From Branchiostoma floridae (Eukaryota; Chordata; Leptocardii; Amphioxiformes; Branchiostomatidae): a stretch of DNA of 64,000 nucleotides. Positions 1 to 64,000 of the stretch are shown one piece after another; within the stretch, counting starts at the first letter, position 1, and each line of letters opens with the position of its first letter. The notes under the pieces were generated by a model that was not told where the DNA came from, did not search any database, and saw only the letters and a list, made by a program, of their open reading frames with translations. The DNA lies in contig NC_049994.1 of the NCBI RefSeq assembly GCF_000003815.2, positions 3,029,464-3,093,463 on the forward strand. The letters are read 5' to 3'. The position numbers and the translations under genes are program-made.

Positions 1-689
1 CTAGAGTCTGCTTGAATGTGCCGGCTGATAGTCTCCAGGCAGACGCACTTTTATGTCAATTAGAATTGGACTCTTTAGGTAGTAAATGTTGGGCTTCCGG
101 TGTGCGGAAAACTTTAGAAGAATGCGGTTATGCCTTTGTTTGGCATTCTCCACACTCAATTGTTTCAAAAGTGCCCTCAATCATCTCTGCTATTCAACAA
201 CGATTAAAGGACATCTACTTTCAAACATTTCTATGCGAAATTCATAATGACAACAAGGGCAAATGCGCAAAGAACAAATTACGCTCATACAGACTGTTCA
301 AATCCACCTATAACGAAGAAGAGTATCTTAAGATTCCGAACGAACGACAAAGATCTATTATCACCAAACTACGAATCAGCTGCCACAAACTCCGTATTGA
401 ATCAGGGAGGCACAACCACACACCTCTGGAGCAAAGAGTCTGTCAGTTCTGTAACCTGAACAAGATCGAAGATGAATCTCACTTTCTATTAGATTGTTGT
501 TTATATAGTAACGATAGAAGTATTCTTTTTAGCCATATTATAGGAAAGTTCCCTCGCTTTGAATATATGTCTAGTGTTGAAAAATTCATTTTTCTTATGA
601 GCTTTGATCAAACGACATTGTACAAACACATCTCAAGCTACATATTTAACATAACTAAGAAACGAGAAGAAGCCGAACAAATGTATTAG
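1..689 (+). CDS. Non-LTR retrotransposon (LINE) polyprotein, C-terminal part, open at left edge
   Basis: The frame is open from base 3 and ends at TAG 687-689, so the true start lies outside the window; the first in-frame ATG is not a credible start. About 228 residues are visible. The diagnostic part is a C-terminal zinc-knuckle-like motif, C-x2-C-x9-H-x4-C (VCQFC then HFLLDC), preceded by a basic stretch TKLRISCHKLRIESGR. This arrangement is known at the C-terminus of reverse transcriptases of non-LTR retrotransposons. The upstream part would be the region after the RT fingers/palm. It is followed within 110 bp by a hairpin, a CAATAAA and an AT-rich tail, the expected 3' end of such an element. 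No frameshift or stop is present here, so this copy may be fairly young. The clade (CR1/L2-like or other) cannot be decided from this piece. Confidence 0.85.
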   Translation, partial: RVCLNVPADSLQADALLCQLELDSLGSKCWASGVRKTLEECGYAFVWHSPHSIVSKVPSIISAIQQRLKDIYFQTFLCEIHNDNKGKCAKNKLRSYRLFKSTYNEEEYLKIPNERQRSIITKLRISCHKLRIESGRHNHTPLEQRVCQFCNLNKIEDESHFLLDCCLYSNDRSILFSHIIGKFPRFEYMSSVEKFIFLMSFDQTTLYKHISSYIFNITKKREEAEQMY

Positions 690-833
690 AATAGTTTTAG
701 AATTTATGTTTTAGATTAGTCTTAGAAACCATGTAAAACCATTACTACCCTTTGTATCTATATGCCTGTACTTAGCCCGATAGGGCATGAATGTGCAATA
801 AAGGCTATTACTATTAATAATTAAAAGTCATTT
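690..833 (+). mobile_element. 3' UTR and tail of the LINE at the left edge
   Basis: Non-coding sequence follows the LINE stop codon. It contains a short perfect hairpin GCCC-GATA-GGGC at 775-786, then CAATAAA at 796-802 and a tail of TTACTATTAATAATT type near 804-822. The same order (GCCC-TC-GGGC, ATGAATTTG, CAATAAA, AT tail) recurs at 41572-41610, which supports a shared LINE 3' end rather than a host gene terminator. The hairpin may be the element's own RT recognition structure; that is inference. Confidence 0.7.
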
Positions 834-1029
834 ACTGTCTCAGCATTGGAGGATCGATTTTTGTGAGTGACAGGGCCTTTTGAGCTAGAAGGCAGTTTTA
901 GCTGAGTGGCGTAAAAAGGCACCCATGCAAAGTATGTTCGATCCATCAATTAACTTTATCTACACTCAGTTTAAAATTCCGATGTCCCTTGTGGATTGAT
1001 AAGTGATGGGACGACTTTGATATGTAGCC

Positions 1030-1320
1030 TTGTATGGTCAGGTGGAGTAACTGTATGGAGGGTATGAAACCCAGAACCTAGAGGTTCTTATTTCTATCTT
1101 GTCATGCTACCGATATCGTACCTTTTGGAAAGGCACTTAACAGGAAACGTAACCCAGGTGTAGAAAATTGGTACCTGTCCGTAGGGGAGGTAAAAAGCAA
1201 CAGAAAGATGGGTATAGGCTTCGTCTTCCACTACTGTGCCCTAGCCACAGCGGATATCAACCCACTGCCCCTATACTGGCCTAAGAAGGCCTTGCCAACT
1301 GTCTTTCCTCAGTTTTGTGG
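1030..1320 (+). mobile_element. Degraded tRNA-derived SINE
   Basis: A tRNA-like start with a decayed B box (AACCTAGAGGTTC region) is followed by the phrase GGAAAGGCACTTAACA, then CCAGGTG, GGTACCTG and a body containing GTGCCCTAGCC. The phrase GGGAAAGGCACTT recurs in the SINEs at 48.9, 54.3 and 59.6 kb in this window. Boundaries are approximate and the promoter boxes are too decayed to be active. Confidence 0.65.
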
Positions 1321-3320
1321 CGCCGATACAATACTTGACAATTTGAGTGTGTTTTTTTTTCACTCATTAGCCATGAATAAATCATAATGAGTGAAGCCTT
1401 TACCATTGCCATTTTACCTGATGTGACTTAAAAATAGATGTGATATTGAACCGCCTTAGCTGCCTAAAGAGCCAGTCTTCCACTGGTTGTGATCAAGATA
1501 CTTGCAAGTTTTAAAGTCATTCTACCGGGAAAATTTCGCTTGCTTTTTTCGACAAGAACAATGAACAGTAGACCACGGCTTGAATACAATGTCCATTAAT
1601 AGGGACTGAAACCCTTTCCAGTAGCGTGAATATCGGGTGAGCGACACAGCTGGGATTCAAACCCACAGCTTCTTAGTCCATGGCATGGCCACATACACTG
1701 AATTATACAAGTAAGATTATTTTGTGTAGCTCATTTGTGTCTTAGTTTGTTTGCACATAATATCTCATTTCTTGCTGCCTTTAACACTCCTGTAGAGTAA
1801 TACCTATCACATTCTCTCCTAGGGCCTGCACCCCCATTTAGAGTTTCGTACAGCTAGAGATTTATAATAGCCCTTTTAGAAAACCTATCATGATGTCCTG
1901 CCTTTCTTACCGTACCTTGGGAATCCACCACCACCTTATAACGTTACAGATGATTGCAACTTTCCACCTTTATGCATTTGAGGGGTAATGGGTTGCGATT
2001 AGAAGCTTCTGAGTGGGCGAACCCTGTCTCAATACATAATGTGACGGCCTTAGGAACTTTCTTAACAACGCCTCTCTCACTTTAAGTTTAAAAGCTTTCA
2101 ACTTACCATGTTACACCTTACTTGAAAGTATAGACACTTCGTTATAAATAATTAAGAGCTCCCTTTTCCACCACGAGTGTAAAGGTAAGTTCTTTTTTCT
2201 TTTAATTGTAAGGGTTCGATTTTAAATGAGCCATCAACATCCGAGGTTCTACACAACTATTCCTCAACCGAGACACGGGGTGCCATAGACTTTCTTCAAC
2301 TTGTGATCCACTGTTTCAATATGGTCGGCGCTTGTGACTAAATGTGGTTGCATTTGCAAAGTGGTTGTCCGACTGGGTTTACATTTAGGTTAGTCTTAAA
2401 TTTTGACAACGAGGATACAATCAATATTGTTAAATACCGGTATCTAACTTGAGCTAGTAACAATTTAACACAATTTTGTACCAAGAAAAGAAAATTTTCC
2501 ACTAAACTCCCTCAAGAAATAATTGCGGCATTTGGAATTACATCCTAGTCATAGAAAATAACATTCTTTGCGAATGCTGCTGTTACTTATTCCAATCCCA
2601 CTAACCAAAGGCAAGGCGTATTCAAAACCTTAATTGACATTCAAAAGTTGTTAGAAACCGCGAAATGACACAGTTAACGGCGCTAAGTCTATCTATTGCT
2701 TAAAAGTGCACGCTTACGTCATTGGCCACCGCGACTGACTAAACATCAGTAACAAAAACGTGATATAGTTTCACAAGTAACTCCTCTACGTCAATATTAG
2801 TATGTACATACGTCAATTATAGCATTCACCAGCTGCGATGTACTCTGCACATCAATTTCTTTCACGTTTGATATCCGACGGGTTCCACTACTAAAGCTAT
2901 ATATTACCCATTAAAGTTACGTTGATAAGAGTATGATATTTAGTTTCAAATAACTTATCAGTTTTTATGCGTTACAACCATAAATTCCTATTCTGAAAGT
3001 TTTGCAAGTTTCCATATTTTATTCAGAAGTTTGATATACGTATAATCTTTGCAGTTGTTGGATATTCAAGTTCATAATTTTCTATCTAATTGTAAATCTA
3101 CTGGGCATTGCAAACCCGTCATTGCATTTTTGTATCTTTGAATACATTTTTGATCCTTGAATCTTCACTGAGCGAGCCTGCGTTTGGCAAATCAACGTTC
3201 ATTACGAAATACTAATTATTTTTGTTTTTCACATGGGAGTGCCTAGTGCTATAAAGCAGTGGGTTTTCTTGATGTTTCAGTAACAGGGTCTATTTTACAG
3301 GAAAGTAGTTGCTACATGTA
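1321..3320. other. No gene seen
   Basis: About 2 kb of A+T-rich DNA without a long frame, a recognisable exon or an obvious repeat. Short matches to SINE-like phrases occur (for example GGATTCAAACCCACAG near 1651, resembling a minus-strand B box), but nothing is firm enough to annotate. Confidence 0.5.
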
Positions 3321-3321
3321 G

Positions 3322-3525
3322 TCATTCTCGGCCCCTTTAACATACCCCAGGCAATTCTTTAAACAAAGGACCTCCATTTTACGTCCCATCGAAGCTTCTG
3401 AAGGACGGGTCCAGCCCAAACCGAAATGCCCTTCTCAGGATTTGAATCAGGCCCCCCAAATTACCAACTAATTAAAATTGTGAGGTTGCTAGCACTTAGG
3501 CTATACAGAGACCTCCTTGAAAAGC
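3322..3525 (-). mobile_element. tRNA-derived SINE, minus strand, degraded
   Basis: Read on the minus strand this shows a tRNA-like B box (complement of GGATTTGAATC at about 3439-3449) followed by sequence corresponding to GACGTAAAATGGAGGTCC (complement at 3370-3388). That matches the GACGTTAAATGGAGG phrase in the SINEs at 17.98 and 49.03 kb. The ends are not resolved. Confidence 0.55.
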
Positions 3526-3723
3526 TCACCGGACATCAAATAATACCAGCCTTATAGCCATGACTTTGGACTAGTCTCCACGAAGTCTCCTCCTGGGGTC
3601 GATGAACTGTGAAATTAACTGACTAAACCTTTTCCTGCCGCGAAGTCGTCAATGATTTGCGTCAGAGACGCAGAGGGAAGGCCTGCAGACGTAGGTTTGA
3701 TGCACGCAAGTAATACCCTTCCT

Positions 3724-3800
3724 CGTTACTGGATATCCCTGTAGCTCAACTAGTACTATTAGTAGCAACCTCATAGTTGAGCCGCGGGTTATCTATATGA
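3724..3800 (+). mobile_element. SINE head fragment (TCCCTGTAGCTCAACT type)
   Basis: TATCCCTGTAGCTCAACTAG at 3726-3745 matches the 5' heads at 21184, 30160 and 52683. It includes the tRNA A-box-like TAGCTCAACTGG. Only the first ~75 bp of that family is recognisable here. Confidence 0.55.
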
Positions 3801-4955
3801 AAACGGAGACATTGTAGTGACTGCTGTGTGCATGTGGCGGAGATTTCTGTCCAAAGAGGTAAAAAAAAAAACACCTGGATGTACTTAGGCGTTTATAAGG
3901 TATCGAAATGCAATGGATTATAGACATCATGGCGGAACATTATGGCTTTGCTATCTCGTGTTCTGATTATGGTCATGATGCTTGAGTGGTAGATCGATAT
4001 ATGAAGGCGTGTAAATTTTGGCCACTCGGCATTTTTTTCATGGGGGGTGGGGAGCAATTATATAGAATTTAGAGACGATTCCACGTTTCATACAACATCC
4101 GCATTCTGCCTCTAGCTATAGTGTCTGAACATGAATATGGAGTTACCAGTTTTTTTATGAAAACTCCGAATACTAATGATGAGAATACCTTCATTGACGT
4201 ACTCCACTATAATTTAATTATGTTACCGTCGTTGCACCACAAAAGATCTGAAAAGCAGCTTTCTCCAGCGAATAAAGAGACTATTTTTAAACAACCACTG
4301 CTCTAAACCCACTGTCTGTCACCTTCCTCATCGCAACTGGAAAGAAGTCAGCTGTTCAATGTGTTAAAAGAGTCTATCTATTCAGTGACGTACCAATCTG
4401 AAACTATTCACAATTTCTCCACAATCTTGTAGTTTCTGATATTATCTTCTCAATTTTTCCATTTACTAACCATTTTTCTGCTTTATTGGACGGTTCCTTG
4501 CACTATAATACTTTTAGTACCCTTGACTTTTAATTTTCTGAACCTTATCTTTAACCTCATTTCTTCCACGCCTCGTCTCCTCATCAGTAGACTTGAACTC
4601 ACGCATACAAGGCCGAATTCAAACTGAAGGTCAACTAAGTCACCGTATCATTCACCACTAACATAATGCATTTGCAGGTCTTGTAGCTATCTCCCGTATC
4701 TTAATTGAATTTTCGTTGAACTTGTCAGAATGTTTCCCGTACGTTTCTGCATCAACGAAGGAACATAATGGCCTTTTTCGTGTGCTGCATGGAAAATAAA
4801 ACTAAACGATTACTAGGAATTGAGTTTGATACATCACAAGACACATTTCGTGTCCAGGAAATAACTTTTTACAAAGGGTGCACAAATCTCTGAACTTAGA
4901 TGGAAAAGTTTTCTTCTCTCCCTTTTAGTTGCTGAGCCGCATTCCACCATGACAC
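3801..4955. other. No gene seen
   Basis: A+T-rich DNA with short A and T runs. The one short frame (about 60 codons at 4121-4306) has no recognisable motif and no splice or start context, so it is left out. Confidence 0.5.
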
Positions 4956-4961
4956 GATGCC

Positions 4962-5700
4962 GACACAATTTCTGTTCAACCTGAATACGGTAGAACCTTT
5001 TACCAATTTAATCTCGACATCGCACAATCATATGTCTTTCTTTAACAGAAATCGCAGAAGAGACCTCAATTTAGATGCGAATAAAATGAATTTGATCAAA
5101 CTCTCAAAAAGTAAAGAAAAAGATTCAGACTTGAGATACCATTTTTCAGTAAACCGGAAAAAGGTTAGACCCTTTCAAAGCAATTTTATTCTAAATATCG
5201 CACGATCGTATATCTGAATTGAACTGCATTCAACAAAAACCGCACAAAGGACTTTAGTCTAGATACGAATGAAATAGATTTAATCGAACTCTCGCAAAGG
5301 AGCTAACCTCTAACATGAAATACCATTTCCAGTTATACCGGAGAAGGTAGGTTCTGGTAGAACCTTCTAATTCCCAAACCAATGTATTATCAACACCGTA
5401 AAGTCATGTGTCAGAATTGAACTGCATTGAACAGAAATTGCCCAAAGGATTTAGATACGGAGGAATGAAATTTGAACGAACTCTTTGAATGAAATAATTC
5501 AATGGCAAGAGTGCTGCGATTACATGAAATGCCATTTCCAGTAAAACTACAAAAAGCTAAACCCTTACCAACCAATTTATTATCAATATGGGACGATCCT
5601 GTGTTTGAATTGAACAGCTGCATTCAGTGGAAATCACACAAAGGACTTTAATTTAGATAAGAATGAATGAAATTTGATCTAACTCTCGTATTACTTAAAG
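4962..5700. repeat. Tandem array, ~195 bp unit, four diverged copies
   Basis: The landmark (A/C)ACA(G/A)AAA(T/C)(C/T)GC..AA(A/G)G is found at about 5044, 5231, 5430 and 5625, a spacing of 187-199 bp. Each unit also carries TTGAACTGCATT-like and ATGAAATACCATTT(C)CAGT-like phrases. Copies differ by many substitutions and small indels, so the array is old. No coding frame runs through it; the 86-codon frame at 4957-5217 is a by-product of the repeat. Confidence 0.8.
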
Positions 5701-7270
5701 GCAACAAAGGGTGTTATTAAAGCCGGACCTTAGTCACATTGTCATTAGCCAACTTTTGATAAATAGAAGGAAATTGTAATGGTAGTCCTCAATCATTTTG
5801 AGGCCGTATGGGATATAGCTTGTTATCCACTGTTCCTAGGGCATGATGATGAAAACCACAACCCATCACTCTCCTTCCACCGCCTTTAACCTCCCCGACT
5901 TAAAGTAATTCCCCCATTTTTACATCTGTGTGGAGTAAGGGAACCTTGTAAATGGCCATCTGCAAAGAACACAACATCTGTGTGGTATTTCAAGTATCCA
6001 TGAAATACCAAAACCAGAATCTTTTGGTTCAGAGCCAAATACCCGAACCATTACGCCACTATGAGCTGTTACATACGAAATAGGAAACCACACAAGGATA
6101 CCTGCGTTACGTGTGAAACAGTGTATTTGCAGACTTGGAACTAAAAAAGGATTATTCCATTGCCACGTTGCGATGTCCAATTCTCTGAGTTAATATTCTT
6201 CACGTAGACCATAAGAGAAGCATTAACTGGCTGGGTGGCTGGCACAAGCTTTTGATGTCAGTTGTACAAGTGTTGGATTCAAAATACTACCGGGTGTGCG
6301 GATAGAGATGATCCACGCATGACCTTTAAAAAATCGATTCTGAATACAACTGCGGGTAAAATGCAGATGTGTCATGCTCTAATGGATGTAAGGATCGTTG
6401 CAAGTGCACGGGAGCTTCGAAACATTCAAAACTACATTTGTAGAAAATTAATGTTACTAACATGTCTAATACAAAATCGTAGTGTGAGATCATCAGGGCA
6501 ATGGCCAAGGAATTACAGATAGAAAAAAGACAGTTCAGCGATTCGCCTAGAAGGAAGGGGATGCAGCGTTGATGCGTTGATGCCAACTAATAGCTAATGG
6601 CCACATATCTTGAACGAAAATTTACCTTTCAAACATATAGAGTCTTCAAAAATGTAAGGCAATCACAAAAATCATGATTAGCTGACACAAATTAAGCAAA
6701 GAAACTGGCAGAGTCAAAACAATTCTTTATAACAGATGGTTTGTCCATTCTGTCCAGGGCTAATTAAAGACTAATATCACTTTTTGATTATATGCCCCAA
6801 GTATTCTGTTTTACGTAATTCACTGTATTCAAGACTTGCATCTTACATACAGGGATTTACCTCAATGGACTTAGATATTAAATCTAAATACATTATGACA
6901 TGTGACAACCCCTGCAAGGTATACATAGGATCAGGAAAGTATGTTAATAAGAACCCATAGATCTGGATAAGAATTGCAAACGTAGGCTAGATCCAAACGA
7001 TGTCATCCTTTCAGTAAGAATTACGGCTTCCCTATATAGCATTAGATCTACATGAGAGATCACGAGGTACTGTTAATACTCTTTAAATGTCACGTACAAT
7101 CATCCGTCAATCCACATCAAGGCGACGCTCCTCGTAATAGAGATGTTCGTTAGAGTTCAATCAGGCTGATAAAACCGTGTATTACAAGATGTACTTGTTG
7201 ACTTAATGACTCTCGTGTAATGGTGTGTGTGGATGAACGCCATCTGAAGAAAAGCTCTTCAGACAGCCTT
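5701..7270. other. No gene seen
   Basis: Several 60-90 codon frames lie on both strands and overlap each other (5920-6180 minus, 6262-6522 plus, 6326-6586 minus) with no domain, signal or splice context. Treated as non-coding. Confidence 0.45.
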
Positions 7271-7275
7271 TCTTA

Positions 7276-7400
7276 ATGACATTGACGAAAGAATGCGAAT
7301 GCTGTCTGAAACGTTTGACGTAATCAAAAACAATACCTAGTGGCTTGAGGATCTGCATTTTGCCGTACCGTATGGCAAAATTTAACACTTCGAATTACTG
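7276..7400 (+). mobile_element. Penelope-like terminal fragment with decayed hammerhead-like motif
   Basis: Contains ATTGACGA at 7281-7288, a stem-forming stretch, then TGAAACGTTTGACG ending at 7320. It continues into ATCAAAAACAATACC and GTGGCTTGAG, which parallels the sequence after the better motifs at 39.79 kb and (minus) 50.80 kb. The first core base is T rather than C and the cleavage triplet is GTT, so activity is unlikely. Homology to the family is clear only by side-by-side comparison. Confidence 0.5.
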
Positions 7401-7667
7401 TTCAGTTAAAATGATTTTTCCATGAAAAATCACTCGGGTGTCGAGGTTACTATAAGAGTTCAAAAATCTCATACCCTTGAAATTTTTGGAGTTTCTTATA
7501 CACCTTGCTTGAGTGTAGTTCATAGCTTATGACGATAGGGTTCTAATTAAATTATATGTGACTATTAATCACTTTCTGTTACTTAACGGTTAACGTGACA
7601 AGAATGTAGAATATGTTCAACTGTATACAAACACACGTACGGCTATACCTCCAGGTGAATCATAACA

Positions 7668-8075
7668 GCAATTACTCAAACAACTGGATATGAATTTGGA
7701 AAGGACAGGACGTTTCAGATAGCCTTCACTATATGTGGAATAGCAGGTTTTAAAAGTTAGCTATATACAGAGGATTGTGAAGACACGTTCAAAACAGTCG
7801 AATATGAAAAAAAAACTGTAAGACAAGACAAGGTTAATGAAAATTATTCAATTAACTCCCGAGTATGGAAACCATTATTGCCTTGTGGGGTAGGTATCTC
7901 AAATGTATAAAAAAGTTCCATACTTGGATATTCTTTGGCGTCGAGAATGGGGTTTTATATCTCCTTATATATATATATATAGCTCCAAGTTAGAATCAGC
8001 GGGGTTAGTGGTATAGGGTAAGCTGCCTTTTTGGCGTATTTTATTACCTTGGCGTCTAATTTTCATCGCCGCACT
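7668..8075. mobile_element. Penelope-like element fragments in opposite orientations
   Basis: At 7668-7736 the minus strand carries CTATCTGAAACGTCC followed by TCATATCCAGTTG, the 3' half of the hammerhead-like module. At about 8016-8075 the plus strand carries the tail GCCTTTTTGGCGTATTTTAT followed by GGCGTCTAATTTTCATCG. The same opposed arrangement (module on minus, tail on plus) is seen at 50.76-50.95 kb. A short (TA)n tract lies between them near 7965-7981. Confidence 0.55.
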
Positions 8076-8460
8076 ACTACGCCTGTCGCCAGCGGTAACC
8101 GAAGCACCATCTGACCCAGGGGAATGTCTCCGTTACTCAGATGATCAGATCGTAAGCTAGACGCACACCCACAGGTCAGATAGAAAAAGGGAGAGTGACC
8201 TTTAAGAAATCGATACGACGTGTGCCTGGGAGTCTAATGTAGATGTGTCGCGACCTGATAAACGTAGGAAGCGTAGGAAATAAGGAATGCTGGCTGGATG
8301 ATTGCGCCAGAAATGGGCCAGAAACGTCGTTACGTGTGTCTACTGCGATCAGCACATCTTTGCCTTTAGCTTGATTTCACTTCATATCATCAGATCTCGC
8401 CAACTATAGGGTATTATTAATGGGGAATAGTCATTAGTCACACACACCCCCAAAAAATTT
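8076..8460. other. No gene seen
   Basis: Unremarkable sequence between repeats; no frame or RNA feature recognised. Confidence 0.5.
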
Positions 8461-8464
8461 TTTC

Positions 8465-8540
8465 TAAAGGTACGCTCGATTGATTCCTTCATGAGTTGTA
8501 AAGGTACGCTCAATTGATTTCTTTGTGAGTTTTAACGTTA
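8465..8540. repeat. Direct duplication, ~37 bp x 2
   Basis: TAAAGGTACGCTCGATTGAT is followed 37 bp later by TAAAGGTACGCTCAATTGAT, and the flanking CCTTCATGAGTT/TCTTTGTGAGTT also match. Confidence 0.8.
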
Positions 8541-10140
8541 CTTTTTAAGCTCTTTCTTTTAGAATTAAGAGAATTAAGGTACCAGTCAAGATTCATATAC
8601 CTGCATTTTACTCTACTACCTCTTGATACTAGATTAGATCTAAGGCTACGCTAAGAAGGTTTGGGTATTATCGAATTATAAGAGACATGAGAATGGCTAA
8701 CAATAATGTATAAAATAAATTTAAAAAAAGCCTTATCTTATGAAGTAATCGAGGCACAACCCATTGCTGTAAATACAGTTACCATTTTTTTCACAAGATT
8801 CGCACTTTTACTCAATAACTGTCTTTTTCTAGGAATAAAGAACCGTTCACTTGAATCTTTCTTCGTAAATTCTCAATTACCTGTGAAAAAAGAAGCTTAA
8901 AGTCAAAATAAGATTACTGAAAATGCCCCCTAAGACATTCGGAGTTTATCTCTCGCTACAAAGAGAGCTTAACTCTCTGAGACCTGTGTCCTTCCTGATA
9001 GCTACTGAAAAATCATTTTATTGCGTGGAAGATCCTACGACTAAGTGACCATATCCATTATGACATGTAAATGACAGGCATCCATCTTACATTGGTTGGT
9101 AATGTAGTATTATTGGATCATGTAATTCCATACAGTAGATGATTTCTTCTTCACTCATTTTCTTCTTAATGCCTTGGAATGAAATAAGCTTAAAGTAGAA
9201 TGAGATTACTTAAAGTAATCTCTGTGACTTTTAGAATTCCTTCTCGGTTACAGAGAGGACTTCCAGTCATGTATCATGCATTTTGTCATGTCCTAGTGGC
9301 TCTTGGAAGTTTCTTCGAAGTACCTTTTTTTCTACTGCAATACCTAAGAAAGAAATAAGATTGAAGTGAAAATGAAATTACATCAAGTGATCCTTGTGAA
9401 TTTTAGAATGTATCAATGGCAACAAAGACGCCTTTGTCTCTCGAAGACCTGCGTTTTACATCTCCTGAAAATCCTTTTTTTATTACTTTGGAGACTCTAT
9501 TACTAGGTGGTCGTAGACATCGTGTTATATAAAGGACGGATAGTCAACGTGAATTGATCTGCAATGCAGTGTTATAACTTCTTTTAATGGTGTCGAGTCG
9601 ATAGTTGGCTTGCAGTTGCCTCACAAAATCACAGAACCTATCTTTTATTGGATAATCGAAGTGCCTTCCATTGTTCTAGAATCACCATATTGTGAGCACA
9701 CAGGAAAAGACTAGGTTATTTCTTAGACTTAAGAAGATTAGGCATAGTAAAAGCTTTTTGGTTGAAAATAGAGAGCTCTGGACCAGAAAATATAACTTCT
9801 AACAACTATTTGGTCTCGTAATGCATCACGTATTTTGTCTTGTCCGGTACTAAAAGCCGATGTTTTTTTTGTTGTTTTTTTTTTCGGAATTTCTACATAT
9901 CTTTCTCAATGCCTGAGAAAATAGGCTTACTGTCTCGAGAATTGGTAAAATGTGATCCATGTGACTTTCATGGTAAGAAAGGGGGCTCAGCGTCTCTTAG
10001 ACCTATGTTCTACTAGAAAGCTCCAGAAAACCTACTACGCGACAGATCCTATTATTAAGGTATCTCGGTTGGCTAAATTGGCATTTTGACCTTCAACTGT
10101 TTTCTTATTAATGAATTAAGAAATAATGGAGCCGTAACGA

Positions 10141-10415
10141 ATGTTGATAGATGGGAATGAAAGCATTCTAAATCTGATTTTTTGGGGGCCAAATTGATGA
10201 CGTCATCATTTTATTGGCTCTGATATAATTTTTTTCTATGACAAAATACAGCATTTTGGTACATACCACTGTAATGAAACTTCGTCTTTCGTTGCATAAT
10301 GATGAAAGCTACAAACGTAGTGTTGCGCAAAATGATATCTACTAATGATCTGTAGTAATTAGAAAATGTTGGTTTTCATCTAATTAAAAAAATAATTCTT
10401 AATAACTATCAACAT
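10141..10415. mobile_element. MITE-like insertion with 10-bp terminal inverted repeats
   Basis: ATGTTGATAG at 10141-10150 is matched perfectly by CTATCAACAT at 10406-10415. The segment is absent from other units of the surrounding array, and the unit spacing here (888 bp) returns to about 600 when it is removed. It contains one TGACGTCA at 10198-10205. The true ends may lie a few bases further out and no clear target duplication is seen. Confidence 0.5.
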
Positions 10416-11237
10416 AGAATACAAAGGACAGGCATCAAGCGTACAGCTATCTGCAATGCAGTATAATAGGTTCTTTTTACGACTGACTACAACAGAATAA
10501 GTTGGGAACCCGTCTTCAGTCTTACAATTCGTAGCCTCCTCTATTGTTATATACTCACCCTTACTGAAGCAAAGAGGCCAGGATTGATGCTATTGCGTTA
10601 GCTGCAGTAGAAATATATATTGGCAAAACTTATTGTATAAGAATGGGGATATGTGAAGCGATCAAATAAGATTCTAAAATCAATAGTTCAAGTTATGTAT
10701 CAAAAATTTTCTCCTGGCTCTGTACCTAAATCCGATGGCCCTTTAAAATGCCATTTTCCTTATTTTTCCATTTCAACTGCCCATCAAACAGATACGCTCA
10801 AATAAAAATGGAATAAGTGAAAGAGATTCTGGTGACTTTTAGAATATTTTCAAGGCTACAAAAAGGCTTAACCATTCTTAGACCTCTATTCTACATGATA
10901 TATCCTGAAGAACCATTTTATTGCGTGAAAGATCCTATGAGGAAGTGGATATAACCTTAATGGCTTATAAAGGACAAACAGTCAACTTAAATTGATCTAC
11001 AATGCAGAAGGATACGTTTTTTTGATAGTCAACAAAGTAGGCTGTCAGCTGCTTACGAAATCAGTGCAGACCTAGTCTTTTGTCAAATAATCGATGCGCC
11101 TTCCAATGTTGCACATTACCTTAATTTCAGCACAAAAAGGATCATGCTATTTCTAAAGATTAAGCAGCTTTGCCGTTGCGGCTTTTAAAACGTTTAGATA
11201 AGCTATGCAACAGTGAGATAGAGTGTAACATCCAATA

Positions 11238-11390
11238 GACCTCTTTCCAGTTACATCGGCCATGTTGGATTTCTTGGGGCATACTTATATGTCAGCAATA
11301 CATGCTATATGGGGGAATGCCCAACTGCAGCCTCGTTTTGGTGCATGACCTTATGAAATTCAACATGGCCTCCAAAACTGGAAATAGTCC
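11238..11390. mobile_element. MITE-like inverted-repeat insertion, ~153 bp
   Basis: The left arm, ACCTCTTTCCAGTT then GGCCATGTTGGATTTC, is mirrored by the right arm GAAATTCAACATGGCC then AACTGGAAATAGTCC. The arms are ~37 bp with a few mismatches. It interrupts an array unit between TAACATCCAA and TTCATCTAGTTA-like unit sequence. No transposase frame is present. Confidence 0.6.
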
Positions 11391-12298
11391 ATTCATCTAG
11401 TTATATATTACGTATTTAGTCATGTCTCTGTGCTGTTCGACGTTTCTTCCGCCATTTTCTTCTCAGTTCCTGAAAATAGGCTTACTGTCACAATTAGATT
11501 TCTGAAAAGGCATCGCTGTGACTTCCATGGTTCCAAAGAGGGCTTAGATTCTCTTAGACTTATGTTCTTCATAATGGTTCCGTAAAATCATATTTTCTGT
11601 GTGAGAGAGTGCATTACCAAGAAAGCTTAGTTACTAAGGCGTACCAAGGGCAAGGCAGCTAGCATAAATTGATCAGTAATGCAGAATTATAGACATTCTT
11701 TCCTGATGATGCAAGAAAAACGGTGCTTAGTTCTTACTTACAAAATCAGTACAGAACCCGTACTTTGTCACATAATCGAATAGCCTTCTATAATTGTATA
11801 ATTACCCTAGTTTCAGCACCAAGGGAAGGACCATGTTATTTCTTTTCGCTAAAGTAGGATTGGCTCTACTGTTGTCAAAGCCTGTATGATGAAAAGCTGT
11901 GCACCAATCAGATAACTTAACAACTAATTGGTTTTGTCATTCATCATGTATATTGTCAGGCCCTTGTACTTAAAGCCGAATGTTCTTCAAGGTTACTTTT
12001 CCCTTTCTTTTTCTCAAATAACCGAGAAAGAAATAAGCTTTAATTGAAATGACATTCCGGGATTTCGTTCCTAAAACTTTTACCGAAAGTGATCCCCATG
12101 GCTTTAAGAATATGTCCATGATTACAAAGAAGGATTGTCTCTCAAAGACCAGCGTTTTACCCGATATCGCCTGAGCTAGAAATTCCTTTATTGCTCTGGA
12201 GATCCTATGACTATCTGGCCGTAGATGTCGTGATGTATAAAAGATAGACAGTCAACTTCTTGAATTGATCTTCAATGCAGTGCCATAGATTCTTTTAA

Positions 12299-13062
12299 CC
12301 CTCAAGCACCCGACCTTTTTTTGCGACTAAAATGACCGAGTGGGGTCCAAACTCAGCAACCTTTATGTCGCATAACTCATGAACGGCTAGTGCTAAAGCT
12401 ACGAAACTTGGTTATATATCACAAAATATTGTTAGCAAAATTTTTTTGTCAATAAAGTAAATTTATTATTATTTGGGGTTGCCATGGCAACGGAATTATG
12501 ACAGGCATATTTTTGCTAGAATTTGCCAATTTCGATTTAAACAAGGTTTTCTTGGTAAACAATGCTTGTTTTCTTACAACAATGAAATTCTATGAAATTC
12601 AATGCTATTTTCATAATTCAAAATTTATAATTTATGCTAATTTCATGACGTCATTAGTCAAAATTCAAGATGGCCGCCCTTATTAGCTTAATGACGTTAT
12701 AATGTCGTCATATTATATGGTGATGACACATAAGTTTTTATGAGGATTTCGTTTTACATGTTTATCATGCTCTGCAAGTTTGGTGGTGATATGATAAATA
12801 GTTAGGGAGTTAGACTCAAAAGTTTGTTTCAAAAGCTACACTTTTTTGCTGGGGTCCGTTTGGACCCCAGACGGACTGATCACGGACTTTCTTTATAGCT
12901 TCCACAGTATTTTACCAATCTGCATTAAAACTTAGGAGAAGGTATACAAGATGTTGGCTGACAAAGTCACGGAAGGAATTTTTCTTCAAATTAAAAATGT
13001 TCAAATGGCACTGCAAAATGTACGCCTGGGGTCCAAACGGACCCCACTCGGGTGTTTGAGGG
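12299..13062. mobile_element. piggyBac-like non-autonomous element, copy 1 (764 bp)
   Basis: TTAA at 12295-12298 and 13063-13066 flank terminal inverted repeats CCCTCAAGCACCCGA and TCGGGTGTTTGAGGG (14 of 15 match). TTAA target duplication and CCC-starting ends are known for the piggyBac superfamily. Internally it has GGGGTCCGTTTGGACCCC-type palindromes at both ends (near 12851 and 13029). It has no transposase frame and needs an enzyme from elsewhere. It interrupts the 8.8-14 kb tandem array. Confidence 0.85.
12634..12675 (+). promoter_or_regulatory. Composite motif module in piggyBac-like MITE copy 1
   Basis: ATGCTAAT (12634-12641), TGACGTCA (12646-12653) and CAAGATGGCC (12666-12675) occur in order. 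The same three motifs recur at the same spacing in the MITEs at 57.3 and 60.8 kb. They resemble octamer/POU, CRE/ATF and YY1 sites, respectively. Binding is inference. Confidence 0.4.
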
Positions 13063-14000
13063 TTAAAGCCGAATGTTATTTAAAGTTTCTTTTTCCTTCT
13101 TTTTCTTCTCAAATATCCGAGAAAGAAATGAGCTTTAAGTCAAATGACATTCCGGGATTCCATTCCTGAGACTATTACCGAATGTCATCCCCGAGATTTT
13201 AAGAATATATCCATGGTTACAAAGAATAATTTTTCTCTCAAAGACCTGCGTACTACCCGATATCTTCTGAGCTGAAAATTCCTTTATTGCTTTGGAGATC
13301 ATATGACAGCCAACTTGAATTGATCCGATATGCAGTGCTTTAGATTCTTTGAATAGACCGAGTCGAAAGTTGGCTGGCAGCTGCCTACAAAATCAGGACA
13401 GAACCCATATTTAATTAGATAATCGAAGCGCCTTCGATTTGTTGTATTGTCACCATATTATCAACACAAAGGAAAGGACTTTGTTATGTTTTATACTTAA
13501 AAAGATTAGGCGTAGTAAAAGCGCATTGATTGAGAGTATAGAACTGCAAACCAATCAAATAGCGTCTAAGAGCTAATTGGTCTAGTGAAGTTTCACAACT
13601 TTTGCCATGTCCCTGTACTAAAACTTCATTATCCTTTGAAGTCTCTTCTTCTCTATCCCGAGTAATAGGCTTACCGTCACAATGAGGTTATTGAAAAGGG
13701 ATATCCCTGTTACTACCATGGTAACAAAGAGGGCTCAGCGTCTCTTCTACTTATGTTCTACCTGATAGTTCCAGAAAAACCTCTTTACTATGTGAGAGAT
13801 CCTATTATCAAAAGGCCAGATGGAAGTACAAAGGGTGGGAAGTCAGCTTACAGTATTCTGCAAAGCAGTATCATGTATAGTTCTCCAACGCAACCTAGTC
13901 AAAGGTTTAATGACAAAACCTAGAAAATCGGCAACCGAATTATAGAATGACCTTCCAATGTTGTGTTATCACTACAATGTTACTTGTCAGTAGGAACTTT

Positions 14001-15235
14001 GGAACTAAGCATTCAATGTGTCCCAAAGTACGCTTTGCTGATTAAAATGTGATTTATCCTGCCAACGTACGTGCACGCTATCGGAAACGGACGTTAAACC
14101 TTATTTCATTGTTCATTGAGCTTGTCCAAAAGAGCAAGAGGAATTCCCATGTAGCAATTAATCTGTAGATACTACACATAGCATCTCGTCTGCCTTCTCT
14201 GTCACGACCTTTGGAAGAAGCTCTTTAGTGTGTGCACTTGTTCGAGATCATTTTTTTCTCTTTTTCACCAGTTCCCACCACGTATAATGTTTTGTCCATT
14301 TGCACCACAAGGCCACAGATGGTAGTTCAACTCCGGGCTTTCATAGCATTTAGATTCAGTGCGCGTAACAGATGCGACTTTCTGTACCTCACGTGGCATA
14401 TCCTGTGCTGCTTAGCCTTCAGATCCCTTTAATGTTGCGGATTCTAAAACCCCTCAGGGCTAAAAAGTCCTCACATAATTGCATCTAAACTCTCTGCAAA
14501 ACATTCTTTTCAAGGGCGTGAGTTGAATCATAGGTTGTAATAGGGACTTCGACAGTACGGGTTAACGAAGCAATCACGTATACAGCTACAAAGTAGTTTC
14601 TCTATTTCAAAGAGTTTTTGTCATCGACTAAGCCGATGCTTTTGAGAAATAGTGTTTTCTAGGTAGAGTAAGTCTACTTTTTCTGGTATATTGGACTAAT
14701 CGACAAATCTCTAAACAGCAATTCGCCATTGTGCTGGATTTAGTTAATGCATCCTTACGCTGTATGCTTTTACATTTGTACCTATAACATCTGGTGACAA
14801 CTGCCAGTTAGTGATGGCCAATCTGCGACCTCCTTCTTGCCCTTTCCCCACTCCAGTAAGCAACAGACGCAAGAAAGGAACGGCGCTGATTGGCTATGAA
14901 TTGTCAACTGTCGCTAAGTATTGACCAATCAGCGAAGTTTGTATCGCCCTGTACAAATATCGATTGGCTGCTTTTAAAACACCGCCGGGCGAATCAGTTT
15001 CAAAGTTTTTTACTTTGGGCAAGCCAGTCAGAATGTTGATATTATGTACATTTTTTTTAAAGATACAGTCTTTGTACGTCTCCTGTTCGTGTTATTGTAC
15101 CACTGGACGTTATTAGGGCTCAGTGGCATGTTGTCATGCGATTTTAATTGCTAGGCATAGGTTCTCCTTGCAAAGAGTTTCAAAGAACTTTGATGAGACG
15201 TTTAACCCTTGTCCTGATGACAATTGTTTGCCAAA
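14001..15235. other. No gene seen; CCAAT inverted repeat at 14884-14937
   Basis: No coding frame is supported. CGCTGATTGG at 14884-14893 and CCAATCAGCG at 14928-14937 form a perfect 10-bp inverted repeat, with a further CGATTGGCTG near 14962. Three CCAAT-type boxes within 90 bp could mark a promoter, but no exon follows that I can recognise. Confidence 0.35.
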
Positions 15236-15570
15236 TTAACTTCCCTTAACTGATGTTATCTTTAGATCAGCAGTAACTGAACTCTTCTGTTTTGGTTCTA
15301 CTGCAGAGTTACTTATTATGTTACCTTCACAGAAGGGAACATATCTGTTTTTGCTTTGTTTCTTCTTCTTCTCCGCACAAATAAGGTCAACGACCTGGAT
15401 CAGACGGCTGTCACCATGGTAATCGGTAAAGTAGCAGGCACCATGTGGTGTTCGGTTACATAATGTAGCAAATGTCAGATGTAGAGGGGCTCGGGTCACT
15501 ACATTTAGAAACGTGTTCAAATAAGAATGAACAAAACAGTTGCCAGTGTTAGACTAAAACATGTGAAGGT
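15236..15570 (-). pseudogene. Coding-like fragment homologous to 54.7 kb, function unknown
   Basis: A 94-codon minus-strand frame contains NTFLNVVTRAPLHL, ACYFTDYHGDSRLI and VVDLICAE. The minus strand at 54690-54900 has a decayed relative in which NAGCYFICRYDDRCFIRSLD matches HGACYFTDYHGDSRLIQVVD, and the segment upstream (LFNTFVNIDDQPLYL) matches NTFLNVVTRAPLHL. Similarity also continues into the non-coding DNA at higher coordinates (ATGT(G/A)AAGG(T/C)AA..ATT.TGCATTT). Conservation of residues between two diverged copies suggests ancestry in a real protein-coding exon. I do not recognise the domain. Confidence 0.45.
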
Positions 15571-16439
15571 AACATTCTGCATTTGCTTGCAAATATTACC
15601 TTTCTAGTTATTGTTTGCTGCTGTATGCCATTTTTGGTGAGAAATACACTAAACCTATAAAGATAGTAAGCCCACATATAAGCACGGTGTTTGTGAAAAA
15701 TATTAATATACAAAGGGTGACGTTGATTCCTATTTCAGGAAATAGCTTCCAAGTTAAACTATGGAATAGGGAATGTTTCTGGGTACTTGGCTTTGCCTTA
15801 GGAAGAAAATGATGTGTTTGTGGTGGTTTTACGTTTGCGGTTTAAACAAGGAGTGTGCGCGGACAGAAGAACAATAATCACAATGGTTTTACATTTACGG
15901 TAAACATAATACCTCAAAAACAGCTAACGACCTCCCCCCCCCTTTTTTTTTTACAGTGTCGATAGCTTTCACGAGAACATAAGGAGGGGGGGGCATTTTG
16001 CAAGGTCCCCCAAATAGATGTAATTCACCTGCTGTGGCCTAATAGTTTTAATTATCTATGTCTAGAATCACTCGGATACCTTTTTATTCACAAGGCCATA
16101 GTCCGACCTCTAGGAAACGGATTGTTAAACTAACATCGCCCACTGTATCCACGCCCCCTTTCCTAACGCAGTAACAGTTGGCCTGATTTCTGAAGGAGAA
16201 AAGGACAAATAGGATAATAAAAGATTTTCTGGTGGAATTATTTCAAATCTTGCTAAAGAATTCAATCAGAAGCTTCTATTTTATGATCTAAGCTAAGCGC
16301 CTTGCCTTTTGATCCACCAAATTAATATTTAATCAAATTTGGTACCAGTGTCCTTTACTAAATTCATTACGGTATTGGAATCATATTTTGATCATATGAA
16401 TTTGTGATAGAAAGTCCACTTAAGTGAAGATTCTGGATG
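15571..16439. other. No gene seen; C-run/G-run hairpin near 15930-15995
   Basis: CCTCCCCCCCCC near 15931 faces AGGAGGGGGGGGC near 15982, with a ~40-nt loop holding a T-run. The rest is A+T-rich and unremarkable. Confidence 0.4.
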
Positions 16440-16597
16440 GCTATAGGTAAGGTACGTCGATAAAAATTAGACATCCCGGTAATAAGATATGCCAAAAAGC
16501 AGTTACTCAAGCAACTGGATATGATTTTGGAAACGGTCAGACGTTTCTGATAGTATCCACTATCTTATATCAGTGACACTGAAGTGATCTGGAAGAG
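16440..16597 (-). mobile_element. Penelope-like terminal repeat with hammerhead-like motif, core damaged
   Basis: On the minus strand: CTTCAGTGTCACTGATATA, a stem GATAGTGGATACTATC, then AGAAACGTCTGACC (motif 16535-16577), followed by the tail CATATCCAGTTGCTTGAGTA and CTTTTTGGCATATCTTATTA. The stem II hairpin and the GAAACGTC part are intact, but the first core is CTGATAT instead of CTGANGA, so the G8-A9 equivalents are lost and cleavage is not expected. Confidence 0.6.
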
Positions 16598-16615
16598 ACT
16601 GGAAGTAAACAACGT

Positions 16616-16770
16616 AAGGCAATGTCAAGCTGAATACAATTTGGATTCTAATAGAAATCACAAAAAAAAGGCAAAGTCAAGCTGACGACAATTTAGATTC
16701 CAATAGAAAATAAAGGTAAGACAAAATCAAGCTGAAAACAATTTTGGATTCCAATGGGAAACAAAGCTAA
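16616..16770. repeat. Tandem repeat, ~51 bp x 3
   Basis: AAG(G/A)CAA.(G/A)TCAAGCTGA followed by ACAATTT.GATTC.AAT starts near 16616, 16668 and 16718. It lies directly beside the Penelope-like piece. Confidence 0.8.
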
Positions 16771-16798
16771 GGCACAGTTGATGCAAATGATACACAAT

Positions 16799-16880
16799 GT
16801 AACAGTTACTCAAGCAAGTAGATGAACAGTCAGTCGTTTCAGAAAGCGTCCATTTGTCATTGACTAAACAAAATCTGTCT
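16799..16880 (-). mobile_element. Penelope-like fragment, decayed
   Basis: CAGTTACTCAAGCAAGTAGA then AGTCAGTCGTTTCAG and GTCATTGACTAA is a damaged version of the 16.5-kb module in the same orientation. Confidence 0.5.
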
Positions 16881-17645
16881 TCCAACGGGTAGTTAGTCAA
16901 GACTATAATTCTATACCTTTAAGTCGAAGACAAATTTGCGCTAGCCCGATAGGAAGCACAAAAGACCAAGTCAACACAAGGTTGATAGCAATGAGCCAAC
17001 TAGCTCCTGTTGTTTGATTACGGGAGATATTGCTGTCTGGACCTAGCAGGACCGGGAGTTAAACACGTAGGGCTCCTTTCCTATTGCAGATGTCGGGAAT
17101 TTTTCATTACGTAACGTTATATCTAGGTAATGCATTCTATGCACTATCAACCCCATATCATGTTCGAAACCAATATCCCAACTGGCGTGTATAGAGGAAT
17201 AATGCTTTTTGATTAAAAGTCAACGTTAAACCAGTACATATCTGTATATTTCTTGCGGTTGTAGTCACGATTTTTTCCTATAGCTCTCGCCCAAGCTTTA
17301 CAAAACCAATCAAGAGTAGTGAGTGATATGCAGACCGCTGATTACACTCTATGTGGTTTTCATTTTAGGCCTGTCTTACAGGGAAAGCCACTAATTTGTA
17401 ACGAGGATATATACATAAGGCCACAGCAAGTACATTTTTGGATACCATCAGGCGCTCATTAAATTTTGCATGATTTCAGAGAGTTTTCCTTTGTTGGAGA
17501 TGGTAATCATCAAGAGCACCAAATATGAAAATATGATGCGTTGTAGCCTTACGATTGTACAAGTGGAAGTAAAACTAGGGATGTAGAAATGACTGTAGTT
17601 GTAAAAGTGTAAATAGTTAAATAGTTGTAAAAGTAAGACAACTAT
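16881..17645. other. No gene seen
   Basis: A+T-rich DNA, no supported feature. Confidence 0.5.
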
Positions 17646-17651
17646 GAAAGC

Positions 17652-18016
17652 CATGCATTTTATTTATTTATTTGTTCAGCTGTTTTTTTTTTAAACAGCC
17701 AGGGCTGACCAACTAGCCGTAGGCTATTGTCAAGGGCTAACCCTGTACATGTTCGCACATGACGGGTTATACCGCCCCTTACGGGGTGACACACCCGTCC
17801 GGGTGAATGATGTAGATCACCGTGTGGCTGATACGAGACAGAGGTTCGCCAGGCCTCCATCCGGGTGATTTGAAGTGAATCACCAACTCCCGACAGAAGG
17901 ATTTGCACCAACGCACACCGCACCATCGCACATGTGGGGGTTCTTTAACGTGCATGGGGTATGGCTCTCCCCATACACGGGACCTCCATTTAACGTCCTA
18001 TCCGAGGGACGCATGC
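17652..18016 (-). mobile_element. SINE-like element, minus strand, with (AAAT)n tail
   Basis: On the minus strand: GACGTTAAATGGAGGTCC, GGGGAGAGCCATACCCC, CACGTTAAAGAACCCCCA, then CCCGTAAGGGGCGGTATAAC, GGCTAGTTGGTCAGCCCTGG and a tail AACAAATAAATAAATAAAA (complement at 17658-17676). The first half is shared with the SINE at 54.4 kb and the second half with the fragments at 56.5 and 43.5 kb, so it is a recombinant of two modules. The tRNA head is absent (5' truncated). Three short frames here are shadows of the repeat. Confidence 0.75.
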
Positions 18017-18069
18017 CGTGTATGAGTGTGATAGATATCTTGGTAAGTGATTATACCATTTTACAACAA

Positions 18070-18430
18070 TAGTGTCACTTTTATTACACAGTAACGTATG
18101 CCTTCTTGTCTGTGCCACTATAATTTGCCACTACTTCGATTCCTATTGCATTATGGCATCTATCTAGAAAAATTAGTGATCTTGTTTTTCCTACCCATCT
18201 TGTTTTTTCGCCATCTCATATTTGGCAGTCTCCAGAGGATGTCATCCATAAAATCAACTTACTGTGGCCTAATAATCTACATGTTCCAGACGGTTATTGC
18301 CTTCTCAGTCGGTTGATTGAAAAGTGATCTATAGCGTTTAGTAGTAGACCTGACAGGGTTGATGTCCACACGCTCGGGGTCACTGATCCTGCCAAGAGTT
18401 CTTGACTTCTCAGACCAAGAAGCGCGCGTA
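18070..18430. repeat. Repeat unit shared with 19.49-20.8 kb
   Basis: GTCACTTTTATTACAC, CTTGTTTTTTCGCCATCTC, CCAGAGGATGTCATCCATAA and TGATTGAAAAGTGATCTATA recur in the same order at 19490-19860. The CCAGAGGATGTCATCCAT phrase is the terminal-repeat motif of a MITE family also present at 42.8, 51.8, 58.5 and 58.96 kb. Confidence 0.75.
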
Positions 18431-18604
18431 GTCAAGTGGTTATACCCCCGTCACATCATATACTATCTTTGGATGAACTTCGCGATCGCAGGAAGGTCGG
18501 CAAATTCTAAGATCTTCAGAGGGTCTTGGGTCCTTTTGGGTAGTTGGTTCTGTCACTGCCTGCTTAAAAATTCCATTATGAAAGTAGTACGGCGATCGAA
18601 CGAA

Positions 18605-19400
18605 CTACATGTGACCACGCCATTAACGGGGAACTACCTCTGGAGCTAGAAGCCGTGAGTTCTATCCCAGTAGCGTTGTTTACAAGGAATGAGCGGCGGT
18701 CCTTATGGTCTCCTTGATGAGTTTCTTCTTTCCATAGACTTCTATGTTATGATTCGTGGTTTAAATGGGCGCGTTCATAATGAAGCTACATGAAATTTCA
18801 GCAGATTTTTCATTCTATGTCGAGCACATTTACCCTATATCGATCGTGGGAAAAAATTGCCAATGTAAACTATACCTAGGAACTTTTTTTATAGCAATTA
18901 CAAACTACGATTAGTCAATCCCCACAAAAGGCACTTTTTCGCTGCTATTGTACAACCGCACCACTCAGAACCCACGACTGTGTACCTCCGACCTAGCGCG
19001 CGGCTGCAAAACTTTACCTGCTAATTTCTTCCTTTACAAATAAGCTTTCACCAATCTAACTTTTGAGATCAGTTCCGCTGGCTAAAAGGGAATTTCTCAC
19101 CGCTAAAAACATGCGTCCGTGCAGCCGTTCATTTTTGGCTAGGATCTCTTTTAGGGTACCCACTCGCGGAGTAATACATCAATGAGACCTTATTATGGGA
19201 CATTCAGTCGTGGTCTACTGTTCATTTTGCTTGCGAAAAGAGGTAGGGGATTTTCTCCGGTACAGTTACCCTGCAATTACTGTACATGGCATCTATCCTC
19301 TCTGTCCCGACCAGTTGAAGATCACTTCAATTGGCTAAACTGGATCAAAATCACTTTCCTTTCCTTTTCTGGCCTGAAAAAAATGCACTTGTGTTATGCT
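18605..19400 (+). mobile_element. SINE (CCTCTGGAGCTAGAAGC type) split by an inserted element
   Basis: The head CTCTGGAGCTAGAAGC with GTGAGTTCTATCCCAG lies at 18640-18672. The body TCGTGGTCTACTGTTCATTT, AATTACTGTACATGGC and CTCTCTGTCCCGACCAGTTG lies at 19208-19320. The uninterrupted relative at 30186-30486 has head and body contiguous, which shows that 18697-19202 was inserted later. Confidence 0.65.
18697..19202. mobile_element. Inverted-repeat element nested in a SINE (~506 bp)
   Basis: The left end GGTCCTTATGGTCTCCTTGA mirrors the right end TCAATGAGACCTTATTATGG (19180-19199) with a few mismatches. It sits inside a SINE whose intact relative lies at 30.2 kb. No transposase frame is seen; superfamily unknown. 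Confidence 0.5.
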
Positions 19401-19489
19401 CTCTTAGCTCTTAAAAGTTACGCAACTATGAAAGTCATGAGTGGATGCAATTGCCAACTTAGTTAGTGATACCTATCTACCACTGTGAC

Positions 19490-20820
19490 ACTAGTGTCAC
19501 TTTTATTACACTAGTTCACTTCTTGGATATCGGAATGAATGACTTGTTGGCTGTGCTACCATACTTTGTCACTTCGATTCTTGCCAAGTTTATTGTATCT
19601 ATTTTGAAATTTTAGCAATCTTGTTTTTTCTTACCCTTTCATTTTTTTCGCCGTATCGCTTTAATTTTTTTTTTTTAATCCGTGAAGGATGTCATCCATT
19701 AAATTAACTTGCTATGCCTCTACTTATATATCCGGGACGCCAATTGCTTTCTCGGTCGGGTGATTGAAAAGTGATCTATCGCTGCTTGTAGTAGACATGA
19801 CAGGGTTGATGTCCACACACTCGGGGTCGTTGATCCGGTTCTTGACTTCTGAGACCAGGCCAGACAATTTCGCTGGCGCTATGCTTGCTTGCATCATCAA
19901 CCAATGGGTATTTCGAAAATTACAGAGTAGGCCACGGCAAATAAAATGTATGGTAAAACCCCATGCGAATTACACATGTAATGAGAGAGGGCGAAAAAAA
20001 CAAGACGGGTAAAGAACACAATCTAGATTTTCTAAATTGACATCGGAAAGAAAATTTCAGCAACGAAACATGGTAACAAAGCAAAAAAAAAAACAACTTA
20101 TATCTGTACTCAATAGTTGCACTAAGTGACACTTGTATTGTAGACTGGTATCATGCTAGGTGATTGAAAGGTGATCTATAGCGTTTAGTAGTAGACCTGA
20201 CAGGGTTGAAGACCACATACTCGGGGTAGTTGATATCCGGTTCTTGACTTCTGAGACCAAGGCAGACAATTTTATTGGCGCTATGCTCGCTTGAAAGTTG
20301 TAGCATGCCTCATCAACCGATGGGTACTTCAAAGATTACAAGCCAGGCCACAGTAATTTAAGTTCATAAATGACATTCTCTGCTATTTAATATTAAAGAG
20401 AGGGTAAAAAAAACAAGATGGGTAAAGTACACAATCTAGAGTTTCTAAATCGACAACAAAGACATCGGAACCAGAATTGCAGGGACAAAACATGATGGTA
20501 ACAAATCCAAAACCTCTGTTATATCTGTACTGAAGAGTTGCACAAGGTGACACTTGTGTTGTAGAAGTTACCATGCTGGGTGACTGAAAAGTGATCTATA
20601 GCGTTTAGTAGCAGAACTGACAGGGTTGATGTCCATACACTCGAGGTCGTTGATCCGGTGTTGACTTCTGAGACCAAGGCAGGCAATTTTACTGGCGCTA
20701 TGCTCGCTTGAAAGTTGCAGCATGCATCATCAACCAAAGGGTACTTCGAAAATTACATATTAGGCCACATCAAGTTAATTTAATGGATTACACCCTCTGT
20801 AGACTGGAAATGTAATAAAA
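19490..20820. repeat. Tandem and inverted repeat block, ~400-420 bp unit
   Basis: TGATTGAAAAGTGATCTAT with GACAGGGTTGA.G.CCA.AC recurs at 19763, 20162 and 20582 (and 18313), giving direct units of 399 and 420 bp. Within each unit the stretch GAGAGGGCGAAAAAAACAAG (19983) is the reverse complement of CTTGTTTTTTC..CGCC on the left side (19620-19655, 18183-18208). The block is therefore a chain of fold-back units sharing arms. No coding frame is supported. Confidence 0.75.
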
Positions 20821-21183
20821 GAGGGAGAAACAAAACACGATCGGTCTGTCCGATTGTGAATGGTTAAATCTTAACAATCCTTTCCACATACTGCCCGAAC
20901 GGTAAATGTTCTCCCAGTATAGTTTATACAAGAGATATTTGCCTCAATATTAATGTACCTGTACGCTTATTGACTACATTACAATTATAATCATCATAAA
21001 GAAGTGAGCGTAGTACAGTGTCCCAAAAAGGTCAATGGCCTTACACTGAGCAATCTCGTTAAAAACACTGAATAAAGAATATGATTTGTTCCGTTTGACA
21101 GAGCCGCATATATATAACATGGTGACAGTCTATGAAAACGGTTTTCCATGCAAATATTATAGAACTGATCCATCGTATTTGTG

Positions 21184-21412
21184 GATGTCCCTGTAGCTCA
21201 AATGGTAGTGCCACATAGTTGAGCACCTGCTTCAAATTGGTTAGTAAGATAAGGTGATTTCGGTTCAATCCTGTATCTCGGTTTGGGCTGCACTCTTCTA
21301 GCGCACGGGACGTTAAATGAGGATTCGAATGTTAGAGAATGTGTCTCGAGCAAGTCAAAAAGAAAGGAAAAATTTAGCAACCTTTTCATTTTAAAACACA
21401 CCCTGCTGCCCT
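21184..21412 (+). mobile_element. tRNA-derived SINE (TCCCTGTAGCTCAA family)
   Basis: It starts ATGTCCCTGTAGCTCAAATG (A-box-like), has GGTTCAATCCT at 21263-21273 (B-box-like), then GGGACGTTAAATGAGGATTC and an end ACACACCCTGCTGCCCTAGT. It parallels the copy at 52683-52920 along its whole length. Confidence 0.75.
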
Positions 21413-22250
21413 AGTACCACTTGGGTTTGAAAGAACAATCAAACATAAAATCAAAAGGGACACAAATCGCAAATCGCTTCTCTCTCCGCTTTTCTATGGT
21501 GTGCTTTACATCACTTGACCATGACGTGATCTCAGTAACGCAATTGACGTCATATGTCCATGAGCTGTCCCGTTAGATAGGACATGACGCAGGTACTTTA
21601 AGCTCAAGTATTCGTCATGTAACATATTCTATAAACTGCGATTCATTTGTAACCATTACAGTTGGACATCTTGAGTCAAGTGATTTTTCAAGTATGCTAT
21701 TTCAAGTACCAAAATTCCCATTTGCGGAGATACAGAGATGCATTCGGATTTCTGAAAATCACCAAAACCAAGGCCGGTAGTTTTTCATCGTTAAGGGAAC
21801 GAGGGTATTCCAACTGGTTTAATCTTGATCTATTGCTGCATGTGGCGTTTTTCTCGCCCTTGATTAAGCAGTGGCGAACTCGTGATTTGTCAAGGGTATT
21901 AAAGATTGCTCTTCCAAACAATGCCACTTGACAAGGCATCCTTGGTGTCTAATTCGATGGTAGACATGCAGATGTTACCTGCATGAAAAACAGAGGTACC
22001 GTTTTTTGTGTACTGTGTGCTTGGAAGCATATTTGTTGTTGACATAACTTTAGAACCTCTGGATGAGATATAATGATATCTAGTATGTGAATAGGGGGTA
22101 AAGACACAGAGGTCGAGTTTGAGTTTGAACCCCCCGTGTGTGTGTTCCTGGTACTTGGTAGAAATTTTGTTTTTCAATGTTTTGTTATCGTGTGTTTATA
22201 GGATTGTCATGCTGCAATTGACATACACATTCAAAACAGGTAAAGTTAGT
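21413..22250. other. No confident gene; overlapping open frames at 21662-22177
   Basis: Frames of 80-92 codons on both strands overlap here (21662-21931 plus; 21697-21939 and 21899-22177 minus). The stretch is less A+T-rich than its surroundings and low in stops, which could mean an old coding or transposon fragment, but no domain, splice site pair or codon signature is recognisable. Confidence 0.3.
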
Positions 22251-22252
22251 GC

Positions 22253-22435
22253 TTTCCTTCCCGACCGAAGTCAGGTACCCATTTTGACACCTTGGTGAAG
22301 TAAGAAAGGTCGTATAAAGTGCCTTTCCCATGGGCACAACGTCAGGGGCACGGTGGGTATCGAACCCGGGACCTCAAAGTTTCGAACCCAACACTCTACC
22401 AGTTACGCGACACACGACGCCATCGAATCATTTAA
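22253..22435 (-). mobile_element. tRNA-derived SINE, minus strand
   Basis: On the minus strand there is a clear B box, GGGTTCGATACCC (complement at 22350-22362), then GGGCACAACG-side sequence, TGGGAAAGGCACTTTATACG (complement at 22312-22331) and a GGTACCTGACTTCGGTCGGG end (complement at 22261-22280). The head was a tRNA-like sequence near 22400-22430. This is one of the better preserved heads. Confidence 0.75.
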
Positions 22436-23590
22436 CGACCCGGAAAATGTAAATTCCTCGACTAGCCTATGGACATAGAGAGAAGGTGGCACAATTTGTT
22501 TCCCCTCCTATCAATTTGTTGGCCGAATGAAGCATGAAATTGCTTTTTATTATCTCCGTAAACATCTTATATTGGACACTCCGGCTTAATTGTATGCCCA
22601 TCTTACAATCAATATATTTTACGGTTCAACAACTACGGTTTTGGACACATTTATTTTGAACTTATTTTCCAAATCTTTAAAAAAATTATCATTATAATGT
22701 TGAAGTTTGAATTTATGCTATTGAAATTTACCAAGTTTTGCATAACTTTTTAAAAACCTAGTTTTGTTTGCCCTCGGTTTGTGTGCATTTGTGACGTTGA
22801 GTGCAAAATTTCACTATCAGCAATTGTCAAAAAAAACTAACCGGAAGTTTCGTTGAAAGAAATAAAAGCTTATCCCAAAGGTCAGATCAGGAAGTGGCAG
22901 GTCAGAGTTGATGGAGGCACCCATAAATCAAACATGACAGAGATTCCATGGATCCATTCAGGATACTACTTAATATACATGTACAGTATGTGTTGATTTC
23001 GTCTGTCTATATCTTATTACAGCATGACAAATACTTTAATGCTTGTAAATTGGATAGTATCTCACGTATCGTGTCCCTGACCAATCTAGGCAATCAAAAA
23101 AACATCAATACATCGTTACGTAGTTTACTGCACCAAGTTGTTACATCGATTAGCGATAGAGAAACCCTATCCTAAAATCATTACATCAATAAATCATAAT
23201 TAACCAGCTAATATTTGGAACAACTTTGACTTCTGAGTTGGGAAAATATGTAGGGCATGAGTGGGGTAGACGGGCACCCTAAAACACTGATTAAAATTTG
23301 AAAAAAAATAAAACAATGACTTATTCAAAATCTAATAAAAGTTCAAAATCCACACCTAGGCCTCACTTTATATAAGCACAGTCTTTCACGTATTTCCATA
23401 TCCGTGTAAAGATCACATATGGAACTAGAGTTCGGCGACCTCATACCGCCATGAATATTTAGAGCTTTTGTTAATTTCATGCAAATGACTTAACATTAAC
23501 ATGATTTATGCATGGTGTTGTTCATCATTGAATAACGTACAGTACACATGTCACAATTAAAATTCCGAATTCAGATCATTAATCATTAAT
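22436..23590. other. No gene seen
   Basis: A+T-rich DNA; a 75-codon frame at 22948-23175 has no recognisable feature. Confidence 0.5.
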
Positions 23591-23594
23591 TTGT

Positions 23595-24365
23595 TTTGCA
23601 ATTTCTGCATAAATTATGCAAATAAGTTCCTCATTTGCATATTTGATATGTGCATATATGTGCATATATTCCACCGACAATAAGTATTAAGAAGTGTTAC
23701 ATTTATCAAAGTCCAGTTATTGCAAACAATGGAATTATACGATTTCCTCATTAATTATGCAAATTAAGTCCTCATTTGCATAAAATGCATATCATTATGA
23801 ACATATTTGCCCAAGCTACCTGCATACCTAAAATGCAGGCAATCCATCGTTCCTTTCTGCAGTTATCCTCTTTGGAGTGTCTTGACAAAAACGCACCTGC
23901 AGATCCACAATTAAATGTTAGGGGGTTGAAACTTGCTCCACTTTGTCATGATGCTTAAAGCTATCTGCCACATCTATCTGTCACGACCATATCACGTCCG
24001 GGACAAGAGATAAATTGAAAAAAAAATGCTATGATACAATATTCTCATTAATTATGCAAATGTACTTCTATTTTGCATAATTAGTATTTTATCTTGTACA
24101 GCATTGTCTAAGGTACCTACATACCAAAAATCATGACAATCCGTTGTTCCCTTCTTGAGTTATCCTCGTCAGAAGTTTTTGACATAAATGCCCCTGCTAT
24201 CCCAAAACTAGACGATAGGGAGACCAAACTTATGCCATTTCTTCCTGAGCACAAGAGCTATCTAACTCTCAAAAATCGTGACCATGGCATGTTCAGACAC
24301 CGAGATAGCAAAACCGAAAGTTGCGCTGCAGTACCAAGGGGAGCCGCTAGGTGGCCCAAAATCTA
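23595..24365. repeat. Two diverged direct units rich in TTATGCAAAT
   Basis: CTCATTAATTATGCAAAT begins near 23748 and 24046. Each is followed by GCATA, a C-rich GTACCTAC/GCTACCTG CATACC.AAAAT phrase, CAATCC(A/G)T(C/T)GTTCC, a (C/G)(A/T)GTTATCCTC phrase and a TTGACA.AAA.GC.CCTGC phrase. Spacing is ~300 bp. A further relative of the TTGAGTTAT part lies at 24430 and 55400. The octamer-like ATGCAAAT occurs repeatedly (23479, 23617, 23757, 24052). Confidence 0.65.
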
Positions 24366-24518
24366 ATCATTTTCAGCTTTCACCCCACCCCACCAACACA
24401 CCTACCTAGTATGAAACCAATTCACCCAGCCGTTCTTGAGTTATCATGTTTACACACACACAGACACACAAATACAACGTAAAATATAACCTCCATGACA
24501 TTTCATGGAGGTAATTAT
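24366..24518. mobile_element. Terminal part of repeat with ACACAGACACAC tract and 8-bp-arm hairpin
   Basis: GTTCTTGAGTTATCATGTTT, an ACACACACACAGACACAC tract, then ACCTCCATGACATTTCATGG AGGT, a near-perfect hairpin at about 24489-24512. The element at 47035-47095 ends in the same way (GACACAC tract, ACCTCCATttttATGGAGGT), so this is a shared family end. Confidence 0.6.
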
Positions 24519-24529
24519 TTCAGTAACGT

Positions 24530-24680
24530 GACTGTGTAATCCTGCTGTTAGTGGCCGTGCCTCTGGAGCAAGAGGATTTGAGTTCGAATCCCGGCTGTGT
24601 CGCTCAACCACCAAGCACACTACCAAAAGTGGTTGCAGTTTAGACGGGATGTTCAGCAGAGGCCAACTCTTCATTGTCAG
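24530..24680 (+). mobile_element. SINE head (GCCTCTGGAGCAAGAGG type)
   Basis: TGTTAGTGGCCGTGCCTCTG then GAGTTCGAATCCCGG at 24571-24585, a well-preserved tRNA B box. It belongs to the same group as 18.6 and 30.2 kb. It is not a functional tRNA gene: no acceptor-stem pairing is visible around it. Confidence 0.65.
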
Positions 24681-25202
24681 AAAAAAATTCCCAAACAATT
24701 TACCTGTATACTGTCATTTTGCTGCTGTTTAATGGATACTGTATACTTAATATGTTTAGTCTCTCTTCTCTTTCACGAACAGTAGGAGCTTTTCAGTGCA
24801 AAACTAGTTCAAGACCCCTTTTCTGCTTTTAAGTGCGTTATTGACAAAACTTAACAACATTTAGCTTCCATTTCATGTTGTGCAGTGGATATCTCTTCAG
24901 AACCATTATCCATACTACACTCTAAACTTTCTCTTAATCTTCTTGCCTTAAGTACCTTTTGAAGTACCTCTACTTTTGACTGACGCCAAGCCTAATGTAC
25001 TTCGACGCTACACACAAAAAGCATATGCGGCCATAGAAAAGACGTCAGACGCCTGTCTTTCTATCTTAAACTCAATACAGGATGAAGATGTCTGTTGGAG
25101 ATATCTAATGGCCACAAGTACGTTCTTGAAAGTGATGAAAATGGCGTCAAATGGCCTAGTGGCCAGGGGAGTACAAAGGTCACATCAAAGCGTTACATCA
25201 TA
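24681..25202. other. No gene seen
   Basis: Contains a 78-codon plus-strand frame (24976-25212) rich in ordinary residues but without a recognisable motif; it runs into the SINE at 25203. Confidence 0.4.
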
Positions 25203-25373
25203 TACCTATTAGGCGTTGAGTAGCCAAGTGGGTTGACTGAATAACACGAGCTAGACAGATCATGAGATCGATTCACATTAGTTGCTGTACGTTTTATTCT
25301 TAGGAGAGGCACTTTACATGGTTTATTATACTCCAGTCAGGTTTGCAAACAGGTACCTGACTTGGGTTGTAAT
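25203..25373 (+). mobile_element. Degraded tRNA-derived SINE
   Basis: TGAGTAGCCAAGTGGGTTGA and GAGATCGATTCAC are head remnants, followed by GAGAGGCACTTTACATGG and AACAGGTACCTGACTTGGGT. The same order of phrases occurs on the minus strand at 22.3 kb. Confidence 0.6.
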
Positions 25374-25968
25374 GGGGCCTTCACACGGAAGTCGAATTAG
25401 CAGGAATCAAGCCGAACCAGTCGGAATGAAGTATTTGCAAAATTCGTAACACATTCGGGGCCATTCCGAGCGGGAATTCCTAATGGACTTGATATCCCCT
25501 TCACACGAGAAGGAATGAGCCAGAATGCCGTCAGAATGAAAATTCTTTTCTATTCCTGGGAATTCGCAGTGTATTCGAGAAATTCTTACTGCATTCGAGA
25601 TGTTCTTTTGGCCACATTCGGGCAGGATTCGAAGTGGCTTGCCGTTTCGCTTCTCCATCGAATGAGATAAGAACGTTTCGAATAGTGTTGGAATGCCACA
25701 AAATGCGGTCAGACTGCAGTTAGAATAGTTAGAATCCACTTAGAATCCACTTGGAATGCCATTCGATATTTCGACACTTCGATATACACCTCGACAGTTT
25801 TTGGCATGTCAAAAACTTTCGAGCCAGCCAAAAGAACGGGGACGAATATCTGGAACGCAGTACGAATGTTTAGAATACAGTACTAATTGCGAGGAATTGC
25901 CACGAATGGAAAAAAAAAATTCATTCGAACGGCATTCCGGCTCATTCGTGCTCTCGTGTGAAGGGGGC
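25374..25968. mobile_element. MITE with long terminal inverted repeats rich in GAATG/CATTC
   Basis: The left end CCCCTTCACACGAGAAGGAA at 25496 is mirrored by the right end TCTCGTGTGAAGGGGGC at 25952-25968. The arms continue inward as GAATGAGCCAGAATGCCGTC and GACGGCATTCCGGCTCATTC-like sequence for roughly 100 bp with growing divergence. A second, more decayed left end (GGGGCCTTCACACGGAAGTC, 25374-25393) abuts it, which suggests a partial tandem or nested copy. Frames of 72-118 codons inside it are by-products of the arms. No transposase is present. Confidence 0.8.
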
Positions 25969-26987
25969 TTAAATAGCAGTGGAATGAGAGGGATGGACTC
26001 CGACTTCCAACACCTTGCTATGGACACAGTATATAAAGCAACCCACTGTCTCTATCCCCTAAAATTGCTATGGAACTACATTAACCATAAAGTTTACTTA
26101 TCTTATTTTTGATGGAATAGCATCCTTTTTGATAATCGATCATTAATCGGATGTTCATCATTTGAAGCCGTGTAATTATTACTATTGGTGGGTACCTGTA
26201 CAGAAAATCCAGGAACGGGTCCGGTCTATGTCAAAAGGATCAGATCCTAGTCATTACATTACATCTAGATGCCTGTTTAAACTTGTGAATTTGGTGTCAC
26301 TGAAACAAAAGGTCAATTTCACTACTTCACTAATTTTTTTAATTGGTGGAGTATCAGACTCCCACAAATGTTATGAAATCTCATAAAAAATCTTAACTGC
26401 CTCTGTACGTTTGACTGTAGAAACTTGCTAGAAATGACTATAAACGCTACCCAATTTCGCTCTTGTTATTGTCTTGTACCAATAAACATCGCAACATATA
26501 ACATGTGACTAATCAGTCCCAAATCTACAATTGATTCTTCCCGTTATTGTTTTGGACCGATTCGAGAAGATGAGTTAGTTTTGTAACGGTCCCTTCCCCT
26601 AATCACTACAATACGCTCCGGGCAATTCAATTGGGTACAATAACAAGTCCACGTACACCGCATAAAATTTATGGCGCGTCACTTGCTAGCACCATTATCA
26701 TAGATTGTTATCATTAATAAGGCGTTGCTAACTTTATGGATTATGATCTTCATACATGTGATTGACGAACTAACGCGCTAATGGACCTTGGTGTCGTTTT
26801 GATATTGTTTGAAGGTAAATCAGAATTAAAAAGTGCTTTGTGTAAGTGAGTGTTATAGTTATGTTTACCGTAGCTTAGATCCTGAAGGTGTCATTGTAAT
26901 GTAAGCTTATGAGTTTGCGCTGGAAGGTAATTGGTTATGATTTGAGATTGGCTAATTTCTGTATAATGGTAATGACACTTATTCACG
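25969..26987. other. No gene seen
   Basis: A+T-rich DNA with no supported feature. Confidence 0.5.
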
Positions 26988-27236
26988 TAAGGTTGTATCT
27001 CACAGCTCTTGAGGCACCGGTGCGGCACTGCGGGGTTCGTTCACTGCGGCATTGTTCAGTTATTTTCGCCAATGTTTATTATCGAGATATTGCGTCATAC
27101 GTAAAAGTATGACTTAAAAGACAAAATGCACAAAACGTAGGAAATTTCGTTCTTAATCTCTGAAACTCGCTCAGTAATCTTTGGAACCCCGCAGTGCCGC
27201 ATTGGTGCCCCAGATGCAGTGCAGATGCATAGGCCT
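26988..27236. mobile_element. MITE family 'GGCAC-TGCGGCACTGC', copy 1 (~249 bp)
   Basis: The left arm TTGAGGCACCGGTGCGGCAC (27010-27029), continuing TGCGGGGTTC, is mirrored by GAACCCCGCAGTGCCGC then ATTGGTGCCCCAGATGCAG. The interior has ATACGTAAAAGTATGA and GACAAAATGCACAAAAC. The copy at 40083-40335 has the same arms and interior (ATACGTAAAAGTATGA, CACAAAACTTA). No open frame of note. Confidence 0.8.
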
Positions 27237-27469
27237 TATACCATATGTTTTTGTAATACCATTGAGCATAGCATCTCAAAAATATATAGATACACTATTT
27301 TCATTAGACTATATTTATTCGGCTGTATCAAAAGAAATACAGCCAGAACTATGCAACTAGCCCTTTTCTAACGGCTAAGCCTGGTAACTGTACAATACAC
27401 AGTGAACAATAAAATGTCACAGAAAGAGAAGGGGCCAGCATTTTCGTCATGCAATATACGTGGCTGAAA

Positions 27470-27750
27470 TGCCGTGTTTTTAAATGGTGGGATAACATTT
27501 CATGTTTTACAAGCACGGGGAACGTTAGTAACTCAATATTAGTGGCGCAATAGAAGTGGATGAAATGGCATGTTTTGAAATGAAATGAGATGTTTTGAGA
27601 TAACATGACAAGTCATACGGGCAGGGGGAACGTTAGTAACGTATACGTTTTGCAATATAAGCTGCTGAAGTGGCTTGTTTTGAAATGATTGGATAACATG
27701 ACATGTTATATAAGCATGGGGAATTTCAGTCACACTTATAATCGCACTGC
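27470..27750. repeat. Degenerate tandem repeat, ~95-108 bp x 3
   Basis: GGGGAACGTTAGTAAC lies near 27517 and 27625, and GGGGAATTTCAGTCAC near 27718. Each is preceded by ATAACATGACA.GT-like and TGTTTTGAAATG-like phrases. Confidence 0.75.
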
Positions 27751-28157
27751 TGAAGTACCCTTATTGACATACTTATTGTATCATAGTATCCACATTCTTG
27801 AGTTGACAAGAGTCACGTAGTCGATAGGGTTTATAATGGGACAAGTCGGATTGCGGAGAGGGGATATGTTATAGTCAAAATTATTTGAATTTAAAAAGAA
27901 AGTAGTTCTAACGATGTCTAGAAAGGTGACATTTTCAATCAAAATTACATAGAATATAAAAACATGGTCTACAAAAACAAACTTTTTTGGTTAAAATCCA
28001 TTCATATATATATCTATATCTGGTGACCAGTCCCTGTCCTGCCACTTGCTAGATAGAAAATCTAATTGCAAACCAGGGTCACAGTCGTCTACTATAGGTC
28101 ACTGACCTCATTTGTGTGGAGAAGAAGAAAAAAATAACGGATGAAAAACAACATGTT
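27751..28157. other. No gene seen
   Basis: A+T-rich DNA with a short (AT)n tract near 28004-28016. Confidence 0.45.
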
Positions 28158-29033
28158 TCACTTTTTTGAAGGGAAAAGTATTAATGGTAAGCGTTTATAA
28201 TTAATGATAATCAGATGATAAACTAAAAGAAACTGAAAAAAGATGCTATATAACACGAAAAATCTCATCTAATCAAAAGTCTATCGACTCTAAGGTTAAC
28301 GCTAGTTCACCTTTATTCGCGGGTTAACCTTCTATCCGATTTATTTAACAGCAGGGTATTTTGGGATATCAAGTAAGCTGACGTTGGTCTCAAACTGCAT
28401 TAATTTTTTTTTTAAATGCCATTTGAAACCACCGTCCATCTACGTGATATCCTGTTTTTATGTACAACGGATATAGGTTACCCTGCGAATAAAGGTGAAC
28501 TAGCGTTACACTGTGAGCCACACATGTGCAGTGCTAAAGTTGGTATCTTTATAGTGGGCTACTGTAATGTTTATGAGACGTCCGCCCAAATGGAGCCTTG
28601 TGTAACTTGTTTTTGATTAGTTGCCAAGTTACAGATAACAGTTCTCTGTTCCTGTCAAAACATACAAAGTATTCTGTCAGGCACAGTCACGTAGTCCATG
28701 TAAGCCACTTCTTTGAAGGGAAACGCATTAATGGTAAGTGTAAATAATCAATAATAATCAGATGATAAAAATAAAAAAATGATGATAGGTAATACAACAA
28801 AATTTCAAAGTCTATCGACCTAAAGATTACACTGTGAATAACACACGCACAGTGCTATCGTTAGTATCTTTTTTGTGGGCCACTGTAATGTTAATGAGAC
28901 GTCCCCTTAGATGGATCCTTCTGTAACTTGTTTTTGATTAGGTGCCAAGTAACTGATAACAGTTCTCTGTTCCTGTCAAAACATCCACATTATTCTGTCA
29001 GGCACAGTCACGTAGTCCATGTACGCCACAGAG
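28158..29033. repeat. Segmental tandem duplication, copy 1 carrying an insertion
   Basis: CTTTTTTGAAGGGAAAAGTA (28161) and CTTCTTTGAAGGGAAACGCA (28709) open two copies that then share AATCAGATGATAAA, GTCTATCGAC, ACACTGTGA, GTGGGC(T/C)ACTGTAATGTT, TGTAACTTGTTTTTGATTAG and GTCAGGCACAGTCACGTAGT. Copy 1 is longer by about 210 bp because of the element at 28299-28506. Confidence 0.9.
28299..28506. mobile_element. TA-flanked MITE, 208 bp, with empty site in the neighbouring duplicate
   Basis: The termini carry a 22-bp perfect inverted repeat starting ACGCTAGTTCACCTTTATTC, followed by diverging GGGT(T)AACC and ATCCG. TA lies on both sides (28297-28298 and 28507-28508). The second copy of the duplication (28707-29033) reads through without the element at AAAGATTACACTG, which directly shows the pre-insertion state. 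TA duplication fits Tc1/mariner-type transposition; TTA (Harbinger-type) cannot be excluded by one site. Confidence 0.9.
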
Positions 29034-29760
29034 GACTGAACAAAAACATTCTTAGGGGGAAGATTGTGTGTTGAAACAAAAATACTATTGTCAGTCAGTC
29101 TACACAGACTATGACTCCACACAAAGAAAGGGAATAGACAACAAAAATAGCTAGCAACAATTACACTTTTCACGTAATGCATCACAATAATACCACTTTT
29201 AATTGTTTATTTTAAAACCAAATAATTACTTATAAATGAATGATTGCAAAGTTAAATTTTTCTATATTAGGTGGGATGCAAAGTCTAAAGTACATTTGAT
29301 TAAATGGTATGATACGGATTCAAGGATGTATGAACATCTTCAAAGTAAATCGACCTGTTACCAACAAAACCGAACTTTTACGATATATCCACCTGTAAAG
29401 AAAAAAGTGGTACGAAAAATTGCACAAACACGCACGCACAAAAAATGATGTATTCACCCATAACCACTGATGTTATATCATTTTGTTTCCACCACATCGG
29501 TCAAGCTGCCTTCAAATATACAGTCAGCGTTTTTAAAGCTAACTCGGGGCAGCATGTCAGTAATAAAGCTCAATAAGATTGAAAGTGAATCCTGTGTATG
29601 TAGCACGCATCGTTGGCGATACGGTGGCCGGATATTGCACTTCTTAGGCGGTGTACATCAGTCATATAGCTGTCACGGTGATGTTATATGTGATCATATA
29701 TTTCGGTAAAGGATGTCTACATTGGCAATATGGGAATGGCAGGCTGAGCACCGGGAGCGC
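29034..29760. other. No gene seen
   Basis: Short frames only (69-79 codons), no recognisable domain. Confidence 0.45.
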
Positions 29761-29766
29761 TCCTTA

Positions 29767-29895
29767 TACCCCCCTCACATTAGGCGCGATTCGATCGGAC
29801 GACGAGTCTTCGTCGGCATCAGGGTCATGCCTCCTCGTAATTTAGAGCTCGCAGACTCGTCGTCCGATCGAATCGCGCCTAATGTGAGAGGGGTA
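29767..29895. mobile_element. Near-perfect hairpin (fold-back element), 43-bp arms
   Basis: The left arm 29767-29809 and right arm 29853-29895 are reverse complements with one mismatch; the loop is 43 nt. The arms start ATACCCC and contain TCACATTAGGCGCGATTCGA and TCGGACGACGAGTCT. They are much more G+C-rich than the surroundings. TTA lies at 29764-29766 and again at 29896-29898, consistent with a 3-bp target duplication. Confidence 0.85.
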
Positions 29896-30157
29896 TTACC
29901 CCACTTCAATAGCCTCACGGTTGAGCTTTTGGTTCTAAGTGTGCGGCCACATATGTCGTGAGATCGGCGTACGACCGCTTACTTATGGCATTTCGGAGGA
30001 CAAAAATGTACGTCTTCTGCAAATTGCAACTGTTGTGATATACCAAATGTTATAGATTGGATCGATGTCGGTGGTTGGTTCTGTCAAGGTCTGCTGGAAA
30101 ATCCTATGGTATCAAAATCGTACAACGATCGCACGACCTATCTGACCGCGCCCTAAA

Positions 30158-30486
30158 GGATGTCCCTGTAGCTCAATTGGTAGCGTGCGTAGCCCAGTGG
30201 TTAGCAGTCATGCCTCTGGAACTAGAAGCTGTAAGTTTGATTCGAACGGTTGTGTCACTCACCCGACATGCACGTTACCGGAAAGGGTTACAATTCCTAG
30301 GACGGGATTGAAGCCGTGGTCTGCAGTTCATTGTGCTTTTCGAAAAGAACTGGGGGGATTTCCCTGATACAATGAACCTGAAAATACTGTACATAGTGTC
30401 TGTACTCTCTGTCACGACCAGTAGAAACCCAGTTCTTCAGTGAGCTAAAACTGGATTGTGATCAATGGCCTTTCCTTTTTTTCCCT
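30158..30486 (+). mobile_element. Chimeric SINE: fragment of one tRNA head joined to another full SINE
   Basis: GGATGTCCCTGTAGCTCAAT TGGTAGC (30159-30185) is the head of the 52.7-kb family, cut off after the A box. It joins directly to GCGTAGCCCAGTGGTTAGCA, CCTCTGGAACTAGAAGC and TTGATTCGAACG, the head of the 18.6-kb family, followed by that family's body (TGGTCTGCAGTTCATT, AATACTGTACATAGTG, CTCTCTGTCACGACCAGTAG). Two tRNA-type promoters in tandem could arise by insertion or template switching. Confidence 0.7.
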
Positions 30487-32129
30487 CAATCTGTAGTAGC
30501 CTCACTTCTACGGTTCTCATTCTAAATTATTTTTGCAACTGGAACACCCTGGTTGGAGATGCAATCGCATTTTGGAAGGGATGTAAAATGAGGGTCCTGT
30601 GTTTCAGGACGTGCCTCGAGCACGTAAGAACAGTTTCATTACTTGCGTACCTACTGGCTTTACTACATGGTGATTAAAGATAGCCTACATAAATCACACT
30701 TCTAGCGGCCAACCCATTGGTCATGCCTATAGAAAATTTGATGGTCCAAGCCCCTTAGTCAAAATTTAGAACACCCTAATAACGTTGATCAATGCAGATG
30801 TTATTAAATGGGATAACTCTTTTCGACTGTCCATGGTGTTGGAAGCGTTGTCTCTGGTTTCCATAGTGCAGGACTAGTGAAAGATGGTCCCGAGCTCCTA
30901 TTGGATGGATTTTTAAAAGACAATGGTCCTCTCAACTTAAAGGTTTATGTCCACAAGGTCTCAGCAAAGAGTCCCAATAAGCTTCTGACAGAGACAGATG
31001 GTGTAGTACAGCTCTAATCTCTTCTTAGGCATTGCTTCTGTGTTCATTTATCATGGGTGTCCTTGAAGTGCGTTCATGCTTGAAACTGCTGTGTCAAAAA
31101 GGTCGATTCGGTCCCGTGTGACATGGAATAGATAAGGCTGTGAAGCAAAAGATTTTTTTGCACCGGACAAGTCTGAAATGTATTTCTTGTGCAGTAAATA
31201 GCAAAATGTAAATGGTAAAAGTGAAGTGGGAGAAAGATAAACATAATGAAATAAATACGACAAATCTGTATGGGGTCCAAACTGGTCCCATTTTTCTTTG
31301 CTCATAAAAAGCTTTCTGGTGGTCCTTATTGTGATAAACTGGTCTATACTTTTAATCAATCTAGGGAGAATATTTTCAAGTGTTCTTTAATGCCATAGCT
31401 TATGCATAGAATGAGGTGAACTCTCTTTGACCAATTAGATTAGAGAATAGCTGCGTATCTGTAAAATATTTGCATTATTATGCCTTTGTTTCTCCTAGGG
31501 ACTATGGGATCAGTCTACACTACTGGAAATTGCTATATCTTTGGTGCACTAGTTGTAATATATATCATTTGATCTTATGCTGTGAAAATTAGTATGGTCT
31601 CGAGGAAAACCAAATGGGTGCTGATTTTAGAAATAAGTTTTGTCTCTTTGCCCCATTGGCCTCGTCTTCGATCTATCATGGCCGACGCATGAGAAAGGTT
31701 TATACACATCATAGTAAGTCAGGCCACTGAGTGGGTCGTTAGCGATTCTTCCCTCGACCATTTTCTATCGTGAACGTGTTGCATGAGCGCCTAAATGCTC
31801 ATTTGCTACGTGCATAGAAAGGTTACCATAATAGGGAGAATACACAATCCCACCCTTTAACAGGAAGGGGGCTTACGTATGGAAGTATCTGATACTTGGG
31901 ATGTGGCGTTAACCCCTAAAAACTGAAACAGACAAAACTAAACATGATCTACAGATCATAAAGAAATAAGTCAAAATCATAAAATCAACCTGCTAGCAAA
32001 TAACGAATGAACGCAAATACAGAAAATCAAAGCAAGGGATGCAACAAACAGGCACCAAGTACATGGTATAATACTTAATAATAACTGAACATAATATAAT
32101 CAATTGTAAGAAGCAAGGGAACAAATAAA
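30487..32129. other. No gene seen
   Basis: Three overlapping minus-strand frames near 31051-31359 share DNA and show no domain. The left part of the minus-strand LINE 3' UTR may extend below 32130. Confidence 0.45.
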
Positions 32130-32555
32130 TCAGGAGCAGATAGTTGGCTTCTCTATGAGGTTGTTTTTCATGCTTTTCTTGAAAACGGAAAGGGACTGAC
32201 AATTTCTGTTGGAAAGACTTAGAGTGTTCCATATGGATGGGCCCCTAAACAATATAGTGAATTGTGTTAGGTTCGATTTTGTTTTAATAGGTCTAAGTCT
32301 GTTTTGCTGCCTCGTACTGTGATTGTGAATATCTGAGTTGTATTAGAATATGTCTTTATATAGGACTGGTAAAGAGGGACTTTTGTGAATAACTTTATGA
32401 ACGAAAATGGCTGACTGTAATTTGTTTATATCATATACTGTTAAGATTTTCAGATTGTGAAACAAAGCTGCTGAGTGTGCTATAAATGCGTTTGATGCAA
32501 TTCTAACAAAACGTTTTTGTAGCAGGTGCAGAGGTTTGATTGAGGGTACCATGTA
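32130..32555 (-). pseudogene. LINE reverse-transcriptase C-terminus, 5'-truncated, one in-frame stop
   Basis: On the minus strand the frame begins abruptly near 32555 and reads LHLLQKRFVRIASNA, then ALFHNLKILTVYDINKLQ and FVHKVIHKS. After one in-frame TAA it continues in the same frame with HNHSTRQQNRLRP, ILFRGPSIWNTL and FKKSMKNNL, ending in TGA at 32130-32132. This order (QKR-IR box, LKIL.V.D..KLQ, HN-TR, FRGP.IWN.L, FKK..K..L) is the known C-terminal signature of many non-LTR retrotransposons. It is a different lineage from the LINE at 1-689, which has a zinc-knuckle end. The abrupt 5' edge is typical of truncated reverse transcription. Confidence 0.85.
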
Positions 32556-32556
32556 C

Positions 32557-32602
32557 CATCAACTGCTCCGATAAAATACCATCAACTGCTCCGATAAAAT
32601 GC
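32557..32602. repeat. 23-bp direct repeat beside the LINE fragment
   Basis: ACCATCAACTGCTCCGATAA occurs twice in tandem, 23 bp apart, immediately at the truncated 5' edge of the minus-strand LINE. A local duplication made during insertion is possible. Confidence 0.75.
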
Positions 32603-32633
32603 ACCGGAAACGGTTGACGTGAGCTTCCTCTAT

Positions 32634-33600
32634 CAAATGTTTGCCTTAAACCATCAAAGGGCCAGTGAACCTCCCGGAAGCTATACTTGAATCTTTCCAA
32701 CGGAAGCAAAGCTAACATTTGCTTTGAGCAAAGTGTACAAAGTACATATGGACGCACTATGAATAGCCAAATTTGCTATTCAAAAAGCCTTTAGCTGTAG
32801 TAAGTATTCACGTGTTATTTTGAAAGTTTCAACTGCTTTCCCCATGCATTATAAGATAGAGTCTAGCGATCCTTTAGATAGTTGGAAACTCATTGAAAGC
32901 GTTCCTAACTTACCAAATAACAAAATGATTTGTATACAACCAAGTGCCTTATTCAAACGACGTTTCAGTGACCGTCCGTCACCTTCGTCGAGGCAATTTA
33001 GAATGGTTCACTTTGCACTGCAGCATAGGTGTCGCTGTTTACAGATGTGGCCCCAAACGTAAATTATATTGTTATTCAGTAAGCTAGTGATGTTGCCCTC
33101 AATAATTCCATTTTACCTCTGCCAAATGTTTGCCTTAAACCATCAGAGGGCCATTAAACCTCCCGGAAGCTATATTTAAATCTTTCCAACGGATGCAAAG
33201 CTAACATTTGCTTTGAGCAAAGTGAACAAAGTACACACGGACAAACCATGAATCGCCAAACTGGACTACATTTTAAAAGTATGGCACTGTTTCTTAGGGA
33301 AGAAAATACTTTTAAAAGTATTTTCTTCCCTAAGAAACAGTGCCATACTTTTAAAAGGTAACGTACGGTCAAATGCATTTTCCCATATACATTACGAGTA
33401 AAACGATTATCAACTCATTGAACTAATTGCTCTCTTCACCTGACGTTTCGTTGACCGTACGTTACCTTTCTCGACCTCTTGGCAACTCGAATTTGTGAAC
33501 ATTGCACTGCAGCATAGGTGTCGCTGTTTACAGATGTGGCCCCAAACGTAAATTACCTTTGTATTCCATGAACTAGTGAGTTGTCTTGTAATTTGTAATT
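32634..33600. repeat. Segmental tandem duplication, period 489 bp
   Basis: CAAATGTTTGCCTTAAACCA occurs at 32634 and 33123. A 54-bp block starting TTGCACTGCAGCATAGGTGT is identical at 33013-33066 and 33502-33555; both offsets are 489 bp. Between these conserved ends the copies differ strongly: copy 2 carries the palindrome at 33271-33356 and an extra inverted repeat. The minus strand has (T/C)GAAACGTC in both copies (near 32964 and 33442). Confidence 0.9.
33271..33356. repeat. Perfect 86-bp palindrome
   Basis: The arms 33271-33313 and 33314-33356 are exact reverse complements with no spacer, centred on TACTTTT/AAAAGTA. Its right edge overlaps a 19-bp segment (33354-33372, AAAGGTAACGTACGGTCAA) whose exact inverse lies at 33451-33469. 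Confidence 0.97.
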
Positions 33601-34560
33601 CGTTCACTTTTTCGTAAATTCCGGCGCACATTCTTCACAGAGATTTCAGGTTGTATTCGTCAAAGTGTTTTGGTAGACATGTATGAAATGTGAACTTAAC
33701 GGTGTCCAAATGCACCGATCATAACGGTCAATCACAATTAACCGTTGAACCAATGAGGGCATGGAGATGTTAGCTCGACCAATGAGAAAGTGGTGGTTAC
33801 ACATCCAAAACTACATACGAATACTACATTATTGGCTCACATTAAACCACTTGTTTGTACGAGCCTTTGATCAAATTTCCGGTACATTAACTCTGATTGG
33901 TCCTTGATGTAATATAATTAAGACATAGAATGGTAGAATGAGTTAAATAATGACCCAAGTAATGGCACACGTTGGACAGAAAAAATGGACAGGAAGCGTA
34001 GATCATATCTTTGGGGACAGCGACAAATGGCGTCCTAATGCGTGTAATATGACCTATTATTAACTCCTACTCATACATGTAACTTTAGGATTGCCCTGGT
34101 ACATATACGCTCGGTAGTTTGGCAGCCATACTCCATTTGGGCTAACGGGCAAACTATGCCAAATGGCCGGATCGGTCTTTCTAAATTACGGTGCGTTGGC
34201 TTACATCGGTGCCTTGAGAGTTTTTGTGGGATGTATCCTCTCTCGTTTTTCTTGGCATCACTGCGTACTATGCCTAAGGCGATGGGGTTGGCTAGGGTCA
34301 ATGTCCCTAAGTGCTGCAAGTGAAACTAGTGCAAAGACAGAAAGATAAGACATTTACATCTTTTACTACTCGTCGGTGTCACAAAAATGTTAGAGCTTTT
34401 GGAGTTGTTTTGGACTCTAAGTGCCTCCTGTCTCAAAGGGATGCACAGCAATATCCCAATCTAAACTAGCTCGGATGTCTTAAGTTTCCTGTCGTTCGAA
34501 TATACTAAAAGCCAAATGAATCATTCTGCTAACTTTGCAAGGTTAGGTCCAAATATAACA
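33601..34560. other. No gene seen
   Basis: Frames at 34071-34348 overlap on opposite strands without a recognisable motif. Confidence 0.45.
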
Positions 34561-34562
34561 CT

Positions 34563-34616
34563 TTCATGAATACTTAGGTGCGGCCAACATTTCATGAATA
34601 CTTAGGTGCGGCCAAC
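34563..34616. repeat. Recent direct duplication, 28-bp period
   Basis: TTCATGAATACTTAGGTGCG GCCAAC occurs identically at 34563-34588 and 34591-34616. Confidence 0.95.
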
Positions 34617-35945
34617 CTTATAAGTCTATTCATATTCAATGTTTATTTTTTTGTTGAAGGAAGGGGCGTACTCATTTCATTATGACTGATAGTCTGTCTG
34701 TCTGTGTTTCTGCAGTTATATTCTTATGCTTAACACGATTTTAGAGCAGTAGAAAGTAAAGGGCAAAGGTCACATTTGTGGAGTAACAGGAAGTGGAGTT
34801 AAGAGTTGGCTAAATTAGTAATTCATCAACTTTGTTTGCCGACTGTCAAACATACTTCGCCATTGGATTAGTAAAATAGCCTGGTAATGCACATGTAGAT
34901 ATTGTAATTGGTCTTTTTGTTTGTGTATTTAAAGTAATGGAATTGTTGTTTTCTATACATCAACTATGTTCACCATGAAGTGGGAGAAAGGGATCAATGG
35001 ATACATGCCATGTTCATCAAAACCTTAAGTTCATAATTGATTGAACAACAGCCAATTAAAGACACGCAAAAACTTGTACATATTCAATGAAGGTATAGTG
35101 TCTCTGTACTGTCGTTCCTGACATGTCTGCACAGCAACTGCGTCGAATGAAAATCCCGATATCTAGGTCTCTATACTGTACACGCGAAGCTACTTAAAGG
35201 TTTGTTTTCATCCAGTTTAGTCTCCTGATATCATATCTGTACCTCATGACCCCTTTTGCAAATAAAATCGATATTCGCTGCAGCTAGAACTTTCATCACA
35301 TACCTTTGGGAGAGATTTAGCCTCCTTTTCTTCTCAACTCGAGGAGTTTACCTATATAGTAATCAGCATGTCTTGATCTCGTTGCAAAGCAGCTTCGGTG
35401 ACATCTTTTAATTAGATCTCCTTCCGGTGTGTTTGGTAAGTAGCTTTGCGAATAGGACGTTATTTGGATGCATCAGCTAGATGAAGATATGTCTTTTAAC
35501 ATAGCTGTATAGAGAGACTATTGCACTCACAGGAGCGGGTAACATCACCACTCATTTATTGCAAGGGGCCGTAAACTGAGCCTTGGGGGACCTCGAAAGA
35601 TTTGGCACATCACTGGCAAAGTGTTCTAATTCTGGCAAGGCAAGAGATAGGAGGCTTGTTTTGGACGCCACCAAAACCCCCGGACTCCAGGCATGAGGAT
35701 TTTGCTAGGTAAAGGAAAAGGTATAGTACTCACCAAATATCATGGCTCGGAGTTTCCACACGCTGAACCATCGACCGGCTTTCTGTGGGTGGACGATCAT
35801 GGCGAATCTGTATGTGGGGGAAAAACATCAAATATTAAAACATTGCAACGTGTGGCATTCATATATCCTCTTATGTCAGGTCAGCCACTTGTATGTATCA
35901 AAAAAAAAAAATATTAGGGATACGGTCTGTCTTCCGTCCTTTTTG
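34617..35945. other. No gene seen
   Basis: No supported feature; overlapping 70-codon frames at 35693-35954 have no recognisable domain. Confidence 0.45.
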
Positions 35946-35948
35946 CTG

Positions 35949-36090
35949 CGTTAGCTTTAGGCAGTCCTCCAATCCAATCACGTTGCCCCATACGCTCAAG
36001 AGGCAACGTGATTGGTTCGTACCTTCCGTCCAATAATAGGAAGGAGATGATTTCATTGGCAAATTGCTGACAAATGCTAACGCACCAGAA
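35949..36090. repeat. Fold-back sequence with CCAATCACGTTGCC arms
   Basis: TCCAATCACGTTGCC near 35974 is mirrored by GGCAACGTGATTGG at 36003-36016, and the outer GCTGCGTTAGC (35945-35955) by GCTAACGCACCAG (36078). CCAATCACGT is also the opening of each unit in the array 0.6 kb to the right. Confidence 0.65.
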
Positions 36091-36574
36091 GGACTGTATC
36101 TAAGGTCGAGTACGCAATAGTTATAAATACATGGAAGCTGGTGTGCTAAAACGAAGAGCCATCATACTGGCTTTTTAGAGACAGATACACTAGCCGGTGT
36201 GTTAAGTGGAAAGGTGATATACCAGTTATACAAACACAAGTAGCATCAACAATCTTTCGTCAGTAACTGAATAATTTTGTCATTTGCATAGATTGCCAGA
36301 AAATCGATAGATACAAGCGACAAGAGCAAGTCACAAAAGACTAGCTAATGCCTGCTCCAAGGTTCCTATCCATCTTTCTTGGAATATCGACCGGAATGAT
36401 CCTATGGTTCAATACATCAATGTCAGCCTTGTGTCATAATGATTGTGATTCAGCAATATTTGCCTGTACATATGCAGACCATTCAAACGATCTGTCTGGC
36501 AACTGACCCATCAAACTATACTGTATACGAGTATGTATAAAATGATAAAATTCATATATTGAGCTTCATGCTAT

Positions 36575-37475
36575 CATGCCTGGTCTGCCGGTTGTTCATT
36601 TCAAGCAATGACGCAATTGCACGCGCATTGCGCATTACCCCGGCGCAATTACTTGCCGTTCATCTTCATGACGGTATAACGTTGTCTAAAATTCAACAGC
36701 CAATCATGTGGACGCCTAAGGTCCAGGGTAAACTTGATTGGCTGGTAGCGTTCCTTACAACAAGTATGATACCAGATTCGCCGCTTGAATATTTCAATCA
36801 ATTACCCTGGTGCTCTATGGCCTGGTATTCGTCTTCCTGACGGCGTTCACGGTGCGGCCTTAGCGTTGTCTTAACGTCAGCAACCAATCACGTGGCCGCC
36901 TACGGTTTTAGGGGAAATTGATTGGCTGGTAGCGTTCACTACAGCAATCATGCCGGTTCGCCGCTTGTACATCTCAAGCCATGACCCCAGTGCCATGGCC
37001 TGTTATTCGTCCTCCTGATGGCGTTAGTGTTGTCTGAACGTCAGCAACCAATCACGTGAACGCCTAGGGTCTAGGGGAAAATTGATTGGCTGGTAGCGTT
37101 CCCTACAGCAGTTATACCAGGTATACCGCTTGTACATTTCAAGCAATGACCCCGATGTCATGGCCTGTTATTCGTTCTCCTGACGGTGTCAGCGTTGTCT
37201 GAACGTCAGCAACCAATCACGTGAACGCCTAGGGTCTAGGGTAAAATTGATTGGCTGGTAGCGTTCCCTACAAAAATCATGCCGGTTCACCGCTTGTACA
37301 TCTCAAGCCATGACCCCAGTGCCATGGCCTGTTATTTGTCCTCCTGATGGCGTTAGTGTTGTCTGAACGTCAGCAACCAATCACGTGAACGCCTAGGGTC
37401 TAGGAGAAAATTGATTGACTGGTAGCGTTCCCTTCAGCAATAGGAGGGGATATATGATTGGCTGATGGCTTGCCA
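36575..37475. repeat. Tandem array, ~164 bp unit, CCAAT-CACGTG in most units
   Basis: Units start with CAGC(AAC)CAATCA(C/T)GTG at 36697, 36878, 37042, 37207 and 37371, so unit lengths are 181, 164, 165 and 164 bp and the last is partial. A partial unit precedes 36697. Each unit then has GCCTA(G/C)GGT, TTGATTGGCTGGTAGCGTTC, CCGCTTGTACAT(C/T)TCAAGC, ATGACCCC, CATGGCCTGTTATTCGTC and GTTGTCTGAACGT. Inner units are over 85 percent alike by eye; edge units are more diverged. A lone relative (GTCAGCAACTAATCACGATG) lies at 56154. Confidence 0.92.
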
Positions 37476-39750
37476 GTTTTAACTCATCAAGGAAGACAGA
37501 TAGCAGACCGCAAGATCTATCCCAGTTTTTTTCCATCCCAGAAGCGCTTTTCGTAAGAGGCAAATTTGGGATGTAACACCGCATGATCGTTGCTTGATAC
37601 ACACAAACGTGCATGTCCAGAATGAGAAGACATCAAGCTTTTATAGCTCACAGAATATTATCAGCCGAATATCATCATAATTAGAGATTTGTTGATTTCG
37701 GAGGACGCATTTTCTGTCACAATTCTTTTTCACATTACACTAGCAAAAAAGATCTTTCCTCAGATTAATTTTATGGTCATAATAAAAATCGTAGATACTA
37801 AATTGCGTAAGTACGTACCCTTAATTTATTGGAGAAGAAAAGTCGTTGTCAAAACTATCTTTGGGACTACCTTTTACGTTAACGTTCTTGTGTCTGTTCT
37901 TTGTATGTAGCACTGTCAAAATTAAGTTACCAACTTGAGTGCAGTGCTACATTGTCTTGGTTGTTTTGAAAACAAATAAAAATATATTTGATTTCAATTG
38001 CAAAGTGAAAATACAAATGAAAGCGAAGTAATAAGTATCTTATCGACCCCTACCTAAATACTGGCATTTCCTTTCTTCAATGTCCAATTTCAAGAAATCA
38101 TTTCGGCACGTTTGTTACTGTATTACACGCAGGTATTGCCATTCAGGTGGAATTTTTTTCATGTTCCATTTGTAAGTCCAGTAAAAAATCTGATTCTTAA
38201 AAAAGACAAAATAATGTCAAAACCGGCGGAATACCGACGTCTCTGAGCTGTCATTTTCCCAAGCTACGAATTATGTCCAGTAAAAAATTTGTATTTCAAA
38301 AGATGTTCTCAATTACATGCTAGTCACGACTAGTCATTACAGCGAAGTAATTGAATAAAGCAAATTAGTTTTACTTCAAATCTTATTAGTTCAGTAATTT
38401 CTTTGATCTTTCATGCTTTTCATCTTCGTGACGATCTAGGCCCTTTTATCTTCATCAAATCATTTACTTGTTATCAGTCTAGCGTCCTTGTATCAAGCCA
38501 TATATCTGATTTTCCTTTTCCAAACATTTTGTCCTCAGTAAAAGCCATATTTGTAATTCTTGACGTCGTCGTTTTTTCCATTGTTAAAATCTGATGCGCC
38601 GCAAAGAGTCTTCCTTCGGGCTTTGGATGATTTATGATTGGACTTATGAACTTTCCGGTTCTCCATCTGGCCTAATATTTTTTTATCTTCAGAAATTTAT
38701 ATCAAGAGGTTTTTCATCTTTGTAAATCTTGAAAATAAAGAAGTTGAAATTACTGATATCATGATTTGATATGCCTTATCATGAATAATAATGATAACTA
38801 ATAATCTTTGCTGTATGTTCATGCCCGTAGGCAAAATGCACAAATGGTCACATGTGGTCTAATGGATGATAAGGTAAAACAACTAAGCTCACACAGTGAT
38901 TTGAAACTAGACTGATGTTATGTTTTTCTTTAGAAAACATCATTTTGATACTATCTGTAGGATCCTATCCGGTAACACGACAGTTTTAGTTTGGTCTCAC
39001 AGGTCATAGACTGTTACATGATGATGCTTTTAGTAACATTGCACGTATTTCATAACGAAAATTATTCCAGTCAGATGCAAACTATAAAGAAAGGTTTCCA
39101 TCGCCCTATCAAGTTCGCTTCAATTGTTGTACACATTTTATTCTTTCCAAGGCCCCATTTATTTCCCATGTGGCGCTCCTAGTACTTTTCCCCAGTCAAA
39201 CTTTCTGTGTGTGTGTGAAATGGAGCAATGAAAAGGAAAGTAAATCATTCCCTTTTCTTGGAAAGAGAGAGTGCTTTCTCTTTGGAGATAATGGGCTTTC
39301 TGTGCGCTTCAAACGCGTGACTTGGTGGAAGATAAAATGCTATTTGTGCTGTGATCTCCCTTTGGTAGGAAGCGCCGTTTTGTCGGCGAGCTGTGAAGTG
39401 ATTGCTCGACGTGAGAAGAATTTTAATGAGGTAAAGGTGTGTTGCTTGATGATCCGGGTGAAGTTTGTGGATAAGGTCCAAAATTTAGACTTAACTCTCG
39501 AAGAAATACATTTTTTGTACAAATAAAGGGACTATAACTCTTACTAATAAGACATTCTCCAAATTCCATTCTATTTTACTTTCTATGTAAAGATCTTCTT
39601 TTATTTTGGGCGATTTGTGCAAAATATAGCTACAATAATGCTTGCTCAAAATGCTATAAAAGCATGAGTTTTGGTAAGATGAGTCCTGACTAACTGTATG
39701 TGCTCAGCAATTTCAAGGGTGGAAACAATTAAAAATGCATTTTTCTTATC
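37476..39750. other. No gene seen; 99-bp direct repeat at 38170-38310
   Basis: GTCCAGTAAAAAAT occurs at 38176 and 38275. At 39170-39526 there is a 118-codon plus-strand frame in locally G+C-richer DNA, with a second 78-codon frame on the other strand; neither has a recognisable domain, so no gene is called. Confidence 0.45.
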
Positions 39751-39754
39751 AAAA

Positions 39755-39840
39755 AGATCTATTCAGTGTCACTGACGAAAGATTTAATCTGAAACGTCTG
39801 ACGTGTCCAAAATCATATTCAGTTGCTTGGGTATAAACTA
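39755..39840 (+). ncRNA. Hammerhead-ribozyme-like motif in a Penelope-like repeat (core complete)
   Basis: Reading 39768-39802: GTCA, then CTGACGA (39772-39778), a short hairpin AAGATTTAATCT, GAAA (39791-39794), CGTC, TGAC. This is the hammerhead order: stem I 5' strand, CUGANGA, stem II, GAAA, very short stem III, NUH (GUC), stem I 3' strand. Stem I is GUCA/UGAC plus two G-U pairs outward. Stem III is only the self-complementary ACGU, as known in hammerheads of Penelope-like elements, which would favour action as a dimer. One A between CUGANGA and stem II is unpaired. It is followed by the family tail ATTCAGTTGCTTGGGTATAA. Activity is untested. Confidence 0.55.
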
Positions 39841-39944
39841 TTTGACTTACTGTGAGCATTTTTGTGATGAGGCCCACTGCGCAAATCGAACACTTTGCAT
39901 ATCAATTCATATTTAGGATGTAAAACCTGCTCTTCAACTAGATC

Positions 39945-40030
39945 AATTCACTGTCACTGACGAAAGACGTTATCTTAAATGTCTGAATGTTTCCAAAATG
40001 AATTTCAGTTGCTTCAGTATAAACTATCCG
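39945..40030 (+). mobile_element. Second Penelope-like module, hammerhead-like part decayed
   Basis: GATCAATTCACTGTCACTGACGAAAGACG (39941-39967) keeps the CTGACGA core, but the GAAACGTC part has become TAAATGTCTGAATG, and the tail TTTCAGTTGCTTCAGTATAA follows. It lies 182 bp after the first module in the same orientation, so the two may be tandem terminal repeats of one element. Confidence 0.5.
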
Positions 40031-40082
40031 TCTTACTGTTAGAAATTTTGTGATATGGCCCAATAACCAAATCGTACTACAC

Positions 40083-40335
40083 AGGTGGACTCTCACTGCA
40101 CTTGGGGCACGGGTACGGCACTGTAGGTCTCGTTCACTGTGGCATTGTCATGTTATCTACGCCATTTTTTTTTATAATTTAGATATGGCCTAATACGTAA
40201 AAGTATGATCTAGAAGACAACAGAATACACAAAACTTAAGAAAACCGTTCTTCCTCTCTGAAATTAGTTGAGTCTCTTTTGAACCTCGCAGCTAGTGTCG
40301 CACTGGTGCCTCAAGTGCAGTGAGATTCCACCTTA
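40083..40335. mobile_element. MITE family 'GGCAC-TGCGGCACTGC', copy 2 (~253 bp)
   Basis: The ends AGGTGGACTCTCACTGCACT and AGTGCAGTGAGATTCCACCT are inverted repeats with few mismatches. Inside, TTGGGGCAC..GGTACGGCACTG mirrors GTCGCACTGGTGCCTCAAG. The interior matches copy 1 at 26988-27236. Confidence 0.85.
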
Positions 40336-40393
40336 AGCGGCGTTCTTAAGACCGGTGAGCGCCTGACAGTCTGACTTGCCAGACTCAACAAAA

Positions 40394-40955
40394 CCGAATG
40401 TAATACACTCCCCAGTAGCGACATGAAAGCTACGTAAGTCCACTTTAACTCTTCAAAGAACCAACTCATATTCCATCTATAATCGATCTACAGAGATCGG
40501 TCAACAGATATGCACTGATGGATGTAGTGACGGAATATTTATAGACTATGGACTTAGACGTTACATCCTATTTCAACCCGGGGTTATTTCTGTAACTACT
40601 GGCAGGGTGTCAAGATAAAGTTTTGCCACTTTCAACTATTTGCCACGGCACTGATTGGGGGTTTCGAGTATACCTAAACCGAGGGTAATACGCTCCTCAG
40701 TAACGACATAAAAGTCTAGTCCCCTAGGCCTTTAAGTCCAAAATAAACTAACTCATGTTTCATCTATAAGCAACAGAGATCGGTCTACAGTTATGTACTA
40801 ACGGGTGACAGAATATTCATAGACTTAGACTTAGATCCCATTTCAACTTGGGGTCATTTTTGTAACCGCTGGCAGGGCTTCAAGATAAAGTTTTGCCACT
40901 TCTAACTATTTGCCACAGCACTGGTAGGGGGTTTCGAGTATACCTGAAGGTAGGG
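40394..40955. repeat. Direct duplication, ~280 bp x 2
   Basis: CCGAATGTAATACACTCCCC (40396) and CCGAGGGTAATACGCTCCTC (40679) open two copies. Both share ACAGAGATCGGTC, GTCAAGATAAAGTTTTGCCA or TTCAAGATAAAGTTTTGCCA, and GGGGGTTTCGAGTATACCT at their ends. Confidence 0.88.
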
Positions 40956-41489
40956 AAGATTGTCACACCCGTTTGTCACATGCAATTTTGAATAAGGAGG
41001 TTTAGATAGGACGAGTCTCGCTGTGGAGGCTAACCATTACATTATGCCTCAAGCATTCCCCTTACTCCGTAAAAGCACACTACTGCATGCATAGAGCGAA
41101 AATCTAAGGGACCGTAAATTTTGATCATCTAGAAAACCGCTAAAGGACTTAAGAGATATACTTTTTTTTCACAAATATAGGCCCTGGGGAATTCGTATTA
41201 CTCTTAGTAATAAGAAATTCTTTAAATCTGATTGTTCTACATTTCCATCTCTTCATGTCTAGTTCTTTCTTTGTTTACTTTTTGTATCCACCTTTAAACA
41301 AAACCTTAAGATGTGATACACCAGTTTCGTACAGTAGGTACATACTGCAATAAGACCGGACTGTAAGTTTTGATCCAGTTACTTTGGGATGGGTCCCTAC
41401 TCTTTCCGATAAGTGCGGTGGAAATTCGTGGAATCTTAACAAATAGCTTAAGTAGAAATAGATTTAGACTAGTCATTTTTGCCTTTTGA
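40956..41489. other. No gene seen
   Basis: A+T-rich; may contain decayed 3' sequence of the LINE whose end follows. Confidence 0.4.
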
Positions 41490-41615
41490 TTTAACTATGT
41501 ATATCATTTTACCTTTTTTTTTGTTAAATATTATTATGTTTACCACAACTGCTTTACTTTGTATGCAATTAGCCCTCGGGCATGAATTTGCAATAAATAT
41601 GATTATCATTTAACC
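41490..41615 (+). mobile_element. LINE 3' end (same tail type as at 770-822)
   Basis: A hairpin GCCC-TC-GGGC (41572-41581), ATGAATTTG, CAATAAA (41591-41597) and an ATTATCATTT tail parallel the LINE 3' end at 775-822. No coding part of that LINE is recognisable here. Confidence 0.65.
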
Positions 41616-42105
41616 TACTCGAATTGTGGCTCTCCTCAAACATGGGAACTCCGAAAATGATCCATCTCTTGCCGGTGTTAGGTCCCAATTGTTAAGAAAT
41701 AGGTGTAAAGTACATTTTCGGAAGACTCAACAAGATCTCACAACCTTCGCATTCCAAGTCAAGTCAACAACGTACCGTAACCACAAGTCCACCTTGGAAC
41801 AGGTCTGTATTTTAACGTCAGCTAGTCCATAAACATTACAAACAGCACCTACCAAGTGAGAAAAAAGGGCGGCCGTAATTTTCAGGTCTTGATTTACATG
41901 GTTGGGGCAAGGCGTCTAGACAATTTTAATCACAGTCATCTGTAAGAGAATTTGCAACGTATTCATCAATGGCTGAAGCCTGCTTGCTATGTACAGCTTC
42001 CAGACGACCATAAGGCTATGGTGATTTGATAACATTGATGGCATCCACACGCGCTTCAATTTTCAGCCGTCTCTAGAAAGTTTTTTTTTTCAAAATTTGA
42101 CAGCT
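41616..42105. other. No gene seen
   Basis: No supported feature. Confidence 0.45.
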
Positions 42106-42107
42106 GT

Positions 42108-43045
42108 CATCCTAAATGATGTTTTCTAGTAGGCTGTGATTTTTCTGCGTGCTGACAGCAGTTGCGACGACTCAGATTCCATCAAAAATAGGTTTTGCAG
42201 ACGAAAACCTTCCAGGTAGCAGCCCTAGACATGTACTGTGAGGGCAATTGGTAGGTATAACGTTTGGGAACACTCCAGACTGACACAGCAGTAGTTATGC
42301 CACGTTTATATAAATACATGGACGACATCCGCGCGCGCATTAATTTTCAACCGTCTCTTAAAATATATTTTCAACCGTCTCTAACAAATATTTCAACCAT
42401 GCTTGTAAATCGTTCCAAGCAGCTGCAGAATGAGCAAATAATAGTATATGCCGTAGAAATTAGAAAAAAAATATAGGAAAATGAATGTCACAGTCAGTTG
42501 AGAGGTTAAAGAAGAAGACGAGAAAGAACAAAAGTGAAGTCAAAGAAAAAATTTATTAATTTTGTGTGTTGATTTGTTCAACCCTCTTGACCACTTAGAT
42601 TTTTATAAGAAAAGCAACTTCTTTTTTTAGCCAACCTCAATACTAAGGTAAATGAAGAAGACGGGAAAAAACAAAAAATGAAGACAAAGAAACTCTGTTT
42701 GGTGTGTTTAGTCATTTTTTTTACCTTCCTGACCGGACAGCTTAGATAAATACAATGTCTTTTGGGATAAGACTATTTTTCATTCGCACGCACGCATTAG
42801 TTTTTGGGTTCCCAGAGGATCCCCCCTATATATTCAAATCAACGTAGCATAACTCCTGCTGTGTCAGTCTGGCCTGGTTCCAAAATTAATACCTACCAAT
42901 TGCCCTCACAGCACATGCTAAGGCTGCTACGTATACAGGGAAGGTTTTCGTCTGAAAAATCCATTTTTAATGGAATCTGGATCGCCTCATTTCCTGTCAG
43001 CACGCAGAAAAATTACCGCTCACTAGAAAGCCATTATTTAGGATG
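42108..43045. mobile_element. Large fold-back element with ~200-bp arms and a duplicated centre
   Basis: The left arm 42108-42304 and right arm 42843-43045 are inverted copies: CATCCTAAATGATG against CATTATTTAGGATG, TTTTTCTGCGTGCTGACAG against CTGTCAGCACGCAGAAAAA, CAGACGAAAACCTTCC against GGAAGGTTTTCGTCTG, and GTGAGGGCAATTGGTAGGTA against TACCTACCAATTGCCCTCAC. The ~540-bp centre has two direct copies of a ~140-bp stretch (GAAGAAGACG.GAAA.AACAAAA at 42510 and 42653). Next to the right arm, AGAGGATCCCCCCTATATAT TCAAATCAACG is a copy of the terminal motif seen at 51.8 and 58.5 kb. No transposase frame. Confidence 0.82.
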
Positions 43046-43985
43046 TAAGCTTACATGGCTTCCTATGACGATTTTTCTAGCTCACTTTGTTTCATCAAGG
43101 CTTATAGTTGGATAAGTATGAGTATATATTTGGATATGGCAACTCTTTTAATGAAGAAAAATGCAATTAAATGTTCACAAAAGATTGCTTAATTACTAAT
43201 AGGAAGATACCGAAAGCACAAGTACCTCATTCACCTGATTGTAACATGGTATTAGAGTGCCCAAGTGCGGTGAGATACCATCTGATCAGAAGGACTTATC
43301 AAAACTTTAGTCGAGTGTAAAAATTGTCGTGAATCGTCTTTCCAATGGCACAATTTTGAAAGGCGTGTCGAATTCAGTACATTTATTTTTAGCAGTGAGA
43401 TTTCAACAACACTAACGACAACGAGGCACCAAAATTTGTATAATTTGATGAGTTCTCAGCCAGTCATAGTCATACGGTGTACTACAGCACATTTGGGGTT
43501 ATACCGCCCCTTACGGGGTGGCATACCCTTTCTTCTACCCTTTCATGAGTTCTGCGTTGAAGCAAAAAAGATAAGTCGCCGGAAAAATAACGTCTTGTCA
43601 ATAGAGATGCGCCAGTCTGTCAGTCGATGCAAACTTAAATTGCATGAAATTGGTTTGGAGACAACCAGATTTGTCAGCGAGATCGTCTGACTGGCGGATT
43701 GATACATAGTTAGTTCTGTAAATCCTTCCAGGAAAAAATACTCTGCGGTGGCCAGTTCCCGGAAAACGTTCAGGTTACCTTTTATGGCATATTATTGGAC
43801 TCACTCCGCATATGAAAAGTTTTTTGACAAGATCAACGTATATTGATGGATACGAATCAGTATCTTGTCGCTCTCTATCAATGCGTTTATAACATTAATT
43901 CTAATATTATCATTATCATTAGTATCATTATTGAGAGCGTGGGACATTACACTTTTTAATGAAAGGTAAGTTCTGTCAAACTTTT
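43046..43985. other. No gene; small repeat fragments
   Basis: GTGCCCAAGTGCGGTGAGATACCATCT at 43257-43283 resembles the right end of the 40.08-kb MITE. GGTTATACCGCCCCTTACGG at 43498-43517 is a fragment of the SINE-like repeat at 17.76 kb. The rest is unremarkable. Confidence 0.45.
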
Positions 43986-43987
43986 AC

Positions 43988-44142
43988 AGTCCCATAGCCG
44001 TACATGGGGTAGTTACTGTCATATCAAATTCACTTGAGTTAGTGCGGAATGGCAGCCGCTCCAGACCCTCGCGATTCATCCCCGCCTATTGTAAGCTCCT
44101 CACAATGCAGGCCCTGGCTGCAAAGAGAGAGTAGTCAGCCTA
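43988..44142 (+). mobile_element. SINE 3' part (CCCCGCCTATTGTAAGCTCC type)
   Basis: GCGGAATGGCAGCCGCTCCA, ATCCCCGCCTATTGTAAGCT, CCTCACAATGCAGGCC and TGGCTGCAAAGAGAGAGTAG match the 3' half of the complete SINE at 54258-54690. It is 5'-truncated. Confidence 0.8.
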
Positions 44143-45600
44143 CCAAATGGCGAAGAAAAACCTTTTCTACCACGAACGGCTTTTAGTTTTTTTTCGCTGT
44201 TACACGTAAATGGGGTCCTCCCTGGGTCAAACATTAAGCAAGAGCGATCGCGGAGGTGTAGGCTCCAACCTAGTTCCTGAAAGCTACAATTCTTCTTGTC
44301 AGTATGAGATTTGCCTCTCTAAAGCTTGTCATTCGTACAATAATGTTCTAGTCTTGCAGGATAATGTCTTTTAAAATTCGATTTCTCCTTCGGTACTGTC
44401 TGAAGACGAATTTTATGTACATTGCGCTTTACAAGCAATGGCGCATATGTTCCGACAATATCGTATTGTTACAAGTCAATCAAACTATGTACATTAAAAA
44501 ATCATTCTGGACCAATCGGACCTTGTAGTTACAAAGGAAAGCCGCTAGGGGGTTCTAACTCTACCACTCTTCTCGATCTAGTAGTTGTCTACTTCTCAAA
44601 ATTCAATACCACAGCAAGTCCAAAACACCAAATCCCGCTGCAATACCAAATTACGCCGATAAGGGTTATGCATATGACCGTTTTCCCAACCCTATCCTCA
44701 TACGGCTTGTAGAGTTATCTGTTCACAAAAGACAAGCAAAAGTTTCACATAGCATAGCCTTCCAGAAGAAATGTACTAAAGTCGACGCTGTCTTACAAGA
44801 ATTTGGAAAATGGTTGTTTTGTTTCATCGCTAAAAATGAACAACGTTAATGGAATGTTAAAACCCGGAAACAACACAGACTTCACAATGTGCCATTCACA
44901 GTTCTATATACTGATCACGAAGCCCCCCTAGAATGAACACTCCAGGATAGACAACATGTCTTTCCTCGTTATATTTCAGATTGTGCAGATCGCACCATGA
45001 CCAGAGCCGTCAGAAGCTATTTTGAATAAAACACAGCATGTACTCGTCGTCAAGCTAAATCTAAAATACAGTTCTACAGTTTTGACAAGTATCTGTGTGA
45101 CACTGTTCCATTCGTGTAACGTTACACAAGAAAATATATCGCAGTCAGAGCCTTATTGGGCTTCCTCCCGACTCCTAGACTTTGAAGCCATACAACACCC
45201 CTATTTCCTAGATCCACCAATAGGAGCAAGGGAATCTTAATCACGTTGCAAACCCATCCAATAGGAGCTCAGGATTTTTTGTCACTATTGAAACTTAGCC
45301 TCCAACATCAGTGTAACAGACATTTCTCAGTAACAGAATTTTCATGACTTAGAGGGGTTGTCCATAAAGATTCTAGGGTCCAGGAAGAGCTGCTGCTACC
45401 TTCTTTCTCCACAACGATGCACGAATGTACTGTCCCGGACCTACTTTTGTGTGTGTACTGTGCCATGGTACTATGACTGTGCTATCTCTAGCACTGGCCG
45501 AAACTCTAGTACGTACCCCTCACGTGCATAGTAACACATACCCTTTCACAATAATATACCAATCATTTGTAACAAACAGGCATTGTTCAAACAAATTTTA
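44143..45600. other. No gene seen
   Basis: Frames of 70-96 codons are scattered without domain or context. Confidence 0.45.
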
Positions 45601-45609
45601 CGTACACAC

Positions 45610-45940
45610 AACACACACAATACAAATACTTTGTATTTACATAGCATTTGGAGCGAATTCTCTTATCATTTCATCCACAATACTCTTCTTTACAAATATG
45701 AAGTCGTAAAAGCAATAAACCTTTCATAGTAGCGATATGCTTTCGTGTAATGTAATTCTGATAGTTCACAGTCCATGTAGACACAATACAACCACGACAT
45801 CTACGCATGATATTTGGAGCGAATTCTCCTATCATTTCTGCCACAATACTTTACTGTACAGATATGAAGTCGTAAAAGCAATACCCTATCATAATAGCGA
45901 TATGCTTTCGTCTATGAAATTCTGAAAGATCCCTGTAGGC
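45610..45940. repeat. Direct duplication, ~166-bp period
   Basis: ATTTGGAGCGAATTCTC occurs at 45646 and 45812. Both copies continue with TATCATTTC, CACAATACT, ATATGAAGTCGTAAAAGCAA and AGCGATATGCTTTCGT. Confidence 0.9.
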
Positions 45941-46610
45941 TTGTTTTCAATGCCATTACCTGATTAGACTACAACGGATAGTAGGTTATGCATCATTTAC
46001 AAGCTTAGGGGTTATGAACCCATTGGTAATATGTGCGGATTGTGTCACAAAGGTCCATTAGACAGGCTTAGTTGCCTGAGCGACTATACAGTCCATGACA
46101 GACAAGAAGAAGGCTTATGTAAGGATCCAACAAAGACTCTTTCCAAGAAATCAATGAGTCATCATTTCTATTTTTAGAACGACGTCAATTTGTCACCATC
46201 ATAAGTGATACTGTAAAAAGGGGTAATGTTTGCTTGGATTTGATTTTGTGGTAGGAAGAAAATGGAGCGTTTGCGGTTGTTTTGTAGTTCTTTGTTTAAG
46301 CAAGGTAGTAGGCATGTAGAAGACAAACATTTACCCAGTGGTTTTAAGTTTACGATTATAAAGGAAGCCACCGCGAAAAAAAAAATTACACATACAGCCA
46401 CAACAAACAAATTACATTTTATAGTATCTAGCAGACCAATTATCACTGGAAATCTATCATGTTCATCGAATCAGTAATTAATGAAAAATTAGAAAGACAA
46501 TATCGTTCGCGAGACACTCATTAATAAGACATAAATATTAATTTCTCGAAAATGTAATTGACATAATAAAACTAGCAAGACAAGGAAGGTAGTTTGAAAT
46601 GTGTTCTCAT
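45941..46610. other. No confident gene
   Basis: Opposed frames at 46174-46446 (minus, 90 codons, with one hydrophobic stretch) and 46262-46477 (plus). The minus frame lies downstream of the GPCR exon but lacks TM4-TM7 signatures, so it is not joined to it. Confidence 0.35.
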
Positions 46611-46612
46611 AA

Positions 46613-46719
46613 TGTTGGGTATAATTGAATATGCTTATTAGTGAAAAATATTAATAAATAGAGGAAACTTGTTTTCATTTTGTTGGGTATAATTGAATAT
46701 GCTTATTAGTGAAAAATAT
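46613..46719. repeat. Direct duplication, 68-bp period
   Basis: A 39-bp stretch starting TGTTGGGTATAATTGAATAT is identical at 46613-46651 and 46681-46719. Confidence 0.95.
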
Positions 46720-48006
46720 CAATACATCACAATGGGCCTTGCGGTCATGACAGTTAGACTTTATTTCCCTAAGGAATTGTCTCGTGTTACGGTTTTTAGT
46801 GTAATTCGGCCAATTTGTACTCATACATTGGTTCTAGAATTAATTTCTATCATAATTGGGTCAGACTAAACAAAAAACTAACAAGAATTATTTGCGGTAG
46901 ACACTTGCGATAGATTCTTTCGCTGTCATTGGTGGATCAATTCCACGATTGCGGCAAGGCTGCTGTGATCGCGCTGTGATCTAAAACCTTACTCTAAACG
47001 ATTTCCACCGATACAAATATCCGGAAGACTCGAACGGGGAAACAGACAGACATACAGACACACCTAAAACAATACCTCCATTTTTATGGAGGTAACAGCG
47101 AATTTAATTGCGCTCTGTATGTATAGTTTCCAATCACACGTTTACATTTTGCATAATATTCCTTTTATAAAACTAGGTTTTTAAATATCCTATTGTAGTC
47201 GTAGTGAGGTTTTAATTATGGAATAGGTTTCTTATAAATCAGCCGAACAAATCTTTAACCTAAAAATTTACGGTTGAAATATTTCAGTGAAAACTCGAAG
47301 GGTTTATCTGATCACTAGGACTGAGATTTGAGCACACACGCAAGATTTGTGCACAGTATGGCATACATAACCTTTTAACATTTTCTTCAAATTAGACCTA
47401 GAATGAAGCGAGCAAATTCGAGATTCGTGTAATTTAATTTGCAAGGTTTCTGTTCTACAAATTAATTAAGAGGACTGCGTCAATTAGACGGACACACTGC
47501 AAAGTAAAACGAGAGAAAACTCCGTAGCGAGCCATTTTTAGTATACAAAAAGACACGAACACAAAGACAAATAGCATATTTTCTTGGCGTTAGAAACAAA
47601 TAGGCTTTAGGATTAGGTTTATGGCGTATACATGTGATTTCGGGTGCTCTGGCTGTGTGTATTGTTGAAAGGGTTGTATTAACTAGAAAAGCCTGGATAC
47701 CGTTAGAGTTAATACAAAACTACGTCCGGCATAGTTGACAGATGGGCACTTAAACATTATGGGGTCAGCTCTCGACTAATAATGCGTCGGGTATACATGG
47801 TTAAAATGAACGTAATATATACACTGCATTGGGGTAGTTTAGAAAAGGATGTGTACGTGTTGTTTTTGTTGTGACCTGTACTTAGCTCGGTTTGGCACAA
47901 AATGTACTACAAAATCTCTATTCATACATCATTTTGTAATCTTTAATCGCCAATTTTCTGCTCTAATGCTAAATGATATGCTGTGTATAAAAATAAGAGG
48001 AAAAGT
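46720..48006. other. Intronic or intergenic sequence with a repeat end at 47035-47095
   Basis: No coding exon is recognised. GACAGACATACAGACACAC and a hairpin CCTCCAT-tttt-ATGGAGG (47081-47099) repeat the family end seen at 24.46 kb. If the GPCR gene is intact, this is the start of its first intron. Confidence 0.5.
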
Positions 48007-48012
48007 ACGTAC
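48007..48012 (-). other. Predicted splice donor of the GPCR exon
   Basis: On the minus strand AACCG is followed by GTACGT. Splicing here leaves two bases (CG) of the arginine codon of NRY on this exon. An intron within the arginine codon of the (D/N)RY motif is a known position in many class A GPCR genes. Confidence 0.6.
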
Positions 48013-48467
48013 CGGTTGAGAGATATAACAGCGAGAGTTAGGACGGACGCCAAGCCGAACATCGTCGTGGTAAAGCCGTTGATAGCACACATTGCGTCGC
48101 CCATGTTCCAACGCTTCTCGGAGACGAGAACTACCACCGTTATGGGACCGTTGACCACTGCGGTAAGAAGATCGCAGAGAGCGAGGTTGAAGACGAGTTG
48201 GTTGGACACAGTCCGGAGTTTGGGGTTGGAAATGACCATCCAACACACGGCAGCGTTTCCTAGTACAGTAGCCAGCATGATCAGCAACATCGCCGTTATC
48301 TCTAGGACCACCGTGCCGAGGGCGGATCCTTCCTCGGCGGTAGTTGAGGGGGTCGCCGAAGCGTTCTCGTCTCTCGTCCCGTTCCACGTAACGAAAGCGT
48401 CCATCGTTGGCGACCCGAAAACTCGAGTCACCAGCGTCGAAGGAAACTCGGTCGGATAATAACTCAT
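48013..48467 (-). CDS. Class A (rhodopsin-like) GPCR, first coding exon, N-terminus to TM3
   Basis: The exon encodes 151 residues plus part of an arginine codon. The extracellular N-terminus (1-50) has two N-glycosylation sites, N29-G-T and N35-A-S. TM1 (about 52-79) has the G70-N71 motif. The first loop has NPKLRTVSNQ. TM2 (about 90-113) contains LALCD with the conserved D99. The next loop has the conserved W120 and C127 (KRWNMGDAMC). TM3 (about 129-150) ends in the L-N-R-Y form of the DRY motif (N151-R152-Y153). The start ATG has A at -3 and is the first in frame. Such receptors sit in the plasma membrane and signal through G proteins. NRY instead of DRY and the sequence around it recall melatonin-receptor and GPR84/Tre1-like groups, but the family is not decided from half a receptor. 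TM4-TM7 are not found in the window to the left, so the intron is long or the gene is incomplete. Frames on the opposite strand are shadows. Confidence 0.9.
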
Positions 48468-48868
48468 CCTTGGTTTATCCTCTTTCGTTTAGCAACAAAA
48501 AAGAGCAGAATTTTGAAGAATTTTATGGTAGCGGTGGCACTACGTACTAAGTGAACTAGACGTTCCAGCTATGAGAGATTGAACACAAGATACGTGTCAG
48601 TCGCTTTACATAAGTATTACTTGCTAAACATGTAGGATGAATTTGTAAGACAGGGTAGAGCGCCAATGAGTTTGCCAAAGGCGCGTCATGGGGCGGTCCA
48701 TAGCTGGCTGGTGGGCCGAACAAGAGACTTACAGGTGGGGGAAGTCAACTGTAGGCGAGATATGCGTAAATCCCGGGAAATTTGCATAGGCGTCCTTCAC
48801 CCAACACGCCCCCTTGCGTGTGTGTGTATATACTGCAGCTAGGCTATTCTTTGGCCCGAGTCACTTAT
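48468..48868. other. Upstream region of the GPCR exon
   Basis: Expected to hold the 5' UTR or an upstream intron of the minus-strand GPCR. No TATA box or clear initiator is recognised. A CTTACAGGTGGGGGAAGTCA stretch (48728-48747, plus strand) is not obviously related. Confidence 0.4.
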
Positions 48869-48869
48869 T

Positions 48870-49265
48870 GTGTAGGGTAACGGCAGGGTGTGTTTGGCTA
48901 GAATCCAGAGGTCATTGGTTTTTATCAGTTGATACATTGTATTTTGTATATGCTACTGATATTTTGCCAGTGGGAAAGGCATTGCACTCAGTTAGAAATG
49001 AGTACCTAGCTTCGGTTAGGGCCATTATTTGGATATGACGTTAAATGGAGGACCCGTTTTTAAGGAGAGCCACTACTCGAGAACGTTGAAAAACCCAAAA
49101 CACTTACAGAAAATGATAGAGGTCCTCAAAACCATCATTTTTGGGGCCACAACTGAAACAATTATTGCCGTATAACAACCTGTACAGACCCTGGCGAATC
49201 AGCCCCGCCTACTGTAAGCTCCTCACAATCTAGCATTTGGCTGCGAAATTAGAATAGACGATTCA
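48870..49265 (+). mobile_element. Full-length but decayed SINE (54.3-kb family)
   Basis: The head remnant GTAGGGTAACGGCAGGGTG is followed by GTGGGAAAGGCATTGCACTC, GAAATGAGTACCTAGCTTCG, GATATGACGTTAAATGGAGG, GGAGAGCCACTACTCGAGAA and the 3' part CAGCCCCGCCTACTGTAAGC TCC. All modules of the 54.3-kb copy are present in order. The minus-strand GPCR exon starts only 400 bp away. Confidence 0.75.
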
Positions 49266-50760
49266 CAAAGTACTAATAATCTAAAACAAAACGACAAATA
49301 TATTCTATCTGTGACTATAAGAACCCATACATGCCAGTTGTTCCATATTGCGATCGATTTGATTTTGGAAAGAGACAAACCTCGGGACAATGATTTCGAT
49401 CTTTTCTTACTACAGTAAATCCAGGCAACAGTATAAAATCTAAGTGAGGTACACCAGCGATATGTGTCAGTAATCTATCAGAAATATAGATTCAAACTGT
49501 AGATTTTCGTGCCAATTATATTTGTAGCAGGTCTGGAGCCAATTGCGAATAAAATTGTGGTCCCACGATGTACGTATGTTTGCTAATGTCTATTGTCAAT
49601 GCTTTACAAATATCTATATTTATTGTATATCAATACAAGTCGGCACGTCCTGGTGTGCAAGTATAGTTTCAGCTTCCGCCTCTGACTGTTTTGTTTGAAC
49701 TTCAAACAATCGTTCTGAAATACCTGGAAAATATACAAACTTCTGAAATGCTCTACGTTTTGTAGTTTAACTATAAAATGTTCTACGATAGTTGATATAG
49801 TTGGGTTTTGCCGCATTTATTGTTAATCGGATATCATGGACATATGATAAGTTAAGTATCTGCTTTTGGTCTAGTCTCCAAGCAAGTAGGTTTGGAAAAT
49901 TGCATAATTCCATAAATCTTCAAATTTTAAAATTTTGCTCAATTCTTCCTAGAAAATAAGATTACCTTTGGAATATTGTCAAGAAGTGATATATGATCCC
50001 TCCGTTGTTTAATGGAACAATCCTTATAATATCACTTATATTTTCACATTCCAGTCATGCTCTAGGCTTTGCCTGTATCTGCACAGCGTTATGCTAGATA
50101 ATCCTAGGATTTCATACCAGTAAAAACTAATAAAGTGTCGATGAGCCCCTTGAGTATTTGTTCAAGGCTCTAGGCACTGGGTATGTTTGGTTTGTACCAT
50201 GAATATTGATGATTAATGGTAATGTGATGACAAATAGGCTACGAGTATAAATAACACGAATGCGGTGAAATATGTCAAACGTAATTTTGCAATTAAGTAA
50301 GGGGATTCGGGGTTCGAACTGCGTATGCGCAGAGAAATGCATTGTGGGTGATATGTCATAGGTCAAGGCCTCTGAGGCATAAAAAAACGCCTTTGGACAT
50401 TGTTATGCAAATAGAGACAATTTTTTAAAGAAAAGTTCACATGTAAAGGAACTTCGAATTCAACACATACTGCCCACAATACATTTTACTGAACATGCGT
50501 AGTTGTGTGAAAATGCTACTGTATTGTTTACTTCACTAGGGACGGGGGGCATTTCATTCAAACCCGAGTATTAGATCTACACGTATATTATTTTGTCTTT
50601 GTGCTGTATATATTCATGTACAGTATGTACAATTAGCTGCAGCTGCTCTCCACTAGACTATTACTAGCAAAGTAACCTGAACTACCTATTGTTGACTTCA
50701 TTTCACATTTTATGCTATGTTTTTAGCAACCAAACACGTTTGGAAGACATTCCATTATTA
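49266..50760. other. No gene seen
   Basis: A+T-rich DNA without a supported feature. Confidence 0.45.
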
Positions 50761-50948
50761 TACGCTCAAAAGTAGTTACCCAAGCAACTGGATATGGTTT
50801 CGGAAACGGTCAGACGTTTCAACTGCTATCCAGCAGTTTTCGTCAGTGACACTGAAGAGATCTTTTTGCCCATGTTGTATAATAACAAGTTGCTTGAGTA
50901 ACTAATTTTTGGCGTATCTTATTACTTGGATGTCTAACCTACATCGAC
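50761..50948 (-). ncRNA. Penelope-like terminal repeat with hammerhead-like motif, flanked by an inverted tail
   Basis: The minus-strand motif 50809-50851 reads GTCA, CTGACGA, a stem of AACTGCT with AGCAGTT around a GGAT loop (7 bp), GAAA, CGTC, TGAC. All hammerhead core positions are in order: CUGANGA, GAAA, then GUC. Stem I GUCA/UGAC has 4 bp and stem III is only ACGU. One A beside stem II is unpaired. On the plus strand, TACGCTCAAAAGTAGTTACC (50761-50780) is mirrored by GTAACTAATTTTTGGCGTA (50898-50916), so the module lies between inverted copies of the family tail. This is the best-preserved stem II in the window. Cleavage is untested. Confidence 0.55.
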
Positions 50949-51790
50949 GCATTCAATTATTAGATGCACGCATTTTTTTGGACTATGTATTGCAATTTCA
51001 TGTAAGTACAAGCTGCGAATGCCATCAACTAGACTGCTACTAGCCTTGGGTATTGTAAAGCAAGTTAAAACCATTTGCCTCTACAGCCATCATTCATTCA
51101 GAACGTCTGCGACCCCATGTCACGTAGGAAAGCTCATGATACGGTGGACTCTAGCTAATATTACATCTCCTCTCTGATCTGTGTCTGTATTCAAGTGCGC
51201 CAGCATATGGAGTCTGATATTTGAGCCCTCGCTAAACACAACACCTAGTGAGAAATAACATTTATTTCATGAACGATAACACACCCAGGATATTTTATGT
51301 TTTTCACCTACGCCAACTTATCTTTGTGATACTAACAAACAAGGATCCAAAGCTTTTTCTTAGTCAATGTGTCGGATGCACGAATTGTAACACAAAGACC
51401 CCCCCTCCCTCCAAACTTATTCTCTTATATAGTAGTAGCCCAATGTGTTCTTCTGCTGCAGTTGTCTGGACTGCGGTGGTCTGCAGCTGCAATCTTTCTT
51501 CAACTCTCCACTTTGTCTTGTCCATCGTGAGCTTCCTTACCTCTTAACTCAAGTAGTTTTCTCCTCCTAATCTTATATCTACACACAGATATGCATGTGT
51601 TAGGATGATGTTCCGTTTATACCTCCTTTATTTCAAGTCAACCTATTGGTCTTAAGTACACGGATCAAATTTAAAAACTTTTGCTTCTTCTCGGGGATCA
51701 ACAACGAGAGAACTGTATTTTACATGATCTTCTTTGCGATCTCTGCGAACAATCTTTTCTGATCGCAATCTTTTCCGTAACATATACTTT
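50949..51790. other. No gene seen
   Basis: A 99-codon plus-strand frame at 51248-51547 has a moderately hydrophobic start but no recognisable domain. Confidence 0.4.
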
Positions 51791-51792
51791 AA

Positions 51793-52149
51793 GCCAGGTT
51801 GATTAGATTGTATGGATGACATCCTCTGGGAACCCTAAAACTGATGCGAGGCCAAATGGCCAAAAAATAGTGAAATCAAAGAGGTCAGACAGGTTCAACT
51901 GATACAATACGCAATATCGTACTTTCTATTCTTCAAACATTCTCTTTTATGTCTTCTTCTTAAACCCTGAAATTGAAGTTGGTATTCTGTGAAATTACTA
52001 TAATGTTTCCCCCATATATTTCCTTTCTTTTCAATCTGCAGTATATGTTAATTTTGCTATTTTACCACTGCCTTTACGATTCAAAGTATGGTTGAACATA
52101 TTAAAGTAAATAGGCGCATTGCGATCCATATAATCAAATCAACATGGCC
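51793..52149. mobile_element. MITE family 'GGATGACATCCTCTGG', 51.8-kb copy
   Basis: The left end GCCAGGTTGATTAGATTGTA TGGATGACATCC faces the right end GGATCCATATAATCAAATCAACATGGCC-like sequence (52123-52149). After the left end comes CTCTGGGAACCCTAAAACTG ATGCGAGG, as in the 58.5-kb copy. No open frame. Confidence 0.75.
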
Positions 52150-52680
52150 ACAAGATGAGAAAAAACGAACCAACAAGCAACATATTTCAACAATTTGCAT
52201 TCAACACGTTTGGAAGTTAAAGATTCGCTTTGACGGCTGTAACCATACATTATTCATATAATGTGAAGCCCCTGTAAAGTGTATGTACGTATGCGAGCCA
52301 CGTTATGTCTAAGAAATTTGCGCACATCAATACCAGTCTTTCAAGTCCGCGCCACAACGCAGACGTAAATGCTTTAAAAGTAAACGTGGTCGGACTTCCT
52401 TCCCGCTTTCTTTGAAGAAAATAAGAGTCGTCTCTGCCGAGGAACTTCAGTACAAAGGGCGTAATTATAGTTCCTAAAGATAAGTTAGCCGTTTTCTATA
52501 TAATGTTATAGCTTTGGGAGTAGGCACTGACGCAGATATGGTTACTTCCAATTCATCAAGTTGCAAGGTGCAGAGATTGCGTTATCTATGGATACTAACA
52601 GCATTTTACACAATGTTCTTGCTATCAAAAGGGAAATTTGCCAAAGTGATACTACAGACGCTGTGATACTATAAAGCTAA
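52150..52680. other. No gene seen
   Basis: No supported feature. Confidence 0.45.
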
Positions 52681-52682
52681 AG

Positions 52683-52920
52683 GAATGTCCCTGTAGCTCA
52701 ACTGGTAGCAGCCTCACTGTTGATCTTCTGGTTCCAACTAGTTGGTAACTGGAAGAATCTGGTTCAATCTCGGATAGGATATTTACGTTGGGGATGCATC
52801 CGTCTTTTGTAAGGGACGTGAAATGGGGGTCATTTGTGTTCAAAGTGGTGCTTTGAGCACATTTAAGGGAAATGTCCAGCAACCCATTTCTGTAAAAATA
52901 AAACCCTGCTACTAAATCAG
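52683..52920 (+). mobile_element. tRNA-derived SINE, best copy of the TCCCTGTAGCTCAACTGG family
   Basis: The A-box-like TAGCTCAACTGGTAGC lies at 52693-52708 and the B-box-like GGTTCAATCTC at 52762-52772. These are followed by GGGACGTGAAATGGGGGTC, GTGCTTTGAGCACATTTAAG and an end near AAAACCCTGCTACTAAATC. It parallels 21184-21412. The 156-codon minus-strand frame over this region is an antisense shadow. Confidence 0.8.
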
Positions 52921-54250
52921 GAAGGAAACTTGCTAATCTATTTGTCACTATAGGTACCACACGGAATAGCATATGCCGTAAAAAAATTCGCATACACCTC
53001 ACAATGCTTTTTTTCTTACGTAACTTTTCACTTCGCTTTTGTACTATCCTTTTAGTCATAATGACTAAGTTCAACGCCAAACCATTCACCGAGATGACAC
53101 TGGACGGATTTTTCCAAGGCAATTTAGAAGGTGTTCAGTGTACGCCGCCACAAAGGCGTTGGAGAAAATTGCCCCTGTTAAGTGTTCTTACACAAGCCGG
53201 GGTGAAACAAGGTCTCAAAAGATGCACATACATCTTTGCCTGCAATGGAGGCAGAATTTTGGTACAGCTAACGTATCGGCGCTACCGTTTGGCTCGTAGA
53301 AATTTTGTTGCCATGCATTTATCATGTGAATTTCACGTGACACCAAGGACGTGTTGTTGAAATTGACTACGCAATATCATTTGTCAAACCACGTCAAACA
53401 AGCGTTTAGACAAACATCGCAACTTTTAACAACTTTTGTAAAGAGCTTTTAAAGGAAACATATGAATATTAATTCTGGTGAATGTTATTCAGTGAAAGAA
53501 GGAGAAGGGCCCTAATGGGTGATAATGGGTCCCCGTAGAATAATTCTTCATTTTACACCTACCTCGGTATAAACATACAATATATGCTCGCACAGCGTTA
53601 AAGAGCCTTAGAGGCGTAAGAGTACAAACCATACAATATCCTTTTTAGAAGACCTGATGTTTCTTCTAAATGATTACATCCGTGGCTCTGCCCACACTTT
53701 TCTCAAACAAATTAAGTTTTAAAAAACTAATAACTGTCTGCTATACTACGATACCACTGGGATTAGAATAAAGGACCTAAAGTCCTTTCCAAGCTGCATT
53801 GCGTTATACAACTGTTGAAATTCAAGGAACGATTCTAGTTGCCCCATGCTTAACATATCTGAACTACTTCAACTTGTGGGAGTAGGTATTTTCTTTGTGT
53901 AATGTGCTACTCAGTATTCAGCACTAAGGACAGGGTCTGTAAGAACACTGGGTCTTTACACAACGTCTCTAGACGGGTAGGTATAAAGACCTGCACTATC
54001 ATACAATTGAATTACTGAACAGACAGGGGCTAAATCTATTAGTGAGCAAAAATACCAGTGAATAGGACAATGTAATGACTTTATTCAGTCGAATTAAGTC
54101 TTTCGGATTCCCTCAACGAAACAGTTTTGAAAGAAAGATGAATTAGCTATCACTATTTTCTATTTCAAGTAGACATATGTTTCAGTCGTACGTCCACACA
54201 ATTATGTATGATCATGTCGGGGAAACATGTGGTTTTGTTACATTTTCTTC
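52921..54250. other. No confident gene
   Basis: A 118-codon plus-strand frame at 53004-53360 has no recognisable domain and no splice or promoter context. Its middle part (about 53140-53345) is somewhat G+C-richer than its flanks. Confidence 0.35.
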
Positions 54251-54257
54251 AAAGAAA

Positions 54258-54690
54258 ACCGCGTGGCACAGTGGTGTTGTGTTCGCCTCGTGACCGAGAG
54301 GTTGCGGGATCGAATCCGCCTGCCGTGCTGCCGATCTTGTGCCCTTGGGAAAGGCACTTTACACGACTTTCCTCACTTTACTCAAGTGAAAATGAGTCGT
54401 CCCTCGGATATGACGATAAATGGCGGTCCCGTGTCTGGGGAGAGCCATACCAGGCACGTTAAAGAGCCCGCCACATGTGCGATTGGGCGGTGTGAGCGGT
54501 TCAAAACCTACAGTACCTTGGCCGCACCTGGGACAATTACTGTCGTATTGAGGTCACATGAGTGGCGCCGAATGGCAGCTCGCTCCAGACCCTTGCGATT
54601 TAGCCCCGCCTATTGTAAGCTCCTCGCAATTCAGCCCATGGCTGCAAAGAGTGAATAGTCGGCCCACCCAATAACAATAATAATAATAAA
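54258..54690 (+). mobile_element. Complete tRNA-derived SINE with probable target duplication
   Basis: The head CCGCGTGGCACAGTGGTGTT and B box GGATCGAATCC (54307-54317) are intact. The body order is GGGAAAGGCACTTTACACGA, GATATGACGATAAATGGCGG, GGGGAGAGCCATACCAGGCA, CACGTTAAAGAGCCCGCCAC, CCCCGCCTATTGTAAGCTCC and a tail AACAATAATAATAATAAA. AAAGAAA flanks it at 54251-54257 and 54688-54694, a likely 7-bp target duplication from LINE-type insertion. It is the reference copy for the decayed relatives at 44.0, 48.9 and 59.6 kb. Long frames inside it are by-products. Confidence 0.88.
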
Positions 54691-54694
54691 GAAA

Positions 54695-54900
54695 TAAGTC
54701 TAATGACCTGATAAAACACCTGTCATCATACCTACAAATAAAGTAGCAGCCGGCGTTTAGGGGTATTAATGTAGCAGGTGGCAGGACTGAGATAGAGGGG
54801 CTGGTCATCGATATTTACGAATGTGTTGAATAAGATTTAACCGAACAATAGTTTGTTAGGTAAAGCATGTAAAGGCAAATATTATGCATTTACTCGCGAC
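54695..54900 (-). pseudogene. Decayed coding-like fragment, relative of 15236-15570
   Basis: On the minus strand LFNTFVNIDDQPLYL and, after a frame change, AGCYFICRYDDRCFIRSLD match the conserved residues of the 15.4-kb fragment (NTFLNVVTRAPLHL and ACYFTDYHGDSRLIQVVD). The alignment needs a frameshift, so this copy is broken. It lies directly beside the tail of the 54.3-kb SINE. Confidence 0.45.
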
Positions 54901-56465
54901 TGTTACTTTTTTTTTCTTTCTGAAACGTCGACAGCTGGTTTTCAGGGTAATCTGTCTCTTTAATAAACCATAAGAAGTCAAAGCTTATGCCCGATTACCT
55001 TTGTTTGTATATTTCTAATCTCACAATTTAATCAGATCCTTTGTTTTAATTAGGCGCAGCATGCGGTATATTAGATTAGAATTGGAATGCTTGATAGAAT
55101 TTAATACACCACACAATTTCTTCAAGTACCAAATTCCAACAAAAGAAAAATAAATCAGCAAAAAGATTCAAAGACATCAAAGCAATATCATTAGGTGGAC
55201 AGTAGAAAAATACAAACAAGAGCTATTTTTATCACATAAACACCATGGCCAATGGCATGTTGAGAAAAAAGACACTTGAAACCAGAAGTTCTAATGCAGT
55301 ACCTAAGAAGCTTGCTAGGAAGCCAAAAACCTAGTAATTTCTTGAATAGAACAATACCAAACCACGTATCAAATTCCATGACAATACTACATTTTTGTTT
55401 TCTTGAGTTATAATGTTCATCTTCATACAGTCAAGCACACAAGGATGCAAAATGAAAATGAACCAAGGTAATAAAAACGCAATGGATAGATAAAAGAAGC
55501 TCTATTCATATTCCAATCTTTCTTTAATGTTATACTTTCAAAAATATTATCAAAGACCCCTATAATATTGTAAATTAACCTCCGTTCTACAAACAAAAAA
55601 CTTGCCAGAACATGTGCACTTTTTGTTAATCTTTATGTAAAAGGCACGCATTGAGCACACAGCACAGTATACCATATGTACCTATAAAATCCAGTCAACG
55701 GTTGAACTATTTCAAATCTTCGTGGGTAGAAAAATACCATGAAGATTACCAGCTTAAAATTCCACAGCTTAGTATGTTTGCATGATTGCTCACGAAGGCT
55801 GAATCCAACCGCGTCTTGGAACACAAAATTTGAAACGTGTTTGTGAATAAGGACACGCTGCAAACCAGTGCCTGATAAATGGTCGAGGCAAAGCCAGTGC
55901 ACGAGTAAGTAATGACTTTGTAAAGTGCCTATATACCACTTTGAGATAGAATAAATTGTTGCAATGTGTAGCTATGTACTCTCTGACAAGTATGGTTGTT
56001 TGCTGTGAGTTATTACGTGGAGAGGGTATCAATAATAGTGTTTGTTTTTTCCTTTTAATGCCAGCCCCGCATGTTGCTTGCATGTGTCAAATAACAACCC
56101 TACTGTACAGGCCTGCGATATGTCCTTCTCTCTGCGTTAGCGCTTGCCAGCCGTCAGCAACTAATCACGATGCTGCCCATGGTCAACAGGTAACGTTATA
56201 GTAATGATTGACGTATACATGAGACTTGTTTATTTCAACGATTTGAGTTTTGTTACAACATAAGGGAAAGTTTGGCCATAAATATTCTTTCGATCTCACC
56301 GATCTTCATCTCATGTTTCATTCACTGCGTGGCATGGCTTTCCGGAAACTAGAAATACAATGACGTCAGGTGTGAATCAAAGGTGATAAAAAGACTGATT
56401 TGATGTGAATCTTTTAGTAAACGTGCGCATGCTGTTAGCCTCTACTATCAATTTCTGTCCGTTTA
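54901..56465. other. No gene; relative of the 24-kb repeat at about 55370-55450
   Basis: CCATGACAATACTACATTTT then TTCTTGAGTTATAATGTTC and TCAAGCACACAAGG resembles the 24.13-24.48 kb repeat (TCATGACAATCC, TTGAGTTATC, ACACAAAT). CCAGCCGTCAGCAACTAATC ACGATG (56150-56175) is a lone fragment of the 36.6-37.5 kb array unit. Confidence 0.45.
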
Positions 56466-56575
56466 TTCTGCCTATTTATTTATTTATTCATTGGTTTGGC
56501 TGCACCGAACACACAGCCAGGGCTGCCCAACTAGCCTATGGCTATTACAAAGGGCTAGCCCTGCTGACAAACACA
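56466..56575 (-). mobile_element. SINE 3' end with (AAAT)n tail, minus strand
   Basis: On the minus strand: GGGCTAGCCCTTTGTAATAG CCATAGGCTAGTTGGGCAGCCCTGGCTGTG, then the tail AATGAATAAATAAATAAAT (complement at 56471-56490). It matches the 3' end of the element at 17652-18016. Confidence 0.75.
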
Positions 56576-57149
56576 TAGACAATACATAAAAAGAACATTT
56601 ATATATACATGCATTATATATATTCTGCCTATCGCATGCTCTAGTTATCAACCGAGTGCTTTATTGATCCAGAGGAATTTAATTTTCTTTTCTTGGTTGC
56701 CAATCTTTGCCATTGTCCGCCCAAGACTTCCAAGACAAAAAAATCACAACTTCGATGACCTCATCCAATTACTTGAAATCAATTCCAATTACTTCTCGAG
56801 TTTCTTTTTTATTCAGGACTTTACAGTGAGTAGTTCCAGACGCATAAATTGTATTTCTTCCAGGTCAAAACAAGTGGTAAAAGGCTGTATCTTGAAAACA
56901 AGTTTCAGGACTTGGATTTTCGATAGCTGCCCCGAAAAAAAAGTTGATCAGTATGTAGGAATTTCTTGTTTTAAGTTAGTTTTTTCGTGATTTCGGCCTA
57001 AGCTATTTACCATACTGGCATACACAGTTAAAAGAAAAAAAAAATTGTAAGCTATAAAACTGAAATGCAACAGAACATTGGTATTTACACTGTTTGAACC
57101 TTTCAAATCATTTTTCTGTAAGCAGCAATAATATACAAGTCTGTCTTAA

Positions 57150-57908
57150 CCCTATTCAGACTGGGGGGGGGGGGGCTTTTGAGGCCTAACAATATATTTT
57201 TCACATTTATTTGCTATATTACTGCTATTTTGTTACATAAATAAAATATTATATTATTTAGCATATCTTTCATAATTATATATGTATAAATTATGCTAAT
57301 TTGATGACGTCATCTGCCCAAAATCCAAGATGGCGGACCGTATGGCCAGATCAAGAAAAACAAGCTTATTATCCCTTAAAATTTGTAACTACCTGGTATT
57401 TTTTCATCAAAAACCATCTAAATGAATGAATTTAGTCTATTTCCATTGCCCTTTGTGATTAGTTGTTGCAAAAAAATTAATTTCAAAAATTCAAGTTGGT
57501 GGATATAATATGGCGGAGCCCAACTCGCATCTTAGATGAGCATGACGTCATTTTATGACGTCATTTTGACGTCATTGATGTTGCTATTGGCAACGAAAGT
57601 CTTTATAACCATTATTGTTCTGTTATCTGCACTTGTTGTTACATTTTTGTAGCATAACTTGAAGTTTTCTGAGAATACCCTTTTTTCATGGGTCCGGCCA
57701 ATATAATCAAATTGATGACGTCATAATTACGTCATTTTACGTTAACGTAACGTCAAACGTCAAATACTCGTTAGATATTATGCTGATATTATGTCCTGGT
57801 GGCCCTATGGCGCGTCGTGTTAGAGTTATAGGACTTAGAAGTGGAGGGCCTCAAAAGAACCCCCCCCCCCGGTCCAGGGATGACCAAAAAAGCCCGGTCT
57901 GAATATGG
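57150..57908. mobile_element. piggyBac-like non-autonomous element, copy 2 (759 bp)
   Basis: TTAA at 57146-57149 and 57909-57912 flank the termini CCCTATTCAGACTGG and CCGGTCTGAATATGG. The inverted repeats continue through a G13 run (57163-57175) and C11 run (57860-57870) into CTTTTGAGGCCT and its mirror AGGGCCTCAAAAG. It holds five TGACGTCA sites (57305, 57543, 57556, 57567, 57716). Length and interior agree with copy 1 at 12.3 kb, although the tips have diverged. No transposase frame. Confidence 0.88.
57293..57336 (+). promoter_or_regulatory. Composite motif module in piggyBac-like MITE copy 2
   Basis: ATGCTAAT (57293-57300), TGACGTCA (57305-57312) and AAGATGGCGG (57327-57336) are at the same spacing as in copies 1 and 3. 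AAGATGGCGG is a good match to the YY1 consensus. Confidence 0.45.
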
Positions 57909-57912
57909 TTAA

Positions 57913-58464
57913 ACTCCATCCCTCAGATCGAAAATTTATGTTCCTTGGCAGCGATCGCTTTGGCAGGATTTTACTATGGCCTTTCGGGTATTTGGAAATG
58001 TACCCAAAAATAAAGAATTAAGACAACTGGAAGACTTATCAAACTTTTTATTATTATTAAACTTATAACTTAAGAATATATACAGTTGAGTTCTGTTCAA
58101 AACTTTTTATAGCACATGATTGACCAGTCATAGTAACCTTCTGTTATTGCTAAGGCTGACCTCTGACCTCGTGAAAGCATGCACATCAAGTGAGTGACAT
58201 CCATCAAGATTTCCGTTGACAGGTCTGTAGCTGTTGGTAGATTTTCTAATGGACAATCTGACGGTGTGTCTTCAGCGCTAGCTGCAACTGTCAATCTTCG
58301 AAGCCTATCTTTTGGGAACTTATTTCCGAGGTGCAAATCTTGGCATCTGGATTGACAACTCAAGATGCGATTACGGTTTCATATCATTTTCTAAACCTCA
58401 TTTAGATGCCGTCAGCAGAATCTGAACTGGGAAAGAAGCCAAATTGGTAAGTTTTATCACCTAT
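57913..58464 (-). other. Possible small terminal exon (58097-58363), unsupported
   Basis: An 88-codon minus-strand frame contains KFPKDRLRRLTVAASAEDT and TEILMDVTHLMCMLSRGQRS, with protein-like composition. It is preceded on the minus strand by TTGTCAATCCAG, a weak acceptor, and followed by an AATAAAA near 58037-58045. I do not recognise the product; it may be a chance frame. Confidence 0.2.
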
Positions 58465-58809
58465 GGCCATGTTGATTTGATTATATGGATTGCGTCCTCT
58501 AGGAATCCTAAAACTGATGCGAGCTTGCGAAGAACGTTTAACAGAAAAACTTGCTTCATGTTGAAACAAATCTTAGTGGTCAGAAAGGTTGGACAAGCGA
58601 CCAGACACACAGATTATGGTTAAATTAACAATAGATTCCCAATGTTTCATCTTTCACATCATTTTCATTGGCTTTGGAATAGACTTACTACATCTTCTCC
58701 GTCTTTTGATACTGCAGCTGTGGCATTTATGTTTTAATCAATTTGTAGCTTAATTTAGAAACAGTGGACAATTGGTATGCTTTTAGATAATAGAATCAAA
58801 TCAACATGA
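58465..58809. mobile_element. MITE family 'GGATGACATCCTCTGG', 58.5-kb copy with 5-bp target duplication
   Basis: CCTAT lies at 58460-58464 and 58810-58814. The left end GGCCATGTTGATTTGATTAT faces the right end AGAATCAAATCAACATGA. The left end continues ATGGATTGCGTCCTCTAGGA ATCCTAAAACTGATGCGAG, the signature of the family. No transposase frame. Confidence 0.8.
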
Positions 58810-59535
58810 CCTATATTTACGCCAAAGAAAGATAAACATACAAGTAATAACTTAAAGATAAGCTAGAAAACTTCAAACTTAAATTCTGAAAATCCTGATA
58901 CTTTTTATCATCTTGTATCTTATGTTTTTACTTTTTTACCCACTCTCATTGGAGTCTGCAGGGGATGCCATCCATAAAATTTACTCGCTGTAACCTAACC
59001 TTCAATTTTCAGAACTCTACGTTCGCGACGTGCTGTCTTGTGTTTTGATAAGTATCGTCTCCAATTCTCTGGATCTTATCTGTCGTGCCTTTGCCCTTCT
59101 TAGATCCTCTCTCTCCAACCCTTGAGGCTTAGTGCCAGATGGGGTTTGTCATGTTTCTATATAAGAAGACGCAGGGGCTCATTATGGGCTCTCATGGGGG
59201 CTTTGTAGGGATAAAACTCCTAATAATACCCAAAGGGGATCATTACTGATACCCTAAGGTCCTCCATGTCGTGTTTGCGGTGGGTTCTGGTACACACGCT
59301 AAGTCTCAGACGTCAGAGTATAAGAACGTGGTATTGACAATCTCCAGGCGTTACCTAAAATCACCTGCTGTAAGTCACTAGGGAGTATATAAATTACCTA
59401 GGTCATGCAGCTTTCAAGGGACGTGTGAACTTCTAGTTATTTCGAAATTTTTCGAAAACACTTGCGTGTGATTTTTCTTACTTTCTTTCTCCAGTTTGAA
59501 GTTTAGTTTAGTTAGTTGTAAGGTTCCCTGGTTAC
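58810..59535. other. No gene; MITE end fragment at 58945-58995
   Basis: GTCTGCAGGGGATGCCATCC ATAAAATTTACTCGCTGTAA is another copy of the terminal motif of the 58.5-kb MITE (compare CCAGAGGATGTCATCCATAA at 18.24 kb). The rest is unremarkable. Confidence 0.5.
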
Positions 59536-59690
59536 GAAGCAGCCACATATTTTTTGGCCAAAGACCTAGAGGCTCTTGGTTCGGATACCCTAACAGGCTC
59601 TGATGTTGGGAAAGGCACTGAACACGGATTTTCTCACTTCGCTCAGGTGAAAATGAGTACCATGCTTCGTCTAGGGAAGTCTAACGGACG
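59536..59690 (+). mobile_element. SINE 5' half, decayed
   Basis: The head remnant CCTAGAGGCTCTTGGTTCGG is followed by TTGGGAAAGGCACTGAACAC, TTCTCACTTCGCTCAGGTGA and AAATGAGTACCATGCTTCG. The order matches 54258-54410. A second, shorter piece (GGCACTTTACACGACTTCCC, CAGGTGTAAATGAGTATCTA) lies at 59851-59905. Confidence 0.7.
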
Positions 59691-59905
59691 TCTTGTTCTC
59701 GCGTTAAGCGACATGAAAGTTGGCCCACCGCCATTCCCCCCACCGTCTTGATGGGGTTAACGTTATTTCTACCAAAGATCGCTGCGTCAAAAGACACGAA
59801 GTTAAAGTTGCATCTTAACTACGGTTTACGTTCTATATATATTACGTTCTAGGCACTTTACACGACTTCCCTCACTTAACTCAGGTGTAAATGAGTATCT
59901 AGCCG

Positions 59906-60500
59906 CGGCTATAGCTAGTGGCGTTGTGTGACCTTGGTGGGGCTTTGTGGCCGAGACAGACCTTAGGGGCATGTTCGGGCATGAGCGGCACCCGCCATGG
60001 CACGCGGGTCGGGGGTAGGAGGAACCCTTACATCCTTGGTTGGAAGTCCTCTTAGGAGACGGATACTCCAAACAACAAAGCTGCATCTGCTGGAGCCGCC
60101 TCACACGTTGCATACAGTTGCCCCTGTGAAACTCAGTGCTCCAGTAGACGAGAGGGTGGAGAAGGAATTGCACACCCCTCCTTCACCATAAAAAGTCATG
60201 TGCAGGTCATGCAGGCAAACAGGCAAAAAGCCTGTCTGCCTCCTCATCTGTCCGATCGACAGAAGAACCACGTGCACAAAAAAACGTTCTATATGTAGCA
60301 GCATATTCCTTCTCCCTAAGTCAGAAACATCAATATTGATACCAGTTTAGCTACTCACCAAGAGTGAGGACTAACTCACTTGATAAGGGAATCAGGGGTT
60401 ACGAAGGCTGCTCGGGATATCCCCGATTCCATTTAAACCGAAATACCTTTTCATCACACAAGGATGGACATCTATACTCTTTGCGTTAAGTGCACTGGGT
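59906..60500. other. No gene seen
   Basis: G+C content is higher than average at 59930-60180 and a 115-codon minus-strand frame lies at 59826-60173, but it begins in SINE sequence and shows no domain. Confidence 0.4.
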
Positions 60501-60503
60501 TAA

Positions 60504-61210
60504 CCCTATCCAGACTTGGGGGGGGGGGGGCTAAAAGTGCCTGCGCCGACTTTGACCTCCTATAGCTCCCAAACGGCTTGTGCTAGAACAATCAAACTTA
60601 GTGAGTTTTCTTAAAATATTGTTGGCAACAATTTGAAAAAAATTGGGTGAGTTTATGATTTTTCTGAAAAGCAAATTTTACAAAAATCACTAGTTTTGGT
60701 TTAAACTATGGGATTTTCAGATTTTCAGATTTTCTTGCTAAACTAAACTTCTTTTCTTATATCTTCAATATCCAACACATCTTAGTTAAACATTTATGAT
60801 TAAATATTCATAAATTATGCTAATGAGATGACGTAATTGGTCAAAATCTAAGATGGCCGACAATGTCATGATTTAAAGTATAACAAGCTTATTTTCACTC
60901 AGATTTCATCACTACGTGGTATTTTCTTACAGAAAACATTCATGTGAACGTTTTCAATCCATTTCCATGGGGTTTTAGCGTTATATGTTGAAAAAAATGT
61001 ATCTTGAAAAATTTAAGGTTCATAATCCAAGATGGCGGATAGCTAAACTACAGATGACGTCATTCTATGACAACAGAAGTCTTATAACACTAAAATATTA
61101 GTAAGAAACCTTTATTGGTAACTTTTTGAGTAAGTATCCTATGAGAAACAAAATATTGCCGACTGTAACATAGCTACATAGGGATGTCGTCATCTGTGCT
61201 TTTTGACCAA
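60504..61210. mobile_element. piggyBac-like non-autonomous element, copy 3, right end unclear
   Basis: TTAA at 60500-60503 precedes CCCTATCCAGACTTGG and a G13 run (60518-60530), as in copy 2. The interior matches copies 1 and 2 (ATGCTAAT, TGACGTAA, AAGATGGC, TGACGTCA at 61054). No mirrored right terminus with TTAA is found near the expected length. A possible remnant is the inverted sequence TTGCCAACAATATT followed by a C14 run at 62000-62044, which mirrors AATATTGTTGGCAA at 60615-60628. Confidence 0.7.
60817..60858 (+). promoter_or_regulatory. Composite motif module in piggyBac-like MITE copy 3
   Basis: ATGCTAAT (60817-60824), TGACGTAA (60829-60836, one change from TGACGTCA) and AAGATGGCC (60850-60858) keep the spacing of copies 1 and 2. 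Confidence 0.4.
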
Positions 61211-61427
61211 TTTAGATCTACTATTTTTCCCGCGGCACGTGAATCTATGATAGAGGCTACTATTTTATATATGCTGAGTCACATAGAAGAAAAAAGACAC
61301 CATTCTATGGAAAAAAGACAACTTGTCAAAGAGCAATGCCGTGTTTTAATTTATTGACGAAGATGGATTACGAAAATTGTACAAACCTATAGCAGCCTAC
61401 TGCTCACCAGTATAGGCAAATACTACT

Positions 61428-61860
61428 TAGCAACACCTTGATATACGTATACAGGTAAATATTTGCTACAGCTGATACTAGCCGCTTAGGTATTTTTACA
61501 GTCGGTAAAATATAAAAGGACAATTGGACCTTTAGCAGCTTAGATCTAAGCGGCCAAAACAAAGTTACTGTTATAACTAAGTGTAACATGATTATGAACA
61601 TTTAACAAATCTCTAGCAGACTACAATGTAAACATTTAGAATTGTTTAGCAACACCTTGATGCAGACACAATTAACATGTCTCTATCAGATACTAAACAC
61701 TTAAGTACATTTACAACCGTACGTTTCTCAAATACAAAGTGACAATTAGAACTTGGAAGCGAAGAAAACACGGCTATAACTAAGTGCTATATTACGTTAA
61801 ATGAACGGTGATGGTCTGGCCATTTTTTTTTAAATCGGTCGCTTTTACACACTACTTCTA
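61428..61860. repeat. Diverged direct duplication, ~219 bp x 2
   Basis: TTAGCAACACCTTGATA at 61427 and TTAGCAACACCTTGATG at 61646 open two copies. Both then share GATACTA..C.CTTA.GTA, ACAA.AGT or AAAGTGACAATT and TATAACTAAGTG. It lies within the presumed 3' flank of the zinc-finger locus. Confidence 0.7.
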
Positions 61861-62251
61861 GTTCTAATCAACGAAATATGGTTCATGCCACAATATACTA
61901 TAATATAATCCAGTGATGGTTACGCGAGTTAGCGTTATTTTGCTACAGCCAAACACTTAAGATATGATTATGATACGATGAAGTCTCGTGAAATTTTTGC
62001 CAACAATATTCTAGTTGGCGCATGCCTCAACCCCCCCCCCCCCCAAACAAAGACAAAAAATAACATTATAACATTTATCGAAGAAACATAGATACCGAAT
62101 TATAACAGAAGCAGAATTTGCATTCACAATAAGCTTTGGTTCTGTAACTACTGAACCATATGACACAATTTTCATTCAGGCTTTGATAGGCTTTCACCAG
62201 CGCGATCTATGAGGCCGAGTGTGTACAAGCCCCTACCTCAACATAATATGA

Positions 62252-62338
62252 CTACTGTCTCTTACCAGTGTGAGTCCGAATGTGTCTCTTTAGATTTGAC
62301 AGCGTAGTGAACCGCTTGCTGCACTTCATACAAATTTT
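62252..62338 (-). pseudogene. Isolated C2H2 zinc finger, decayed gene fragment
   Basis: On the minus strand: ICMKCSKRFTTLSNLKRH then IRTHTGKRQ and TAG (62252-62254). The C-x2-C-x12-H-x3-H finger is intact, but the frame meets a stop immediately upstream (62339-62341) and downstream. It lies 0.9 kb beyond the stop of the zinc-finger ORF on the same strand. It is best read as the remnant of a duplicated zinc-finger gene or lost terminal fingers; a tiny exon is less likely since no acceptor is seen. Confidence 0.7.
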
Positions 62339-63175
62339 TTAAACCTTGTGCGATATTTTCTATTACACAGTTCATCTGCTTACATGTTGAAGACTGAAAT
62401 ATGTATGTAACATGTTATCCATTGTCCTCGAAACTGACTAAAATATGTATTGTTTAATCAACTGAAACATGTATGTACTTATTGTACATTGAAGCTGGAA
62501 ATAAACAACAACACAACAAATAAAGGTGTTAAAGAAAAAAAAAAACATGACCGTCGTCTTATTCTCCAAGCGGTCGCGAGATATCAAGAAAGAGTACAAG
62601 AGAAATATCCCGATAAAAACGACAACAAAAACGTCAAAAAAACAGCTGGAGCCTAACTTCTGCTCCGTAGTTAGTACTCACCAAGACACGCTGATGCTCC
62701 AAAGTACTACAGGGTGTTTTCACGGCTTCAGGGTCGGTTTTGCCAAGACTCAGAGCTGCCAAGACGGGTTCATATAGTGGCTGAGTGGGGGGGGGGGGGT
62801 ATAAAAGGTTTGGTAGGTTTCACCTGATTGCTTAACAAAGGAGAGTGCATAGTCAATGTCCCTTGTGATGATTTGCATAACGAGAGATTTAGACAACATG
62901 TTCACGAAAAGGCCAATTCGTGATACAGTCACGTTCGCGTTAGCCAGTCAATATAGTTAGGAAATTTTACCAGTAAACACAAGCAAGAAACGCAAGAAAA
63001 GCGTTGAGTCGTCTTCAAAAGTGAAAATGGTGGGCAAGCTCAATGATATGGTTACTCCATTGGTGAAAGGTCAAAGTGTAATTCCTGGTTGCCCCAGTCG
63101 AACAAAAATATGGCCGGAATGTAGAATGAATTAGAGTCTTGTTGAGGATTATGTTTGCCCTTAACTTTTGTGGTT
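62339..63175. other. No gene; G13 tract at 62787-62799
   Basis: Intergenic DNA between the finger fragment and the zinc-finger gene. A run of 13 G is followed by TATAAAAGG (62800-62808), a TATA-like word whose context gives no further promoter support. Confidence 0.45.
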
Positions 63176-63181
63176 TTTATT
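63176..63181 (-). terminator. Candidate poly(A) signal of the zinc-finger gene
   Basis: AATAAA on the minus strand, 73 bp after the zinc-finger stop codon. Position and sequence fit; A+T-rich surroundings make a chance match possible. Confidence 0.35.
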
Positions 63182-63253
63182 TTACTGAACTATAGCTAGC
63201 TACATGCTGTTATGTAATTCTTGACTTCACAGAGACTATAATGGCAGTCTACC

Positions 63254-64000
63254 TTAACTAGTATGAGTCCGCGCGTGTTTCTTCAGATGAGCTGACCGAC
63301 GAAAGCATTTGTTACATTTTTCACATATGTACGGTCTCTCACCGGTGTGAGTCCGTATGTGGTCCTTTAGATGAGCTAGCTGACGAAAGCATTTGTCGCA
63401 TGTTTCACATCTGTACGGTTTGTCACTAGTGTGAGTCCGCATGTGTGTCCGCAGATTGACTAGTTGACTGAACTGCTTATTACACTGTTCACAAATGTGC
63501 GGCTTTTCACCTGTGTGTGTTCTCATATGCATCTTCAGATGACTCAGCTGACTGAACTGTTTGCTACACTCGTCGCACTTGTATGGCTTTTCACCAGTAT
63601 GAGACCATATGTGTTTCTTCAGATGTCCCATCTCACCGAACTGCCTGCTGCACGCCTCGCACTTGTAGGGTTTCTCTCCCGTGTGGGTTCGCATGTGTAC
63701 CTTCAGAGGGGATAGCTGTCTGAAACGTTTGAGACAATATTTACAAAGGTACGGTTTCTCACCTGTGTGAGTTCGTACGTGTTCCCGTAGCTGACTCAGT
63801 TGTATGAACTGCCTTCGGCACTTCTCACAAATATAGGGTTTCTCGCCTGTGTGTGTCCGCATGTGTGTCTTTAGATGACTCTTCCGACTGAACCGCCTGT
63901 TGCATTCCTCACATCTGTACGGTTTCTCACCTGTGTGAGTCCGCATGTGTGCCTTTAGATGACCCAGTCGACCAAACTGCTTGCTGCATTTCTCACACCT
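63254..64000 (-). CDS. C2H2 zinc-finger protein, C-terminal part, nine fingers, open at right edge
   Basis: The minus-strand frame is open from the window edge (first complete codon 63998-64000, AGG) to TAA at 63254-63256. Nine consecutive C-x2-C-x12-H-x3-H fingers are visible, spaced 28 residues, joined by TGEKP linkers; one linker is TSDKP and one is TGERP. The protein ends THTS right after the last finger, so the fingers are C-terminal. Such arrays bind DNA in the nucleus as transcription regulators. Contact residues (for example RKSHLK, QLSQLR, EMGHLK, RSAHLK) differ between fingers, so this is not a homogeneous repeat. The N-terminal domain, which would class the protein, lies outside the window. 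No stop or shift is seen. The plus-strand frame at 63464-63715 is its shadow. Confidence 0.96.

Follow-up and report, generated by a model that had tools for sequence, protein, structure and literature searches.

A 189-bp insertion in the genome of Branchiostoma floridae carries a type I hammerhead motif. The site is very probably a non-autonomous insertion derived from a Penelope-like element (PLE), with a minimal hammerhead that would cut as a dimer in tandem transcripts. Judged by its sequence, the motif appears to be a real member of the already known PLE minimal hammerheads, apparently built for dimer action. A wider proposal is more tentative, with doubt slightly outweighing belief: that the ribozyme of these PLEs is an obligate dimer with a fixed extra nucleotide, in which core pair 3-8 (a natural G-C swap included) and the centre of stem III have been re-paired repeatedly, dimer cleavage being selected throughout the lineages.

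The motif and its insertion

On the minus strand of the window, the whole stretch of 64,000 nucleotides that was analysed, the motif reads GTCA-CTGACGA-A-AACTGCT-GGAT-AGCAGTT-GAAA-CGTC-TGAC from 50850 to 50809 (Table 1). It is made up of a stem I of 4 bp, a stem II of 7 bp, a complete core and one extra A 5′ of stem II; the order of CUGANGA, GAAA and NUH, together with stems I and II, is that of a type I hammerhead. This sequence, the order of the core, the complementary stems I and II and the self-complementary ACGU were all found as the original prediction, made from the letters alone, had described them. No stem III closes within the monomer. The ACGU could serve as stem III only if two molecules, or two copies in tandem, paired with each other, and the retention of a palindrome (ACGU, AAUU or AGCU) is consistent with a dimer. 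Since stem III cannot close in one copy, we infer pairing of two copies through the palindrome, a mode of action described in the literature on PLE and newt hammerheads. The window was scanned with a descriptor of the hammerhead core in which stem III has no loop and up to one extra nucleotide is allowed. It detected two sites, the main copy and a plus-strand site that starts at 39772, where 300 dinucleotide shuffles of the window gave 0.013 on average; both sites also have at least three matches in stem I and at least 4 bp in stem II, a combination seen in 0 of 300 shuffles.

The original prediction had named the lack of a covariance-model match as one outcome that would refute it, and no such match was obtained. 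Rfam 15 gave no hammerhead match at gathering scores in the whole window or at E ≤ 10 on 50001-51500; nor did Rfam at E ≤ 10 on two of the motifs alone, or on 16 motif-carrying PLE flanks. These misses are tentatively attributed to the missing stem III, and the hammerhead label is kept, with reservation, because a model match is a criterion of the tool that lies outside the definition of the ribozyme.

The inverted tails that had been claimed around the motif are genuine, with 36-nt arms that are 83% complementary, while the proposed end at 50948 proved one base short: other copies support 50949, an end common to the tail ends of the copies at 16.5 and 8.0 kb, and a 52-nt end is common to other copies. 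The arms are not a plain terminal repeat, as the 3′ side stops 52 nt past the predicted cut and the inverted piece, which BLAST aligns to an 85-nt tail query at 87% over 71 nt, runs 33 nt beyond the 52-nt end and terminates at ATCGACG. By eye, the last 20 nt of the tail (50930-50949), read as M-S-N-L-H-R, resemble the start of a PLE reading frame; the PLE used for comparison, on contig 10, begins its frame with M-Y-N-L-H-K-R. A near-perfect 13-bp duplication flanks the insertion; 0 of 20,000 random pairs were as good at fixed boundaries, and 7 of 20,000 when ±3 nt of slack was allowed. To its left, the insertion is flanked by sequence with a weak likeness to a decayed tail, one that 6% of random 34-mers equal in score, so that the left boundary could be blurred. 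The duplication reading is preferred because the right member starts exactly at the end common to other copies.

The insertion holds a single ribozyme, the inverted piece being without one; a dimer is therefore possible only with another transcript. The main copy is in all likelihood a dead, non-autonomous remnant of a PLE pseudo-LTR (pLTR), in which a complete core stands alone. A fossil is the most likely description, although action in trans is possible and it may still cleave; with no tandem partner the solitary copy is probably inactive now.

Table 1. Positions of the hammerhead, its insertion and the further copies in the window
Feature	Position	Strand	Basis or remark
Type I hammerhead motif	50809..50850	-	sequence, descriptor scan, covariation
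GTCA, stem I 5′ strand	50850-50847	-	sequence
CTGACGA	50846-50840	-	sequence
Extra A, between core position 9 and stem II	50839	-	copy comparison
Stem II strands; loop GGAT	50838-50832 with 50827-50821; loop 50831-50828	-	sequence
Stem II (7 bp) and GGAT loop overall	50821..50838	-	covariation in 52 distinct 42-mers
GAAA	50820-50817	-	sequence
ACGU, self-complementary	50814..50817	-	sequence
C17	50813	-	predicted cut between C17 and 50812
TGAC	50812-50809	-	sequence
Whole insertion (189 bp): inverted pLTR piece, then hammerhead-bearing PLE pLTR	50761..50949	-	inverted arms, common ends
pLTR 3′ part past the cut, down to the short (52-nt) end	50761..50812	-	ends of other copies
Inverted pLTR piece at the insertion's 5′ side, as far as the long end	50879..50949	+	BLAST
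33-nt PLE "tail" extension	50917..50949	+	extension seen in three copies
Left target-site duplication, CATTCCATTATTA	50748..50760	.	12/13 identical to right member
Right target-site duplication, CATTCAATTATTA	50950..50962	.	begins at shared end
Copy B1, first of tandem pair; core complete, stem II short	39768..39802	+	motif scan
Copy B2, second of tandem pair, G12 to U	39953..39987	+	motif comparison
Copy C, G8 and A9 changed, carries 33-nt tail	16536..16577	-	stem II covaries with main copy
Copy D, C3 to U, GUU triplet	7278..7319	+	motif comparison
Copy G, retains stem II and GAAACGTC but not the 5′ core; inverted tail 8018-8071	7705..7746	-	motif comparison
Copy E, decayed, GAC triplet	16829..16864	-	motif comparison

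Copies in the window and across the genome

Seven copies of the repeat lie in the window, at 50.8, 39.8, 40.0, 16.5, 16.8, 7.3 and 7.7 kb, the six besides the main copy being decayed to varying degree. B1 and B2, 185 bp apart, have the right arrangement for a tandem dimer, but B2 has lost G12. Among the seven copies, both-sided changes occur in 6 of 11 pairs (5/7 in stem II, 1/4 in stem I), a count that 0 of 500 shuffles reach; the covariation score is reached by 6 of 500 and the count of further pair types by 87 of 500. On the alignment of the seven, RNAalifold predicted no structure, a point against the hammerhead reading.

Some other features of the window are recorded here. A tandem array with a 52-bp unit (16616-16765) separates two decayed minus-strand copies, E and C. 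Judged by eye, the PLE frame and the pLTR hammerhead at the locus L052 have similar sequence between them, so the array may be PLE sequence amplified in place. A second array (36856-37441) has a 164-bp unit in 3.6 copies with 87% match. At 31828-31917, on the plus strand, lies a 30-residue scrap, 67% identical, of the C-terminal part of a PLE protein, beside which the window-wide motif search placed no hammerhead copy. On the minus strand, 47946-48488 is an exon-like frame for a rhodopsin-type receptor (7tm_1, E 6e-21) and 63257-64000 an open frame with C2H2 zinc fingers that runs to the window end. The window has 172 frames of at least 65 codons; 75 of these were compared with Pfam at E ≤ 0.1 and gave no RT or endonuclease match, and the scrap at 31828-31917 emerged when a PLE protein served as query.

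The host genome was searched over 513 Mb in 431 contigs. The 34-nt motif of the main copy has 159 matches with up to three mismatches (control, 0), and the stem I and core pattern GTCACTGANGA...GAAACGTCTGAC has 1,046 exact matches, the reversed control again giving 0. Among the matches listed of these 1,046, 63 distinct strings were typed, in which CTGANGA is followed by A in 61 and by C in 2; 52 of the 63 have the length of 42 that corresponds to one extra nucleotide and a 7+4+7 stem II. In these 52 distinct 42-mers, 329 of 364 stem II cells are paired, a share that falls to 17 to 56% if the partner strand is shifted by 1 to 3; each of the seven pairs occurs in at least two Watson-Crick types. 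Double-changed cells number 76, compared with a shuffle mean of 24.6; neither this count nor that of the paired cells was attained in 2000 shuffles. Double change in all 7 pairs (reached by 479 of 2000 shuffles) and the 18 extra pair types (reached by 86 of 2000) are not significant, and these two measures therefore say little. Covariation of stems I and II across copies of the repeat had been proposed as a test; stem II does covary, and across PLE lineages stem I differs with pairing kept.

Because the GTCACTGANGA...GAAACGTCTGAC pattern fixes the core, a second search fixed the flanks only. With the core free it gave 373 genome matches (control, 0), of which 100 were typed; 84 have the standard length, 67 of them distinct, in a sample that the exact-flank requirement tilts towards well-kept copies. 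The length expected without the extra nucleotide (33) was seen in 0 of the 100. The extra A, which the original prediction had suggested might be a family trait, is indeed one, being A in 66 and T in 1 of the 67 distinct copies. In the same 67, the commonest base is kept at core positions in 94% on average, against 74% in stem II and loop; G8 is the lowest-kept core position (82%), and 413 of 469 stem II cells pair. The whole core is intact in 49 of the 84 standard-length 34-mers, and many of the changes are of CpG type, at C7-G8 and 15.2-16.2.

Of 18 loci examined, a 3′ end could be recognised in 16. Two clusters of ends stand out, near 52 and near 85 nt past the cut: short ends lie at 49-52 nt, or at 33 nt in a single copy that has a deletion, and long ends at 82-88 nt. 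Duplication scores of at least 9 were found in 8 of the 16 copies, the main insertion and both kinds of end included, and in 0 of 64 controls made from mismatched flanks of other loci; in the other half of the copies tested no duplication was seen. In 20 further neighbourhoods, the 3′ end is common to the copies and the 5′ length is variable. Three loci (L041, L042 and L043) hold head-to-head inverted pLTR pairs, with arms 99% identical over 122 bp, 88% over 603 bp and 100% over 165 bp, respectively; such near-identical arms imply that some members are young or gene-converted.

The PLE parent and its lineages

The same pLTR is found beside PLE reading frames. At L052, an open frame of 447 residues ends 230 bp before the ribozyme and scores 27.6 bits against RVT_1, below the cut-off of 29.6, which the frame of a longer relative (L064) passes with 30.6 bits. 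Matches of the PLE frames to bacterial RT models are weak and far below their cut-offs, and a PDB search yielded one weak RT match below E 0.01 (8bgj, E 0.0022 and 0.009). The Pfam GIY-YIG model gave no match to the PLE frame, which holds a TYIGET-like stretch that may be a GIY-YIG-type signature. A PLE protein search of the genome returned 96 matches, several of them in frames of more than 700 residues. On contig 10, the end of an upstream PLE frame is followed by a hammerhead, a tail and a new frame that apparently starts in the tail, after which come a second hammerhead and tail, in the order pLTR-frame-pLTR. On contig 355 (L064, L067 and L069), an inverted hammerhead pLTR precedes a PLE frame of 769 codons; the 453 bp past that frame and the next stretch fetched (partly N) contain no convincing hammerhead. 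The Penelope-like assignment originally made for the repeat thus gains an RT frame directly upstream of the same pLTR, the pLTR-frame-pLTR order of a relative and ends about 33 nt apart. As in PLEs generally, the pLTRs stand in tandem or inverted, and the ends near 52 and 85 nt correspond to the optional tail of 30-40 bp that arises from two RT start sites.

A close comparison is offered by the biochemically studied Poseidon element PAc of Anolis carolinensis (PMC11167929), in which stem II starts 26 nt before the cut and the pLTRs are in tandem. Its main RT start is 111-118 nt from the frame start, hence at 85-92 nt beyond the cut, and a second start lies 30-40 nt from the main one. Here, too, the start of stem II is 26 nt from the cut, and the ends are about 33 nt apart, the long one at about 85 nt; these distances are a main reason for calling the repeat a PLE pLTR. 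The two elements differ in that the PAc frame starts at stem II, whereas that of contig 10 apparently starts in the tail, past the ribozyme. Insertion of PAc in vitro does not require the ribozyme, which in turn needs protein in order to cut (PMC11167929). Pen2a_Av and its relatives in Adineta vaga (PMC3846280) likewise have inverted pLTRs with an optional 31-bp tail on one of them, duplications of 8-10 bp and a pLTR that reaches into the frame start; the words hammerhead and ribozyme are absent from the main text of that source.

The PLE minimal type I hammerheads (Cervera & de la Pena 2014; Lunse et al. 2017), as described in papers that cite them, share with the present motif an open stem I, a stem II, the lack of a closed stem III, the dimer palindrome, the location in pLTRs and the tandem arrangement. 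The motifs described here may differ in the one nucleotide that stands 5′ of stem II in every PLE-flank motif, and cores with G3-C8 occur in some of the lineages. From the 96 PLE protein matches, 40 were picked for diversity, and their 3′ flanks (401 or 501 bp) were scanned with positions 3, 8, 15.2 and 16.2 free and 0, 1 or 2 extra nucleotides permitted. The motif follows 37 of the 40 matches on the sense strand (it is absent at L072, L098 and L106), compared with none on the antisense strand and 0 of 2000 mononucleotide-shuffled flanks, and all 37 motifs have one extra nucleotide. In the plus-strand hammerhead of CChMVd, a viroid ribozyme and in that respect different, the extra A sits between A9 and helix II. 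The CChMVd hammerhead structure in PMC3705267 resembles the present one in containing an extra A.

The 37 motifs comprise 22 distinct ones, in which pair 3-8 is C-G in 11, G-C in 7, U-A in 3 and U-G in 1, and pair 15.2-16.2 is A-U in 11, C-G in 9 and G-C in 2. As the latter is Watson-Crick throughout, the four-base stem III is self-complementary in 22 of 22. When the two pairs are mapped on a tree built from 16 RT fragments, at least four changes are required for each; four inner branches are weak, and the long rows L117 and L121 each carry changed pairs. A hand count made without these two rows leaves 2 changes of each pair. The stem II covariation among copies and, between lineages, the covariation of pair 3-8 and of stem III speak for a hammerhead. 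With the flanks TTCC...GAAAATTTGGG fixed and positions 3 and 8 free, 416 genome matches were obtained (control, 0), of which the 100 listed, sorted by eye, are U-A in 70, G-C in 25, A-C in 2 and C-A, G-G and U-G in 1 each; the G-C form of pair 3-8 alone has 103 matches (control, 0). A natural compensatory change of this pair, to U3-A8, was reported in 2011 (Perreault et al. 2011, PMC3088659), the difference being that section 8 of that text does not mention G3-C8. A literature search whose reach stopped short of the 2014 and 2017 PLE-hammerhead papers found no report of natural G3-C8. A pattern scan of IMG/VR returned 22 loci, among which nothing related to the repeat was recognised and 13 represent a single coding-like stretch that recurs; one viral contig (L021:339-370) carries the hammerhead-like CTGATGA-GGGG-TTAGT-CCCC-GAAAC, either a ribozyme or chance.

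Rival readings and proposed cleavage by paired copies

The motif might be an ordinary imperfect palindrome, a hairpin of GTCA, GACG and stem II kept for a DNA or RNA structure such as an RT or endonuclease signal, without any ribozyme. The minimum-free-energy fold of the main copy does lengthen stem II by pairing GACG of the core with CGUC (-15.9 kcal/mol, against -11.6 for the hammerhead fold), and 79% of the cells in these columns pair in the seven window copies; the monomer may therefore misfold, and the competing fold may be one reason for the protein help seen in PAc. The columns, however, contain no double changes and no covariation in the seven copies. Cores of other lineages (GUGAACA with AAUUU, UUGAGAA with GCUU) do not form an extension of this type, and pair 3-8, stem III, stems I and II and GAAA nonetheless persist in them, which makes a plain palindrome improbable. 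Marginally less probable again is a metazoan retrozyme, that is, a separate small hammerhead element with a circular RNA that PLEs merely mobilise, as the short, non-coding insertion and the one 185-bp tandem pair in the window might suggest. Against it, the closed stem III that most invertebrate retrozyme hammerheads possess, according to the literature, is missing; the pLTR adjoins PLE reading frames and its tail corresponds to a frame start; 11 of the 20 neighbourhoods fetched have one motif only; and the main copy is not in tandem, so that the stable helix III in tandem repeats expected of a retrozyme is not seen.

The 36-nt inverted arms and the target-site duplication would also suit a DNA transposon (MITE) with terminal inverted repeats, in which the hammerhead arose by chance. 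This candidate is already contradicted and most improbable of all: the two arms stop at places 33 nt apart, the copies have a common 3′ end and a variable 5′ length in place of fixed ends, the duplications vary from 9 to 14 bp in place of one fixed length, and the repeat abuts RT frames.

The preferred reading, a PLE hammerhead acting as a dimer, implies that in tandem transcripts two hammerheads would pair through the self-complementary ACGU and form a shared stem III. The dimer would fold round a core with one extra nucleotide 5′ of stem II, and each unit of the tandem transcript would be cut after GUC, a cleavage that may serve to separate or process tandem PLE transcripts. The covariation of the palindrome fits such pairing, and a self-complementary site could be kept for other reasons. 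The natural variants (C3-G8, U3-A8 and G3-C8; ACGU, AAUU and AGCU) are material with which the contacts that the dimer needs can be tested. Compensatory changes have recurred both at a pair of the catalytic core and at a palindrome for which pairing is possible only between copies, and this argues for a natural importance of dimer cleavage to the element; the way in which the motif has evolved in this genome suggests maintenance of cutting by paired copies.
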